From: Clostridia bacterium
Lineage (GTDB): Bacteria; Bacillota; Clostridia; UBA1381; UBA9506
Reading direction: 5' to 3'
NCBI GenBank assembly: GCA_017546245.1
Contig: JAFYXI010000018.1
Location: 1-48,591 of the forward strand
DNA: 48,591 nucleotides
Shown: one piece after another, positions 1-48,591 of the stretch
Numbering within the stretch: the first letter of the stretch is position 1
Layout: every line of letters starts with the position of its first letter
The notes under the pieces: model-generated
What the model was told of the DNA's origin: nothing
What the model saw: the letters and a program-made list of their open reading frames with translations, nothing else
The model's database searches: none
Program-made: the position numbers and the translations under genes

Positions 1-1077
1 ATGGGCAGAGTAGCCTGCGAGGTTGCTGTTACAACAGGTCTGGTTATGGTTATGGGTGAAATAAGCACAACTGCAACCATAAACATTCCTGAAATTGTGC
101 GCGAAACAGTAAGAGAAATCGGCTATGACCGTGCAAAATACGGCTTTGACTGCGACACCTGCGGTGTTATTACTTCGCTTGATAAGCAGTCTGCTGATAT
201 TGCAATGGGAGTTAATAAATCCTTAGAAGCAAAAATGGGCGAGGATGAAATTGATTCTATCGGCGCAGGCGACCAGGGTATGATGTTTGGTTATGCGTGC
301 AACGAAACCGAAGAATATATGCCTCTTGCAATAAGCCTTGCACACAAGCTCACCAAAAAACTCTCCGAGGTAAGAAAATCAGGAGAGTTACCTTACATAA
401 GACCTGACGGAAAATCTCAGGTAACTGTTGCTTATGACGAAAACGGAAAGCCTGTTTCAATTGATGCAGTTGTTGTTTCAACACAGCACGGTGAAGAGGT
501 TACTCAGGAACAGTTAAGAGAAGATATTAAAAATAAAGTTATTCTTCCGACACTGCCTGCAGAATATGTAAATGACGATACTAAATTTTACATAAATCCG
601 ACCGGACGTTTTGTTATAGGCGGACCTCAGGGTGACTCCGGTCTGACGGGCAGAAAAATTATTGTTGATACCTATGGCGGATATGCACGTCACGGCGGCG
701 GTGCATTTTCGGGTAAAGACCCGACAAAAGTTGACCGAAGCGCAGCTTACGCATCAAGATATGTTGCTAAAAACATTGTAGCGGCAGGTCTGGCGGACAA
801 ATGCGAGGTTCAGGTTGCTTATGCAATCGGCGTTGCAAAGCCGGTATCTGTAAGAGTTGATACCTTCGGTACTGCGAAAATTGCAGAAGAAAAAATAGAA
901 GAGCTTATTTTAAAGTATTTTGATTTGCGTCCTGCCGGTATCATAAAATCGCTTGATTTGCGCAGACCTATTTATAAACAAACCACAGCATACGGACATT
1001 TCGGAAGAAATGACCTGGATTTGCCGTGGGAGCGTCTTGATAAGGCAGAAGAGCTTAAAAAGGCGGCATTTAATTAA
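1..1077 (+). CDS. metK: S-adenosylmethionine synthetase, 5'-truncated by window edge
   Basis: MetK makes S-adenosylmethionine from methionine and ATP in the cytoplasm. The window opens inside the gene: the first ATG encodes the internal Met of the family's 'DPMGRVACE' segment, so about 35-40 N-terminal residues, including the first ATP-site histidine, lie upstream. Visible family motifs are [11 protein letters not shown] at residues 88-98 of the fragment and the glycine-rich GGGAFSGKD at 232-240. Basic and acidic active-site residues sit around these in the usual order, and the C-terminus ([16 protein letters not shown]) is typical and complete. The response regulator follows after 21 bases, so the two could be co-transcribed. 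Identity is secure; the true start is outside the window. Confidence 0.97.
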
Positions 1078-1098
1078 ATTTTTTAAGGAGCGTTAGCC

Positions 1099-1782
1099 AT
1101 GAAAATACTGATTGTAGATGACGAAAAGCTGTTGGTAAAAGGCATAAAGTACAATTTTGAGCAAGAGGGCTTTACTGTTTTGGCGGCATATGACGGAGAA
1201 GAAGCGATTAAAATGGCATACGACAAAAGCATCGACTTGATTATTCTGGATTTAATGCTCCCAAAAATAGACGGACTTTCGGTATGTCAGAAAATCCGTG
1301 AATTTTCAAATGTTCCTATTGTTATGCTTACGGCTAAAAACGAAGATATGGATAAAATTTTAGGCCTGGAATACGGTGCCGACGATTATCTTACAAAGCC
1401 GTTTAATATTTTAGAGCTTAAAGCACGTGTAAAGGCAGTTTTACGCCGTATGACACCTGCTGCGGCACAGTCTAAAGAATCGGTTATTGCTATGGGCAAT
1501 ATTAAGCTTGACTATAATTTAAGGCGTGTTACAATAGGTGAAAAAACAATTGATTTAACAGCAAAGGAATTTGACCTTATTGACTTGTTTGTATGTAACA
1601 GCGGCAAGGTATATTCAAGAGAAAATCTTTTGGATATTGTATGGGGTTATGATTATCCAGGCGATGTTCGCACAGTTGATGTGCATGTTCGCCGCCTGCG
1701 TGAAAAAATTGAGCCTAACCCGGCCGAGCCGACCTATATTCATACAAAATGGGGGGTAGGTTATTATTTTAAAGAGAATTAA
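1099..1782 (+). CDS. Two-component response regulator, OmpR/PhoB family
   Basis: DNA-binding response regulator of 227 residues. The receiver domain (about residues 1-115) has the acidic pair D7/D8, the phospho-acceptor D51 in 'IILDLMLP', T78 and K100 in 'LTKPFN'. A winged-helix effector domain (about 130-225) follows, with the family's 'TAKEFDLIDLF' and 'VDVHVRRLREKIE' segments. A good ribosome binding site (AAGGAG) precedes the ATG. Its last codons overlap the reading frame of the sensor kinase, so the pair is translationally coupled. The set resembles PhoP/PhoR- or WalR/WalK-like systems, but the signal cannot be deduced from sequence. Confidence 0.93.
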   Translation: MKILIVDDEKLLVKGIKYNFEQEGFTVLAAYDGEEAIKMAYDKSIDLIILDLMLPKIDGLSVCQKIREFSNVPIVMLTAKNEDMDKILGLEYGADDYLTKPFNILELKARVKAVLRRMTPAAAQSKESVIAMGNIKLDYNLRRVTIGEKTIDLTAKEFDLIDLFVCNSGKVYSRENLLDIVWGYDYPGDVRTVDVHVRRLREKIEPNPAEPTYIHTKWGVGYYFKEN

Positions 1783-3250
1783 ACAAGCTAAAGCCGAAAC
1801 AATTAAAAAATATTGGGATACCGAAAGCTGGAACAGAGCGTGGGGGCCTTTTACGAGCATTAGAGGAAAAATTGTTTTTACTTATATCGTTATAATTTTG
1901 ATTGTGCTTTTTGTGCTCAGCTCATTTTTGGTAAACACCCTATATACATATTTATTTGATCAAAAGCGCGTTGAGGTACTGACCAGCGCAAACATAATTG
2001 CAAGCACTCTTTCTGAGTCATTTTCTGAAGAATACATAACAAAAAAAATACCACAGATGTCTTTAGAGCAAAACTCGCGTGTAATAGTGGTCGATACAAA
2101 AAGTACGGTCATTTACGATTCATATCTTTTAACAAGCTTAAAAGGCAAAACGTTTATTAATTCATCTATTACGACTGCTTTAATGAAAAACGGTAAAGAT
2201 TCGGGCAATTATTATAAAGAAGACGGCAGCTGGTATATCGAGGCTGCTGTTCCGATAATAAAAAATTCAAAACCGGTAGGAGCGGTATTTTTAGTGCTCT
2301 CGGGTGATTCGACTGAGCAGGTAATAACACATATCAGAAACTCGCTTTTGGTGTTAGGGCTTTTTATCATAATAGTTGTAGGTATATTTTCTACAACGAT
2401 GGCGAGTCTTGTAACCAGACCGGTTGAAAAGCTTACTAAATTCATTAACAATATGCCGAAAGACAGCCTGCAAAAGGTAGAGGTAACAACAAAAGATGAA
2501 GTGGGACAATTGGCATTGGCGTTTAATGATTTAATTGACCGCCTGGCAGAGCTTGAAGATAAAAGACGTGCGTTTGTATCAGATGCATCACATGAACTGA
2601 AAACTCCGCTTTCGATAATTAAACTGCTTTCAGATTCGCTTATTCAGACTGAAAATCCTGACCCCGAGTTTATTAAAGAATTTTTAAGCGATATGAACAA
2701 TGAGGTAGAAAGACTTACAAGAATTATCGAAAGACTTTTAAATCTTACGCAAATGGATTCAAAGCAGCTTAATATGCAGTTTGTTCATACCGATATGAAA
2801 GAGATAATGAATGAAATTTGTAAAAAGCTTGCGCCGTTAGCGTCTAAAAAGGGTATACTGTTTTCTCTTAATATGATAGAAGACGAGGTTATTTTACCAA
2901 TTGAACGAGACAGTCTGGTAGAGGCGATTTATAACATAGCAGACAACAGTATAAAATATACCGAAGAGGGCGGCGAGGTCGTAATTGAATTAAGCCGTGA
3001 TTTGGGTAACGTGTTTGTATCGGTTGCAGATAGCGGTATAGGAATACCTAAGGATTCGGTGCAGAAAATATTTGACCGTTTTTATCGTGTTGATAAAGCA
3101 CGGGCGCGCGAAACCGGCGGCACGGGTCTTGGACTTGCAATAGCCTTAGATGCCGTTAAACTGCACGGTGGATATATTGAGGTAAACAGCGAAGAGTGTG
3201 TAGGCAGTAAGTTTACTATTGTATTGCCGTATGACGAAATGAAAAATTAG
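1763..3250 (+). CDS. Sensor histidine kinase with unusual start
   Basis: Membrane sensor kinase paired with the preceding regulator. From the N-terminus it shows a transmembrane helix, an extracellular sensor region of about 130 residues, a second transmembrane helix (near residues 195-214), a HAMP linker, a dimerisation/H-box 'SDASHELKTPLS' with the phospho-acceptor His near 277, and an ATPase domain with N box 'IADNSIKYT', G1 'ADSGIGIP' and G2 'GTGLGLAIA'. The first conventional start in frame (TTG 1898) has no ribosome binding site and would cut off half of the first helix. Open frame upstream encodes a charged segment plus the full helix back to a stop at 1757. The only candidate starts there are ATT at 1763 or 1766, just after a G-rich stretch (1751-1760). 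I chose ATT 1763, overlapping the regulator by 20 bases; the start is uncertain, the gene is not. Confidence 0.85.
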   Translation: MILKRIKQAKAETIKKYWDTESWNRAWGPFTSIRGKIVFTYIVIILIVLFVLSSFLVNTLYTYLFDQKRVEVLTSANIIASTLSESFSEEYITKKIPQMSLEQNSRVIVVDTKSTVIYDSYLLTSLKGKTFINSSITTALMKNGKDSGNYYKEDGSWYIEAAVPIIKNSKPVGAVFLVLSGDSTEQVITHIRNSLLVLGLFIIIVVGIFSTTMASLVTRPVEKLTKFINNMPKDSLQKVEVTTKDEVGQLALAFNDLIDRLAELEDKRRAFVSDASHELKTPLSIIKLLSDSLIQTENPDPEFIKEFLSDMNNEVERLTRIIERLLNLTQMDSKQLNMQFVHTDMKEIMNEICKKLAPLASKKGILFSLNMIEDEVILPIERDSLVEAIYNIADNSIKYTEEGGEVVIELSRDLGNVFVSVADSGIGIPKDSVQKIFDRFYRVDKARARETGGTGLGLAIALDAVKLHGGYIEVNSEECVGSKFTIVLPYDEMKN

Positions 3251-3261
3251 AAAGTGTAAAG

Positions 3262-3294
3262 AAAAGAGGTCACTAAAAGTGACCTCTTTTTTAT
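3262..3294 (+). terminator. Rho-independent terminator after the two-component operon
   Basis: A 12-bp perfect stem (3262-3273 with 3279-3290), loop TAAAA, runs into a T tract. It lies between the sensor kinase and the convergent ABC operon and carries A/T tracts on both sides, so it can act in both directions. Confidence 0.9.
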
Positions 3295-3360
3295 GCTTAA
3301 TTTTAATTTGTGAATGCTTTTATTTTAGCTTTTCCGTCCGGCCTATTTAGGTTTTAAAAA

Positions 3361-5202
3361 TTATATTGCTGCATTATTTTCAGCAAACTGACTATTGTAG
3401 AGGTTTGCATAAAATCCGTTCTGTGCCATAAGTGATGCGTGGTTGCCCTGTTCGACTATATCGCCGTCACGCATAACTAAAATTTTGGTTGCATCACGGA
3501 TGGTAGACAAACGATGAGCAATAACAAAGCTTGTGCGGTTTGCCATTAAGTTGTTCATCGCACGCTGAATCAAAACTTCGGTTCTTGTATCGACAGAGCT
3601 TGTAGCCTCGTCCAAGATGAGTATTTCGGGATCTTTTAAAATAGCTCTTGCGATTGTTAAAAGCTGTTTCTGCCCCTGCGAAATGTTAGAAGCCTCTTCA
3701 TTTAATACAAAGTTATATCCGCCGGGAAGCTGCTTAATAAAGCTGTGCGCATGTGCGGCTTTTGCTGCGGCGATGATTTCTTCATCTGTTGCATCTTCTT
3801 TTCCGTATGCTAGATTATCTCTTATAGTGCCCTGAAACAGCCATGTATCCTGAAGCACCATGCCGAAAATGTTTCTTAAATATTCGCGCGAAAACTCGGT
3901 TGTATCAGTTCCGTCAACACAAATAGCACCATCATTTAACTCATAAAAGCGCATTAAAAGATTTACAAGTGTGGTTTTTCCTGCGCCTGTCGGTCCGACA
4001 ATGGCGATTGTGTCTCCGCTGTTAATTTTAAGGTTAAGATTCTGTATTAAAATTTTATCATCACTATAACCAAATTTAACGTTTTTAAGCTCTACATTAC
4101 CGTCAACAGAAGCAAGTGTTTTTGGATTTTTGGTTTCTGGAACTTGTTCTTCTTCATCTAACAGCTGAAAAACACGCTCTGCTGCCGCAACTGTTGACTG
4201 CAATATGTTAGCTATGTTTGCAATCTGGCTGATTGGCTGATTAAAGTTTCTTAAATACTGAATAAACGCCTGAACACCACCGATTGCAATTGCGCCCTGC
4301 GATACCATAATTCCGCCGACTACGCATAAAACAACGTAGCCTATGTTTCCGACTAAGGAGGTAAGCGGCATCATTATAGATGATGCAAAAGTAGCTGTAC
4401 GGCTGTTTTTATGAAGCTCTGCATTAATTTTATCAAATTTGTCAGTAACTTCTTTTTCACGTCCGAAAAGCTTTACAATGTTGTGTCCGCCATACATTTC
4501 TTCTATATGACCGTTTAACTGACCTAAAGATTTTTGCTGACCTTTAAAATACTTCTGAGTCCGTTTGACAACAGTTGTCGATATAATCGCCGAAAAGGGC
4601 AGTGATATAAGCGCGATCAAGGTAAGTGAGGGGCTGACTGTCAGCATCATAACCAACAGCATTATAATTGATATTACAGAGGTTACGACCTGATTTAAGC
4701 TTTGCTGCAATGAGTTCGAAATTGTATCAACGTCGTTTGTCACTCGGCTTAAAATCTCACCATATGTTTGTGAATCGAAATATTTAAGCGGCAGAACAGA
4801 CAGTTTTTTATCAACATCACGGCGCAGGCTGTACATTGTTTTCTGTGCAACGATAGACATTATAATCTGCTGAAGATACGTAAACAATCCCCACAGCAGA
4901 TACGTGCCGCCTAAGGTGAGCAAAATGTTAAAAATCTTATTAAAATCTATGCCTGTTCCGTTTGTTACGCCGTCGTATACGGTTGTGGTTGCATCGCCTA
5001 ATATTTTGGGTGAAAGTGTGTGGAAAAGTGTAGCTAAAAGTACAAACAAAATCATTAAAATTACAGCGATTCTGTATGGCTTTAAATAACCTAAAAGACG
5101 CTTTAGCGTTCCTTTAAAATCCTTTGCCTTAGCACCTGCCATTACGACACCGCGACCGCCGGGACCGCCACCGGGACGCATAGGACCTCTTTGCATACTC
5201 AT
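3361..5202 (-). CDS. ABC exporter subunit, catalytically canonical half
   Basis: Fused permease/ATPase half-transporter of 613 residues, second gene of a heterodimeric exporter. It begins with a Gly/Pro/Arg-rich tail (about residues 1-25), followed by a six-helix ABC exporter membrane domain and an ATPase domain with Walker A GPTGAGKTT (403-411), signature 'NISQGQKQ', Walker B 'ILILDEATSS' with catalytic Glu near 532, and H-loop 'IAHR'. The start is ATG at 5202: AGGAGG lies 6 bases upstream, and ATGA overlaps the stop of the partner gene. A longer frame reaching back to 5256 has no such support. BmrCD/LmrCD/TmrAB-type pairs export drugs or lipids; the substrate here is unknown. Confidence 0.92.
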   Translation of the reverse strand: MSMQRGPMRPGGGPGGRGVVMAGAKAKDFKGTLKRLLGYLKPYRIAVILMILFVLLATLFHTLSPKILGDATTTVYDGVTNGTGIDFNKIFNILLTLGGTYLLWGLFTYLQQIIMSIVAQKTMYSLRRDVDKKLSVLPLKYFDSQTYGEILSRVTNDVDTISNSLQQSLNQVVTSVISIIMLLVMMLTVSPSLTLIALISLPFSAIISTTVVKRTQKYFKGQQKSLGQLNGHIEEMYGGHNIVKLFGREKEVTDKFDKINAELHKNSRTATFASSIMMPLTSLVGNIGYVVLCVVGGIMVSQGAIAIGGVQAFIQYLRNFNQPISQIANIANILQSTVAAAERVFQLLDEEEQVPETKNPKTLASVDGNVELKNVKFGYSDDKILIQNLNLKINSGDTIAIVGPTGAGKTTLVNLLMRFYELNDGAICVDGTDTTEFSREYLRNIFGMVLQDTWLFQGTIRDNLAYGKEDATDEEIIAAAKAAHAHSFIKQLPGGYNFVLNEEASNISQGQKQLLTIARAILKDPEILILDEATSSVDTRTEVLIQRAMNNLMANRTSFVIAHRLSTIRDATKILVMRDGDIVEQGNHASLMAQNGFYANLYNSQFAENNAAI

Positions 5203-6929
5203 GCCATCTCCTCCTTTGTGAGCTGGGACAACACGATTTCGCGGTAAACCTCGCAACTGTCAAAAAGCTCTTTATGTGTTCCGCTGCCGACTAATGTTCC
5301 TTCATCCATTACTAAAATGCGGTCTGCATTCATAATCGTTGAAACTCGCTGCGCAACTATTATTACTGTGCTGTTTTTAGTATGTGCAGATAAAGCAGCA
5401 CGAAGATTTGCATCGGTTTTAAAATCAAGTGCCGAAAAGCTGTCGTCAAATATATAAATTTCGGGTTTTTTAATAACCGCACGCGCAATTGCCAGACGCT
5501 GTTTTTGTCCGCCCGATACGTTAGTTCCGCCCTGAGCAATGTGCGAGTCGAAACCGTCTTCTTTTGCCAGAATGAAGTCTGTAGCCTGTGCTATTTCAGC
5601 AGCTTCGGCAATTTCGTCATCTGTTGCGTCTTCTTTACCCCAACGAATATTAGATTTTACCGTACCTGAAAATAAAACTGCCTTTTGGGGTACAAAGCCT
5701 ATTTTTTCTCTTAACTCCTGCTGTGTGTAGTCTTTAACATCTATTCCATCCACAAGCACCTGACCCTCGGTTGCATCATAAAGACGGGGGATGAGGTTTA
5801 TAAGTGTAGATTTACCGCTTCCCGTACTTCCTATTATTGCGGTTGTCTGACCGGGTTTGGCGGTAAAGGATATATTTTTAAGTGCCGCCTCGTCAGAATT
5901 GTCGTAATAAAAGCTTACGTTTTTAAACTCAACCTCGCCCTTTTCGGTTTTAGAGTTTTCTTCATCGCAATTCGGATCAACAATTAAAGGCTCGGTATTT
6001 AATATTTCAGATATTCGGTTAGCAGATGCAGCAGCTCTGGGATACATTAAAAACACCATAGAAAGCATCATAAGTGACATCATTATATGCATAACGTACT
6101 GCAGAACAGCCATCATATCGCCAACCTGTAAAGCTTCTGATTGTATTCTTTTTGAGCCTATCCACACGATTGCAATAGTGCCGCAGTTTAAAATAAGGCT
6201 CATTGCCGGCATCATAACCGAAGAGATTTTTTGAAGCAGTATCATTACATCTGTAAGGTCGCGGTTTGCAATATCAAAACGCTTTTGCTCATGAGTATCT
6301 TTATTGAATGCGCGGATAACACGAATGCCCGTAAGCTTTTCGCGTATAATAAGATTAATTTTATCTACCTTTTCCTGAATTGTTTTTGAAAGCGGAATGG
6401 TATATTTAGATACAAAAATTATAATTGCAAGCAAAAACGGAACAAGTGCCAAAAAGATTATTGCCATTGTAATATCTTTTGAAAAGGCAAGAACAATAGA
6501 GCCTATCATAAACATAGGACACATCATTATGATTCTTGTAAACATAGTTAAAAAGTTCTGAAGCTGTGTTATATCGTTAATTGTTCTGGTGATTAACGAC
6601 GATGCTCCCATTTTATTAAATTCTGCACTCGAAAAGCTTTGTACCTTATGAAAAACACTTTTTCGCACATCGCGTGCAAATCCTGCAGAAATAGTTGCTC
6701 CAAAATAGTTCATCAAAACTATTGCTGCAGTTGAAATAACTGCTAAAACAAGCATAATTCCGCCGGTTTTTAAAATGTAGTTAATATCGCCCCTTGCTAT
6801 GCCGTTGTCAACTATATCAGACATCATATTAGGCAGCGAAAGCTCGCACGAAACACGAGTTGCAATAAGTACAAAAGCTAAAACAAAACACCATACATAG
6901 GGTTTTAAAAAACTGATTATTTTTTTCAC
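5199..6929 (-). CDS. ABC exporter subunit with degenerate ATPase site
   Basis: First half-transporter of the pair, 576 residues: six-helix membrane domain, then ATPase with Walker A GSTGSGKST and signature 'NVSGGQKQR'. Walker B reads 'IYIFDDSFSALD', with Asp (near 496) where the catalytic Glu should be, and the H-loop reads 'VAQR', with Gln replacing the switch His. These are the hallmark changes of the degenerate half in heterodimeric exporters. Start GTG 6929 has GGAGGT 6 bases upstream (6936-6941 on the complementary strand). Longer frames run through the promoter region and are unlikely. Divergently arranged with the AraC-type gene. Confidence 0.92.
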   Translation of the reverse strand: MKKIISFLKPYVWCFVLAFVLIATRVSCELSLPNMMSDIVDNGIARGDINYILKTGGIMLVLAVISTAAIVLMNYFGATISAGFARDVRKSVFHKVQSFSSAEFNKMGASSLITRTINDITQLQNFLTMFTRIIMMCPMFMIGSIVLAFSKDITMAIIFLALVPFLLAIIIFVSKYTIPLSKTIQEKVDKINLIIREKLTGIRVIRAFNKDTHEQKRFDIANRDLTDVMILLQKISSVMMPAMSLILNCGTIAIVWIGSKRIQSEALQVGDMMAVLQYVMHIMMSLMMLSMVFLMYPRAAASANRISEILNTEPLIVDPNCDEENSKTEKGEVEFKNVSFYYDNSDEAALKNISFTAKPGQTTAIIGSTGSGKSTLINLIPRLYDATEGQVLVDGIDVKDYTQQELREKIGFVPQKAVLFSGTVKSNIRWGKEDATDDEIAEAAEIAQATDFILAKEDGFDSHIAQGGTNVSGGQKQRLAIARAVIKKPEIYIFDDSFSALDFKTDANLRAALSAHTKNSTVIIVAQRVSTIMNADRILVMDEGTLVGSGTHKELFDSCEVYREIVLSQLTKEEMA

Positions 6930-6957
6930 GTGCACACCTCCAAACAGTTTATATATA

Positions 6958-6986
6958 AGTTTATCACAGCAAAGATTTAAAATCAA
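6958..6986 (-). promoter_or_regulatory. Probable promoter of the ABC exporter pair
   Basis: On the minus strand, TTGATT (6981-6986) and TAAACT (6958-6963) are separated by 17 bases, with an upstream TG (extended -10). The -10 box is weak, so this is a moderate call. Confidence 0.45.
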
Positions 6987-7019
6987 TGTATATTTTGTAA
7001 ACATTAAGGTATTATTTGC

Positions 7020-7048
7020 TTGAAAAATAAGGAGAATTCTGGTACAAT
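7020..7048 (+). promoter_or_regulatory. Promoter of the AraC-family gene
   Basis: TTGAAA (7020-7025), 17-base spacer, TACAAT (7043-7048), with TG at 7040-7041 giving an extended -10. The position excludes translation from the in-frame TTG at 7020 and supports the ATG at 7086. Confidence 0.75.
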
Positions 7049-7085
7049 AATTTACGTTGGAAAATTATGTAAAAGGGGCAACTGT

Positions 7086-7901
7086 ATGAATACGCAAGAA
7101 GAAATAATTAAAGAAAGCAAAGATGACAAATTTCCTGTCAGTATTGATTGCAGCGTTAAAATATATGCAGAAAAAACAGCACCTTTAATGCATATCAATA
7201 AGCATTTAAGATTGCTTTATTTTGTATATACCGGTGCTTTGATTAAAATTAATTCAAAAGAATTTGATATTAAGGCAGGAGAAATTGCAATGCTGCCGCC
7301 TGGCTCATTATACAGCATAAGAACTAAAAATGCGCAGGCTATGTATCACAGTATAATTATTGAGCGTCAGTTTTGTGAAAGTCTGGATTTTAAAATTGAC
7401 GAATTTGGTATTTTAAAGCCCATTAACGATACAGAAATTAAAAATTATTTTGAACAAATGGTTTTAGATTATAAACTTTGTGGGAATTTTTATAAAATTA
7501 AAGTCTTGTCAGAAGCTCTTTTGCTTTTAAAGAGACTTTACGAACTGAGCTTGTACGGCTGTGAAAACAGCATGACTGCTGCAGAAGCCGGCAAAATTAA
7601 AATAATTAAAAATGCGATTAAATATATTGAACAAAATTTTGATAAAAGTATTTTAGTTGAAGATTTATCTGTTGTTGCAGAAACAGAAAAAACTTATTTT
7701 GGCCGTGTTTTTAAAGAAATTACCAAAACAACTCCGATAGAGTACATAAACATATACAGGTGTAAAATGGCAGAATATATGTTGGAAGTTAAGGATAAAT
7801 CTGTAAGTGAAGTAGCACAGCTGTGTGGTTTTGCCAATTCTTCTTATTTTACAAGAACATATAAAAAATATATTGGCAGTCTGCCATCAAAAACAATGTA
7901 G
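7086..7901 (+). CDS. AraC/XylS-family transcriptional regulator
   Basis: Regulator of 271 residues with an N-terminal cupin-like sensor half ('GEIAMLPPGSLYSI' is the usual small-molecule-binding barrel strand) and a C-terminal AraC double helix-turn-helix (about 170-268, including 'VAQLCGFANSSYFTRTYKKYIG'). ATG 7086 was chosen because a promoter lies just upstream and AAGGGG precedes it. The next gene, aconitase, has its own promoter. Its target could be the divergent exporter, the downstream aconitase operon or neither; the ligand is unknown. Confidence 0.85.
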   Translation: MNTQEEIIKESKDDKFPVSIDCSVKIYAEKTAPLMHINKHLRLLYFVYTGALIKINSKEFDIKAGEIAMLPPGSLYSIRTKNAQAMYHSIIIERQFCESLDFKIDEFGILKPINDTEIKNYFEQMVLDYKLCGNFYKIKVLSEALLLLKRLYELSLYGCENSMTAAEAGKIKIIKNAIKYIEQNFDKSILVEDLSVVAETEKTYFGRVFKEITKTTPIEYINIYRCKMAEYMLEVKDKSVSEVAQLCGFANSSYFTRTYKKYIGSLPSKTM

Positions 7902-7928
7902 ACTTAAGTCATATTTTGCTTGGTTTTC

Positions 7929-7956
7929 TTGACAAATTCTTAAAAATTGATATAAT
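7929..7956 (+). promoter_or_regulatory. Promoter of acn-icd-rex, overlapped by a possible Rex site
   Basis: TTGACA (7929-7934), 16-base spacer, TATAAT (7951-7956). Bases 7929-7946 match the clostridial Rex consensus TTGTTAA-N4-TTAACAA at 11 of 14 specified positions, covering the -35 box. Promoter call firm; Rex site only a candidate. Confidence 0.8.
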
Positions 7957-8008
7957 AGTAATATAATGTTATATTTGGGGACTTATGCGTCTTAGGAAGG
8001 GGAAAAAA

Positions 8009-9937
8009 ATGGGTTTAAATTTAGCACAAAAGATTATTAAAGAACATCTGGTAAGCGGCGAGATGATTCCGGGAACGGAAATATCAATTCGCATAGACCA
8101 GACCTTAACACAGGATTCTACAGGTACAATGGCATATCTTCAGTTCGAAGCAATGGGTATTGACCGCGTAAAAACTAAAAAGTCGGTTGCATATATTGAC
8201 CATAATATGCTGCAGTCAGGCTTTGAAAATGCCGATGACCATAAATATATTCAGACGGTAACCAACAAGCACGGAATTTATTTTTCACGTCCCGGCAACG
8301 GTATATGCCATCAGGTACAGTTAGAACGTTTCGGCGTTCCGGGAATGACACTTTTAGGCTCTGACAGCCATACGCCTACAGGCGGCGGTCTTGGTATGCT
8401 TGCAATCGGTGCAGGCGGCTTAGATGTTGCTGTTGCAATGGGCGGCGGTGCATATTATCTTATGATGCCTAAAGTTTGCAAGGTAAATTTAGTCGGCAAG
8501 CTTCGTCCGTGGGTTACAGCAAAGGACGTTATATTAGAAGTTTTAAGAGTTATGTCCGTAAAAGGCGGCGTCGGCAAAATTATTGAATATGCAGGCGAGG
8601 GAGTAAAAAGCCTTTCTGTTCCTGAACGTGCAACTATAACCAATATGGGTGCAGAGCTGGGTGCAACAACATCGGTGTTCCCGAGTGACGAAACCACACG
8701 TGCATTTTTGGCAGCGCAGGGCAGAGAACAGGATTTTGTTGAGCTTGCTCCTGACAGTGATTGTACATATGATGAAGAAATTACTGTTGATTTATCAACA
8801 TTAGAACCTTTGGCTGCTAAGCCACACAGTCCGGATAATGTTGAAGAGGTTGCATCAATCGGTAAAATTAAGGTTGACCAGGTTGCAATCGGCAGCTGTA
8901 CAAACTCATCTTATGCAGATATGATGAAGGTTGCTAAAATATTAAAGGGCAAAACCGTACATCCTGATGTAAGCCTTGTTATTGCACCGGGTTCAAAGCA
9001 GGTATTAACAATGCTCGCACAAAACGGTGCGCTGGCAGATATGGTAGCAGCAGGTGCAAGAATTTTAGAATCATCCTGCGGACCGTGTATCGGTATGGGA
9101 CAGTCTCCGAAAACAGATGCAGTATCACTTCGTACATTTAACCGTAACTTTGAAGGTCGAAGCGGAACAGTTTCGGCTCAGGTATATTTAGTAAGTCCCG
9201 AAACCGCAGCAGCAAGCGCAATCACCGGTGTTTTAACCGACCCGCGTGAATTAGGTGCGGCTCCGGTTGTAGAAATGCCGGCAGAATTTTTGGCAAACGA
9301 TAATATGGTTGCAGCTCCTGCTCCTGAAGGAAATAACGTAGAGGTTGTTCGCGGACCTAACATCAAGCCGTTCCCTCTTAATACTGATTTGCCGGAAAAT
9401 GTAAAAGGCAAGGCATTAATTAAGGTTGAAGACAATATTACTACTGACCACATTATGCCGTCTAATGCAAAGCTTTTGCCGTTCCGTTCGAACGTTCCGT
9501 ATCTTTCTGAATTCTGCCTTACACCATGTGATCCGGAGTTCCCGAAACGTGCTCAGGAAAATAAGGGCGGATTTATCGTTGGCGGTTCTAACTATGGTCA
9601 GGGCTCAAGCCGTGAGCATGCTGCTCTTGCTCCGCTTTATTTAGGAATTAAGGCGGTTTTGGCAAAATCTTTTGCACGTATTCATATGGCAAATCTTATA
9701 AATTCAGGTATTCTTCCGCTTGTTTTTGAAAATGAGGCAGATTATGATACAATAGATTTGATGGATGAGCTTGCAATTGAAAATGCACCTGAGCAGATTA
9801 AAGCAGGTGATAAAATTGTTGTTAAAAATATCACCAAAGGCAAGGAATATACAACAATTTTAACCGTTTCTGACAGACAGAAAGAAATGCTTTATGCAGG
9901 TGGTTTGATTAACTATATGAAAAAACTGAACTCTTAA
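8009..9937 (+). CDS. acn: Aconitate hydratase
   Basis: Interconverts citrate and isocitrate through a [4Fe-4S] cluster. The 642-residue length and arrangement fit the shorter bacterial aconitase type related to 3-isopropylmalate dehydratase, with catalytic and swivel domains in one chain. Cluster ligands are C297 in 'GSCTNSS' and C357/C360 in 'SSCGPCIG'. The swivel domain carries 'GGSNYGQGSSREHAAL'. ATG 8009 follows AGGAAGGGG; an upstream in-frame ATG (7985) lacks a ribosome binding site. The icd gene starts 27 bases downstream, so the pair feeds 2-oxoglutarate synthesis. This subfamily also contains homoaconitase-like enzymes, but the icd neighbour favours aconitase. Confidence 0.92.
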   Translation: MGLNLAQKIIKEHLVSGEMIPGTEISIRIDQTLTQDSTGTMAYLQFEAMGIDRVKTKKSVAYIDHNMLQSGFENADDHKYIQTVTNKHGIYFSRPGNGICHQVQLERFGVPGMTLLGSDSHTPTGGGLGMLAIGAGGLDVAVAMGGGAYYLMMPKVCKVNLVGKLRPWVTAKDVILEVLRVMSVKGGVGKIIEYAGEGVKSLSVPERATITNMGAELGATTSVFPSDETTRAFLAAQGREQDFVELAPDSDCTYDEEITVDLSTLEPLAAKPHSPDNVEEVASIGKIKVDQVAIGSCTNSSYADMMKVAKILKGKTVHPDVSLVIAPGSKQVLTMLAQNGALADMVAAGARILESSCGPCIGMGQSPKTDAVSLRTFNRNFEGRSGTVSAQVYLVSPETAAASAITGVLTDPRELGAAPVVEMPAEFLANDNMVAAPAPEGNNVEVVRGPNIKPFPLNTDLPENVKGKALIKVEDNITTDHIMPSNAKLLPFRSNVPYLSEFCLTPCDPEFPKRAQENKGGFIVGGSNYGQGSSREHAALAPLYLGIKAVLAKSFARIHMANLINSGILPLVFENEADYDTIDLMDELAIENAPEQIKAGDKIVVKNITKGKEYTTILTVSDRQKEMLYAGGLINYMKKLNS

Positions 9938-9964
9938 TAAAAGACTCTTGAAAGGAAGAAAACA

Positions 9965-11125
9965 ATGAACGAAGCAATAAAAAATGCAACAGAAAAATTT
10001 GCGGCTCTTTTAGAAAAACAGCTCGCGCGCGTTGAAATGATGAAATCGCAGAAAGATTTTTTAGATTATTCTAAGCTAGACACTATAATAATCGGTGTTT
10101 GCGGCGGTGACGGAATTGGTCCTGCAATTACCGCATCAGCACACAAAATTCTTGAATTTTTGCTTGCTGATGAAGTAAAAGCAGGCAAAGTAGAATTCCG
10201 TGTTATTGATGGTTTAACTATTGAAAACAGAGTAAAAGCCAACAAGGCTATTCCTGATGATGTTTTAGAAGAAATTAAGGCTTGTCACGTTATATTAAAA
10301 GGACCTACAACAACCCCTCGTGCAGGCGATCCGTGGCCGAATATCGAAAGTGCAAACGTAGCTATGAGAAAAGAACTCGATTTGTTTGCAAATGTTCGTC
10401 CTGTTAAAGTTCCCGAGCAGGGCATAGACTGGATATTTTTCCGTGAAAATACCGAGGGTGCTTATGCAGTAGGCAGTCAGGGCGTACACGTAAATGACGA
10501 CCTTGCAATTGATTTTACTGTAACAACTCAGGAGGGTTCCGAAAGAATTGCGCGTGCTGCATTTGACTATGCAAAGAAAAACGGCAAAACACGCGTAACA
10601 GCAGTAACCAAGGCTAATGTTATTAAAACAACAGACGGTAAATTCTTAAACATCTGCAAAGAGGTTGCTAAAGAATATCCTGAAATTGATTTTGATGATT
10701 GGTATATTGATATTATGACCGCTAAGCTGGTTGACGAAAAACGCCGTACAGGCTTTCAGGTTGTTGTTCTGCCTAATCTTTACGGTGATATTATTACCGA
10801 CGAAGCTGCAGAATTTCAGGGCGGTGTAGGAACAGCAGGCAGCTCGAACTTAGGTAAACGTTATGCAATGTTCGAGGCAATTCACGGCAGTGCTCCGCGT
10901 ATGGTTGCAGAAGGTCGCGATAAGTACGCTGACCCATGCAGTATTATTCGTGCGGCGGTTATGTTGTTAAATCACATCGGTTATGGCGATGAGGCATCTA
11001 AGCTTGAAAGAGCATTGGATATATGTATGTACGAAGAGAAAAAGCTTGTTATTACCGGTCGTGATAACGGTGCAACCGGTGACGAGTTTGCAGAGTATGT
11101 AATGGATACAATTAAAAAGCTTTAA
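9965..11125 (+). CDS. icd: Isocitrate dehydrogenase (isocitrate/isopropylmalate dehydrogenase family)
   Basis: Oxidative decarboxylation of isocitrate to 2-oxoglutarate. The 386-residue chain shows 'GGDGIGPAITASA' near residues 46-58, the substrate/NAD motif 'RENTEGAY', 'NLYGDIITDEAAEFQGGVG' and the nucleotide-loop 'EAIHGSAPR'. An additional N-terminal helix of about 35 residues precedes the fold. It sits directly between acn and rex, which supports isocitrate rather than isopropylmalate as substrate. No cofactor-specific residues are assigned with confidence, so NAD versus NADP is open. Good ribosome binding site (GAAAGGAAG) before ATG. Confidence 0.9.
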   Translation: MNEAIKNATEKFAALLEKQLARVEMMKSQKDFLDYSKLDTIIIGVCGGDGIGPAITASAHKILEFLLADEVKAGKVEFRVIDGLTIENRVKANKAIPDDVLEEIKACHVILKGPTTTPRAGDPWPNIESANVAMRKELDLFANVRPVKVPEQGIDWIFFRENTEGAYAVGSQGVHVNDDLAIDFTVTTQEGSERIARAAFDYAKKNGKTRVTAVTKANVIKTTDGKFLNICKEVAKEYPEIDFDDWYIDIMTAKLVDEKRRTGFQVVVLPNLYGDIITDEAAEFQGGVGTAGSSNLGKRYAMFEAIHGSAPRMVAEGRDKYADPCSIIRAAVMLLNHIGYGDEASKLERALDICMYEEKKLVITGRDNGATGDEFAEYVMDTIKKL

Positions 11126-11173
11126 TTTTGGTTGAAGTAAATTATAATATGCAAGAAAAAAGAGGACTAATTA

Positions 11174-11815
11174 ATGAAAAATGAAAGCATTAAAAGTGTT
11201 CCTTTGGTGGTTATAAAAAGATTACCCAGATACTATCGCTATCTGGGCGAACTGTTAAAGCAAGGGGTAACACGTATATCTTCAAGGGATTTAAGTGAAA
11301 AAATGGGTGTTACCGCATCGCAGATTCGTCAGGATTTGAATTGCTTTGGCGGATTCGGTCAGCAGGGTTATGGCTATAACATTGAAAAATTGCATCGCGA
11401 AATTGCTGATATTTTAGGTCTTAACCGAGGATATAAAACAATAATTATCGGTGCAGGTAACTTAGGTCATGCTCTGGCAAATCACTCTAATTTTGAAAAA
11501 CGTGGTTTTAAATTAGTGGGGATTTTTGACTCAAACCGTAACATTGTGGGCAGTAAAATAAATAATCTTACTGTTTGTCATATAGATGAAATAGAAGCTT
11601 TTTTTGCAAACGAAGGTGCAGACATTGCGATTTTGGCACTTCCTAAGAGCAGTGTAAAAGAGGTCGCTGACCGCTTGATTGCATTAAATATTAAGGGGTT
11701 ATGGAACTTTTCTTATACAGAATTGAATGTGCCGGACAATGTAGCGGTAGAAAATGTTCACTTAAGTGACAGTTTAATGACGTTATCTTATAAGCTGACA
11801 GAATTAAATGATTAG
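11174..11815 (+). CDS. rex: Redox-sensing transcriptional repressor Rex
   Basis: Rex represses fermentation and respiration genes and lets go of DNA when NADH rises. The 213-residue protein has an N-terminal winged helix (about 1-80, 'TRISSRDLSEKMGVTASQIRQDL'), a Rossmann fold with 'IIGAGNLGHAL' near residues 94-104, and the domain-swapped C-terminal helix typical of the family. It is preceded by 48 bases after icd and probably shares the acn promoter. Placement after citrate-branch genes suggests feedback of NADH level on 2-oxoglutarate synthesis. A possible Rex half-palindrome lies on the operon's -35 region. Confidence 0.95.
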   Translation: MKNESIKSVPLVVIKRLPRYYRYLGELLKQGVTRISSRDLSEKMGVTASQIRQDLNCFGGFGQQGYGYNIEKLHREIADILGLNRGYKTIIIGAGNLGHALANHSNFEKRGFKLVGIFDSNRNIVGSKINNLTVCHIDEIEAFFANEGADIAILALPKSSVKEVADRLIALNIKGLWNFSYTELNVPDNVAVENVHLSDSLMTLSYKLTELND

Positions 11816-11825
11816 TTTGATTAAA

Positions 11826-11849
11826 TCCGGACGCATAAATGCGTCCGGA
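11826..11849 (+). terminator. Inverted repeat after rex, possible weak terminator
   Basis: An 11-bp perfect stem (11826-11836 with 11839-11849) separated by AA. The following sequence is AT-rich without a clear T tract, so termination is possible but not certain. Confidence 0.45.
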
Positions 11850-11868
11850 AAATATTAATTTAATATTT

Positions 11869-11945
11869 GCGCCTGTAGCTCAGTTGGATAGAGTGTCAGA
11901 CTCCGACTCTGAAGGTCGTGCGTTCGAATCGCATCAGGCGTACCA
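11869..11945 (+). tRNA. tRNA-Arg (anticodon CCG)
   Basis: Complete cloverleaf with encoded CCA end. The acceptor GCGCCTG pairs with CAGGCGT (one G-U), the D stem is GCTC/GAGT, and the anticodon stem TCAGA/TCTGA encloses loop CTCCGAC with anticodon CCG at 11903-11905. The T arm contains TTCGAAT. It reads CGG arginine codons. Confidence 0.96.
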
Positions 11946-11947
11946 GA

Positions 11948-11988
11948 AAGAAACGACAATTTTCGACAGAAAGTTGTCGTTTCTTTTT
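11948..11988 (+). terminator. Terminator of tRNA-Arg
   Basis: A 12-bp stem (11948-11959 with 11974-11985), 14-base loop, then T tract. The left arm is also the left terminal inverted repeat of the element at 11950-12045. Confidence 0.85.
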
Positions 11989-12045
11989 GTACTCTTATCT
12001 TTTCATTTTTCACTCTTCACTCTTCACTAAAAAAATTGTCGTTTC
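11950..12045. repeat. MITE-like element with 14-bp terminal inverted repeats
   Basis: The ends are exact inverted copies: GAAACGACAATTTT at 11950-11963 and AAAATTGTCGTTTC at 12032-12045. A third, partial copy (TTGTCGTTTC) is at 11974-11983. The inside includes a pyrimidine-rich stretch with repeated CACTCTT. No coding capacity. No target-site duplication was recognised, so the mobile nature is an inference. Confidence 0.5.
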
Positions 12046-12102
12046 CAGATAAGAGATAAAAGAGAATAGAGAAGAGAAAAGGTAGTTTTGCTACGCAAAA
12101 CA

Positions 12103-12131
12103 TTGAATTGTTGGAAGAGTTATGATATACT
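12103..12131 (+). promoter_or_regulatory. Promoter of the S23-type gene
   Basis: TTGAAT (12103-12108), 17-base spacer, TATACT (12126-12131) with TGA just upstream (extended -10). A 7-bp hairpin GTTTTGC-TAC-GCAAAAC (12085-12101) lies just before it. Confidence 0.75.
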
Positions 12132-12150
12132 GTATACGAGGTGAAAATAT

Positions 12151-12501
12151 ATGGGAAGTCCACTGTTAAATAAATCATTAGAATTTGCAACACAAATTAT
12201 TTTGTTTTATGAGGAGTATGCCAAATCTAAAAGAGATACTACTATTGCAAAACAACTACTTCGAAGTGCAACAAGCGTCGGTGCAAATATCAATGAAGCT
12301 ATTTATGGTAATAGTAAACCTGACTTTATCGCAAAATTACATATTTCTCTAAAAGAGGTAAGTGAAAGCATATATTGGCTTACGCTTTTGAGAAATACTA
12401 AACTGTTTGAATATGATTATGATGTTTCTATTAAACTTGCAGAAGAAATTAAGAAAATGCTTATTTCTTCAATAAATACTGCAAAGAAAAATCAGAACTA
12501 A
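12151..12501 (+). CDS. Four-helix-bundle protein, S23 (23S rRNA intervening-sequence) family
   Basis: Small helical protein of 116 residues. The order 'LLNKSLEFATQI', 'QLLRSATSVGANINEA', 'FIAKLHISLKEVSESIYWL' and a C-terminal helix match the S23/IVS family, which forms toroidal pentamers. The family is best known from insertions in 23S rRNA, but many members, like this one, stand alone and have no established function. It has its own near-consensus promoter and a GAGGTG ribosome binding site, and it lies behind a tRNA and a MITE-like repeat, so it may be a passenger gene of a mobile patch. Confidence 0.85.
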   Translation: MGSPLLNKSLEFATQIILFYEEYAKSKRDTTIAKQLLRSATSVGANINEAIYGNSKPDFIAKLHISLKEVSESIYWLTLLRNTKLFEYDYDVSIKLAEEIKKMLISSINTAKKNQN

Positions 12502-12530
12502 AATATCTCTATGGTTCTGCTTTCCCAGAA

Positions 12531-12562
12531 AAAACCGCAGATTTTAGAATCTGCGGTTTTTT
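12531..12562. terminator. Bidirectional terminator between convergent genes
   Basis: A 13-bp perfect stem (12531-12543 with 12548-12560), loop TTAG, flanked by A and T tracts, serves the S23 gene on the plus strand. A second small hairpin (GTTCC-TTAC-GGAAC) follows before the stop of the minus-strand S-layer gene. Confidence 0.9.
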
Positions 12563-12606
12563 CAATGAAGCGTTCCTTACGGAACATTAAGTTAAGTTGC
12601 GCATTA

Positions 12607-14229
12607 TTAATCACAAATAACCTTATCAATAAATATTTTTTCAACATCCATTGAAACAGATGTAAGCGGCTCGCCGCTGGCTATATCGGCATAGAACGAT
12701 TTTCCTGCTGAAAGAGTATAAGTACCAACTTTGTCGCTGCAGTTAAAGTATGATGCGATGCTTGAACCAGCGGGCAGATTGTTAGGGGTTATTTTAGCAC
12801 GCATTGTATATCCGTTTCCGTTATCGGTTGTAAGCGACGGATAGAATACGATTGTACAATCGAAATCTTTTAACTCTTTAAGCATTGATGCATACTGGGT
12901 AAGAGATGAGGCAAATACGCTTTCGTATGCCTGAACGAATCTGTATGAATCTTTAGGTAAAGATGCCTTTTCGCCAAAACTTGTAAATTCGGTTGTATAA
13001 ACTTCGTTAGGAATGTTCTTAAGTGCAAATTTAAAGTTATTATAGCTGCGTCTGCTTAGGTCTAAACTGTGAGCATATCTTTCGTTTCCGATTGCATTTG
13101 TATCGGTGCTGTAATCTGACTGCATACCTAAAAAGCTATCTATCTGAATGGCAATGGCAATAACATCTTTAACGGTTGCTGCACGATTTAAGGATGTAAG
13201 AGAATTGTCTTTATCAATTAAAACTCCATTATTAATAGAGTAAGTAATCATTCGGTTTTTTGTTTCTGCCATATCGCCAAAAGCATCTGTTTTAGAAATT
13301 GCGGCGATAGGCTTTGGCGAACGATATATTGCAGCAAATGTAAATGCCGCAATAGCATCGCCTATGGTTGCAGTAGTGTCGATAACTTCTTTTGTAACCT
13401 TGTCAGTGCCGATTACGTTGCGGCCTAAAACATCAAGGTCGCGGGCATATTTGTGTTCAAAAGGAGTAGTAGAATTAAGTGAATAGTATGATGGATTGTA
13501 TTCGCCGCCTGCAATTCTTACGGTTGCACGGGCAAGCTCGCCAAAAGTAACGTTTTTGTTTGCCTCATATGTTTCGCTGTCAAATAAATCTAAAGCAGAA
13601 TATGCATACTTTAAAATATCGTTATTTACAACGTTAACAAATGACTGAGAAGCACCGGCTGCCGCCTTTTCTCTGGAGCGGATAATTAAAGCAGCACCTT
13701 CAGCTCTTGACATAGTATCGCCCAATCTTAAATGAATTCCGTCATCACCGTTTACGATTCCGCAACTGTACGCCCAGGCAACGGCGTCTTTATTGCTTGC
13801 CTGTAATGTTACAATGCCGGGGGCACTATAGCCTGTTTTAGAGCCGGCTCTTTTCCATAAAAGCTCAATTACCTCGCTGCGTTTAATTGCCTGGTCAGGT
13901 AAAAAGCTTGTTGCGTTTTCAGAAACCAAACCCGACTGCATAACATATTCATACGCCCAATGGCTAGCAGAAACGTCGCTGAAGTTTTTAGTATATCTGT
14001 CAGGACCTTTACCAATCATTTTTACAAACTGAGCACGTGTAACTATGTTGTTAGGACGAAATGAGCCGTCTTCAAAGCCGGATATTGTGCCCTCTGCAAC
14101 TAAAGCCTGAACGTTTTGATATGCCCAATGCTCTGCTGAAAGATCAGAAAATTCAGCGGCAAATGCAGCATATGGCATAAGTGCAATGCAAAGTAAGCTT
14201 GCCAATAAAACAGAAACAAATTTTCTCAT
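12607..14229 (-). CDS. Secreted S-layer-homology (SLH) domain protein
   Basis: Exported protein of 540 residues. A signal peptide (about 1-25, charged start, hydrophobic core, 'AFA' before the mature part) is followed by three SLH modules (about 27-70, 80-130 and 140-190), recognisable from 'FSDLSAEHWAYQNVQALVAEG' and 'GSFRPNNIVTRAQFVKMI'-like repeats that bind secondary cell-wall polymer. The remaining 350 residues are not recognised. They contain further weakly SLH-like helices and end in a beta-rich region. ATG 14229 follows GGGAGA; the ATG 18 bases upstream lies before the ribosome binding site. It probably anchors a surface function, which is unknown. Confidence 0.88.
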   Translation of the reverse strand: MRKFVSVLLASLLCIALMPYAAFAAEFSDLSAEHWAYQNVQALVAEGTISGFEDGSFRPNNIVTRAQFVKMIGKGPDRYTKNFSDVSASHWAYEYVMQSGLVSENATSFLPDQAIKRSEVIELLWKRAGSKTGYSAPGIVTLQASNKDAVAWAYSCGIVNGDDGIHLRLGDTMSRAEGAALIIRSREKAAAGASQSFVNVVNNDILKYAYSALDLFDSETYEANKNVTFGELARATVRIAGGEYNPSYYSLNSTTPFEHKYARDLDVLGRNVIGTDKVTKEVIDTTATIGDAIAAFTFAAIYRSPKPIAAISKTDAFGDMAETKNRMITYSINNGVLIDKDNSLTSLNRAATVKDVIAIAIQIDSFLGMQSDYSTDTNAIGNERYAHSLDLSRRSYNNFKFALKNIPNEVYTTEFTSFGEKASLPKDSYRFVQAYESVFASSLTQYASMLKELKDFDCTIVFYPSLTTDNGNGYTMRAKITPNNLPAGSSIASYFNCSDKVGTYTLSAGKSFYADIASGEPLTSVSMDVEKIFIDKVICD

Positions 14230-14279
14230 AAGTATCTCCCTTTTCATATAGATATTTTATTATAATAAACCGATTATAA

Positions 14280-14292
14280 TTTTATCATAAAA
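14280..14292. repeat. Palindrome TTTTATCATAAAA upstream of the SLH gene
   Basis: A 13-base perfect palindrome about 50 bases upstream of the SLH start. The same 13 bases form the core of a palindrome upstream of the other secreted-protein gene (33019-33037). It could be an operator. Confidence 0.4.
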
Positions 14293-14316
14293 CATATATT
14301 TTTGCAAGTATTAAAA

Positions 14317-14345
14317 TTGACAAAAAGAGTCTGTTGGTGTACAAT
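14317..14345 (+). promoter_or_regulatory. Promoter of the PqqD/peptidase/ABC cassette
   Basis: Consensus TTGACA (14317-14322), 17-base spacer, TACAAT (14340-14345). The ATG at 14386 follows after about 35 transcribed bases and GGAGGA. Confidence 0.88.
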
Positions 14346-14385
14346 TATGTAAAAGGGTAAATATAGGTGTTGGAGGATAAGCTTT

Positions 14386-14655
14386 ATGAAGTTAAAAGAT
14401 GGATTTTTACTTAAAGAAATTGCAGGCAGTTGGGTTGTTGTTCCGGTAGGCGAGCAGGTTGTTGATTTTCAGATGATGATAACCTTAAACGAAACAGGAG
14501 CATTTTTGTGGGAAAAATTAAAGTCAAAAATCTCAAAAGAAGAGCTTTTGAATGCACTTTTATCGGAATATGCCGTTGAAAGAAGTGTAGCAGAGGCAGA
14601 TGTTGACGAGTTTTTAAAAACATTATCTGAAAAGGAACTTTTAGAAGCAGAATGA
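14386..14655 (+). CDS. PqqD-family peptide-binding protein
   Basis: Small protein of 89 residues with the PqqD fold: a beta-hairpin start ('GFLLKEIAGSWVVVPVGE'), the conserved 'ITLNETGAFLWEKL' helix and a C-terminal helix ('DVDEFLKTLSEKELL'). PqqD-like domains (RiPP recognition elements) bind leader peptides of ribosomally made peptides and hand them to maturation enzymes. It is the first gene of a three-gene unit and its stop overlaps the next start (ATGA). No precursor peptide, radical SAM enzyme or cyclase is next to it, so the client is unknown. Confidence 0.85.
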   Translation: MKLKDGFLLKEIAGSWVVVPVGEQVVDFQMMITLNETGAFLWEKLKSKISKEELLNALLSEYAVERSVAEADVDEFLKTLSEKELLEAE

Positions 14656-15134
14656 TGGATACAGAAAAAATGATTCAGCCTGACATGCAGGAGTTTTCTC
14701 CTTTTATATGTGAAATTTTGAAAAACGGCGGCAGTGCACGGATTACAGTTACGGGCAGCAGTATGTGGCCGATGCTTAAAGACGGCACAGACAGCGTTTT
14801 GATTGAGCCTGCCAACCGAGAGGTAAAAAAATGGGAGCTGCCGCTTTATCAGCGTGATGACGGTGCTTTAATTTTGCATCGTGTTATGAAAAAGAAAAAA
14901 GGTGCTTATGCAATGTGCGGCGATAATCAGCTTATAGTTGAATGGCCTGTTCGCGCCGATCAGATTATTGGTATAGCGGTCGAGTTTACCAGAAAAGGTA
15001 AAACCACCAGATGCAGTAATATTTTATATCGCATGTATGCGGCCATGTGGAGCATTGTGCGTCCGTACAGATTTTTTATTCTTGTAATTTATAAAAAAAC
15101 GATAATTATCACCAAAAGGTGGTTTAATAAATGA
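14652..15134 (+). CDS. S24/S26-family signal-peptidase-like protein
   Basis: Protein of 160 residues with the peptidase motif 'TGSSMWPMLKDG' (candidate nucleophile S37), then 'LILHRV' (H76) and 'GDN' (D91). The Ser/His/Asp set resembles archaeal/ER-type signal peptidases rather than the Ser/Lys pair of the standard bacterial enzyme. No N-terminal anchor helix is present, but a basic, hydrophobic C-terminus (about 125-155) could attach it to the membrane. Overlaps both neighbours by ATGA junctions. In related PqqD cassettes such proteins are presumed leader peptidases; that role is inferred here. Confidence 0.75.
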   Translation: MMDTEKMIQPDMQEFSPFICEILKNGGSARITVTGSSMWPMLKDGTDSVLIEPANREVKKWELPLYQRDDGALILHRVMKKKKGAYAMCGDNQLIVEWPVRADQIIGIAVEFTRKGKTTRCSNILYRMYAAMWSIVRPYRFFILVIYKKTIIITKRWFNK

Positions 15135-16816
15135 TGAAAAAAAATAAAGCTTTAAAATGGGATCTGAAGCTGGCAAAGCACGTGCGTTTTGGCATAATAT
15201 CGCTCTCGGCATTGGGTATTTTGTATTCGGTATTAAATACAGTCTTTGCGCTTGTTTCCAAAGAGGTCATAGATGCAGCAGCAAATGCTGCATCGGGAAA
15301 AGTGTCGGATAATTTAATAAAGCTCTGTATTTTTCTTGCAATTTTAATTGCTTTGCAGCTTGTGTTTCAAGTTGTTATATCAAAGCTTGCCGTTAAAACA
15401 TCAGGTAAGGTTGTTATAGAGTGTAAAAAGCAACTTTTTTCAGCATTGCTTCATAAAGAGGCGACTAGTGTTTTGAAATATCATTCGGGAGAGCTTTTAA
15501 ACAGACTCACAAGTGATGTGGCGGTTATTTCGGGTGCGATAAGTTCGCTTATTCCTGATTTGATTCACTACATAACAAGCGCTGCGGCGAGCTTTATAGT
15601 GCTTTTTGTTCTTGATAAGACTTTGGCAATTTTATGCCTTTTTGCACTTCCTGTTGTGTTTTTTGCAAGCAGAATATACAGGAAGAAAATGAAATATTTC
15701 CACAAGCGTGTTCAGGAAAGTGACGGAAAAACGCGTTCGTTTATGCAGGAAACATTATCAAACATTCTGGTTATAAAATCATTTGGCAGCGAAGAAAAAG
15801 TAGTTGATGTTGCAACAGAACTGCAGACAGACAACTATAAATTAAATTTAAAAAGAAATGACATAAGCATAATGTCCAATCTTTTGTTTTTTATAGCAAT
15901 GACAGCAGGCTATTACTTTGCAATGGCGTGGGGTGCGCTTCGTATGGCAAACGGCCTTATGTCGTTTGGTACATTAATGGCGGTTCTTCAGCTGGTTGAA
16001 CAATTACAGTCGCCTTTTCGCAGCTTGTCGTCTGTAATGCCGCAGTATTATGCGATGACAGCATCGACCGAACGTATAATGGAGCTTGAAGATATGCCTG
16101 AAGAAGAAACGGCAGATGCTGACTTTGACAGAGAAAAAATATATGATAAAGCAAGCGCATTTTGTGTTGAAAATCTGACTTTTTCTTATGATGACAAGCT
16201 TGTTTTAGATAATGTAAGCTTTAAAATCGAAAAAGGCGAATTTGTGGCTGTAACAGGACTCTCGGGAGCGGGTAAGTCTACATTGCTAAAGCTGTTTTTG
16301 GGAATAATTGAGGCAGATAGCGGAGAGATATATCTGCTCGATGAAAATGGAGAAAAACTTAATTTAGATGCAAAAACCCGTGCGCTTTTTGCTTATGTTC
16401 CGCAGGGAAATTTAATACTTTCGGGCACAATCAGAGAAAACATAGCCTTTGCCAAATCTGATGCAACCGAAGAAGAAATTATTTATGCGGCAAAAATGGC
16501 AGAGATATGGAATGAAATATCGGCTTTGCCCGAGGGTTTGGATACAGTTTTAGGTGAAAGCGGTATGGGACTTTCTGAAGGTCAGATTCAAAGACTGGCA
16601 ATTGCAAGAGCTCTTTTATATGATGCGCCTGTCTTGCTTTTGGATGAATGTACATCTGCGCTGGACGAAAAAACAGAAAAAGCAGTGCTTGATAATTTGA
16701 TTTCGCTAAAAAGCAAAACCTGTCTTACAGTATCGCACAAGGCGGCTGCTAAGGAATGCTGCAATATGAATTTGTTTGTAGAAAACGGAATAGTTTATAA
16801 ACTTGAAAAAAATTAA
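15131..16816 (+). CDS. ABC transporter, fused permease and ATPase (peptide exporter-like)
   Basis: Half-transporter of 561 residues, expected to work as a homodimer. A six-helix ABC exporter domain (about 1-310) precedes an ATPase with Walker A 'GLSGAGKST', signature 'LSEGQIQRLAIARALL', Walker B 'VLLLDECTSALD' (catalytic Glu present) and H-loop 'VSHK'. No N-terminal C39 leader peptidase is fused, which fits with a separate peptidase gene upstream. It overlaps that gene by ATGA and ends just before the pyrimidine operon promoter. The likely job is export of the cassette's unknown product. Confidence 0.88.
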   Translation: MMKKNKALKWDLKLAKHVRFGIISLSALGILYSVLNTVFALVSKEVIDAAANAASGKVSDNLIKLCIFLAILIALQLVFQVVISKLAVKTSGKVVIECKKQLFSALLHKEATSVLKYHSGELLNRLTSDVAVISGAISSLIPDLIHYITSAAASFIVLFVLDKTLAILCLFALPVVFFASRIYRKKMKYFHKRVQESDGKTRSFMQETLSNILVIKSFGSEEKVVDVATELQTDNYKLNLKRNDISIMSNLLFFIAMTAGYYFAMAWGALRMANGLMSFGTLMAVLQLVEQLQSPFRSLSSVMPQYYAMTASTERIMELEDMPEEETADADFDREKIYDKASAFCVENLTFSYDDKLVLDNVSFKIEKGEFVAVTGLSGAGKSTLLKLFLGIIEADSGEIYLLDENGEKLNLDAKTRALFAYVPQGNLILSGTIRENIAFAKSDATEEEIIYAAKMAEIWNEISALPEGLDTVLGESGMGLSEGQIQRLAIARALLYDAPVLLLDECTSALDEKTEKAVLDNLISLKSKTCLTVSHKAAAKECCNMNLFVENGIVYKLEKN

Positions 16817-16825
16817 AAGTTTTTG

Positions 16826-16854
16826 TAGACAAATGATATATTTTGTGGTATACT
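16826..16854 (+). promoter_or_regulatory. Promoter of the pyrimidine operon
   Basis: TAGACA (16826-16831), 17-base spacer, TATACT (16849-16854), with an extended -10 TGG. Transcription should begin near 16861, giving a leader of about 210 bases before pyrR. Confidence 0.75.
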
Positions 16855-16860
16855 AAAATG

Positions 16861-17026
16861 CAGAGATTAAAATTTCGGTAAAAACCTTTAAATCGGTACA
16901 GAGATGCTGATAAGGTGTGCTCAATTTCATACTGCTTGCGGACAAGGTGTATCTATATAGGTGCGTTGCCTTGCATGTTGTGTTGTAAATTCACTCTTAT
17001 CACATCTGTGGTAAGAGTTTTTATTT
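16861..17026 (+). promoter_or_regulatory. PyrR-dependent attenuator leader
   Basis: The leader contains a PyrR-binding-loop match, GTACAGAGATGCTG (16896-16909), closed by ACCTT/AAGGT (16884-16888 with 16912-16916). This is the layout of the Bacillus pyr anti-antiterminator. It ends in a strong terminator stem (16993-17018) followed by a T tract. PyrR bound to UMP would stabilise the binding loop and allow the terminator to form, lowering operon expression when pyrimidines are plentiful. Confidence 0.82.
16993..17026 (+). terminator. Attenuator terminator before pyrR
   Basis: The stem ACTCTTATCACA/TGTGGTAAGAGT (12 complementary positions, one G-U; the innermost pair is replaced by a four-base loop) is followed by TTTTTATTTT. 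It is the regulated stop of the PyrR leader. Confidence 0.85.
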
Positions 17027-17074
17027 TATTATGAGATTATAGAATAAGAGTTTTAGAAAGTGAGGCGAAATCGG

Positions 17075-17620
17075 ATGGAAATTAAAAGTGCAGAAATATT
17101 GGATTCTGCAGCAATGAAACGTGCAATTTCGCGTATTGCTTACGAAATATTAGAAAAAAATAAAGGAACAGAGGATTTGGCTTTGGTCGGTATTTTGCGA
17201 AGAGGAATAGTCCTAGCAGACCGGTTAAAAAAAAGATTCTGCGAAATAGAAGGTGTCGAGGTTCCGACGGGTGTGCTAGACATAACACGCTTTCGTGATG
17301 ATATTAAAAAGGGTGAAAACCTTCCCGAAACAAGCGGAACAAAAATCGATTTTTCGGTTGAAAATAAAAAAATTGTGTTAGTTGACGATGTTTTATATAC
17401 AGGCCGCACAGTCCGCGCAGCAATCGAGGCAATTATGGAGCTTGGCAGACCGGCAAAAATTGAACTGGCTGTTATGATAGACCGGGGACACAGAGAATTG
17501 CCGATAAGAGCAGATTATGTAGGAAAAAATGTTCCCACCGCAAAGAGTGAGAGCATACAGGTAGAGTTTATTGAAACCGGCGGCAAAGAGTGTGTCGAAC
17601 TTAAAAAAGATAGAGATTAA
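17075..17620 (+). CDS. pyrR: Bifunctional pyr operon regulator / uracil phosphoribosyltransferase PyrR
   Basis: Binds the pyr leader RNA and also has uracil phosphoribosyltransferase activity in the family. The length of 181 residues equals that of the Bacillus protein. The PRPP-binding motif '[12 protein letters not shown]' is at 101-112, and '[15 protein letters not shown]' and '[11 protein letters not shown]' are also conserved. ATG 17075 follows GAGGCG; the in-frame GTG 15 bases upstream precedes that site. First gene of the operon it regulates; pyrB follows after 16 bases. Confidence 0.95.
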
Positions 17621-17636
17621 CGGGGAGGAAGCATCA

Positions 17637-18566
17637 ATGGAATTTAAGCATAAGGATCTGCTGGGTATAAAACAGCTTAGCCGTGAAGAAATTATAGGAA
17701 TCTTAAATCATGCAAAAAAAATGAAAGAGATTGTTCTTTCTGATTGTAAAAAAACACCCGACTTACAAGGCAAATCGGTTGTAACATTATTTTATGAAAA
17801 CAGCACAAGAACAAGAATGTCGTTTGAGCTTGCTTCGAAATATATGAGCGCAAATGCCGCAAATATTACGGCAAGCGGCTCATCGGTTGCAAAGGGCGAA
17901 ACCTTAATAGATACTGCCCGCACACTGGACAGTATGGGAACAGACGTTATTATAATCCGTCATTCATCATCGGGCGCACCGCATCTTATTGCTAAAAACG
18001 TAAAAGCTTCTGTAATAAATGCCGGTGACGGTATGAACGAACACCCTACACAGGCTCTTTTGGATATGTTTACCATTAAAGAAAATAAAGGCAGAATAGC
18101 AGGTCTTAAGGTTGCTATTGTGGGCGACGTTGCACACAGCCGTGTTGCCCGTTCGGATATTTATGCGCTTACAAAATTAGGGGCAGAGGTAGTTGTGGGC
18201 GGTCCGTCAACCCTTATGCCGACAGAAATAGAAAAGCTTGGTGCTAAAGCTTATCAGAGTGTGCATGAGGCAATGATTGACGCTGATGTTGTAATCGGAT
18301 TAAGAATCCAGCAGGAAAGACAAAAAAGCGGTTTGATTCCGAGCTTAAGAGAGTATCATCGCTTTTTTGGTGTAGATGACCAGAGAATGAAGTTTGCAAA
18401 GCCTGATGCGCTTTTGATGCATCCGGGACCTGTAAACCGAGGCGTTGAGCTTACAAGTGCGATTATGGAAACGGACGCAAGCAAGATAAACGAGCAGGTA
18501 ACAAACGGAGTTTCGGTCAGAATGGCTGTTCTGGATATTCTGACTAAGGGAGGAATAATCGAATGA
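17637..18566 (+). CDS. pyrB: Aspartate carbamoyltransferase catalytic subunit
   Basis: Condenses carbamoyl phosphate with aspartate. The 309 residues carry the carbamoyl-phosphate loop '[11 protein letters not shown]' (54-64), the flexible-loop '[14 protein letters not shown]', '[11 protein letters not shown]' and '[11 protein letters not shown]'. ATG 17637 is preceded by GGGGAGGAA; the longer frame overlapping pyrR is not used. No pyrI regulatory subunit is nearby, as in other Bacillota. The stop overlaps the pyrC start (ATGA). Confidence 0.96.
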
Positions 18567-19864
18567 GAATATTAATTAAAGGCGGTCGTGTTATCGACCC
18601 GAAAACAAATACAGACAAGGTTTCAGACGTTTATATAGAAAACGGAGTCATTGAAGAAATCGGTGAAGATATTTCAAAAAAATTTGAAGATTTGGCTGAA
18701 CTTACCGTAATTGATGCTAAAGGCAAGGTTGTTTCACCGGGATTGGTAGATATGCATTGCCACCTTCGTGAACCCGGTCAGGAATATAAAGAGGATATAG
18801 AAAGCGGAACAAAAGCAGCGGCAATGGGTGGTTTTACATCAATTGCGTGTATGCCGAATACAAATCCTCCGATTGATAATGCTCCGATTGCCGAGTATGT
18901 AATAAATCGGGCAGCCCAGGTCGGTAAGGTTAATGTTTACCCCATAGGTGCAGTAACAAAGGGCTTAAAGGGTGAGGTTTTAGCTGACATCGGAGAGCTT
19001 AAATTTGCAGGTGTTGTTGCAATTTCTGATGACGGCAGACCGGTACAGAATGCAAATATTATGAGAAGAGCCTTAGAATATTCTGATATGTTCGATACAT
19101 TGGTTGTTTCACATTGTGAAGAACTCGAGCTTTTAGACGGCGGAGTTATGAACGAGGGTTATATGTCAACATATCTTGGATTAAAGGGCATATCAAATGC
19201 AGTTGAAGATGTTCAGATTGCAAGAGATATAATTTTAGCGGAAGAAACAAAAACACGTGTTCATATCTGCCACGTAAGCACAAAGGGCGGTGTAGAGCTT
19301 GTACGTCAGGCTAAAAAACGCGGTGTTAACGTAACCTGTGAAACCTGTCCTCACTACTTTACACTTACAGAAGCGGCAGTTGAAGGCTTTAACACAAATG
19401 CTAAAATGAATCCGCCACTCAGAACTCAGGAGGATTTAGAGGCAATTATCGAAGGTCTTTGCGACGGAACAATAGATGTTATTGCAACAGACCACGCACC
19501 GCACCATATTGACGAAAAGAACTTAGAGTTTGATAAAGCACTAAATGGTATAATTGGTTTTGAAACAGCTTTAGGCTTAGGCATAACCTACCTTGTAAAA
19601 ACCGGCAAGCTTACACTCAGCGAGCTTATTCGCAAAATGGCACTTAATCCGGCAAATCTGCTCTCGATTAACAAGGGAATTATTGCAGAAGGCAAGCCGG
19701 CAGATATAATTATATTTAATCCTGATGAAGAATATAAGGTTGATGTTAAAAGCTTTTTGTCAAAATCCAAGAACTCGCCTTATGACGGATATTGCTTAAA
19801 CGGTAAGGTTGAATATACAATAGTAGGCGGTAAGATAGTTGTAAATCAGGGCGTAATGCTTTAA
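18563..19864 (+). CDS. pyrC: Dihydroorotase (type I)
   Basis: Zinc amidohydrolase that cyclises carbamoyl aspartate to dihydroorotate. The 433 residues contain the metal motif '[11 protein letters not shown]' (His 65 and 67), 'AISDDGRPV', '[10 protein letters not shown]' and 'IATDHAPHH', all type I features. It overlaps pyrB by four bases, which suggests coupled synthesis with the previous enzyme in the pathway. pyrF follows after 20 bases with its own GGGAGG site. Confidence 0.96.
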
Positions 19865-19884
19865 AATAAAGGGAGGCTTTAAAA

Positions 19885-20802
19885 ATGTCAATGGAATTAC
19901 TGATTGAAAAAATCAAAAAAACAGGAAACCCGACAGTTGCGGGCTTAGACCCTAAGCTTGATTATGTTCCTGAATATATGAAGCAGGAGACATTCGAAAC
20001 CTACGGTAAAAATGCTCGTGGTGCAGGTGAAGCACTTTTTCAGTTCAACAAGGGTCTGATTGATGAGCTTTGCGATGTTGTTCCTGCTGTAAAACCTCAG
20101 ATGGCATATTACGAAATGTACGGTCTGGCAGGACTTGAAGCACTTGCAAAAACTGTAAGGTATGCAAAAGAAAAAGGTCTTTATGTTATATTAGACGGTA
20201 AAAGAAACGACATCGGCTCGACTGCCGAAGCATATGCGGCTGCATATTTAGGCGAGTCTAAAATTGATGATGAAGCATCTTGGACAGATTTTCCGGCAGA
20301 TTGCCTGACGGTAAATCCTTATCTGGGAACAGACGGAGTTATGCCGTTTGTTAAGCTGTGCGAAGAAAAAGACAAGGGAATATTTGTGCTGGTAAAAACC
20401 TCTAACCCATCTTCAGGAGAATTTCAGGATCTTAAAATAGATGAAAATACCTTGTACGAAAAAGTTGCAGGTTTAGTAAATAAATGGGGAGAAAGCACAA
20501 TCGGTACAAGCGGATATTCAGGTGTCGGTGCAGTTGTTGGTGCAACCTATCCGCAGCAGATTTCTGAGCTTAGAAAAATTATGCCAAAAACTTATTTCTT
20601 AGTTCCCGGCTACGGCGCACAGGGAGGCAAGGCAGAAGATGTTGCAAAGGCATTTAATTCGGACGGCTTAGGCGCAATTATTAATGCATCGCGTTCGATT
20701 ATGTGTGCATATAAAAAGAGCGGAGCGCCTGAAAAGGATTACGCAAAGGCAGCCAAAGAAGAGGCTTTGCGTATGAAAGAAGATATAGTTCGTTTCTTAT
20801 AA
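19885..20802 (+). CDS. pyrF: Orotidine 5'-phosphate decarboxylase (long type)
   Basis: Last step to UMP. The 305-residue length places it in the longer PyrF subfamily rather than the common form of about 240 residues. The catalytic Asp/Lys/Asp array is in 'VILDGKRNDIGST' (D104, K106, D109), followed by 'VNPYLGTDGVMPF' and 'VPGYGAQGGKAEDV'. It is co-transcribed between pyrC and carA. The orotate-forming and PRPP-transfer genes that should act just before it (pyrD, pyrE) are not in the operon. Confidence 0.94.
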   Translation: MSMELLIEKIKKTGNPTVAGLDPKLDYVPEYMKQETFETYGKNARGAGEALFQFNKGLIDELCDVVPAVKPQMAYYEMYGLAGLEALAKTVRYAKEKGLYVILDGKRNDIGSTAEAYAAAYLGESKIDDEASWTDFPADCLTVNPYLGTDGVMPFVKLCEEKDKGIFVLVKTSNPSSGEFQDLKIDENTLYEKVAGLVNKWGESTIGTSGYSGVGAVVGATYPQQISELRKIMPKTYFLVPGYGAQGGKAEDVAKAFNSDGLGAIINASRSIMCAYKKSGAPEKDYAKAAKEEALRMKEDIVRFL

Positions 20803-20848
20803 TAAATAAATGTTACAACATATAGAAAAAAACAAGGGAGGAGTCAGC

Positions 20849-21925
20849 TTGAAAAAAGCATATTTGGTATTAGAAGACGGTACTGTGTTCGAAGGTGAAA
20901 GCTTTGGAGCAGAGGGCGAAGTAATCGGTGAAGTGGTGTTCCAGACCTCTATGGTAGGGTATCAGGAAACACTTACAGACCCGTCAAATGCAGGACTTAT
21001 TGTTATGATGACATATCCGCTTATAGGTAACTGCGGAATAAATGATGAGGATAACGAATCAGAAAAGCCGGTTTTAAAAGGTCTTATTATTAAAGAACCG
21101 TCACTTAATCCTAACAATTTCCGTTGCAAAGGAAAGATAGAGGATTATCTTAAAAATCACAATATTATAACATTAACAGGCATAGACACAAGAGAATTAA
21201 CCAGAAAAATACGTTCTGAGGGTGTAATGAACGGAGCAATCACATTTGATGCAAACTTCGATTACGAAAACCGTAAAGACGAACTTAAAGCATATGAGGT
21301 TGGCGAGGTTATCGAAAGTGTAAGCTGTAAAGAAAAATATACCGCAGGTAACGGAAAATATAAAGTTGCAATGCTTGATTTAGGCGCTAAACGCAGCGTT
21401 ATCGAAAGTATCGCAGCGCACGACTGCACAGTTACTGTTTATCCGGCAACTGCAACTGCTGATGAGATTTTGGCAGACAAGCCTGACGGTATAGTTTTAT
21501 CAAACGGTCCGGCAGATCCTGGACGGTGTGCTGCGCAGATTGAAACAGCAAAAAAACTTTTAGATTCAAAAATCCCTGTTATGGGAATATGCTTAGGTCA
21601 TTTGATTCTTGCAATAGCGGCAGGGGCAAAAACCAAGAAAATGAAGTTCGGACATCGCGGTGCAAATCAGCCGGTTAAAGATTTAGCAAGCGGTCGTACC
21701 TATATAACAAGCGAGAATTACGGCTATACAGTAGATGGCGATTCAATTGATGAAAAAGCAATTAAGGTTTCTCATATAAATGTAAACGACCAGGCAATAG
21801 AAGGTTTAGAATATGTTAATCGTCCGGCATTTTCAATAGCGTTCCACCCGGGGGCAGTTCCCGGAGCGCACAGCACAAAATATATGCTTGAGCGGTTTAT
21901 CGATATGATGGGAGGAAACAAATAA
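20849..21925 (+). CDS. carA: Carbamoyl-phosphate synthase small (glutaminase) subunit, altered active site
   Basis: Normally hydrolyses glutamine and channels ammonia to CarB. The 358 residues comprise an N-terminal CarA domain and a class I glutamine amidotransferase domain. The catalytic Cys is present in 'GICLGHLIL' (Cys near 248), and His in 'FHPGAVPG'. The usual 'CLGHQ' is CLGHL, the catalytic 'HPE' is HPG, and 'TSQNHGY' is TSENYGY, so glutaminase activity may be reduced or lost. The start is TTG 20849 after GGGAGGAG; the upstream ATG at 20810 precedes that site. The stop overlaps the carB start by one base (TAATG). Identity from order and fold is firm; activity is uncertain. Confidence 0.9.
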
Positions 21926-24900
21926 TGCCGAAGAGAGAAGATATTAAAAAAGTATTGGTTATCGGCTCAGGTCCGATTGTTATAGGTCAGGCGGCAGAGT
22001 TTGACTATGCAGGAACACAGGCTTGTCGCGCACTTCAGGAGGAAGGCTTAGAGGTTGTGTTGATTAACTCAAATCCTGCAACCATTATGACAGATAAAAT
22101 GATGGCAGATAAAATTTATATCGAGCCATTAGTTGCTGATGTTGTTAAAAAAGTAATTGAAATTGAACGTCCTGACAGCATTTTGCCGACACTGGGCGGT
22201 CAGACAGGTCTTAACCTTGCGATGGAGCTTGCTGAAGAGGGATACCTCTACAAAATGGGTGTAAAGCTCTTAGGAACAAACACCACTGCAATCAAAAAAG
22301 CAGAAGACCGTCAGGCTTTTAAAGATACAATGGAAGAAATCGGCGAGCCGTGTATAGCATCAAAGGTTGTTGATACCTATGAAGATGCGCTCAGCTTTGC
22401 AAGAGAAATCGGTCTTCCGGTTATCGTTCGTCCGGCTTACACTTTGGGTGGTACCGGCGGTGGTATTGCTTATACCGAGCAGGAACTGGAAGAAATTGCA
22501 ACTAACGGCTTAAGACTTTCGCGTGTGCATCAGGTTCTTATCGAAAAATGTATCTCCGGCTGGAAAGAAATTGAGTTCGAGGTTATCCGTGATGCAAAGG
22601 GTAATGCGATTACAGTTTGCTCGATGGAAAACATTGACCCGGTTGGTGTTCATACCGGTGACTCAATCGTTGTAGCGCCTGCACAGACTCTTTCTGCCAA
22701 AGAGTATCAGATGTTAAGAAACGCATCTCTTAACATCATCAATGCGCTTGGCATCGAGGGCGGATGTAACTGTCAGTTTGCACTTCATCCCGAAAGCTTT
22801 GAATATGCAGTTATCGAGGTTAACCCAAGACTTTCGCGTTCATCGGCTTTGGCATCTAAAGCGACAGGCTATCCGATTGCTAAGGTTGCATCAAAAATTG
22901 CGGTAGGTTACGGTCTTGACGAAATTAAAAATGCGGTTACCGGCACAACCTATGCGTGCTTTGAGCCGACTATTGACTATGTTGTTGTAAAGTTCCCGAA
23001 GTGGCCATTTGATAAATTCGTTAAAGCAAAACGCACACTCGGAACACAGATGAAAGCAACAGGCGAAATTATGGCAATTTCTGATTCTATCGAGGGCGGT
23101 TTGATGAAATCTGTTCGTTCTTTAGAGTTAGGACTTCATACATTTGAAATGCCTAAGCTTAAAAATCTGTCTAAAAAAGAAATTGAAAAGCGTTTAAATA
23201 CAATCGACGACGAACGTTTCTTTGTTGTCTGCGAAGCCATCCGTCGCGGCATTTCGCTCGAGGCAATTCACGATGTTACAATGATTGACCTGTTCTTCTT
23301 AGACAAGCTTAAAAACATTGTAGATATGGAAAATATGTTAAAGTCGGGCAATCTGTCACGTGACATCTTGCGCAAGGCGAAACGTATGGGCTTTACCGAT
23401 AAGGCTATTGCAGAATACTGCGGTATGAAAGAAGCAGAAATTAAGGCGCTGAGAAAACGCTATGATGTTCTTCCGACTTATAAAATGGTTGATACCTGCG
23501 CAGCAGAGTTCGAAGCAAAAACACCGTACTATTATTCAACTTACGACCGTTATTCAGAAGCTAAAGCCTCTGATAAAAAGAAAGTTTTAGTTATCGGCTC
23601 AGGACCGATCAGAATCGGTCAGGGTATAGAATTTGACTATTGCTCGGTTCACGCTGTATGGGCATTAAAAGAAGCAGGCTATGAAACAATTATAGTAAAT
23701 AACAATCCCGAAACAGTAAGTACCGACTTTGATACAGCAGACAAGCTCTATTTTGAGCCGTTAACAGCCGAAGATGTTGCAAACATCGTTGAAGTTGAAA
23801 AACCATACGGTGCACTTGTTCAGTTCGGCGGACAGACCGCTATTAAGCTTACTCAGGCACTTAAAGATATGGGTGTAAACATCTTGGGAACAAAAGCAGA
23901 GGATGTTGATGCAGCTGAAGACAGAGAACTGTTTGACGAAATTTTAGAGCAGTGCAAAATTCCGCGTCCTGCCGGACGTACAGTATTTACACACGCAGAA
24001 GCATTAGAGGCAGCAAATGAACTCGGTTATCCGGTTTTGGTTCGTCCGTCATACGTGCTTGGCGGTCAGGGTATGGAAATCGCATTTAACGATAACGACG
24101 TTAAAGAATTTATGGACATCATTACTATGATTAAGCAGGAGCATCCTATCTTAATCGATAAATATATGATGGGTAAAGAGTTAGAGGTTGATGCAATCTG
24201 TGACGGAGAGGATATTTTAATACCCGGTATTATGGAGCATTTAGAAAGAGCCGGTGTTCACTCCGGTGACTCTATATCTGTTTATCCTACACAGACAATT
24301 TCTCAAAAGCACAAGGATACACTTGTTGACTATACCAAAAAGCTTGCGCGTGCTCTGCACGTTGTCGGTCTTGTAAACATTCAGTTCGTTTTATACGAAG
24401 ATGAGGTATATGTAATCGAGGTTAACCCACGTTCTTCACGTACTGTTCCTTACATTTCAAAGGTAACAAACGTGCCGATGGTAGACCTTGCTACGCGTTG
24501 CGTTTTAGGCGAAAAATTAAAGGATATGGGATGCGGAACAGGCTTGCATCCTGAAGGTGAATATGTTGCCGTTAAGGTGCCTGTATTCTCATTCGAAAAG
24601 CTCCACGATGTTGATGCATCCTTAGGACCTGAAATGAAATCAACAGGTGAGGTTTTAGGTATTTCTAAAAACTTTGGCGAAGCTCTTTATAAAGGTCTTC
24701 TTGCAGCAGGCTTTAAGATGAGCGGCAAAGGCAACGTTTTAATTACCGTTCGCGATAACGACAAACGCGAAATGCTTGACATTGCAAAAGATTTTGAAGA
24801 AATGGGTTACAATCTTTTTGCAACGGCAAATACAGCGCATTATCTTAACAAAAACTGCGTTGCAACAAGTGTTGTTAAAAAGATTGGCGAAGGCAGTCCT

Positions 24901-25122
24901 GATATTATGGATCTTATGCAAGAGGGTAAATTTGATATGGTAATCAATACCCCGACAAGAGGTCGCCAACCCGGACGTGACGGATTTAAAATCCGTCGTA
25001 AAACCGTTGAGCATTCTATTCCGTGTCTGACATCCTTGGATACTGCTAAAGCCTATATCCGCAGTATGAAATCAGGTGTATCGCGCGAAGAGCTTAATAT
25101 GGTTAACTTAATTGATGTATAA
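21925..25122 (+). CDS. carB: Carbamoyl-phosphate synthase large subunit
   Basis: Makes carbamoyl phosphate from bicarbonate, ammonia and two ATP. The 1065-residue, full-length chain shows two homologous ATP-grasp halves, each opening with a 'VLVIGSGPI' segment (near residues 10 and 550) and containing '[13 protein letters not shown]' or '[12 protein letters not shown]'. An oligomerisation domain lies between and an MGS-like allosteric domain is at the C-terminus. No change in key motifs was noticed, in contrast to its CarA partner. It joins carA by a TAATG overlap. Confidence 0.97.
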
Positions 25123-25137
25123 AGCGGAGGAATCAGC

Positions 25138-26355
25138 ATGAAATATGTTGTATTTTTAGGCGATGGAATGGCGGACTATCCGCACGAGAATTTCGGCGGA
25201 AAAACTCCTCTTGATATTGCAAAAAAACCTAATATAGACGCTATCGCAAAGGGTGGAGTAATCGGCTTGGTAAAAACAGTCGATGACTCTCTTTCGCCCG
25301 GAAGCGATGTTGCAAATTTAAGTGTTATGGGTTACGACCCGATGATTTATTATACAGGTCGTTCTCCGCTTGAGGCATTAAGCATCGGCGTAAAGCTTTC
25401 AGATTCAGATGTTACTTTCAGAGCAAATCTGGTAACTTTATCAGATGAGAGCGAATACAGCGATAAAACTATGATAGACTACAGCTCGGGCGAAATTACC
25501 ACCGAAGAGTCGGGCGAGCTTATCAAATATTTGGCAGAAAATATAAAATATGATGATATTAGTCTGCACAAGGGAATAAGCTACCGACATCTTATGGTGT
25601 GGGACGGAGGCTCGACAAACGTAAGCTTAACACCACCGCACGATATATCAGACCGCAAGGTTACTGAATATTTGCCAAAGGGCGACGGTGCTGACATTAT
25701 TTTAGAAATAATGAAAAAAAGCCATGAGCTGCTAAAAGAACACCCTATCAACAAAGCTAGAATTGAAAAAGGTTTAAATCCTGCAAATTCTTTATGGATA
25801 TGGGGAGAGGGCAAAAAGCCTAACCTTGATTTATTCAGCGAAAAATACGGAATTAAAGGCAGTATGATTTCTGCAGTAGATTTGTTAAAGGGTATCGGCA
25901 AGGGTACAGGAATGAACGTTGTCGAGGTTGAGGGTGCAACGGGTAATATAGACACCAACTTTGACGGCAAGGCAAAGGCTGCGATAGACGAGCTTAAGTC
26001 GGGTCAGGATTTTGTGTATATTCATGTCGAAGCTCCTGACGAGTGCGGTCATCACGGCGATGCCAAAGGCAAGGTAGAGGCAATTGAGTTAATCGACGAA
26101 AAGATTGTCGGACCTGTTATGGAATATTTAAAACAGTCGGGTGAGGATTTCAGAGTTTTGGTTACTCCTGACCATCCGACACCGCTTGCGATTAAAACCC
26201 ACGCGCGCGATGCTGTTCCTTTTGCGATTTATGACAGCCGCGTATCTGAGGGATTAGACCTTTCGTATTGCGAAACAAACGCAAAAGAATCGGGAATTTA
26301 TTTAGATAAAGGCTATCAGCTGATGAAGTATCTGATAAATGGTGAAATTGAATAA
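25138..26355 (+). CDS. apgM: Cofactor-independent phosphoglycerate mutase, archaeal (ApgM) type
   Basis: Alkaline-phosphatase-superfamily enzyme of 405 residues that interconverts 3- and 2-phosphoglycerate. The N-terminal metal motif 'FLGDGMADYP' and the phosphoserine region 'PGSDVANLSVMGYDP' are clear. 'VHVEAPDECGHHGD' and 'VTPDHPTP' supply the other metal ligands. It is the last gene of the pyrimidine transcript (15 bases after carB, with GGAGG), an unusual place for a glycolytic gene. ApgM-like proteins include some of uncertain activity, so the exact reaction is likely rather than certain. Confidence 0.88.
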   Translation: MKYVVFLGDGMADYPHENFGGKTPLDIAKKPNIDAIAKGGVIGLVKTVDDSLSPGSDVANLSVMGYDPMIYYTGRSPLEALSIGVKLSDSDVTFRANLVTLSDESEYSDKTMIDYSSGEITTEESGELIKYLAENIKYDDISLHKGISYRHLMVWDGGSTNVSLTPPHDISDRKVTEYLPKGDGADIILEIMKKSHELLKEHPINKARIEKGLNPANSLWIWGEGKKPNLDLFSEKYGIKGSMISAVDLLKGIGKGTGMNVVEVEGATGNIDTNFDGKAKAAIDELKSGQDFVYIHVEAPDECGHHGDAKGKVEAIELIDEKIVGPVMEYLKQSGEDFRVLVTPDHPTPLAIKTHARDAVPFAIYDSRVSEGLDLSYCETNAKESGIYLDKGYQLMKYLINGEIE

Positions 26356-26358
26356 ATA

Positions 26359-26395
26359 AAAACAGTAGCAAACTAAACGTTTGCTACTGTTTTTA
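26359..26395 (+). terminator. Terminator of the pyrimidine operon
   Basis: A 15-bp perfect stem (26359-26373 with 26379-26393), loop TAAAC, with A and T tracts on the two sides. Confidence 0.92.
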
Positions 26396-26421
26396 GGGCT
26401 AGACGGAAAATAGCGCAGATT

Positions 26422-26488
26422 GGACAAACTGAACCCACAGGGGTTACCCGAAGGCGTACGTGGGTACGCCGAGAGGTGAAGTTTGTTC
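26422..26488. other. Structured GC-rich element, possible RNA or palindromic repeat
   Basis: A closing stem GGACAAACT/AGTTTGTTC (26422-26430 with 26480-26488, one G-U) encloses two hairpins: AACCC-ACAG-GGGTT (26432-26445) and GGCGTAC-GTGG-GTACGCC (26453-26470). It is much richer in G and C than its surroundings, and no reading frame in it is credible. It lies between two terminators in the convergent gap between apgM and smpB. It matches no riboswitch class I recognise and could equally be an interspersed repeat. Confidence 0.5.
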
Positions 26489-26504
26489 AAAACACAAGGC
26501 ATTA

Positions 26505-26535
26505 TAAAAAGGAATTCGTCAAATGACGAATTCCT
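26505..26535 (-). terminator. Terminator of smpB
   Basis: On the minus strand a 12-bp stem (26524-26535 with 26510-26521), loop TT, is followed by TTTTTATAA. It lies about 90 bases beyond the smpB stop. Confidence 0.8.
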
Positions 26536-26626
26536 ACATTAAGTTTTATGTTATTTTAATCTTAATAAAAAACGTAGTTATGCATTTTAGTTGCCTTGTG
26601 TGTTGTGCGCATTTTACTATAGCCCT

Positions 26627-27100
26627 TTATTTGTTGCGCTCTTTTATTGCTCTATCCATATTGCGTTGAGCTTCTTTTTTTGCTATATCATCACGCTTGT
26701 CATAATTTTTCTTACCGCGTGCAATCGCAATTTCAATTTTAACAAGACTGCCTTTAAAATATAACGAAAGCGGAATGATTGATACACCTTGCTGTTTAAC
26801 AGTACCTATCAAACGATTGATTTCTCGTTTGTGAAGGAGCAGCTTTCTGTCACGCAATGGGTCTTTGTTAAAAATATTACCCTGTTCATAAGGACTTATA
26901 TGCATACCTTTTACAAAGGCTTCGCCTGTTTTTAAAGATACATAGCTGTCTTTTAAATTAACAGCACCTTTTCTTAAAGATTTTACCTCTGTTCCCGAAA
27001 GTTCAATTCCTGCCTCTATAACCTCGTCGATAAAATAGTCGTGACGAGCTTTTTTATTTACAGTTATATTTTTAATTGATTTTTTATCCAGAATTTTCAC
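26627..27100 (-). CDS. smpB: SsrA-binding protein SmpB
   Basis: Delivers tmRNA to stalled ribosomes for trans-translation. The 157-residue protein contains '[29 protein letters not shown]', '[27 protein letters not shown]' and the basic tail '[26 protein letters not shown]'. I prefer GTG 27100, preceded by GGGAAAGG; a TTG 12 bases upstream is the alternative. The tmRNA gene, often next to smpB, was not found in the window. hpf lies upstream on the same strand. Confidence 0.95.
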
Positions 27101-27158
27101 GACCTTTCCCAATCAAATTGCAATCCTTATAAATTATATATTAAAAGGCAGAAAATGT

Positions 27159-27190
27159 CAACGGGTTACGCAGCTTTGCGTAACCCGTTG
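27159..27190 (-). terminator. Hairpin between hpf and smpB
   Basis: A 14-bp perfect stem (27159-27172 with 27177-27190), loop of four. The minus-strand downstream bases (ACATTTTC) form only a weak T tract. It probably ends or attenuates the hpf transcript. Confidence 0.7.
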
Positions 27191-27198
27191 TTGCTTTA

Positions 27199-27735
27199 CT
27201 ATTCAAGTTCAATCAAACCATAAGAGCCTTGTTTTCTTTTATAAACAACATTTGTATCTCCGCTTTCGGAATTTGTGAAGATAAAGAACTGATGCCCTAA
27301 AAGGTCCATCTGAAGAATTGCCTCTTCTGTGCTCATCGGTTTTGCAGAAAAACGTTTTGTGCGTGCAATTTTAAATTCGGTTTCTTCTTCAACCTCTTCT
27401 TTATATGGGATTGCAGCTAAGGCTGCCGCCTCAAAGGTATCCTTTTTAAGCTTCTTTTCGATGCGTGTTTTATGCTTTCTTAACTGACGCTCTAAAACAT
27501 CTACTGCAGTATCGATTGAAACATACATATCATCAGTTGCTTCTTCAACACGAACAATAAGTCCGCCCGAATGAACAGTTGCCTCTACAACCTGTTTTTC
27601 TCTTTGAACACTTAATGTAACGTATGCCTCCGTTTCTTTATGAAAATATCGGTCAAGTTTTGAAAACCTATCCTCAATCCGCGCCTTAAGTGCGGGGGTA
27701 AGCTCAATCTGTTTTCCGCTCATTGTAATTTTCAT
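27199..27735 (-). CDS. hpf: Ribosome hibernation-promoting factor, long form
   Basis: Inactivates ribosomes as 100S dimers in stationary phase or stress. The 178-residue protein has an N-terminal ribosome-binding domain ('MKITMSGKQIELTPALKARIEDRFSKL', cut here to key parts) and a C-terminal dimerisation domain ('FSAKPMSTEEAILQMDLLGHQFFIF'), so it is the long type typical of Bacillota. ATG 27735 has AAGGAG 8 bases upstream; the in-frame GTG nine bases before overlaps that site. A sigma-B-like promoter lies about 65 bases upstream, fitting stress control. Confidence 0.94.
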   Translation of the reverse strand: MKITMSGKQIELTPALKARIEDRFSKLDRYFHKETEAYVTLSVQREKQVVEATVHSGGLIVRVEEATDDMYVSIDTAVDVLERQLRKHKTRIEKKLKKDTFEAAALAAIPYKEEVEEETEFKIARTKRFSAKPMSTEEAILQMDLLGHQFFIFTNSESGDTNVVYKRKQGSYGLIELE

Positions 27736-27798
27736 TATGACCACTCCTTGTGTATGTATATTTGTAAAAAGGAATAATATCTATTCCTTATAATATTT

Positions 27799-27824
27799 AT
27801 ACCCACGTTTAATTATCTTTAAAC
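27799..27824 (-). promoter_or_regulatory. Sigma-B/sigma-F-like promoter before hpf
   Basis: On the minus strand, GTTTAA (27819-27824), 14-base spacer, GGGTAT (27799-27804) equals the Bacillus sigma-B consensus (GTTTAA, GGGWAW) and nearly fits sigma-F. A small stem (27770-27789) lies in the leader just downstream. Confidence 0.6.
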
Positions 27825-27904
27825 ACAAAAATTTTATTTTTTTATAAATAATTAAATTTTTCATCACATATAATTAACTGTATAAAGCCGACGGAGGCAT
27901 AAAA

Positions 27905-29035
27905 ATGAAAAAAATCAGTATTTTTTGTATATTTTTGATTGTTTTTACTTGTTTGCCGCAAAGATATGAGGCGCTTGGTGTGTCAGCATCCTATGCTTGT
28001 GTTATGGACAGCTTAACAGGTCGTGTTTTGTATGAAAAAAACGCATATAAGCGACATTCAATGGCAAGCACTACTAAGATAATGACTGCGTTAGTCGCAT
28101 TAGAAAACGGAAATCCAGATGATGTAGTGACAGTAAGCGCAAATGCGGCAGGCACAGAGGGATCAAGCATATACTTAAAAACAAATGAAAAAATAAAGCT
28201 TATTGATTTGTTATACGGCCTGATGTTAGCATCGGGCAACGATGCGGCAATCGCAATAGCCGAGCATATAGGCGGAAGTGTAGATGACTTTAGTAAAATG
28301 ATGAACGACAAGGCAGCCGAGATAGGTGCAAAGGATACGCAGTTTAAAAATCCTAACGGTTTGGATGAAGAGGGGCACTATACTACAGCATACGATTTGG
28401 CACTTATTACACGCGCGGCGCTTAAAAACAAAGATTTTTCAGAAATCGTAAAGACCAAAAAAAAGACAATATCAAACGGAGAAGAAAGCTATGGCAGAGC
28501 ACTTTCTAATCATAATAAGCTGCTTAATCTTTATCAGGGTTGTGACGGAGTAAAAACGGGATTCACCAAGAAGACAGGTCGGTGTTTAGTATCGGCGGCA
28601 ACCCGTAATAACTTTCAGGTTATAGCCGTTACTTTAAATGCACCCGATGACTGGAATGACCATACAAATATGCTTAATTATGCTTTTAATAATTACAGCG
28701 CAAGACCTTTGGTTTTAAAGGATATGGTTATTAAAACAGTTCCTGTTGAAAACGGAGATACCGACACAGTAAAGCTCTTGGCAAATGACGTTTTTTATCT
28801 TACAATGGAAGATAAAGAGGGATTAAATAAAGTAAAGCTTGAATATGACGTACCAAAGAGCATACCTGCACCGGTTATGAAAGGAACAGTTCTCGGCAAA
28901 CTCAAAATTTTTTATGAGGGTGTAATGGTTAAAGAAATAGAACTTGGTGCAGATTGCGATATTAAATATGTAGAACCGCCAAAGAAAAATACGTTTGAAA
29001 AAATCGCAGATTTTTTTATAAATTTGTGGGATTGA
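27905..29035 (+). CDS. Serine D-Ala-D-Ala carboxypeptidase (peptidase S11)
   Basis: Penicillin-binding protein that trims the terminal D-alanine from peptidoglycan stem peptides. The 376-residue protein has a signal peptide (about 1-24). The three active-site motifs are STTK (55-58), SGN (110-112) and KTG (217-219). The C-terminal beta domain (about 270-350) is of the PBP5 type; it ends 'FEKIADFFINLWD', a possible amphipathic membrane anchor. It belongs to the DacB/DacF group, but which one cannot be decided. GGAGG ribosome binding site. Single-gene unit with its own terminator. Confidence 0.94.
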   Translation: MKKISIFCIFLIVFTCLPQRYEALGVSASYACVMDSLTGRVLYEKNAYKRHSMASTTKIMTALVALENGNPDDVVTVSANAAGTEGSSIYLKTNEKIKLIDLLYGLMLASGNDAAIAIAEHIGGSVDDFSKMMNDKAAEIGAKDTQFKNPNGLDEEGHYTTAYDLALITRAALKNKDFSEIVKTKKKTISNGEESYGRALSNHNKLLNLYQGCDGVKTGFTKKTGRCLVSAATRNNFQVIAVTLNAPDDWNDHTNMLNYAFNNYSARPLVLKDMVIKTVPVENGDTDTVKLLANDVFYLTMEDKEGLNKVKLEYDVPKSIPAPVMKGTVLGKLKIFYEGVMVKEIELGADCDIKYVEPPKKNTFEKIADFFINLWD

Positions 29036-29047
29036 AAATAATAATAC

Positions 29048-29082
29048 AGGATGTGCCAAAAGCGGCACATCCTATTATTTTT
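29048..29082 (+). terminator. Terminator of the carboxypeptidase gene
   Basis: A 10-bp perfect stem (29048-29057 with 29064-29073), extended by flanking AT pairs, followed by ATTATTTTTA. Confidence 0.88.
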
Positions 29083-29106
29083 AGGTGTTTTTGCTTGAAT
29101 AAGCTA

Positions 29107-29134
29107 TTGCAATTTTGGCAAAAAAATGTATAAT
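29107..29134 (+). promoter_or_regulatory. Promoter of rluB-GNAT-galK
   Basis: TTGCAA (29107-29112), 16-base spacer, TATAAT (29129-29134). Confidence 0.72.
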
Positions 29135-29184
29135 AAATGTATATGTATTTTAATCAGATAAAAGAAACAGAAACGGAGAAACTT

Positions 29185-29937
29185 ATGGCTGAACTTTTAA
29201 GACTTCAAAAATATATCGCCCAATGCGGTGTGGCATCACGCCGTGCGGCAGAAGAAATGATTTTAGCCGGCCGCGTGCGTGTTAATAAATCTGTTGTGAC
29301 CGAGCTTGGCACAAAGGTAAATCCTGATAAAGACAAGGTTTATGTCGATTCAAAGCTTATAGCAGAAGACAGTAAAAAATATTATATAATGCTTAATAAG
29401 CCTGTCGGATATATAACCTCGGCAAAGGATCAGTTTGACCGCAAAACAGTTTTAGACCTTGTTTCTGATTTGGATGCAAGGCTATACCCCGTCGGCAGAC
29501 TTGACTATGACAGCGAAGGCTTAATTTTTCTGACAAATGACGGTGATTTTACATATCGCTTAACACATCCTGCCAACGAGGTTAAGAAAAAATATCAGGT
29601 CGCAGTCAGCGGTATTGTTGATATGGATACTGTATGGCAGTTAAGAAAAGGCGTTGAAATAGACGGACGGATGACAGCTCCTGCCAGAGTGGAGATTACA
29701 AAGCAAACCGAGGGAACAACAGAGCTTACTTTCGTAATTTCAGAGGGCAGAAACCGTCAGATTCGTAAAATGTGCGAGGCTGTGGGGCATACGGTTATCC
29801 GCTTGCGCAGAGTAGCGGTAGGAAATGTTATTTTAGGAAATCTGCCAAGAGGCAAGTGGAGACACTTGACTCCGGGCGAAATTCAACTGCTTATCGGTGG
29901 TGAGAAAAATGCTGACAATAAAAGAAACAAACGATAA
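29185..29937 (+). CDS. rluB: Pseudouridine synthase, RsuA/RluB family
   Basis: Modifies uridine in rRNA. The 250-residue protein has an S4 RNA-binding domain (about 4-60, 'RLQKYIAQCGVASRRAAEEMI') and a catalytic domain with the Asp motif 'VGRLDYDSEGLIFLTNDG' and 'ISEGRNRQIRKMCEAVGH'. ATG 29185 follows ACGGAGA; an upstream in-frame start at 29137 is just after the promoter and lacks a site. RluB (23S) versus RsuA (16S) specificity cannot be settled, though RluB is the usual assignment in Bacillota. It overlaps the next gene by 29 bases. Confidence 0.9.
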   Translation: MAELLRLQKYIAQCGVASRRAAEEMILAGRVRVNKSVVTELGTKVNPDKDKVYVDSKLIAEDSKKYYIMLNKPVGYITSAKDQFDRKTVLDLVSDLDARLYPVGRLDYDSEGLIFLTNDGDFTYRLTHPANEVKKKYQVAVSGIVDMDTVWQLRKGVEIDGRMTAPARVEITKQTEGTTELTFVISEGRNRQIRKMCEAVGHTVIRLRRVAVGNVILGNLPRGKWRHLTPGEIQLLIGGEKNADNKRNKR

Positions 29938-30319
29938 ATTAAAAGCGCAGGAGTTTTTAAAAAACTGCGGAAACAACTATGAGCTTGGTGACGATATAAT
30001 TATGGTTTGCGAAGAGAACGGTAAAATTTTAGGTGTTACTTCGCTCGGCTTAAAAGATGGACAGGTTTATCTTAACCTGCTTGAAATTTTAAGCGAGGCA
30101 AATGATATGAGCCTTAAATTAGGGATGCTAAAAGCTGTTATGAATCTGGCAGATTTAAGAGGAATAAAACAAATTTACGGAACGAATAAAGATTTAGAAG
30201 AGCTTTATAAGCTATTAAGATTTAAAGAAGATGAGGGCAGATATTCTTTGAATTTAGAGGGATATTTTACAACAGACCATTGCGACCAGGAGGACAAAAA
30301 TGACAGTAGCAGAGCTTAA
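29909..30319 (+). CDS. Small GNAT-like acetyltransferase, function unknown
   Basis: A 136-residue protein with the secondary-structure order and 'ENGKILGVTSLGLKDGQVYLNLLEI' beta-hairpin of GNAT N-acetyltransferases. The acetyl-CoA loop is poorly conserved ('NDMSLKLGMLKAV' in the expected place), so it may be a degenerate member. ATG 29909 has GGTGAG upstream; two GTG codons at 29897 and 29900 are alternatives. It overlaps rluB by 29 bases and galK by 20, which implies coupled translation. Substrate unknown. Confidence 0.65.
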   Translation: MLTIKETNDKLKAQEFLKNCGNNYELGDDIIMVCEENGKILGVTSLGLKDGQVYLNLLEILSEANDMSLKLGMLKAVMNLADLRGIKQIYGTNKDLEELYKLLRFKEDEGRYSLNLEGYFTTDHCDQEDKNDSSRA

Positions 30320-31481
30320 AAAAGAATTTGAAGCATTATATGGCACAGACGGAGAAATAAGAATATTTCATTCTCCCGGTCGTGTTAATTTAATAGGCGA
30401 GCATACCGACTATAACGGCGGATATGTTTTTCCGGCGGCACTTTCAATGGGGTCTACCATAGCACTTCGCTTGCGTGATGATAATATCGTAAGAATGAAA
30501 GCCACAGACCTTGACGGTATTGTGGAAATTGATATTAATGCGTTAGAAAACTACCGAGATTTATCATGGGGCGATTATCAGGCAGGCGTTATGAATGAAC
30601 TGTCTAAAGAAGGCTATGATATTTGTGCCTGCGATATGCTTTATGATGACACATTACCGCACGGAGGCGGGTTGTCTTCATCTGCTGCCATCGAGGTTGT
30701 AACTGCTTTGGCTTTTGCAACACTTTCAAATGAGAAAAATGGCATAGAAAAGCCTGTGGATATGATTGAAATGGCGCTTATCGGTCAGAAAACAGAGCAT
30801 AATTATATAGGCGTAAACTGTGGAATTATGGACCAGTTTGCATCGGCGATGGGCAAAAAGGATTGCGCCATTTTCTTAAAATGCGATACTTTGGAATACA
30901 GCCACGCAAAACTCAGTATGGAGGGATACACTTTAGTTATATCAAACACTAACAAAAAACGCAGTCTTGCAACATCAAAATATAACGAGCGCAGAGGCGA
31001 GTGCGAGGCAGGTCTTAAGGCTTTAAAAGAATTTTTCCCGGATGCAAAGACTTTAAGTGATATATCGGGCGAAGATTTTTATGCACATAAAGAAGCTATC
31101 AAAGACGAAGTTGTGCGCAGAAGAGTTAAGCACGTTATAACAGAGAATGAACGTGTGCTTGAAAGTGTTGAGGCTCTTAAAAACGGAGATATGATAAAAT
31201 TCGGTCAGCTTATGAACGAATCCGGTGATTCTTTAAGATACGACTATGAGGTAACAGGTGAAGAGCTTGACACCTTAGTAAGCGAGGCAAGAAAAATAGA
31301 AGGAGTAATCGGCTCAAGAATGACAGGTGCCGGTTTTGGCGGATGCTCAGTTTCGCTTGTTAAAAATGAATCTGTAGAAAAGTTCATTGAGCAGGTGGGA
31401 AAAGCATACGAAGAAAAAATAGGCTATGCCGCGTCGTTTTATGTATCACAGATAGCCGATGGCGGACACGAAATCAAATAA
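30300..31481 (+). CDS. galK: Galactokinase
   Basis: Phosphorylates galactose to galactose-1-phosphate. The 393-residue GHMP kinase has the signature 'GRVNLIGEHTDYNGG' (27-41), the ATP loop 'LPHGGGLSSSAA' (119-130), 'NCGIMDQFASAMG' with the catalytic Asp, and 'RMTGAGFGGCSVSL' near the C-terminus. AGGAGG lies 6 bases before ATG. galT and galE are not in the window, so the gene lies apart from a Leloir operon. Confidence 0.96.
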   Translation: MTVAELKKEFEALYGTDGEIRIFHSPGRVNLIGEHTDYNGGYVFPAALSMGSTIALRLRDDNIVRMKATDLDGIVEIDINALENYRDLSWGDYQAGVMNELSKEGYDICACDMLYDDTLPHGGGLSSSAAIEVVTALAFATLSNEKNGIEKPVDMIEMALIGQKTEHNYIGVNCGIMDQFASAMGKKDCAIFLKCDTLEYSHAKLSMEGYTLVISNTNKKRSLATSKYNERRGECEAGLKALKEFFPDAKTLSDISGEDFYAHKEAIKDEVVRRRVKHVITENERVLESVEALKNGDMIKFGQLMNESGDSLRYDYEVTGEELDTLVSEARKIEGVIGSRMTGAGFGGCSVSLVKNESVEKFIEQVGKAYEEKIGYAASFYVSQIADGGHEIK

Positions 31482-31493
31482 TGTAAACCAAAT

Positions 31494-31531
31494 AAAAAAA
31501 CAATGGCGGCAATTGCCGCCATTGTTTTTTT
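31494..31531. terminator. Bidirectional terminator after galK
   Basis: A fully palindromic stem (31500-31510 with 31515-31525, centre AATT) carries seven A on the left and T tract on the right. It overlaps the stop of the convergent transglutaminase gene and should serve both. Confidence 0.92.
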
Positions 31532-32987
31532 ATTTAATAACCTCATAATCTCTTAACGGAGTAAGGTTTTCGTCCCAATAGAATATGGTTTGCTCACCGG
31601 AATCTTTACTGAATTTAATTTGTGTTAAGCCGTTACCTGTAATTTTAGAGGATTGTATTTTGTCGCTGCCTGAAGCAAAAATACACATTGGTTTGGTTGT
31701 TTCTTTGCAAACTTTAACTATCAGCTCGTTATTGTCGTAATACGGCTCTTTATAGCATATATCGCCCAACTTAATAGTACCGGCTTTTTTTAATTGAAGA
31801 GTATTAATATCAACCTTGCTGTAATATAAGGTGTTTCCTTCTATAAACAGACCGCCTAGACCTATTTCAGATAAAACCTCTTTAGTCTCTTTGGTCTTAG
31901 GATTATAAGAATAAATTGCCATATCGGTATTAAAATATATAATTCCGTTATATTCTGATACGTTGGCAAACATTGCCTCTTTTAAATATGTAGTTTGTGT
32001 TAAACGCCATCCGCCGTCGCCACCATCGAGATTTTTATAAATAATTTCGCCTTTTGAGCTTACAAGATTATTGCCGCTTACGTAATAATCTACACCGCCG
32101 GAAAAGACTATAGCACCATATCCGTGCCAGGGAGCTTTGTCGTAAGCAGTAGAGTCAGCGGCAAGTCCGTCTAAGTTGTATCCGTAGTGCGGATTTTCTT
32201 GCGAGCTGATTTCTTTGTCGCTTAAAAGCGCATAGGTATGATTTGTTTGCGCATATGCATCAGATTTTTGTAACGTAGGGTCATCCCAGGTTAAATCAAT
32301 GTGATACCATTTTCCGTCAAGCTCTATAATATTCCAGGCATGCTTCATCGGTACAGAGGTAACATAACCGCAGTTTATGCCAAGCTTTTTCATAACGTGG
32401 TAAAATGCACGGGCATAAGATTCGCAAACGCCTGTTTTTGTGGTCATTATAGTAATTGAATGGTTTTTTAAGGACTGGTCGTACTCATAGTTTAATGTCA
32501 TATAATCGTGGACGGTCATAATCTTATCGAAATCAGACATATTTCCGTGTATATGCCATAAAACCTCGTCAGTTGCCTTTTCTATTTCGGCAATGGTGTT
32601 ATTAATAACAGTTTTGTTGGTTTCGGTATAAGATGGTACAATATATGCAATCTTGCCGTCGGAATAGTAAGCATAACGAAAACCGTTCTCTACATAATAA
32701 AGTAACGGATTTTTATAAAGTATCTGCAAATACTTGTCGGCAAAAGCGTCAATGTCGTCGGTGTAAATATTAAAATCTTCTACATCAATTTTCTCATCAA
32801 GATTTTGCCAGCCTGAAGCCAGAGTTTCATCTAATGTCTGACCTTTTTTAAAAAGCATAATTTTTGTAACGGGCACAAATGACTCAGGAAAATCTTTTTT
32901 TGCATAACCCATACTTATTTCGTCTGCAAAAACATTAGTGCTTAAAACTAACATAAAGACCAAAACTAAAAGCAATAGTCTTTTCAT
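31530..32987 (-). CDS. Secreted transglutaminase-like protein
   Basis: Exported protein of 485 residues with a signal peptide (about 1-22, 'LLLLVLVFMLVLSTNVFA'). A transglutaminase-like (cysteine protease superfamily) domain spans about 140-240 with the triad C188 ('TGVCESYARAF'), H216 ('MKHAWNIIE') and D231 ('WYHIDLTWDD'). The C-terminal 230 residues contain repeated short beta motifs ('NGIIYFNTDMAIYSYN', 'GNTLYYSK'), resembling a DUF5050-type propeller. Such proteins act at the cell surface as peptidases or cross-linkers; the substrate is unknown. GGAGGA site before ATG. Confidence 0.85.
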   Translation of the reverse strand: MKRLLLLVLVFMLVLSTNVFADEISMGYAKKDFPESFVPVTKIMLFKKGQTLDETLASGWQNLDEKIDVEDFNIYTDDIDAFADKYLQILYKNPLLYYVENGFRYAYYSDGKIAYIVPSYTETNKTVINNTIAEIEKATDEVLWHIHGNMSDFDKIMTVHDYMTLNYEYDQSLKNHSITIMTTKTGVCESYARAFYHVMKKLGINCGYVTSVPMKHAWNIIELDGKWYHIDLTWDDPTLQKSDAYAQTNHTYALLSDKEISSQENPHYGYNLDGLAADSTAYDKAPWHGYGAIVFSGGVDYYVSGNNLVSSKGEIIYKNLDGGDGGWRLTQTTYLKEAMFANVSEYNGIIYFNTDMAIYSYNPKTKETKEVLSEIGLGGLFIEGNTLYYSKVDINTLQLKKAGTIKLGDICYKEPYYDNNELIVKVCKETTKPMCIFASGSDKIQSSKITGNGLTQIKFSKDSGEQTIFYWDENLTPLRDYEVIK

Positions 32988-33018
32988 AAAACATCCTCCT
33001 TCAAATTTATATACATAA

Positions 33019-33037
33019 TTATTTTATCATAAAATAA
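33019..33037. repeat. 19-base perfect palindrome in the intergenic space before dnaA
   Basis: TTATTTTAT-C-ATAAAATAA, about 35 bases upstream of the secreted transglutaminase gene on the minus strand. Its core is shared with 14280-14292 upstream of the SLH gene. Confidence 0.4.
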
Positions 33038-33108
33038 AGTAAAAGTAAATATATAAGAGTAATTAAAAATAATTTTGATAAAATATGATATTTTTCATCA
33101 AGCTTTCC

Positions 33109-33137
33109 TTGATTCTTTAAAACGTTTGTGTTATACT
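33109..33137 (+). promoter_or_regulatory. Promoter of dnaA
   Basis: TTGATT (33109-33114), 17-base spacer, TATACT (33132-33137) with TGT just upstream (extended -10). It rules out translation from the in-frame start at 33128. No TTATCCACA boxes were found between 32988 and 33205. Confidence 0.7.
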
Positions 33138-33205
33138 TGTTATATAATGAGTTTTTCTGCCCTGATTTTAAAAGGGTAAAATTTGAAAGTGGGGATTTTG
33201 AGAAG

Positions 33206-34549
33206 ATGAAAGCACAATTGTCATCTATCTGGTATCAGGCACTTAAGGTGCTTAAAGAAGGAAAAGAGGTAAGCTCGTCAGCATATGACCATTGGATTGA
33301 ACCGCTCTTGCCTGTGGGCATATCCGAGGATACAATCTATTTAAAGGTGCCGACCGAGGTTCATTACGAAATAGTACAAACTATTCATTTGGATGCCATA
33401 ACCGAGGCAGTAAATTTTGTTGCTGACCGCAACTATAAGGTTGTAATTTTAGACTATAACGAAGAAACACCTCCCGAGCTTGAATATACGGTTGCATTCG
33501 ACCGTACGGGTGATGAGGCAACATCGTTAAATCCAAGATACACATTTGATTCGTTCGTTGTCGGCGATTCAAACAGATTTGCTCATGCTGCATCAAAGGC
33601 AGTTTCTGAAAAACCTGCATCGGCATTTAATCCGTTGTTTTTATATGGTGGAGCAGGACTGGGCAAAACCCATCTTGTTCAGGCTATAGGTAACAAAATT
33701 ATGAAGGATAATCCTTCTGCGAATATTCTTTATGTTACCAGCGAAAAATTTATGAGCGAATTTATTAACCTTATAGTAACAAAAAAGAACACAATAGATT
33801 TCAGAAATAAATATCGCACCTGTGATGTTTTGATTATTGATGATGTTCAGTTTTTATCAGATAAGGACCAGACACAGGTTGAGTTTTTCCATACCTTTAA
33901 TGCTCTTCATGAGGCGAACAAGCAGATTATTTTAACATCTGACCGCCCGCCAAAAGAGATTAAAGAGCTTGAAGAACGTATGAGAACACGCTTTGAGTGG
34001 GGGCTTATTGTAGATATTAAGCCACCTGATTTAGAAACCCGTGTTGCAATTTTACGTAAAAAGGCAAGTGAAGAAAGCTTTGAAGTTCCTGACGAAATTC
34101 TTTTTTACATTGCCGAAAACTTAAAATCAAATATCAGAAATCTTGAGGGCGTTTTAAAAAGACTTATTGCTTATAAAGTGCTTATGGGCAGACCTATTAC
34201 AATGGCATTGGCGGATGAAGCAATAAAAGAGTTTTTAAATAAAGATGAAGACAAGCACATAAATACAGAGTATATTTTGTCGATTGTGGCAAACTATTTT
34301 AACATTACCTCAGACGAGATTCTTTCATCAAAAAGAACCCAGGAGATTTCGTACGCACGTCATATTGCAATGTATTTAATACGCGAGTTTACTAACTTAA
34401 GCCTGCCTAAAATAGGTCAGGAGCTTGGCGGAAGAAACCACGCAACAATTATGCACGGCATTAAAAATATTGAAGCCGGTATGCAAACTGACAGAGATAC
34501 GAAAAAAATAATTGACGAACTGGTTAAAAATTTAGAAAACCGTGACTGA
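33206..34549 (+). CDS. dnaA: Chromosomal replication initiator DnaA
   Basis: ATP-dependent initiator that opens oriC. The 447 residues comprise an N-terminal interaction domain, an AAA+ domain with Walker A 'GGAGLGKTH' (148-156), Walker B 'LIIDDVQFL' (about 209-217) and sensor 'TSDRPPKEI', and a C-terminal DNA-binding domain with '[11 protein letters not shown]'. ATG 33206 gives the normal family length; the upstream frame overlaps the promoter. The ribosome binding site is not strong. The usual dnaN is missing downstream: an S4-domain gene follows immediately. Confidence 0.97.
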
Positions 34550-34566
34550 TAGTGTGGAGGCAGAAT

Positions 34567-34782
34567 ATGAATATCGAAATTACCACAGAATACATAAAGC
34601 TTGACCAGCTTTTAAAGTTTTCGGGACTTTCTTTTTCGGGTGCCGATGCAAAAGAACTGATTTTAAGCGGAGTTGTAAGTGTAAACGGTGAAATCTGTAC
34701 CATGCGCGGTAAAAAAATCCGCCCCGGTGACGAGGTTTTATTAGAGCTTGACGATGAGCTGATTACGCTTACGGTAGAATAA
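34567..34782 (+). CDS. yaaA: S4-domain RNA-binding protein, YaaA-like
   Basis: A 71-residue protein consisting of one S4 RNA-binding module ('[33 protein letters not shown]' in outline, with '[13 protein letters not shown]'). It matches the conserved small gene between dnaN and recF in Bacillota (YaaA). ATG 34567 follows GGAGG; a GTG at 34552 is the longer alternative. It is 17 bases after dnaA and 2 bases before recF, so the three are an operon. Function in the family is not well defined. Confidence 0.88.
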
Positions 34783-34784
34783 TT

Positions 34785-35858
34785 ATGTATATTGAACATT
34801 TAAGCCTTAAGAATTTCAGAAATTATAAAAACGAAGAATTTTCGTTTATTCCGCATACCAATATATTATACGGAGAAAATGCGCAGGGCAAAACCAATGC
34901 GTTAGAGGCAGTATATCTTTTTTCGATCGGCAAGTCATTTCGCACCACGCAAGACAGAGAGTTAATTCGTTTTGGTGAAGAAACGGCGCGTGCCGAGCTG
35001 GTATTTTCTGATAATAAAAGGCAGCAGAAAATTGAAATAATACTGCGCCGTGACAAAAAGAAACAAATAAAAATCAACGGTGTAGTAATCCATAAGCTGA
35101 GCGAACTGGTGGGCAGGCTGAATGTGGTTTTGTTTTGCCCGGAGGAATTGGGATTAGTAAAAGAAGGCCCTAATGTGCGCCGACGTTTTTTAGATATTGC
35201 ATTAAGCCAGTTAAGACCAAATTATTATCATTTGTTAGGGCTTTATAACAAGGTTTTGGAGCAACGCAATAATCTTATTAAAAAAATAAAATTTCAAAAT
35301 GCCTCGTCGCTTGCCGATACTATGTTTGTATGGAACGAAAAGCTTGCGACATATGGCGTTCAGATTGCGGCATACCGTTCTGAATTTGTAAAACTGCTTG
35401 AGGGTTATGCAAAAAAAGTTCATTCCGAAATTTGCGGTGAAGAGCTTTTGGTTGAGTATCGCACAAGAGTGGGCACAAAAGAAGATTTTTTAGAAAAGCT
35501 TAACAACAATTTAGACAAGGAAATAGAGCAGGGATACACCCTGTACGGTCCGCACCGCGACGATATTTATCTTGCGGTATCGGGCAAAGATGCCAAAAAC
35601 TTTGCATCGCAAGGTCAGCAGCGCACGATTGTTCTGTCGCTGAAGTTGGCTCAGGCAGATTTGCTTTTCGAAGAAACAGGCGAATATCCTGTGCTTTTGC
35701 TTGATGATATAATGTCAGAGCTTGATTCAGGAAGAAGAGCATATCTTGCAGGCAAGATTTTAAACAAACAGGCAGTTATTACCTGCACAGATGTAGAGCA
35801 AAATCTTAAAACAGATACAGCTAAAACTATTCACATAAAAAGCGGAGCTATTTTATAA
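34785..35858 (+). CDS. recF: DNA replication and repair protein RecF
   Basis: SMC-like ATPase that loads RecA at gapped DNA. The 357 residues have Walker A 'GENAQGKTN' (30-38), the family segments 'LSLKNFRNYKNEEF' and 'GPHRDDIYL', the ABC-like signature 'ASQGQQRTIVLSLKLAQ' and Walker B 'PVLLLDDIMSELD'. It starts two bases after the S4-domain gene, as in other Bacillota origin-proximal operons, and is followed by remB after 16 bases. Confidence 0.95.
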   Translation: MYIEHLSLKNFRNYKNEEFSFIPHTNILYGENAQGKTNALEAVYLFSIGKSFRTTQDRELIRFGEETARAELVFSDNKRQQKIEIILRRDKKKQIKINGVVIHKLSELVGRLNVVLFCPEELGLVKEGPNVRRRFLDIALSQLRPNYYHLLGLYNKVLEQRNNLIKKIKFQNASSLADTMFVWNEKLATYGVQIAAYRSEFVKLLEGYAKKVHSEICGEELLVEYRTRVGTKEDFLEKLNNNLDKEIEQGYTLYGPHRDDIYLAVSGKDAKNFASQGQQRTIVLSLKLAQADLLFEETGEYPVLLLDDIMSELDSGRRAYLAGKILNKQAVITCTDVEQNLKTDTAKTIHIKSGAIL

Positions 35859-35874
35859 TCAGGGGGTAAGAGTA

Positions 35875-36156
35875 ATGTTTTTACACTTGGGTGGCGATAC
35901 AGTAGTTAATTTAAAAGATGTTATCGCAATAATGGATTTAGATGTTACCAGTACCTCTAAAATAACGCGTGAGTTTTTAGCGGTTGCTGAAGAAGAAGGC
36001 TTTGTTGTAAATGTTTCTGAGGATTTGCCTAAATCGTATGTGTTAACAGAAATAGACCACGAAAGTAAAATTTTTGTGTCGCCTATTTCGTCAGCGACGC
36101 TTTTAAAAAGAGCTAAAAGCTTTTCGAGTATAGCGGCAACAATCGAGATAGAATAA
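35875..36156 (+). CDS. remB: Extracellular matrix regulator RemB-like (DUF370)
   Basis: A 93-residue member of the RemA/RemB (DUF370) family: 'MFLHLGGDTVVNLKDVIAIMDLD' at the start and 'KSYVLTEIDHESKIFVSPISSATLLKRA' later. RemA forms DNA-binding rings that control biofilm genes in Bacillus; RemB (YaaB) is encoded between recF and gyrB there, so its place after recF supports RemB. Here gyrB does not follow; a tRNA gene does. Ribosome binding site AGGGGG. Confidence 0.88.
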   Translation: MFLHLGGDTVVNLKDVIAIMDLDVTSTSKITREFLAVAEEEGFVVNVSEDLPKSYVLTEIDHESKIFVSPISSATLLKRAKSFSSIAATIEIE

Positions 36157-36191
36157 CCGATAAAATTTTTCTATAAATTGCAAGAAAATGT

Positions 36192-36220
36192 TTGACAAAC
36201 ACTTACAGTTTGTGTATAAT
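36192..36220 (+). promoter_or_regulatory. Consensus promoter of tRNA-Pro
   Basis: Perfect TTGACA (36192-36197) and TATAAT (36215-36220) with a 17-base spacer, ten bases before the tRNA. Confidence 0.93.
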
Positions 36221-36230
36221 AATAGGGTAT

Positions 36231-36307
36231 CTGGGTGTGGCGCAGTTTGGTAGCGCGCTTGAATGGGGTTCAAGAGGCCGCTGGTTCGACTCCAGTCACT
36301 CAGACCA
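36231..36307 (+). tRNA. tRNA-Pro (anticodon GGG)
   Basis: Complete cloverleaf with encoded CCA: acceptor CTGGGTG/CACTCAG, D stem GCGC/GCGC, anticodon stem CTTGA/TCAAG with loop ATGGGGT (anticodon GGG), and T arm GCTGG-TTCGACT-CCAGT. It reads CCC and CCU codons. Confidence 0.96.
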
Positions 36308-36309
36308 CG

Positions 36310-36341
36310 TCGGAACAAGTTACGCTTGTTCCGATTTTTTT
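36310..36341 (+). terminator. Terminator of tRNA-Pro
   Basis: A 10-bp perfect stem (36310-36319 with 36325-36334), loop TTACG, followed by seven T. Confidence 0.92.
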
Positions 36342-36347
36342 ATACAC

Positions 36348-36401
36348 ATAAAACAATAAAAACCGCTAAACTGTTCAGTTTTGCGGTTTTTATTGTTTTA
36401 T
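36348..36401. repeat. 26-bp near-perfect inverted repeat
   Basis: Arms 36348-36373 and 36376-36401 are complementary except at one position, with a two-base centre. The outer parts are AT-rich and the inner part is CCGC/GCGG. It sits after an already complete terminator and before the promoter of the oxidoreductase operon. The sequences TTATACACA (36340-36348) and TTATGCACT (36398-36406) flank the arms and resemble DnaA boxes. Extra terminator, protein site or repeat family member: not decided. Confidence 0.6.
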
Positions 36402-36466
36402 GCACTTAGAATATACAAAAAATGTCGGTTTTTTGCAATAAATGTAGTATTTTTTTAAAAATATAC

Positions 36467-36495
36467 TGTACATCAAGCAAAAATTGTGATATAAT
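36467..36495 (+). promoter_or_regulatory. Promoter of the 2-oxoacid oxidoreductase operon
   Basis: TGTACA (36467-36472), 17-base spacer, TATAAT (36490-36495), with TGA upstream (extended -10). Bases 36484-36501 (TTGTGATATAATTTATAA) match the Rex consensus at 10 of 14 positions, a weak candidate operator. Confidence 0.65.
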
Positions 36496-36544
36496 TTATA
36501 AGATAGCGGAGGTGTACCGCATATAAATGAAAAGTGGTGAAGGG

Positions 36545-37213
36545 ATGAACAAAAGAATTCATATTATTGTGGGGCATTACGGCAGCGGAAAAACAGAGTT
36601 TGCAATAAACTATGCAATTAAGCTCAAAGAGTCCTGCGATAAGGTTATGATTGCGGATTTAGATATTGTAAATCCCTATTTTCGTACCAATGATGTAAAA
36701 GATATGTTAAAGGAAAAAGGTATTTCTGTTCTGGCATCCGAGTATGCAGGCAGTAATGTCGATATACCGGCTCTTCCTGCAAATATACACAGCTTGTTTG
36801 ATGATAAAAATGCAGCCGTTGTTTTAGATGTCGGTGGTGACGAAGACGGTGCAGTGGTGCTTGGAAGATTTAAACAGCAAATTGAATCAGAAGGTTATGA
36901 AATGCTGTTTGTAGTAAATACATTCAGACCTTTAACAAATGACAGCAATTCTATTTTGCAGGTGCTTGGCGAGGTTGAAGACGCAAGTCGTCTTAAAGTT
37001 ACCGGTCTTGTAAATAATTCAAATCTTCAGCATCTGACAACATCGGCAGATGTTATAAAAGGTCAGAGTGAGATAGATGAGGCAGCTAAAAAGCACGGCA
37101 TTGCCGTGTCATATATATCGGGATTGCCCGAAGTGCTTGACGGTTTAGATGAAAAGACTAAAGAAAAGGCATTCCCTATTAAAAGATACTTGGATTTGGG
37201 GTATCAGTTTTAG
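36545..37213 (+). CDS. P-loop NTPase (ParA/MinD-like), oxidoreductase-associated
   Basis: A 222-residue protein with P-loop 'GHYGSGKTE' (10-18), then 'KVMIADLDIVNPYFRTNDV' and 'AAVVLDVGGDEDGAVVLGR', features of SIMIBI-class NTPases of the ParA/CobQ type. The start is either ATG 36545 (chosen) or ATG 36527, six codons longer; GGAGGT at 36508-36513 suits neither perfectly. It heads the operon with ferredoxin and alpha and beta oxidoreductase genes. A role in cofactor insertion or assembly of the enzyme is a guess from context. Confidence 0.75.
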   Translation: MNKRIHIIVGHYGSGKTEFAINYAIKLKESCDKVMIADLDIVNPYFRTNDVKDMLKEKGISVLASEYAGSNVDIPALPANIHSLFDDKNAAVVLDVGGDEDGAVVLGRFKQQIESEGYEMLFVVNTFRPLTNDSNSILQVLGEVEDASRLKVTGLVNNSNLQHLTTSADVIKGQSEIDEAAKKHGIAVSYISGLPEVLDGLDEKTKEKAFPIKRYLDLGYQF

Positions 37214-37248
37214 TAAATTATTTTCAATTGATTTTGGAGGTGTAATAA

Positions 37249-37455
37249 ATGGCAAAGGTCGTTTTTAACGAAGAAAAATGTAAAGGATGTTATCTTTGTA
37301 TGACTGCTTGTCCGAAGAAGATTATTGTTATCGCAGAGGACAGAATGAATGCAAAGGGTTTTCGTCCTGTCGAGGTTTTAGAAATGGATAAATGCCTTGG
37401 CTGTGCAATGTGTGCGACTATGTGTCCTGATTGCGTTATCGAGGTATTTAAGTAA
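37249..37455 (+). CDS. 2-oxoacid:ferredoxin oxidoreductase delta (4Fe-4S) subunit
   Basis: A 68-residue ferredoxin-like subunit with two CxxCxxCxxxC clusters: Cys 11, 14, 17, 21 and 49, 52, 55, 59. It passes electrons from the catalytic subunit to free ferredoxin. GGAGGT precedes the ATG. It lies 35 bases after the NTPase and 43 before the alpha subunit, the usual vorD/korD position. Confidence 0.92.
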   Translation: MAKVVFNEEKCKGCYLCMTACPKKIIVIAEDRMNAKGFRPVEVLEMDKCLGCAMCATMCPDCVIEVFK

Positions 37456-37498
37456 GACTGACAAAATTAGTTAATTATTAGAAAGGAAGTAGTAATAA

Positions 37499-38563
37499 AT
37501 GGCTGAAAAAGTTTTGGTAAAAGGAAACGAAGCCCTTGCAGAAGCGGCTATTCTTTCCGGCTGCCGTCATTATTTTGGTTATCCGATTACACCGCAGACA
37601 GAAATTGCTGCATATATGGCAAAACGTATGCCAAAGGTTGGCGGTGTATTTCTTCAGGCAGAAAGTGAAGTTGCTGCCGCAAATATGGTATTTGGTGCTG
37701 CCGGTGCAGGTGCTCGTGCACTTACATCATCATCAAGCCCCGGTATCAGCTTAAAGGCAGAGGCTCTGTCTTATATCGCAGGCTGCGATTTGCCTTGCGT
37801 TGTTGTAAACATTGTTCGTGCGGGTCCGGGTCTCGGCGGTATCCAGCCGGCACAGTCTGATTATTATCAGGCTACAAAAGGTCATGGTCACGGCGACTAT
37901 CAGATGATAGTTTTAGCTCCAAGCTCTGTTCAGGAGATCATCCACTTAACAGCAGACGCTTTCGATTTAGCCGACCTTTATCGTATGCCCGTTATGATTA
38001 TGGGTGACGGTATGTTAGGTCAGATGATGGAGCCTGTTGAATTTGACCTTGGCGAACGTCGCAAGCTGCCTGAAAAAGACTGGGCAACAACAGGAACAGA
38101 TATGAAACGTAAGCACAACATTATAAACTCTCTTATTATGAATCCTGACGATTTAGAGGCTTGTGTTCGTGCTCGTTATGAAAGATATGAGCAGATTAAA
38201 GCTACCGAAGCAAGAGCCGAAGAGTATATGATGGACGATGCAGAATATATGATTACTGCATACGGCACAACTGCACGTATTGCTAAAAATGCTATTGTTG
38301 AACTGCGCAAAAAGGGAATTAAAGTTGGTCTGATTCGTCCTATTACACTCTGGCCGTTCCCTGAAGCTGCTTACAAAAAATATGCTGATAAGGTTTCGGC
38401 AATCTTAAGTGTCGAAATGAGCATGGGTCAGATGGTTGATGATGTAAGACTTGCAGTAAACGATAAAGTTCCCGTACATTTCTACGGACGTACCGGCGGT
38501 AACATTCCGTATCCGGACGAAATTATTAAAGCTATGGAAGAAATTGCAGGAGGTGACAAATAA
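37499..38563 (+). CDS. 2-oxoacid:ferredoxin oxidoreductase alpha subunit (VorB/KorA type)
   Basis: The 354-residue pyrimidine/core subunit. It shows 'GCRHYFGYPITPQTEIAAYM', 'AESEVAAANMVFGAAGAGARALTSSSSPGI' in outline and the conserved 'RAGPGLGGIQPAQSDYYQ'. The C-terminal domain begins near residue 240 ('AEYMITAYGTTARIAKNAI'). It closely resembles clostridial 3-methyl-2-oxobutanoate (VorB) subunits, but 2-oxoglutarate is also plausible because acn and icd are encoded in the same region. The stop overlaps the beta start (TAATG). Confidence 0.9.
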   Translation: MAEKVLVKGNEALAEAAILSGCRHYFGYPITPQTEIAAYMAKRMPKVGGVFLQAESEVAAANMVFGAAGAGARALTSSSSPGISLKAEALSYIAGCDLPCVVVNIVRAGPGLGGIQPAQSDYYQATKGHGHGDYQMIVLAPSSVQEIIHLTADAFDLADLYRMPVMIMGDGMLGQMMEPVEFDLGERRKLPEKDWATTGTDMKRKHNIINSLIMNPDDLEACVRARYERYEQIKATEARAEEYMMDDAEYMITAYGTTARIAKNAIVELRKKGIKVGLIRPITLWPFPEAAYKKYADKVSAILSVEMSMGQMVDDVRLAVNDKVPVHFYGRTGGNIPYPDEIIKAMEEIAGGDK

Positions 38564-39309
38564 TGCAGCAGGTATTTAAAAAACCAAACGCTCTCTGTGA
38601 TGTTAATCTGCATTATTGCCCCGGTTGTACACACGGTATAGTACACCGTCTGGTTGCAGAGGTTTTAGATGAATTAGGAATCGAAGGAAAAGCTATCGGT
38701 GTTGCACCGGTTGGCTGCTCGGTTTTTGCATACGATTATTGGGAATGTGATATGCAGCAGGCTGCGCACGGTCGTGCTCCGGCAGTTGCAACAGGTATCA
38801 AACGAGTTCATCCTGACAAGGTTGTATTTACTTATCAGGGCGACGGTGACTTAGCATCTATCGGTACTGCTGAAACTGTACATGCTGCAATGCGTGGTGA
38901 AAACATCACCATTATATTTATTAATAACGCAATTTACGGTATGACCGGCGGACAGATGGCTCCTACATCTTTGCCGGGTCAGGTAACACAGACTTCGCCT
39001 TACGGTCGTGATCCTAAAACTCAGGGTTACCCTGTTCGTATGAGCGAAATGCTTGCACAGACTGACGGTGCGGCATACATCGAACGTGTGGCTGTTGACT
39101 GTGTTAAAAACGTAAACAATGCCAAAAAAGCAATTAAAAAGGCTTTCCAGACTCAGTTAGACGGCAAGGGCTTCTCTTTGGTAGAGGTTTTATCTACTTG
39201 TCCTACAAACTGGGGTAAATCTCCGATTGAAGCTTTAGACTGGCTCAGAGAGAATATGATTCCTTACTATCCTTTGGGAGTTAAAAAGGATAAAACAACC
39301 GAAGAATAA
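38563..39309 (+). CDS. 2-oxoacid:ferredoxin oxidoreductase beta subunit (TPP-binding)
   Basis: A 248-residue thiamine-pyrophosphate subunit. 'HYCPGCTHGIVHRL' at 18-31, 'PVGCSVF', the TPP motif beginning GDGD (93-96) and 'NNAIYGMTGGQMAPTS' (121-136) are typical. It is translated from an ATG overlapping the alpha stop. A gamma subunit would normally follow, but a hairpin and then recX come next, so the operon as seen is delta-alpha-beta only. Confidence 0.92.
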   Translation: MQQVFKKPNALCDVNLHYCPGCTHGIVHRLVAEVLDELGIEGKAIGVAPVGCSVFAYDYWECDMQQAAHGRAPAVATGIKRVHPDKVVFTYQGDGDLASIGTAETVHAAMRGENITIIFINNAIYGMTGGQMAPTSLPGQVTQTSPYGRDPKTQGYPVRMSEMLAQTDGAAYIERVAVDCVKNVNNAKKAIKKAFQTQLDGKGFSLVEVLSTCPTNWGKSPIEALDWLRENMIPYYPLGVKKDKTTEE

Positions 39310-39340
39310 TAGGTCGCTTATTATTTAAGTATGATTAAGA

Positions 39341-39373
39341 CGAAGCAAAGCAGATAAATTCTGTTTTGCTTCG
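39341..39373 (+). terminator. Hairpin after the oxidoreductase operon
   Basis: A 13-bp stem with one G-U (39341-39353 with 39361-39373), loop ATAAATT. The downstream T tract is poor, so it is a likely but not perfect terminator. Confidence 0.65.
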
Positions 39374-39450
39374 GCTTGTATACTTTAGTGGTAAGTCAGA
39401 CCTTTTTATGTTTTATGGCAGTATTAATATCCTAAAAAGGATTGATAATA

Positions 39451-40086
39451 ATGGTAGTAACAAAAATTGAACCGCAAAAAAAGAACAAAAACCGAAGCTC
39501 TGTTTATATTGATGACAGCTTCGCTTTTGGGATTGATAATTTTGACCTTTTAAAGCTAAAAATAAAGGTCGGAACAGAGTTAGACAGCGAAAGGCTTGAG
39601 TTTATTCATCAGACTGTGCTTTTATCTGCCGCGAAAAACTACGGAATGAAACTGACATCTGTGCGAAATTATACGAAAGCATCGTTCTTGCGCAAGATGC
39701 TTGGAAAAGGCTTTGACGAGCGCGAAATAAACCGGACTATCGAATTTTTGGAAGAATATAAGTTATTAGATGATGAAGAATATGCAAAGAGATTTATAAA
39801 CGATTGTATTAATCTAAAAGGATACGGCAAGTATCGTATAAAAAACGAGTTAAGAGAAAAAGGACTTGACAAAGAAACAGCAGACAGAATTTTGTCAGAA
39901 TATGATTTTAACGATATTGAAGAGGAAAAAATATTGCCGCTGGCACAAAAAAAACTCGGCGGCGATTTTACGATACAAAATATAGCAAAAACAAAAAGAT
40001 ATTTAGCATCACGAGGATTTGGCTTTGATGCGATAGACAGCGCAATAAGAAAAATTGCGGGCAAGGAGGAATGGAGCGAATGTTAA
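39451..40086 (+). CDS. recX: Regulatory protein RecX
   Basis: RecX modulates RecA filaments. The 211-residue protein has the family's repeated three-helix units: 'FLRKMLGKGFDEREINRTIEFLEEYKLLDDEEYAKRFI' (in outline) followed by 'KGYGKYRIKNELREKGLDKETADRIL'. ATG 39451 lies 9 bases after AAAGGA; a TTG three codons upstream is the alternative. Its end overlaps coaBC by seven bases. Confidence 0.87.
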   Translation: MVVTKIEPQKKNKNRSSVYIDDSFAFGIDNFDLLKLKIKVGTELDSERLEFIHQTVLLSAAKNYGMKLTSVRNYTKASFLRKMLGKGFDEREINRTIEFLEEYKLLDDEEYAKRFINDCINLKGYGKYRIKNELREKGLDKETADRILSEYDFNDIEEEKILPLAQKKLGGDFTIQNIAKTKRYLASRGFGFDAIDSAIRKIAGKEEWSEC

Positions 40087-41291
40087 ACGACAAAATACTT
40101 TCGGGCAAGCACATTTTAATAGGTGTGTGCGGAGGAATTGCCGCATATAAAATTCCGGATTTAATAAGTAAACTGGTAAAGCTTGGTGCAGAGGTTAAAG
40201 TTGTTATGACCCGTGCTGCAACCGAGTTTGTAACACCGCTTACATTTCAGTCTATGTCTCACAACCCTGTTGCGGTCGATATGTTTTCAGAGCCTGTCGC
40301 GTGGGAGATAAGACATATATCTTTAGCTCAGTGGGCAGACACCTTGCTTGTTGCCCCGGCTACTGCCAATATGATAGGAAAGCTTGCAAACGGCATAGCA
40401 GACGATATGCTCTCAACCGTAGCTATGGCAACACGTGCGCAGGTTTTGGTTGCACCTGCAATGAATACTGCAATGTATGAAAATGCGGCAACTTGTGCAA
40501 ACCTTGAAACATTAAAAGAACGCGGAATAAAAATAATCGAGCCTGCTGTGGGAAGACTTGCCTGCGGAGATAGCGGTAAAGGCAAGCTTGCAGATGTAGA
40601 GGTATTGCTTAATTCACTTATATACGAGGTGGCATGTGAAAAGGATTTAGCCGGCAAAAAAGTTATGGTGACAGCCGGTGCTACCATAGAAGCTGTTGAC
40701 CCGGTACGTTTTTTAACAAACCACTCAAGCGGAAAAATGGGTATAGAAATTGCACGTGCGGCACAGCTTCGCGGTGCGGATGTAATCTTAGTTTGCGGAA
40801 GCATCAGTGTCGAAACACCTATGGGTGTTAACGTTATAAAAGTTAAAAGTGCGCAGGATATGTTTGATGTGTGCACATCGTATCAGAAAGATGCTGATGT
40901 TATAATAAAGGCTGCTGCTGTTGCAGATTTTAGACCCAAAGATGTTGCCGATAATAAAATTAAAAAAGAGGGCGGCTTTGATGGGGTAATTCATCTGGAG
41001 CATAATCCCGATATTTTAAAGCATTTAGGGGAGCATAAGCCCGAGGGACAGATTTTGGTAGGATTCTGTATGGAAACTCAGGATTTAATTGAAAATGCCA
41101 AGAAAAAGCTTGACAAAAAGAATCTTGATATGATTGTTGCAAACAGCTTGACAGAGCCAAATGCAGGCTTTAAATCAGATACAAACACAGTAACGATTTT
41201 AGATAAAAACGGAAAAATTGAAGCCTTAGATAATATGAGCAAATTCTGTGTTGCGCAAGAATTGCTTGACAGGGTGGTAAAATGTCTGTAA
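40080..41291 (+). CDS. coaBC: Bifunctional phosphopantothenoylcysteine decarboxylase / synthetase
   Basis: Two steps of coenzyme A synthesis in one chain of 403 residues. The N-terminal CoaC flavoprotein half (about 1-185) has 'LIGVCGGIAAYKIPDLI', 'HISLAQWADTLLVAPATANMIGK' in outline and 'APAMNTAMYENAA'. The C-terminal CoaB half has 'VMVTAGATIEAVDPVRFLTN', 'SSGKMGIEIA' and 'AAAVADFRPK'. The start is either ATG 40080 (chosen, 10 bases from GGAGG) or ATG 40071, which touches the site. It overlaps priA by 10 bases, as in other Bacillota. Confidence 0.94.
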   Translation: MLNDKILSGKHILIGVCGGIAAYKIPDLISKLVKLGAEVKVVMTRAATEFVTPLTFQSMSHNPVAVDMFSEPVAWEIRHISLAQWADTLLVAPATANMIGKLANGIADDMLSTVAMATRAQVLVAPAMNTAMYENAATCANLETLKERGIKIIEPAVGRLACGDSGKGKLADVEVLLNSLIYEVACEKDLAGKKVMVTAGATIEAVDPVRFLTNHSSGKMGIEIARAAQLRGADVILVCGSISVETPMGVNVIKVKSAQDMFDVCTSYQKDADVIIKAAAVADFRPKDVADNKIKKEGGFDGVIHLEHNPDILKHLGEHKPEGQILVGFCMETQDLIENAKKKLDKKNLDMIVANSLTEPNAGFKSDTNTVTILDKNGKIEALDNMSKFCVAQELLDRVVKCL

Positions 41292-43540
41292 AGAATGTTG
41301 TCGGTGTTGTAGTTGACCGCATGGCAAGAGAAGTTGACCGTGTTTTTCACTACACAGCTCCCGACGAAATGTATAAAAAAATGCAAATAGGTCTTTCAGT
41401 TTTGGTTCCGTTCGGTCGGGGCGACAATGTTTTAGAAGGATATATTGTCGAGTTACCTGAAGAAACCGAATGCAAAGAATTGAAAGAGGTAAGGGCAATA
41501 TTATCTGAAGAGCCTTTGTTTGACGGTAAAATGCTGGAGGTTTGCCGCCATATGCAAGACACCTGCTTTTGCACGTTGGCATCAGCAATAAAGGCAATAA
41601 CTCCGCCGGGCAGAGGCGTCCGCAGAAATTGCGTAAATGATAAGATTATAAACGGTTCCCGTTTGGCTGTTTCAAATGATGAGGCATTTTCTATATTGGA
41701 AAATATTCGTGCCAAAGCTCCTAAACAGGCGAAAATAATTGAACTTTTGCTTCAGAATGATTTTGTCGCAAACGCAGATATACGTCTAATTACAGGAGCG
41801 GGTCAGGGAGCAATTAAAGCATTAGAGCAAAAGGGCATTATATGCTCTTGTGAGATAGAGGTATTCAGAAAACCGGTTGATTTTTCAAAAATTAAAAGAA
41901 CACAGCCGTTTACGCCTACAAAAGAGCAGAAGATAGCAATTAAATCAGTTACTGAAACTTTAGATGCAGGCAAAAATCAGACGTTTTTATTGCACGGAGT
42001 TACCGGCAGCGGAAAAACCGAGGTGTTTTTGCAATGCATAGAAACCGTCATAAAAAAGGGTAAAAGTGCGATAGTTTTAGTGCCCGAAATTGCATTAACT
42101 CCGCAAACGGTTGAGCGTTTTGTCGGCAGATTCGGCAAAAGAATAGCAATTATACATTCAAGACTGTCGCTTGGCGAGCGCCACGACGAATATAAAAGAA
42201 TATTATCGGGCGAGGTCGATGTGGTAGTCGGTGTGCGCTCAGCTATATTCGCACCGCTTAAAAATCTTGGCTTGATTGTTATGGACGAAGAACACGAAAC
42301 CTCGTATAAGGCAGAAAATGTGCCTGCATATCACGCGCGTGACATTGCACTTTTAAGAGCCAAGCAGCATAACATACCGCTTATTTTAGCATCGGCAACG
42401 CCGTGCATGGAAAGCTATTATCGTGCGCAGACAGGTGAGTATAAGCTTTTAGAACTAACCGCCAGAGCAAACGAAAATGATATGCCCGATGTAGAAATAG
42501 TAGATTTAAGACGCGAGCTTATAGAGGGAAACCGCTCTGTATTAAGCGGACGGCTTAAAGAAGAAATAGAGAAAAATTTAAAAAACGGAGAGCAGAGCAT
42601 ACTGTTTTTAAACCGCCGGGGATTTTCTACTTTTGTATCCTGCCGAAACTGCGGCTATGTGGTAAAATGTGAGCATTGTAATGTTTCTATGACTTATCAT
42701 AAAAACAAAAATTATCTTACCTGCCACTACTGCGGATATACGGTTAAAAACTACGAAACCTGTCCTGAATGCGGCAGTAAATATATTAAGCATTTCGGTA
42801 CGGGAACACAAAGAGTAGAAGAAGAGGTTAAAGAGCTTTTTCCCGATGCGTCGGTTATTCGTATGGATGTAGACACTACAAGCGGAAAGTCGTCGCATCA
42901 GCAGATATTGGATAAATTTGCAAACGAAAAAATTGATATATTAATAGGAACGCAAATGGTAGCTAAAGGACTTGATTTTCCTGATGTTACCTTGGTCGGA
43001 GTTTTGGCTGCCGATATGTCGCTTAACTTGGATGATTTCAGGGCAGGCGAGCGCACCTTTGATTTAGTGACTCAGGTATGCGGTCGTGCAGGCAGAGGAA
43101 ACAAATTGGGCAGAGCTGTAATTCAGACCTATCAGCCTGAAAGTAATGTGCTTCTGCAGGCAAAAGAGCAGGATTATAAGGCTTTTTATAACGAAGAAAT
43201 AATGCTCAGGCGTTCGCTGAATTATCCGCCGTATTGCGATATAATATCAATGGTTTTAATGGGGAATAACGAGCAGGCTTTGTCTGCGTATGCGGCAAGA
43301 ATTTCAAACACTTTAAAAATGGAATTTTTAAATCATAAAATAAGCGCAGAGGTGATTGGACCGGGTCCGTGCTCGTTATCCAGAATTAACAATAAATACA
43401 GATGGCGTATTTTGATTAAATGTAAGGCAAGTAAAGAAATACGCACTATTTTAAGACAGCTGGCACAAAGCCACGACAAACGAAAAGAAAGCAAATGGAT
43501 AAGCCTTTTAACAGAGCAAAATCCTAACAGCATGATGTAA
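41282..43540 (+). CDS. priA: Primosomal protein N' (replication restart helicase PriA)
   Basis: DNA helicase that reloads the replisome at stalled forks. The 752 residues have an N-terminal 3'-DNA-binding domain, a helicase with Walker A '[14 protein letters not shown]' and DEEH box '[11 protein letters not shown]', and a zinc-binding insert with paired cysteines ('[13 protein letters not shown]', '[18 protein letters not shown]'). A C-terminal helicase lobe ('[19 protein letters not shown]') and a terminal domain complete it. It is in the common coaBC-priA-def-fmt order. Confidence 0.96.
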
Positions 43541-43553
43541 AGGAGCGAGTGAT

Positions 43554-44024
43554 TTGGCACTAAGGAAAATATTAACACTTGATACAGATGGCGAAACATT
43601 AAGAAAAAAATCACGCGAGGTAGCAGAAATAGACAACCGCATAATTACCTTGCTTGACGATATGGCAGAAACTATGTATGCAGCAGAGGGGGTAGGTCTT
43701 GCAGCACCTCAGGTTGGCATATTAAAAAGAGTAGTTGTAATAGATATTGGCGAAGGATTAATCGAAATGATAAATCCTGTAATAGTATACAGAAAAGGTG
43801 AGCAGATTAACGTTGAGGGGTGTCTGTCCGTTCCAGGTAAACGCGGAACTGTAAGCCGCCCCGAAAAAGTTATCGTTCGTGCTAAAAACCGAAATGGCGA
43901 AGAGTTTGAAATGCCGGCAGAAGGCTTGCTTGCAATTGCTTGCTGTCATGAATTAGAACACTTGGACGGAACTGTATACACAGACAAGGTTATTGAATAT
44001 GTTGATGTAAGCGAACAGAAATAG
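43554..44024 (+). CDS. def: Peptide deformylase
   Basis: Removes the formyl group from new N-terminal methionine. The 156-residue metalloenzyme has all three motifs: [18 protein letters not shown] and HELEHLDG (HExxH with the Cys of motif 2 binding metal). The start is TTG 43554, preceded by AAAGGAGCGAG; no ATG fits. It is followed by fmt after 12 bases, pairing removal and addition of the formyl group. Confidence 0.95.
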
Positions 44025-44036
44025 GAGCGATGTATA

Positions 44037-44966
44037 ATGAAGCTTGTATTTATGGGAACACCCGACTTTGCAGTTGAATCGTTTAAGGCTTTGGTAGAGG
44101 CCGGGCACGAGGTAGTGCTTGTAGTAACTCAGCCCGACAAACCAAAGGGCAGAGGGCACAAAATGATGCCGCCCCCCGTTAAAGAATATGCGCAAAGCCG
44201 GAATATAGAGGTATATCAGCCGTTATCGGTTAAAACTGATGAGGCTTTTGAAAAACTGTCAGAAACAAATGCCGATGCTTTTATTGTAGCGGCGTACGGT
44301 CAGATTTTGCCTGAAAGAATTTTAAATCTGCCCAAGCACGGATGCATAAATGTTCACGCATCGCTGCTTCCCAAATACCGTGGAGCTGCCCCTATTCAAT
44401 GGAGCATTGCGCACGGCGAAAAAGTAACTGGTGTAACAACTATGCAGATGGATAAAGGCTTGGATACCGGTGATATGCTGTTAAAAGCAGAGGTGGAAAT
44501 TACCAAAGAAGAAACCGGCGAAACTCTGCACGATAAATTGGCATCGGTTGGCGGTAAGGTGCTTTTAGAAACACTTGAAAAAATCGAAAGCGGAACAATT
44601 GAGCATATTGCGCAAGATGATTCTCTTTCCTGCTATGCACCGATGCTCAGTAAAGAGACATCGAAAATTGATTTTTCAAAAACCGCAACAGAGGTTTTTA
44701 ATCTTATAAGAGCAATGAATCCGTATCCTGCGGCGCATACTCTTTATATGGATAACAGAATGAGAGCATTTGCTTCAGAAATTGTTAATTATAAAGGAAG
44801 CGAAGAGTGCGGCACTATTTTAGATGCAGCATCAGACGGCATATTGGTTAAGTGTTCAGACAATGCAGTTAAAATTACCGAGGTACAGTTTGATGGCAAA
44901 AAACGTATGGCGGTATCGGAATATTTAAAAGGAAATAAAATTTGTGTCGGTGAGGTTTTAAGATAG
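44037..44966 (+). CDS. fmt: Methionyl-tRNA formyltransferase
   Basis: Formylates initiator Met-tRNA using 10-formyltetrahydrofolate. The 309-residue protein contains 'MGTPDFAVESFKAL', the catalytic segment 'NVHASLLPKYRGAAPIQWSI' (Asn/His of the formyltransferase fold), 'TMQMDKGLDTGDML' and a C-terminal tRNA-binding domain (about 205-305). Operon partner of def. Confidence 0.95.
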   Translation: MKLVFMGTPDFAVESFKALVEAGHEVVLVVTQPDKPKGRGHKMMPPPVKEYAQSRNIEVYQPLSVKTDEAFEKLSETNADAFIVAAYGQILPERILNLPKHGCINVHASLLPKYRGAAPIQWSIAHGEKVTGVTTMQMDKGLDTGDMLLKAEVEITKEETGETLHDKLASVGGKVLLETLEKIESGTIEHIAQDDSLSCYAPMLSKETSKIDFSKTATEVFNLIRAMNPYPAAHTLYMDNRMRAFASEIVNYKGSEECGTILDAASDGILVKCSDNAVKITEVQFDGKKRMAVSEYLKGNKICVGEVLR

Positions 44967-44983
44967 ATAAAGGAGAATGACCT

Positions 44984-45748
44984 ATGGAAAGATTTAAGTT
45001 TATTTCGTGGAATGTTAACGGTCTTAGAGCTTGTCTTACAAAAGGGTTTATGGATTTTTTTAACAGCGAGCAGGCAGATGCCTTTTGTGTTCAGGAAACA
45101 AAAATGCAGCCTGACCAGGCAGAAGTTGTAACCGAGGGATATAATCAGTACTGGAACAGCGCCATAAAAAAAGGCTATTCGGGAACGGCTATTTTTTCTA
45201 AGCGCGAGCCAATAAGCGTTACTTACGGAATAGGCAAAGATGAGCATTCAACCGAGGGCAGAGCAATAACCTTAGAATTTGAAAAGTTCTATCTTGTAAA
45301 TGTATACACACCAAATGCACAGCCCGAGCTTAAACGTCTTGAATATCGTATGCAGTGGGAAGATGATTTGCGTGAATATCTTTTAGAGCTTGATAAAAAG
45401 AAACCTGTGATATATTGCGGTGACTTAAATGTTGCACACAATGAAATAGACTTGAAAAATCCAAAATCAAACCATCAGAATCCCGGTTTTTCTGACGAAG
45501 AACGCGGCAAAATGACAGAGCTTTTAGATTCGGGATTTTCAGATTCTTTCAGGGTGCTTTATCCTGACTTAGAGGGTGCATATTCGTGGTGGTCATACCG
45601 CTTTAATGCACGCGCAAACAATGCAGGGTGGCGCATTGACTATTTTATAGTATCTAAAAGGTTAGAAAAATCAATATGCGAGGCGAAAATTTATTCTGAT
45701 ATTTTCGGAAGTGACCATTGCCCTGTAGGACTGGAAATAGAGTTATGA
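44984..45748 (+). CDS. exoA: Exodeoxyribonuclease III / AP endonuclease
   Basis: Base-excision repair nuclease of the EEP superfamily, 254 residues. Active-site segments are 'SWNVNGLRACL', 'VQETKMQP', 'CGDLNVAHNEIDL' and the terminal 'FGSDHCPVGLEI' with the catalytic His. 'SWWSYRFNARANNAGWRIDYF' is the usual DNA-recognition loop. It follows fmt by 17 bases; this place in the operon is less common than a zinc protease or rsmB. Confidence 0.95.
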   Translation: MERFKFISWNVNGLRACLTKGFMDFFNSEQADAFCVQETKMQPDQAEVVTEGYNQYWNSAIKKGYSGTAIFSKREPISVTYGIGKDEHSTEGRAITLEFEKFYLVNVYTPNAQPELKRLEYRMQWEDDLREYLLELDKKKPVIYCGDLNVAHNEIDLKNPKSNHQNPGFSDEERGKMTELLDSGFSDSFRVLYPDLEGAYSWWSYRFNARANNAGWRIDYFIVSKRLEKSICEAKIYSDIFGSDHCPVGLEIEL

Positions 45749-45757
45749 TAAAAAATA

Positions 45758-45790
45758 AAACCCGTCGAATTTTCGACGGGTTTATCTTTT
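45758..45790. terminator. Bidirectional terminator between exoA and tRNA-Leu
   Basis: A 12-bp perfect stem (45758-45769 with 45772-45783), centre TT. T-rich sequence lies on both strands, so it ends exoA and the convergent tRNA gene. Confidence 0.9.
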
Positions 45791-45876
45791 GGTGCCGCTG
45801 GCCGGAGTCGAACCGGCACGGTATCACTACCGGCGGATTTTGAGTCCGCTACGTCTGCCAATTCCATCACAGCGGC
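45790..45876 (-). tRNA. tRNA-Leu (anticodon CAA)
   Basis: A class II tRNA of 87 bases with encoded CCA: acceptor GCCGCTG/CAGCGGC, anticodon stem GCGGA/TCCGC with loop CTCAAAA (anticodon CAA), a long variable arm and T arm GCCGG-TTCGACT-CCGGC. It reads UUG codons. Confidence 0.96.
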
Positions 45877-45886
45877 AACATTGTAT

Positions 45887-45915
45887 ATATTACCACAAAC
45901 TGTTTTTATTGTCAA
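45887..45915 (-). promoter_or_regulatory. Promoter of tRNA-Leu
   Basis: On the minus strand TTGACA (45910-45915), 17-base spacer, TAATAT (45887-45892). The repeated palindrome (45921-45945) ends five bases upstream of the -35 box. Confidence 0.85.
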
Positions 45916-45920
45916 GTACT

Positions 45921-45945
45921 TTTGAATATTTTTAATTCAAGCCAT
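45921..45945. repeat. Direct repeat with palindrome, copy A
   Basis: A 25-base sequence containing TTGAAT-N7-ATTCAA (45922-45940) followed by GCCAT. It matches copy B (46646-46670) at 24 of 25 positions in the same orientation, 725 bases apart. A second shared block (GGAGACAGATTGCT, 45956-45969) follows it here but precedes it in copy B. Confidence 0.7.
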
Positions 45946-45955
45946 CACATAAAAT

Positions 45956-45977
45956 GGAGACAGATTGCTCTGCCTCC
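45956..45977 (-). terminator. Hairpin downstream of the rubrerythrin remnant
   Basis: A 9-bp stem with one G-T pair (45956-45964 with 45969-45977) is followed on the minus strand by ATTTTATG. It was probably the terminator of the lost rubrerythrin gene. Confidence 0.5.
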
Positions 45978-46009
45978 AAAAGGTTTATAATTTGTTGTAA
46001 TTTCAAGGT

Positions 46010-46069
46010 TTAAAAGTATCTATTGAGAAGGCCTTCTAAACATCTTCCGTGACGAGCTTCGTCATAGAC
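46010..46069 (-). pseudogene. Rubrerythrin C-terminal remnant
   Basis: On the minus strand a short frame ends in 'YDEARHGRCLEGLLNRYF' and a stop. This is the diiron-binding C-terminal helix ending found in (reverse-type) rubrerythrins, where 'DEARHGxxFxGLLxRYF' is usual. An in-frame TAG lies immediately upstream, and no other rubrerythrin segment is found in any frame back to 46190. Only about the last 19 codons survive, so the gene was deleted, perhaps when the adjacent two-gene unit arrived. Confidence 0.7.
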
Positions 46070-46186
46070 CTACCACATAAATAGGGTGCTTGAATGCTCT
46101 GTTTTGATGATGCACAGTATTTTACACAATACTTTCCCTAAGAAATTCAACCTTCAAATTCCTTTTATTATAGTTTATATATTATT

Positions 46187-46330
46187 TTAAAAGAAATACC
46201 CACCATTTTTTCTTCTTCTTTCTTTTTCTTCTTCGATCCTTTTTTTGTTTTCATTAGAATAATAAGAACCTGCATTAATTACAAATTTTAACACGAAATA
46301 TGCAACAACTAAAATTAGAATGGCAACCAT
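46187..46330 (-). CDS. Small single-pass membrane protein, 47 aa, unknown function
   Basis: A 47-residue frame from ATG 46330 with a GAGGTGG site 6 bases upstream. Residues 2-19 ('VAILILVVAYFVLKFVIN') form one hydrophobic helix. Residues 29-42 ('KKRIEEEKERRRKN') are a highly charged, likely helical cytoplasmic tail, and the protein ends 'GGYFF'. It starts 18 bases after the winged-helix gene, so the two should be one transcript. No family recognised. Possible roles include a small membrane regulator or a toxin-like peptide, but nothing in the sequence decides this. Confidence 0.6.
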   Translation of the reverse strand: MVAILILVVAYFVLKFVINAGSYYSNENKKRIEEEKERRRKNGGYFF

Positions 46331-46348
46331 ACTTTTCCACCTCGATTA

Positions 46349-46546
46349 TTATGTATAATAAAGATATTCATTCAAACAACCTTTTCTTTTTAATTCACCT
46401 TTTGAAAACATTTTAGATAAATGGCCACTAACAGTATTTATTGAATTATAAGAAATATTTTTATCATCTAACCATTTCATCACATCTCGTGTAGTTCCTG
46501 ATTTATTAACCAAAAAAAATTCTCGAATACTATCAGCCTGTGTCAT
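46349..46546 (-). CDS. Small winged-helix-like protein, unknown function
   Basis: A 65-residue protein: 'QADSIREFFLVNKSGTTRDVMKWLDD' then 'SINTVSGHLSKMFSKGELKRKG', a layout of helix, helix-turn-helix and wing that fits a small winged-helix DNA- or protein-binding module. ATG 46546 follows AGGGGA; the longer frame to 46582 runs into the leader. It has a perfect sigma-A promoter and lies upstream of the 47-residue membrane protein. It could be the regulator of its own unit; the palindromic repeat 100 bases upstream is a possible target. Confidence 0.6.
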   Translation of the reverse strand: MTQADSIREFFLVNKSGTTRDVMKWLDDKNISYNSINTVSGHLSKMFSKGELKRKGCLNEYLYYT

Positions 46547-46587
46547 AATTATCCCCTCATATATATCATTGTAAAATCTCAAGTATT

Positions 46588-46616
46588 ATTATATTGCATC
46601 ACATCAAATTTGTCAA
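46588..46616 (-). promoter_or_regulatory. Consensus promoter of the winged-helix/membrane-peptide unit
   Basis: On the minus strand perfect TTGACA (46611-46616) and TATAAT (46588-46593) with a 17-base spacer. The leader is about 35 bases. Confidence 0.9.
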
Positions 46617-46645
46617 TATTTCACAGAAAAAAGGAGACAAATTGC

Positions 46646-46670
46646 TTTGAATATTTCTAATTCAAGCCAT
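46646..46670. repeat. Direct repeat with palindrome, copy B
   Basis: Same 25-base motif as at 45921-45945 (one difference), located between the divergent promoters of the winged-helix unit and trpB2. It is directly preceded by GGAGACAAATTGCT (46633-46646), the block that follows the motif in copy A with one difference. Confidence 0.7.
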
Positions 46671-46687
46671 TTAGACGCAGAAAACAA

Positions 46688-46716
46688 TTGACATTTTAAA
46701 AACATAGCAGTATAAT
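46688..46716 (+). promoter_or_regulatory. Consensus promoter of trpB2
   Basis: Perfect TTGACA (46688-46693) and TATAAT (46711-46716), 17-base spacer. The leader of about 135 bases contains TTAGC/TTAGA repeats (46738-46757) and a hairpin TGGGCA/TGCCCA (46813-46835). Confidence 0.9.
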
Positions 46717-46857
46717 ATAAATGAGAGTAGAGATGAGATTAGCTTAGCTTAGATTAGATGAGAATAGAAAAATTAAATATTAAAAAACTTTCACTCTGCT
46801 TTCCTATATAAATGGGCAGGGTATTTTTATGCCCAAAAACGAAAGGAATGATAGAGT

Positions 46858-48225
46858 ATGGATAAAATACCGTACAAAATTTATCTTACAGAAAAGGAAC
46901 TGCCGGATACCTGGTTTAACGTTCGTGCGGCAATGAAAGAATTGCCCGAGTCGTTTATAAATCCCAAAACATTAAAGCCGTGTATGGCAGACGACCTTAG
47001 ACCTGTGTTTTGTGAAGAATTGATTGCACAGGAGCTGAATGTAACAGATCGTCACATAACAATTCCGGGCGAAATTATGGATTTTTATAAAATGTATCGT
47101 CCGTCACCTCTTGTGCGTGCGTATAATCTCGAAAAGGAACTGGATACACCGGCAAAAATTTATTACAAATTTGAGGGTAACAACACATCGGGTTCGCACA
47201 AATTAAATTCTGCAGCTGCTCAGGTTTATTATGCAAAAAAGCAGGGATTAACGCATCTTACTACCGAAACCGGCGCAGGCCAATGGGGTACGGCTTTAGC
47301 AATGGCAAGTGCCTTTTTCGGTCTTGACCTTACTGTTTTTATGGTTAAGGTTTCGGCACAGCAAAAACCTCACAGAAAAGCACTCATTCAGACATACGGC
47401 GGCAAGGTTATAGCTTCGCCGTCTGATACAACCGAGGTGGGAAGAAAAATTCTGGCTGAAAATCCTCATACCGGCGGCTCGTTAGGTTGTGCAATTTCAG
47501 AAGCTGTAGAGGTTGCTTTAAAAAACGATAAATGCCGTTATGTTTTAGGCAGTGTTTTAAATCATGTTGTTCTGCATCAGAGTATAATAGGAATGGAAAC
47601 AAAAACTGCGCTCGAAAAGTATGACATAAAACCTGATATAATAATCGGCTGTGCAGGCGGCGGTTCTAATCTTGGCGGTTTAATTTCGCCTTTTATCGCA
47701 GATAAAATTGAGGGCAAAAACAATATAGAATTTATTGCCGTAGAGCCGGCATCTTGCCCATCCTTAACCAGAGGAAAATACGCATATGACTTTGGTGATA
47801 CCGGAAAAATGACGCCGCTTATGAAAATGTATACCTTGGGCAGCGGATTTATGCCATCGCCCAATCATTCGGGAGGATTGCGTTATCACGGAATGTCGCC
47901 TGTTGTATCTAAGCTTTATCATGACGGATATATGACCGCGCGTTCGGTAGAGCAAACAAAGGTGTTCGAGGCCGCAAAAATATTTGCACGCACAGAAGGT
48001 ACACTTCCTGCACCCGAGTCATCACATGCTATACGAGCGGCGATTGATGAAGCAATTAAATGCAGAGAAACAGGCGAGTCAAAAAACATAGTTTTCGGTT
48101 GCACCGGAACTGGATATTTCGATATGACAGCATATACTGCTTATAATGAAGGAACAATGGCAGACTATATTCCTACTGATGAAGATTTGCAAAAAGGTTT
48201 TGCTTCATTACCGAATGTTAATTAG
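46858..48225 (+). CDS. trpB: Tryptophan synthase beta-like protein, TrpB2 type
   Basis: PLP-dependent enzyme of 455 residues, longer than the usual TrpB1 (about 400), with the N-terminal extension ('WFNVRAAMKELPESFINPKTL') and internal features of the TrpB2 family. The PLP lysine is in 'NNTSGSHKLNSA', with 'ETGAGQWGTALA' and the phosphate loop 'GCAGGGSNLGG'. It is single, with its own strong promoter; no trpA or other trp gene is adjacent. TrpB2 proteins convert indole and serine to tryptophan without a TrpA partner, or salvage indole, and some use phosphoserine. Confidence 0.92.
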   Translation: MDKIPYKIYLTEKELPDTWFNVRAAMKELPESFINPKTLKPCMADDLRPVFCEELIAQELNVTDRHITIPGEIMDFYKMYRPSPLVRAYNLEKELDTPAKIYYKFEGNNTSGSHKLNSAAAQVYYAKKQGLTHLTTETGAGQWGTALAMASAFFGLDLTVFMVKVSAQQKPHRKALIQTYGGKVIASPSDTTEVGRKILAENPHTGGSLGCAISEAVEVALKNDKCRYVLGSVLNHVVLHQSIIGMETKTALEKYDIKPDIIIGCAGGGSNLGGLISPFIADKIEGKNNIEFIAVEPASCPSLTRGKYAYDFGDTGKMTPLMKMYTLGSGFMPSPNHSGGLRYHGMSPVVSKLYHDGYMTARSVEQTKVFEAAKIFARTEGTLPAPESSHAIRAAIDEAIKCRETGESKNIVFGCTGTGYFDMTAYTAYNEGTMADYIPTDEDLQKGFASLPNVN

Positions 48226-48233
48226 ATGATTTT

Positions 48234-48266
48234 AAAAGGCTATTGCGTACTGCAATGGCCTTTTTA
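48234..48266 (+). terminator. Terminator of trpB2
   Basis: A 13-bp stem with one wobble pair (48234-48246 with 48252-48264), loop GTACT, followed by T-rich sequence. Confidence 0.88.
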
Positions 48267-48367
48267 TAAAATTGTCGAAATTTAAAGAAAAAAAGAGTAA
48301 AACGAAGAAAAAAAGAGCAAATAAATAGATAAATTAATTAAATGAGCCAAAAAAAGAAACAAAAGAC

Positions 48368-48396
48368 TTGCAATCAAGTAAAAATAGTAGTAAAAT
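48368..48396 (+). promoter_or_regulatory. Promoter with A-rich upstream element
   Basis: TTGCAA (48368-48373), 17-base spacer, TAAAAT (48391-48396). It is preceded by about 90 bases of A-rich sequence that could be an UP element. Confidence 0.6.
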
Positions 48397-48402
48397 AAAC
48401 AA

Positions 48403-48591
48403 GTCGCTAATGAGACGGAACAACTTAATAAAGTCTTATAAATGGCTTGGTTAAGCGGTTTTGGCTTGTTAGACTGGACCTTGAGAATTAAACAGTGCAG
48501 GCTCTTGAAGAGTTTTGACATTATTGGGTTAAGAATAATCTGATAGGTTGGAAACTGAAATTTTAAGAACAGTAATTCTCTTGCCGGATGG
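48403..48591 (+). other. Untranslated leader, possibly of an rRNA operon
   Basis: No credible frame is present. The bases CCTTGAGAATTAAACAG (48479-48495) resemble the pre-16S/spacer motif CCTTGAAAACTGAACAG of Bacillota rRNA operons. GCTCTTGAAGAG follows (48501-48512), reminiscent of boxA-type antitermination sites. With the UP-like promoter just upstream, the window probably stops shortly before a 16S rRNA gene. This is an inference, as no rRNA sequence itself is in view. Confidence 0.4.

Follow-up and report, generated by a model that had tools for sequence, protein, structure and literature searches.

The window, as we call the whole 48,591-nucleotide stretch analysed here, encodes on its minus strand a long-form hibernation promoting factor of 178 aa (hpf, 27199-27735, ATG at 27735), whose product scores above the cut-offs for both S30AE domains (Pfam PF02482 and PF16321). 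On the same strand, the sequence reads a ribosome binding site, AAGGAG (27744-27749), and, in the intergenic region 89 nt 5' of the hpf ATG, a -35 box GTTTAA (27819-27824) separated by a 14-nt spacer from a -10 box GGGTATA (27798-27804, of which GGGTAT occupies 27804-27799). The original prediction had placed GTTTAA-N14-GGGTAT at 27799-27824 before hpf, and the motif lies exactly there, in minus-strand orientation. Transcription is predicted to start at 27789-27790 (minus strand), at a conserved T and A 8-9 nt past GGGTATA, where a 5' hairpin of the hpf leader also begins (27769-27789, minus strand; arms AAGGAATAG and TTATTCCTT, 3-nt loop). Divergent from hpf on the plus strand is a D-Ala-D-Ala carboxypeptidase-like gene (27905-29035), with NCBIfam matches below cut-off. 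On the other side, within 27133-27190, a perfect TTGACA-N17-TATAAT on the minus strand precedes the adjacent gene (26627-27112, SmpB-like by eye) and overlaps a 14-pair stem between that gene and hpf that is called as a terminator on either strand.

To place the site in its order, 61 genomes were searched, of which 57 gave an hpf match (none in G027, G031, G033 and G051) and 56 a readable hpf start, the match in G040 being cut by a contig end. At least 11 of the 13 box bases are found in 51 of these 56 upstream regions, against 27 of 1120 Markov-shuffled sequences (2.4%); the boxes are thus kept across the order, a positive outcome of the conservation check proposed with the original prediction, and are missing only in G007, G008, G010, G012 and G020. 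In the 51 box-bearing genomes, GTTT of the -35 box is identical throughout and the three G of the -10 box are present in 37, 51 and 50 genomes, respectively, counts that are somewhat favoured because the rows were picked by a score that includes the box bases. In the same genomes, the central part of the spacer is almost uninformative.

Motif counts by themselves give no such signal. The loose pattern GTTT..GGGNA matches three times in the window (5.7 expected, no excess), GTTTAAN{12,15}GGGTA matches five times in the window's own genome and five times in the reversed control, and GTTTAAN{13,15}GGGTATA gives 29 matches in the 61 genomes of the order and 29 in its reversed control. Of the former 29, however, 21 lie directly 5' of hpf and three before dgt. 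Likewise, GTTT..GGGTAT is not enriched in four genomes (48 matches vs 62 in the control); 36 of the 48 sites fall within ORFs on either strand and 12 are intergenic, comprising four before hpf, four before dgt and four single cases. Three of the single cases are in G001, a genome of the same genus (upstream of spoIIAA, of a 127-aa ORF and of an ORF judged AlkD-like by eye), and the fourth, in the window's own genome, has no ORF within 300 nt downstream. The spoIIAA case (L199) reads GTTTAT-N13-GGGTAT, 76 nt 5' of the spoIIAA start; before the same gene the window's own genome reaches only 10 of 13 box bases. Position and conservation, rather than counts, therefore set the hpf site apart from chance. 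No recurring targets beyond hpf and dgt were found at the stringency used, and further targets with looser boxes may exist. A promoter so well conserved offers a handle for tracing the regulon in metagenomes.

The second recurring site, GTTTTA-N14-GGGTATA in the window's own genome, lies 60 nt 5' of the ATG of dgt, which encodes a dGTPase-like product and heads dgt-dnaG-rpoD. In 25 genomes dgt was matched in full, and 15 of these have at least 12 of 13 box bases before it, against 0.2% of shuffles. Within the window's family, the hpf and dgt promoters agree in 19/19 genomes, 15 having both and four neither, and in 6/6 genomes outside the family the dgt boxes are absent, which makes dgt a local target.

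The window's own genome gives nine sigma-70 region 2 matches. Six are assigned by NCBIfam score and context as SigA (encoded behind dnaG), SigF (behind spoIIAA and spoIIAB, with a score just under cut-off), SigG, SigE, SigK and SigH, and two short matches are ECF-like by eye. The ninth is a third SigB/F/G-family sigma of 254 aa (G000:C15:78429-79193), which scores 135.6 bits against the NCBIfam SigB equivalog TIGR02941 (cut-off 315) and 198.7 bits against SigBFG (cut-off 234), below the cut-off in both cases. The rsbVW-linked sigmas of other Clostridia also miss TIGR02941 (192.6-220 bits, 5/5 tested), so this cut-off does not separate the two. Orthologues scoring at least 185 bits occur in 48 of the 61 genomes, the window's own included, with paralogues at 126 bits or less; G021, G023 and G025, where a partial but specific match of 104-132 bits covers the N-terminal half, were counted as having the sigma, and ten genomes have no match. 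The G007 sigma is divergent; a broken gene was ruled out there, the reading frame being open over 252 aa. In a quick, midpoint-rooted tree of 97 sequences, in which long branches were flagged and no Bacillus SigB was included, the order's sigma clade (SH-aLRT 100) falls among sigmas whose genes follow rsbV-rsbW in other Clostridia and is set apart from 15 SigF/SigG sequences. The third sigma is thus likely, on this phylogenetic placement, to belong to the SigB lineage. Its G056 representative has the same sequence as the sigma of Candidatus Ornithomonoglobus intestinigallinarum (NCBI: Clostridia incertae sedis), and from this name we infer that the order is akin to Monoglobales. The literature searched, to which most subscription journals did not belong, yielded work on sporulation prediction for Monoglobus but nothing on SigB in Monoglobus or its kin.

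Sigma and hpf boxes tend to occur together. Among the 56 genomes, 45 have both, six have the boxes only, one (G007) has the sigma only and four have neither; the six boxes-only genomes compare with 5.3 expected from genome incompleteness alone. The corresponding Fisher p value of 0.0026 ignores kinship, the independent losses numbering two or three (genus g6, G020 and perhaps G007). The dgt promoter agrees with this link between sigma and boxes, because it is unlinked to the hpf promoter and yet the two are absent together with the sigma. G008, G012 and G020 are informative in this respect: they still encode SigF/G-type factors (rows L151-L154, placed with that group in the tree), lack the third sigma and have boxes neither before hpf nor before dgt.

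From these comparisons we consider it very probable that the site is the hpf promoter and is read by polymerase carrying the third SigB/F/G-family sigma, of the SigB lineage. Among the alternatives, an ordinary sigma-A promoter that merely resembles the SigB type is improbable, but fares best. An overlapping reading, TTTAAA-N16-TATAAA, does exist in the window with 4 and 5 of 6 matches, and relatives often have TATATA after GG. However, sigma-A requires neither the G of GTTT nor the GG before TATA, both of which are nearly invariant here, and the boxes go missing along with a different sigma. Moreover, a sigma-A promoter score, devised after the cases had been seen, reaches at least 10 in only 3 of the 51 box-bearing hpf regions but in 4 of the 5 box-less ones, these being the four without the sigma; the clearest sigma-A-type promoter among the latter is TTGGCA-N17-TATAAT in G010. 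We give somewhat less credence still to recognition by SigF or SigG, by which hpf would be made in the forespore. SigF and SigG promoters are of the same broad kind as those of SigB, the window's own genome encodes SigF (with spoIIAA and spoIIAB) and SigG, and a similar site precedes spoIIAA in the one genome of the same genus. The three genomes that retain such factors in the absence of both the third sigma and the boxes nevertheless make SigF and SigG unlikely readers, and the -10 box fits the printed SigB consensuses. Finally, it is hardly conceivable that the inverted repeat GTTTAA-N6-TTAAAC (27807-27824) is a repressor operator. Its 6+6 bp match perfectly in the window, but one arm sits in the spacer, whose middle is unconserved, and G002, with a 99% identical Hpf, no longer has the repeat intact.

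The reading by a SigB-lineage sigma accordingly sustains the main claim made for this site, a sigma-B-like promoter before hpf, with boxes in 51 of 56 genomes and a likely reader. The original prediction had also reasoned that the site would imply a sigma-B or related sporulation sigma, to be sought as sigB/rsbW or sigF/spoIIAB. A SigB-lineage factor is indeed encoded besides SigF, SigG and SpoIIAB, but no rsbW stands beside it, and the sporulation half of that expectation loses ground with the three genomes above. In the mechanism we propose, a stress or starvation signal would free the third sigma, which would bind the GTTTAA/GGGTATA boxes and start hpf transcription near 27789; the resulting Hpf would promote ribosome dimerisation. 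In the window's family, the freed sigma would also turn on dgt-dnaG-rpoD, and with it primase and the housekeeping sigma.

The hairpin at the start of the hpf leader is a further conserved element. The leaders of 35 of the 51 box-bearing genomes can form a stem of at least 6 pairs (G-U counted as half) at this position, whereas shuffles do so in 5.9% of cases and control windows taken upstream in 3 of 49; among dgt leaders, 1 of 15 has such a stem. Folding energy places 29 of 51 hpf leaders in the lowest 5% of their own shuffles (mean z -2.1). Each of the seven stem levels that were counted shows four to six types of pair, so that pairing is kept while the letters change, in an alignment that itself favours pairing since the stems were found by search and aligned from the loop. 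In G008, where the boxes are gone, a hairpin is still predicted before hpf. Rfam gave no match at gathering score near hpf and one chance-level match at a relaxed threshold, and the literature within reach, most subscription journals lying outside it, yielded nothing on a hairpin in hpf mRNA. Our preferred reading is that the hairpin would stabilise the hpf mRNA during dormancy, a protein-binding site being as likely.

Regulation of hpf by this sigma lineage probably predates the order, as suggested by the enrichment of GGGTAT before hpf in outside genomes with rsbVW-linked sigmas. Counting a single hpf for each genome and omitting the order's own L319, it occurs within 250 nt upstream of hpf in 12 of 23 such genomes, against a shuffled mean of 1.84, with 0 of 500 shuffles as high. 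With full boxes at spacers of 12-15, one of the 23 reaches 12 of 13 box bases and ten reach 11, the -35 box being looser before hpf outside the order than within it. The consensuses printed for C. difficile, WGWTT-N13-17-(G/T)GGTWA (PMC7494833), and used for S. epidermidis, GttTww-12-15-gGgwAw (PMC2824700), both accommodate the hpf boxes (spacer 12-17). Published systems of Bacilli agree with an older origin: SigB and SigH sites are described in the B. subtilis hpf (yvyD) promoter (PMC12421865), in line with the sigma-B/sigma-H control of hpf in Bacillus named in the original prediction, and S. aureus hpf is under SigB control according to PMC6256015. Both resemble the present case in having a SigB-type promoter before hpf; unlike them, the window's organism has no canonical rsbVW-linked sigB and has a leader hairpin. 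Similarly, in S. epidermidis sigA has a SigB-dependent promoter according to PMC2824700, feeding dnaG-rpoD/sigA in the macromolecular synthesis operon, whereas here the promoter precedes the dGTPase-like gene that heads dgt-dnaG-rpoD. Faecalibacterium A2-165 is stated in PMC10781979 to have no SigB gene.

Taken alone, the promoter belongs to the known SigB-type hpf promoters. What departs from the textbook is the control of its sigma: the partner-switch genes rsbV and rsbW are missing beside it and a membrane protein remains. The standard example of a sigma factor controlled by partner switching is SigB, and the order's sigma clade is nested among the sigmas of clostridial rsbV-rsbW-sigB operons (Tissierellia, Peptostreptococcaceae and others); GGGTAT is enriched before the hpf genes of these Clostridia. 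Yet rsbV-rsbW were found beside the sigma in 0 of the 30 loci of the order examined (51 genomes have the sigma), whereas in outside loci the 1.2 kb upstream of the sigma contain an RsbW-like ORF in 40/40 and an RsbV-like one too in 38, a comparison in which some RsbV/RsbW queries originated from those same outside loci. In 28 of the 30 loci, homology search instead places a membrane protein of ~220 aa, with a single hydrophobic span after a short N-terminal tail, directly upstream of the sigma. Its homologue stands upstream of rsbV-rsbW-sigB in 4 of the 40 outside loci (L232, L234, L235 and L236), the sigmas of which are sister to the order's clade with support 90. Because these four loci retain both the membrane protein and, unlike the order, rsbV and rsbW, the ancestral operon was probably membrane protein-rsbV-rsbW-sigB, as judged from gene order, with the middle lost in the order. 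In the literature searched we have met no other SigB-lineage sigma that lacks its partner switch and has so small a visible regulon.

Only one stand-alone RsbW-family kinase, SpoIIAB, exceeds the Pfam cut-off in the window's own genome. A second, unlinked kinase of this family occurs in several relatives, and also in G012 (54% complete), where no sigma was found, so a distant, unlinked partner switch may operate in some of them. The weakly scoring second HATPase_c_2 matches, in frames of 142-177 aa unlinked to the sigma, are at G003:C52, G005:C17, G009:C9, G011:C24, G012:C30, G014:C20 and G015:C60.

The membrane protein is the input to the sigma that we predict, tentatively and with rather less than even confidence. 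G022 counts against a strict anti-sigma role for it, since this genome has no membrane protein beside the sigma and yet keeps the sigma and a 13/13 hpf promoter. Upstream of the membrane protein-sigma operon itself there is no convincing box pair that would indicate autoregulation (best scores 7-11 of 13). NCBIfam gave no match at E 0.001 for one membrane protein tested, and Pfam none over cut-off for three. A structural model (mean pLDDT 82) gave a weak Foldseek match to solute-binding proteins (E 3.5e-3, TM 0.31), and with VIA-align 2 all 50 matches listed were solute- or substrate-binding proteins (Z 9.0-10.4, rmsd 3.2-4.0, 124-137 residues), Z values only slightly above that of unrelated models, in a likeness of fold that shows no function. 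In the model, the outer domain thus weakly resembles part of a solute-binding protein. The broader scheme, in which the order's SigB system shed RsbV-RsbW, came to be run by a membrane-anchored, solute-binding-protein-like sensor inherited from the ancestral operon, and had its regulon reduced to a minimal dormancy set (hpf, with dgt-dnaG-rpoD in one family), is more speculative than the input alone and in our estimate likelier wrong than right. If true, a lineage that keeps SigB and its hpf target in the absence of the adjacent switch would reveal by what other means SigB can be restrained, and would tie ribosome hibernation in largely uncultured gut bacteria to an outside signal in a way open to testing. 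The membrane proteins of the four sister loci are mostly longer at the N-terminus than those of the order, and in L232, L234 and L236 this N-terminal extension is J-domain-like by eye.
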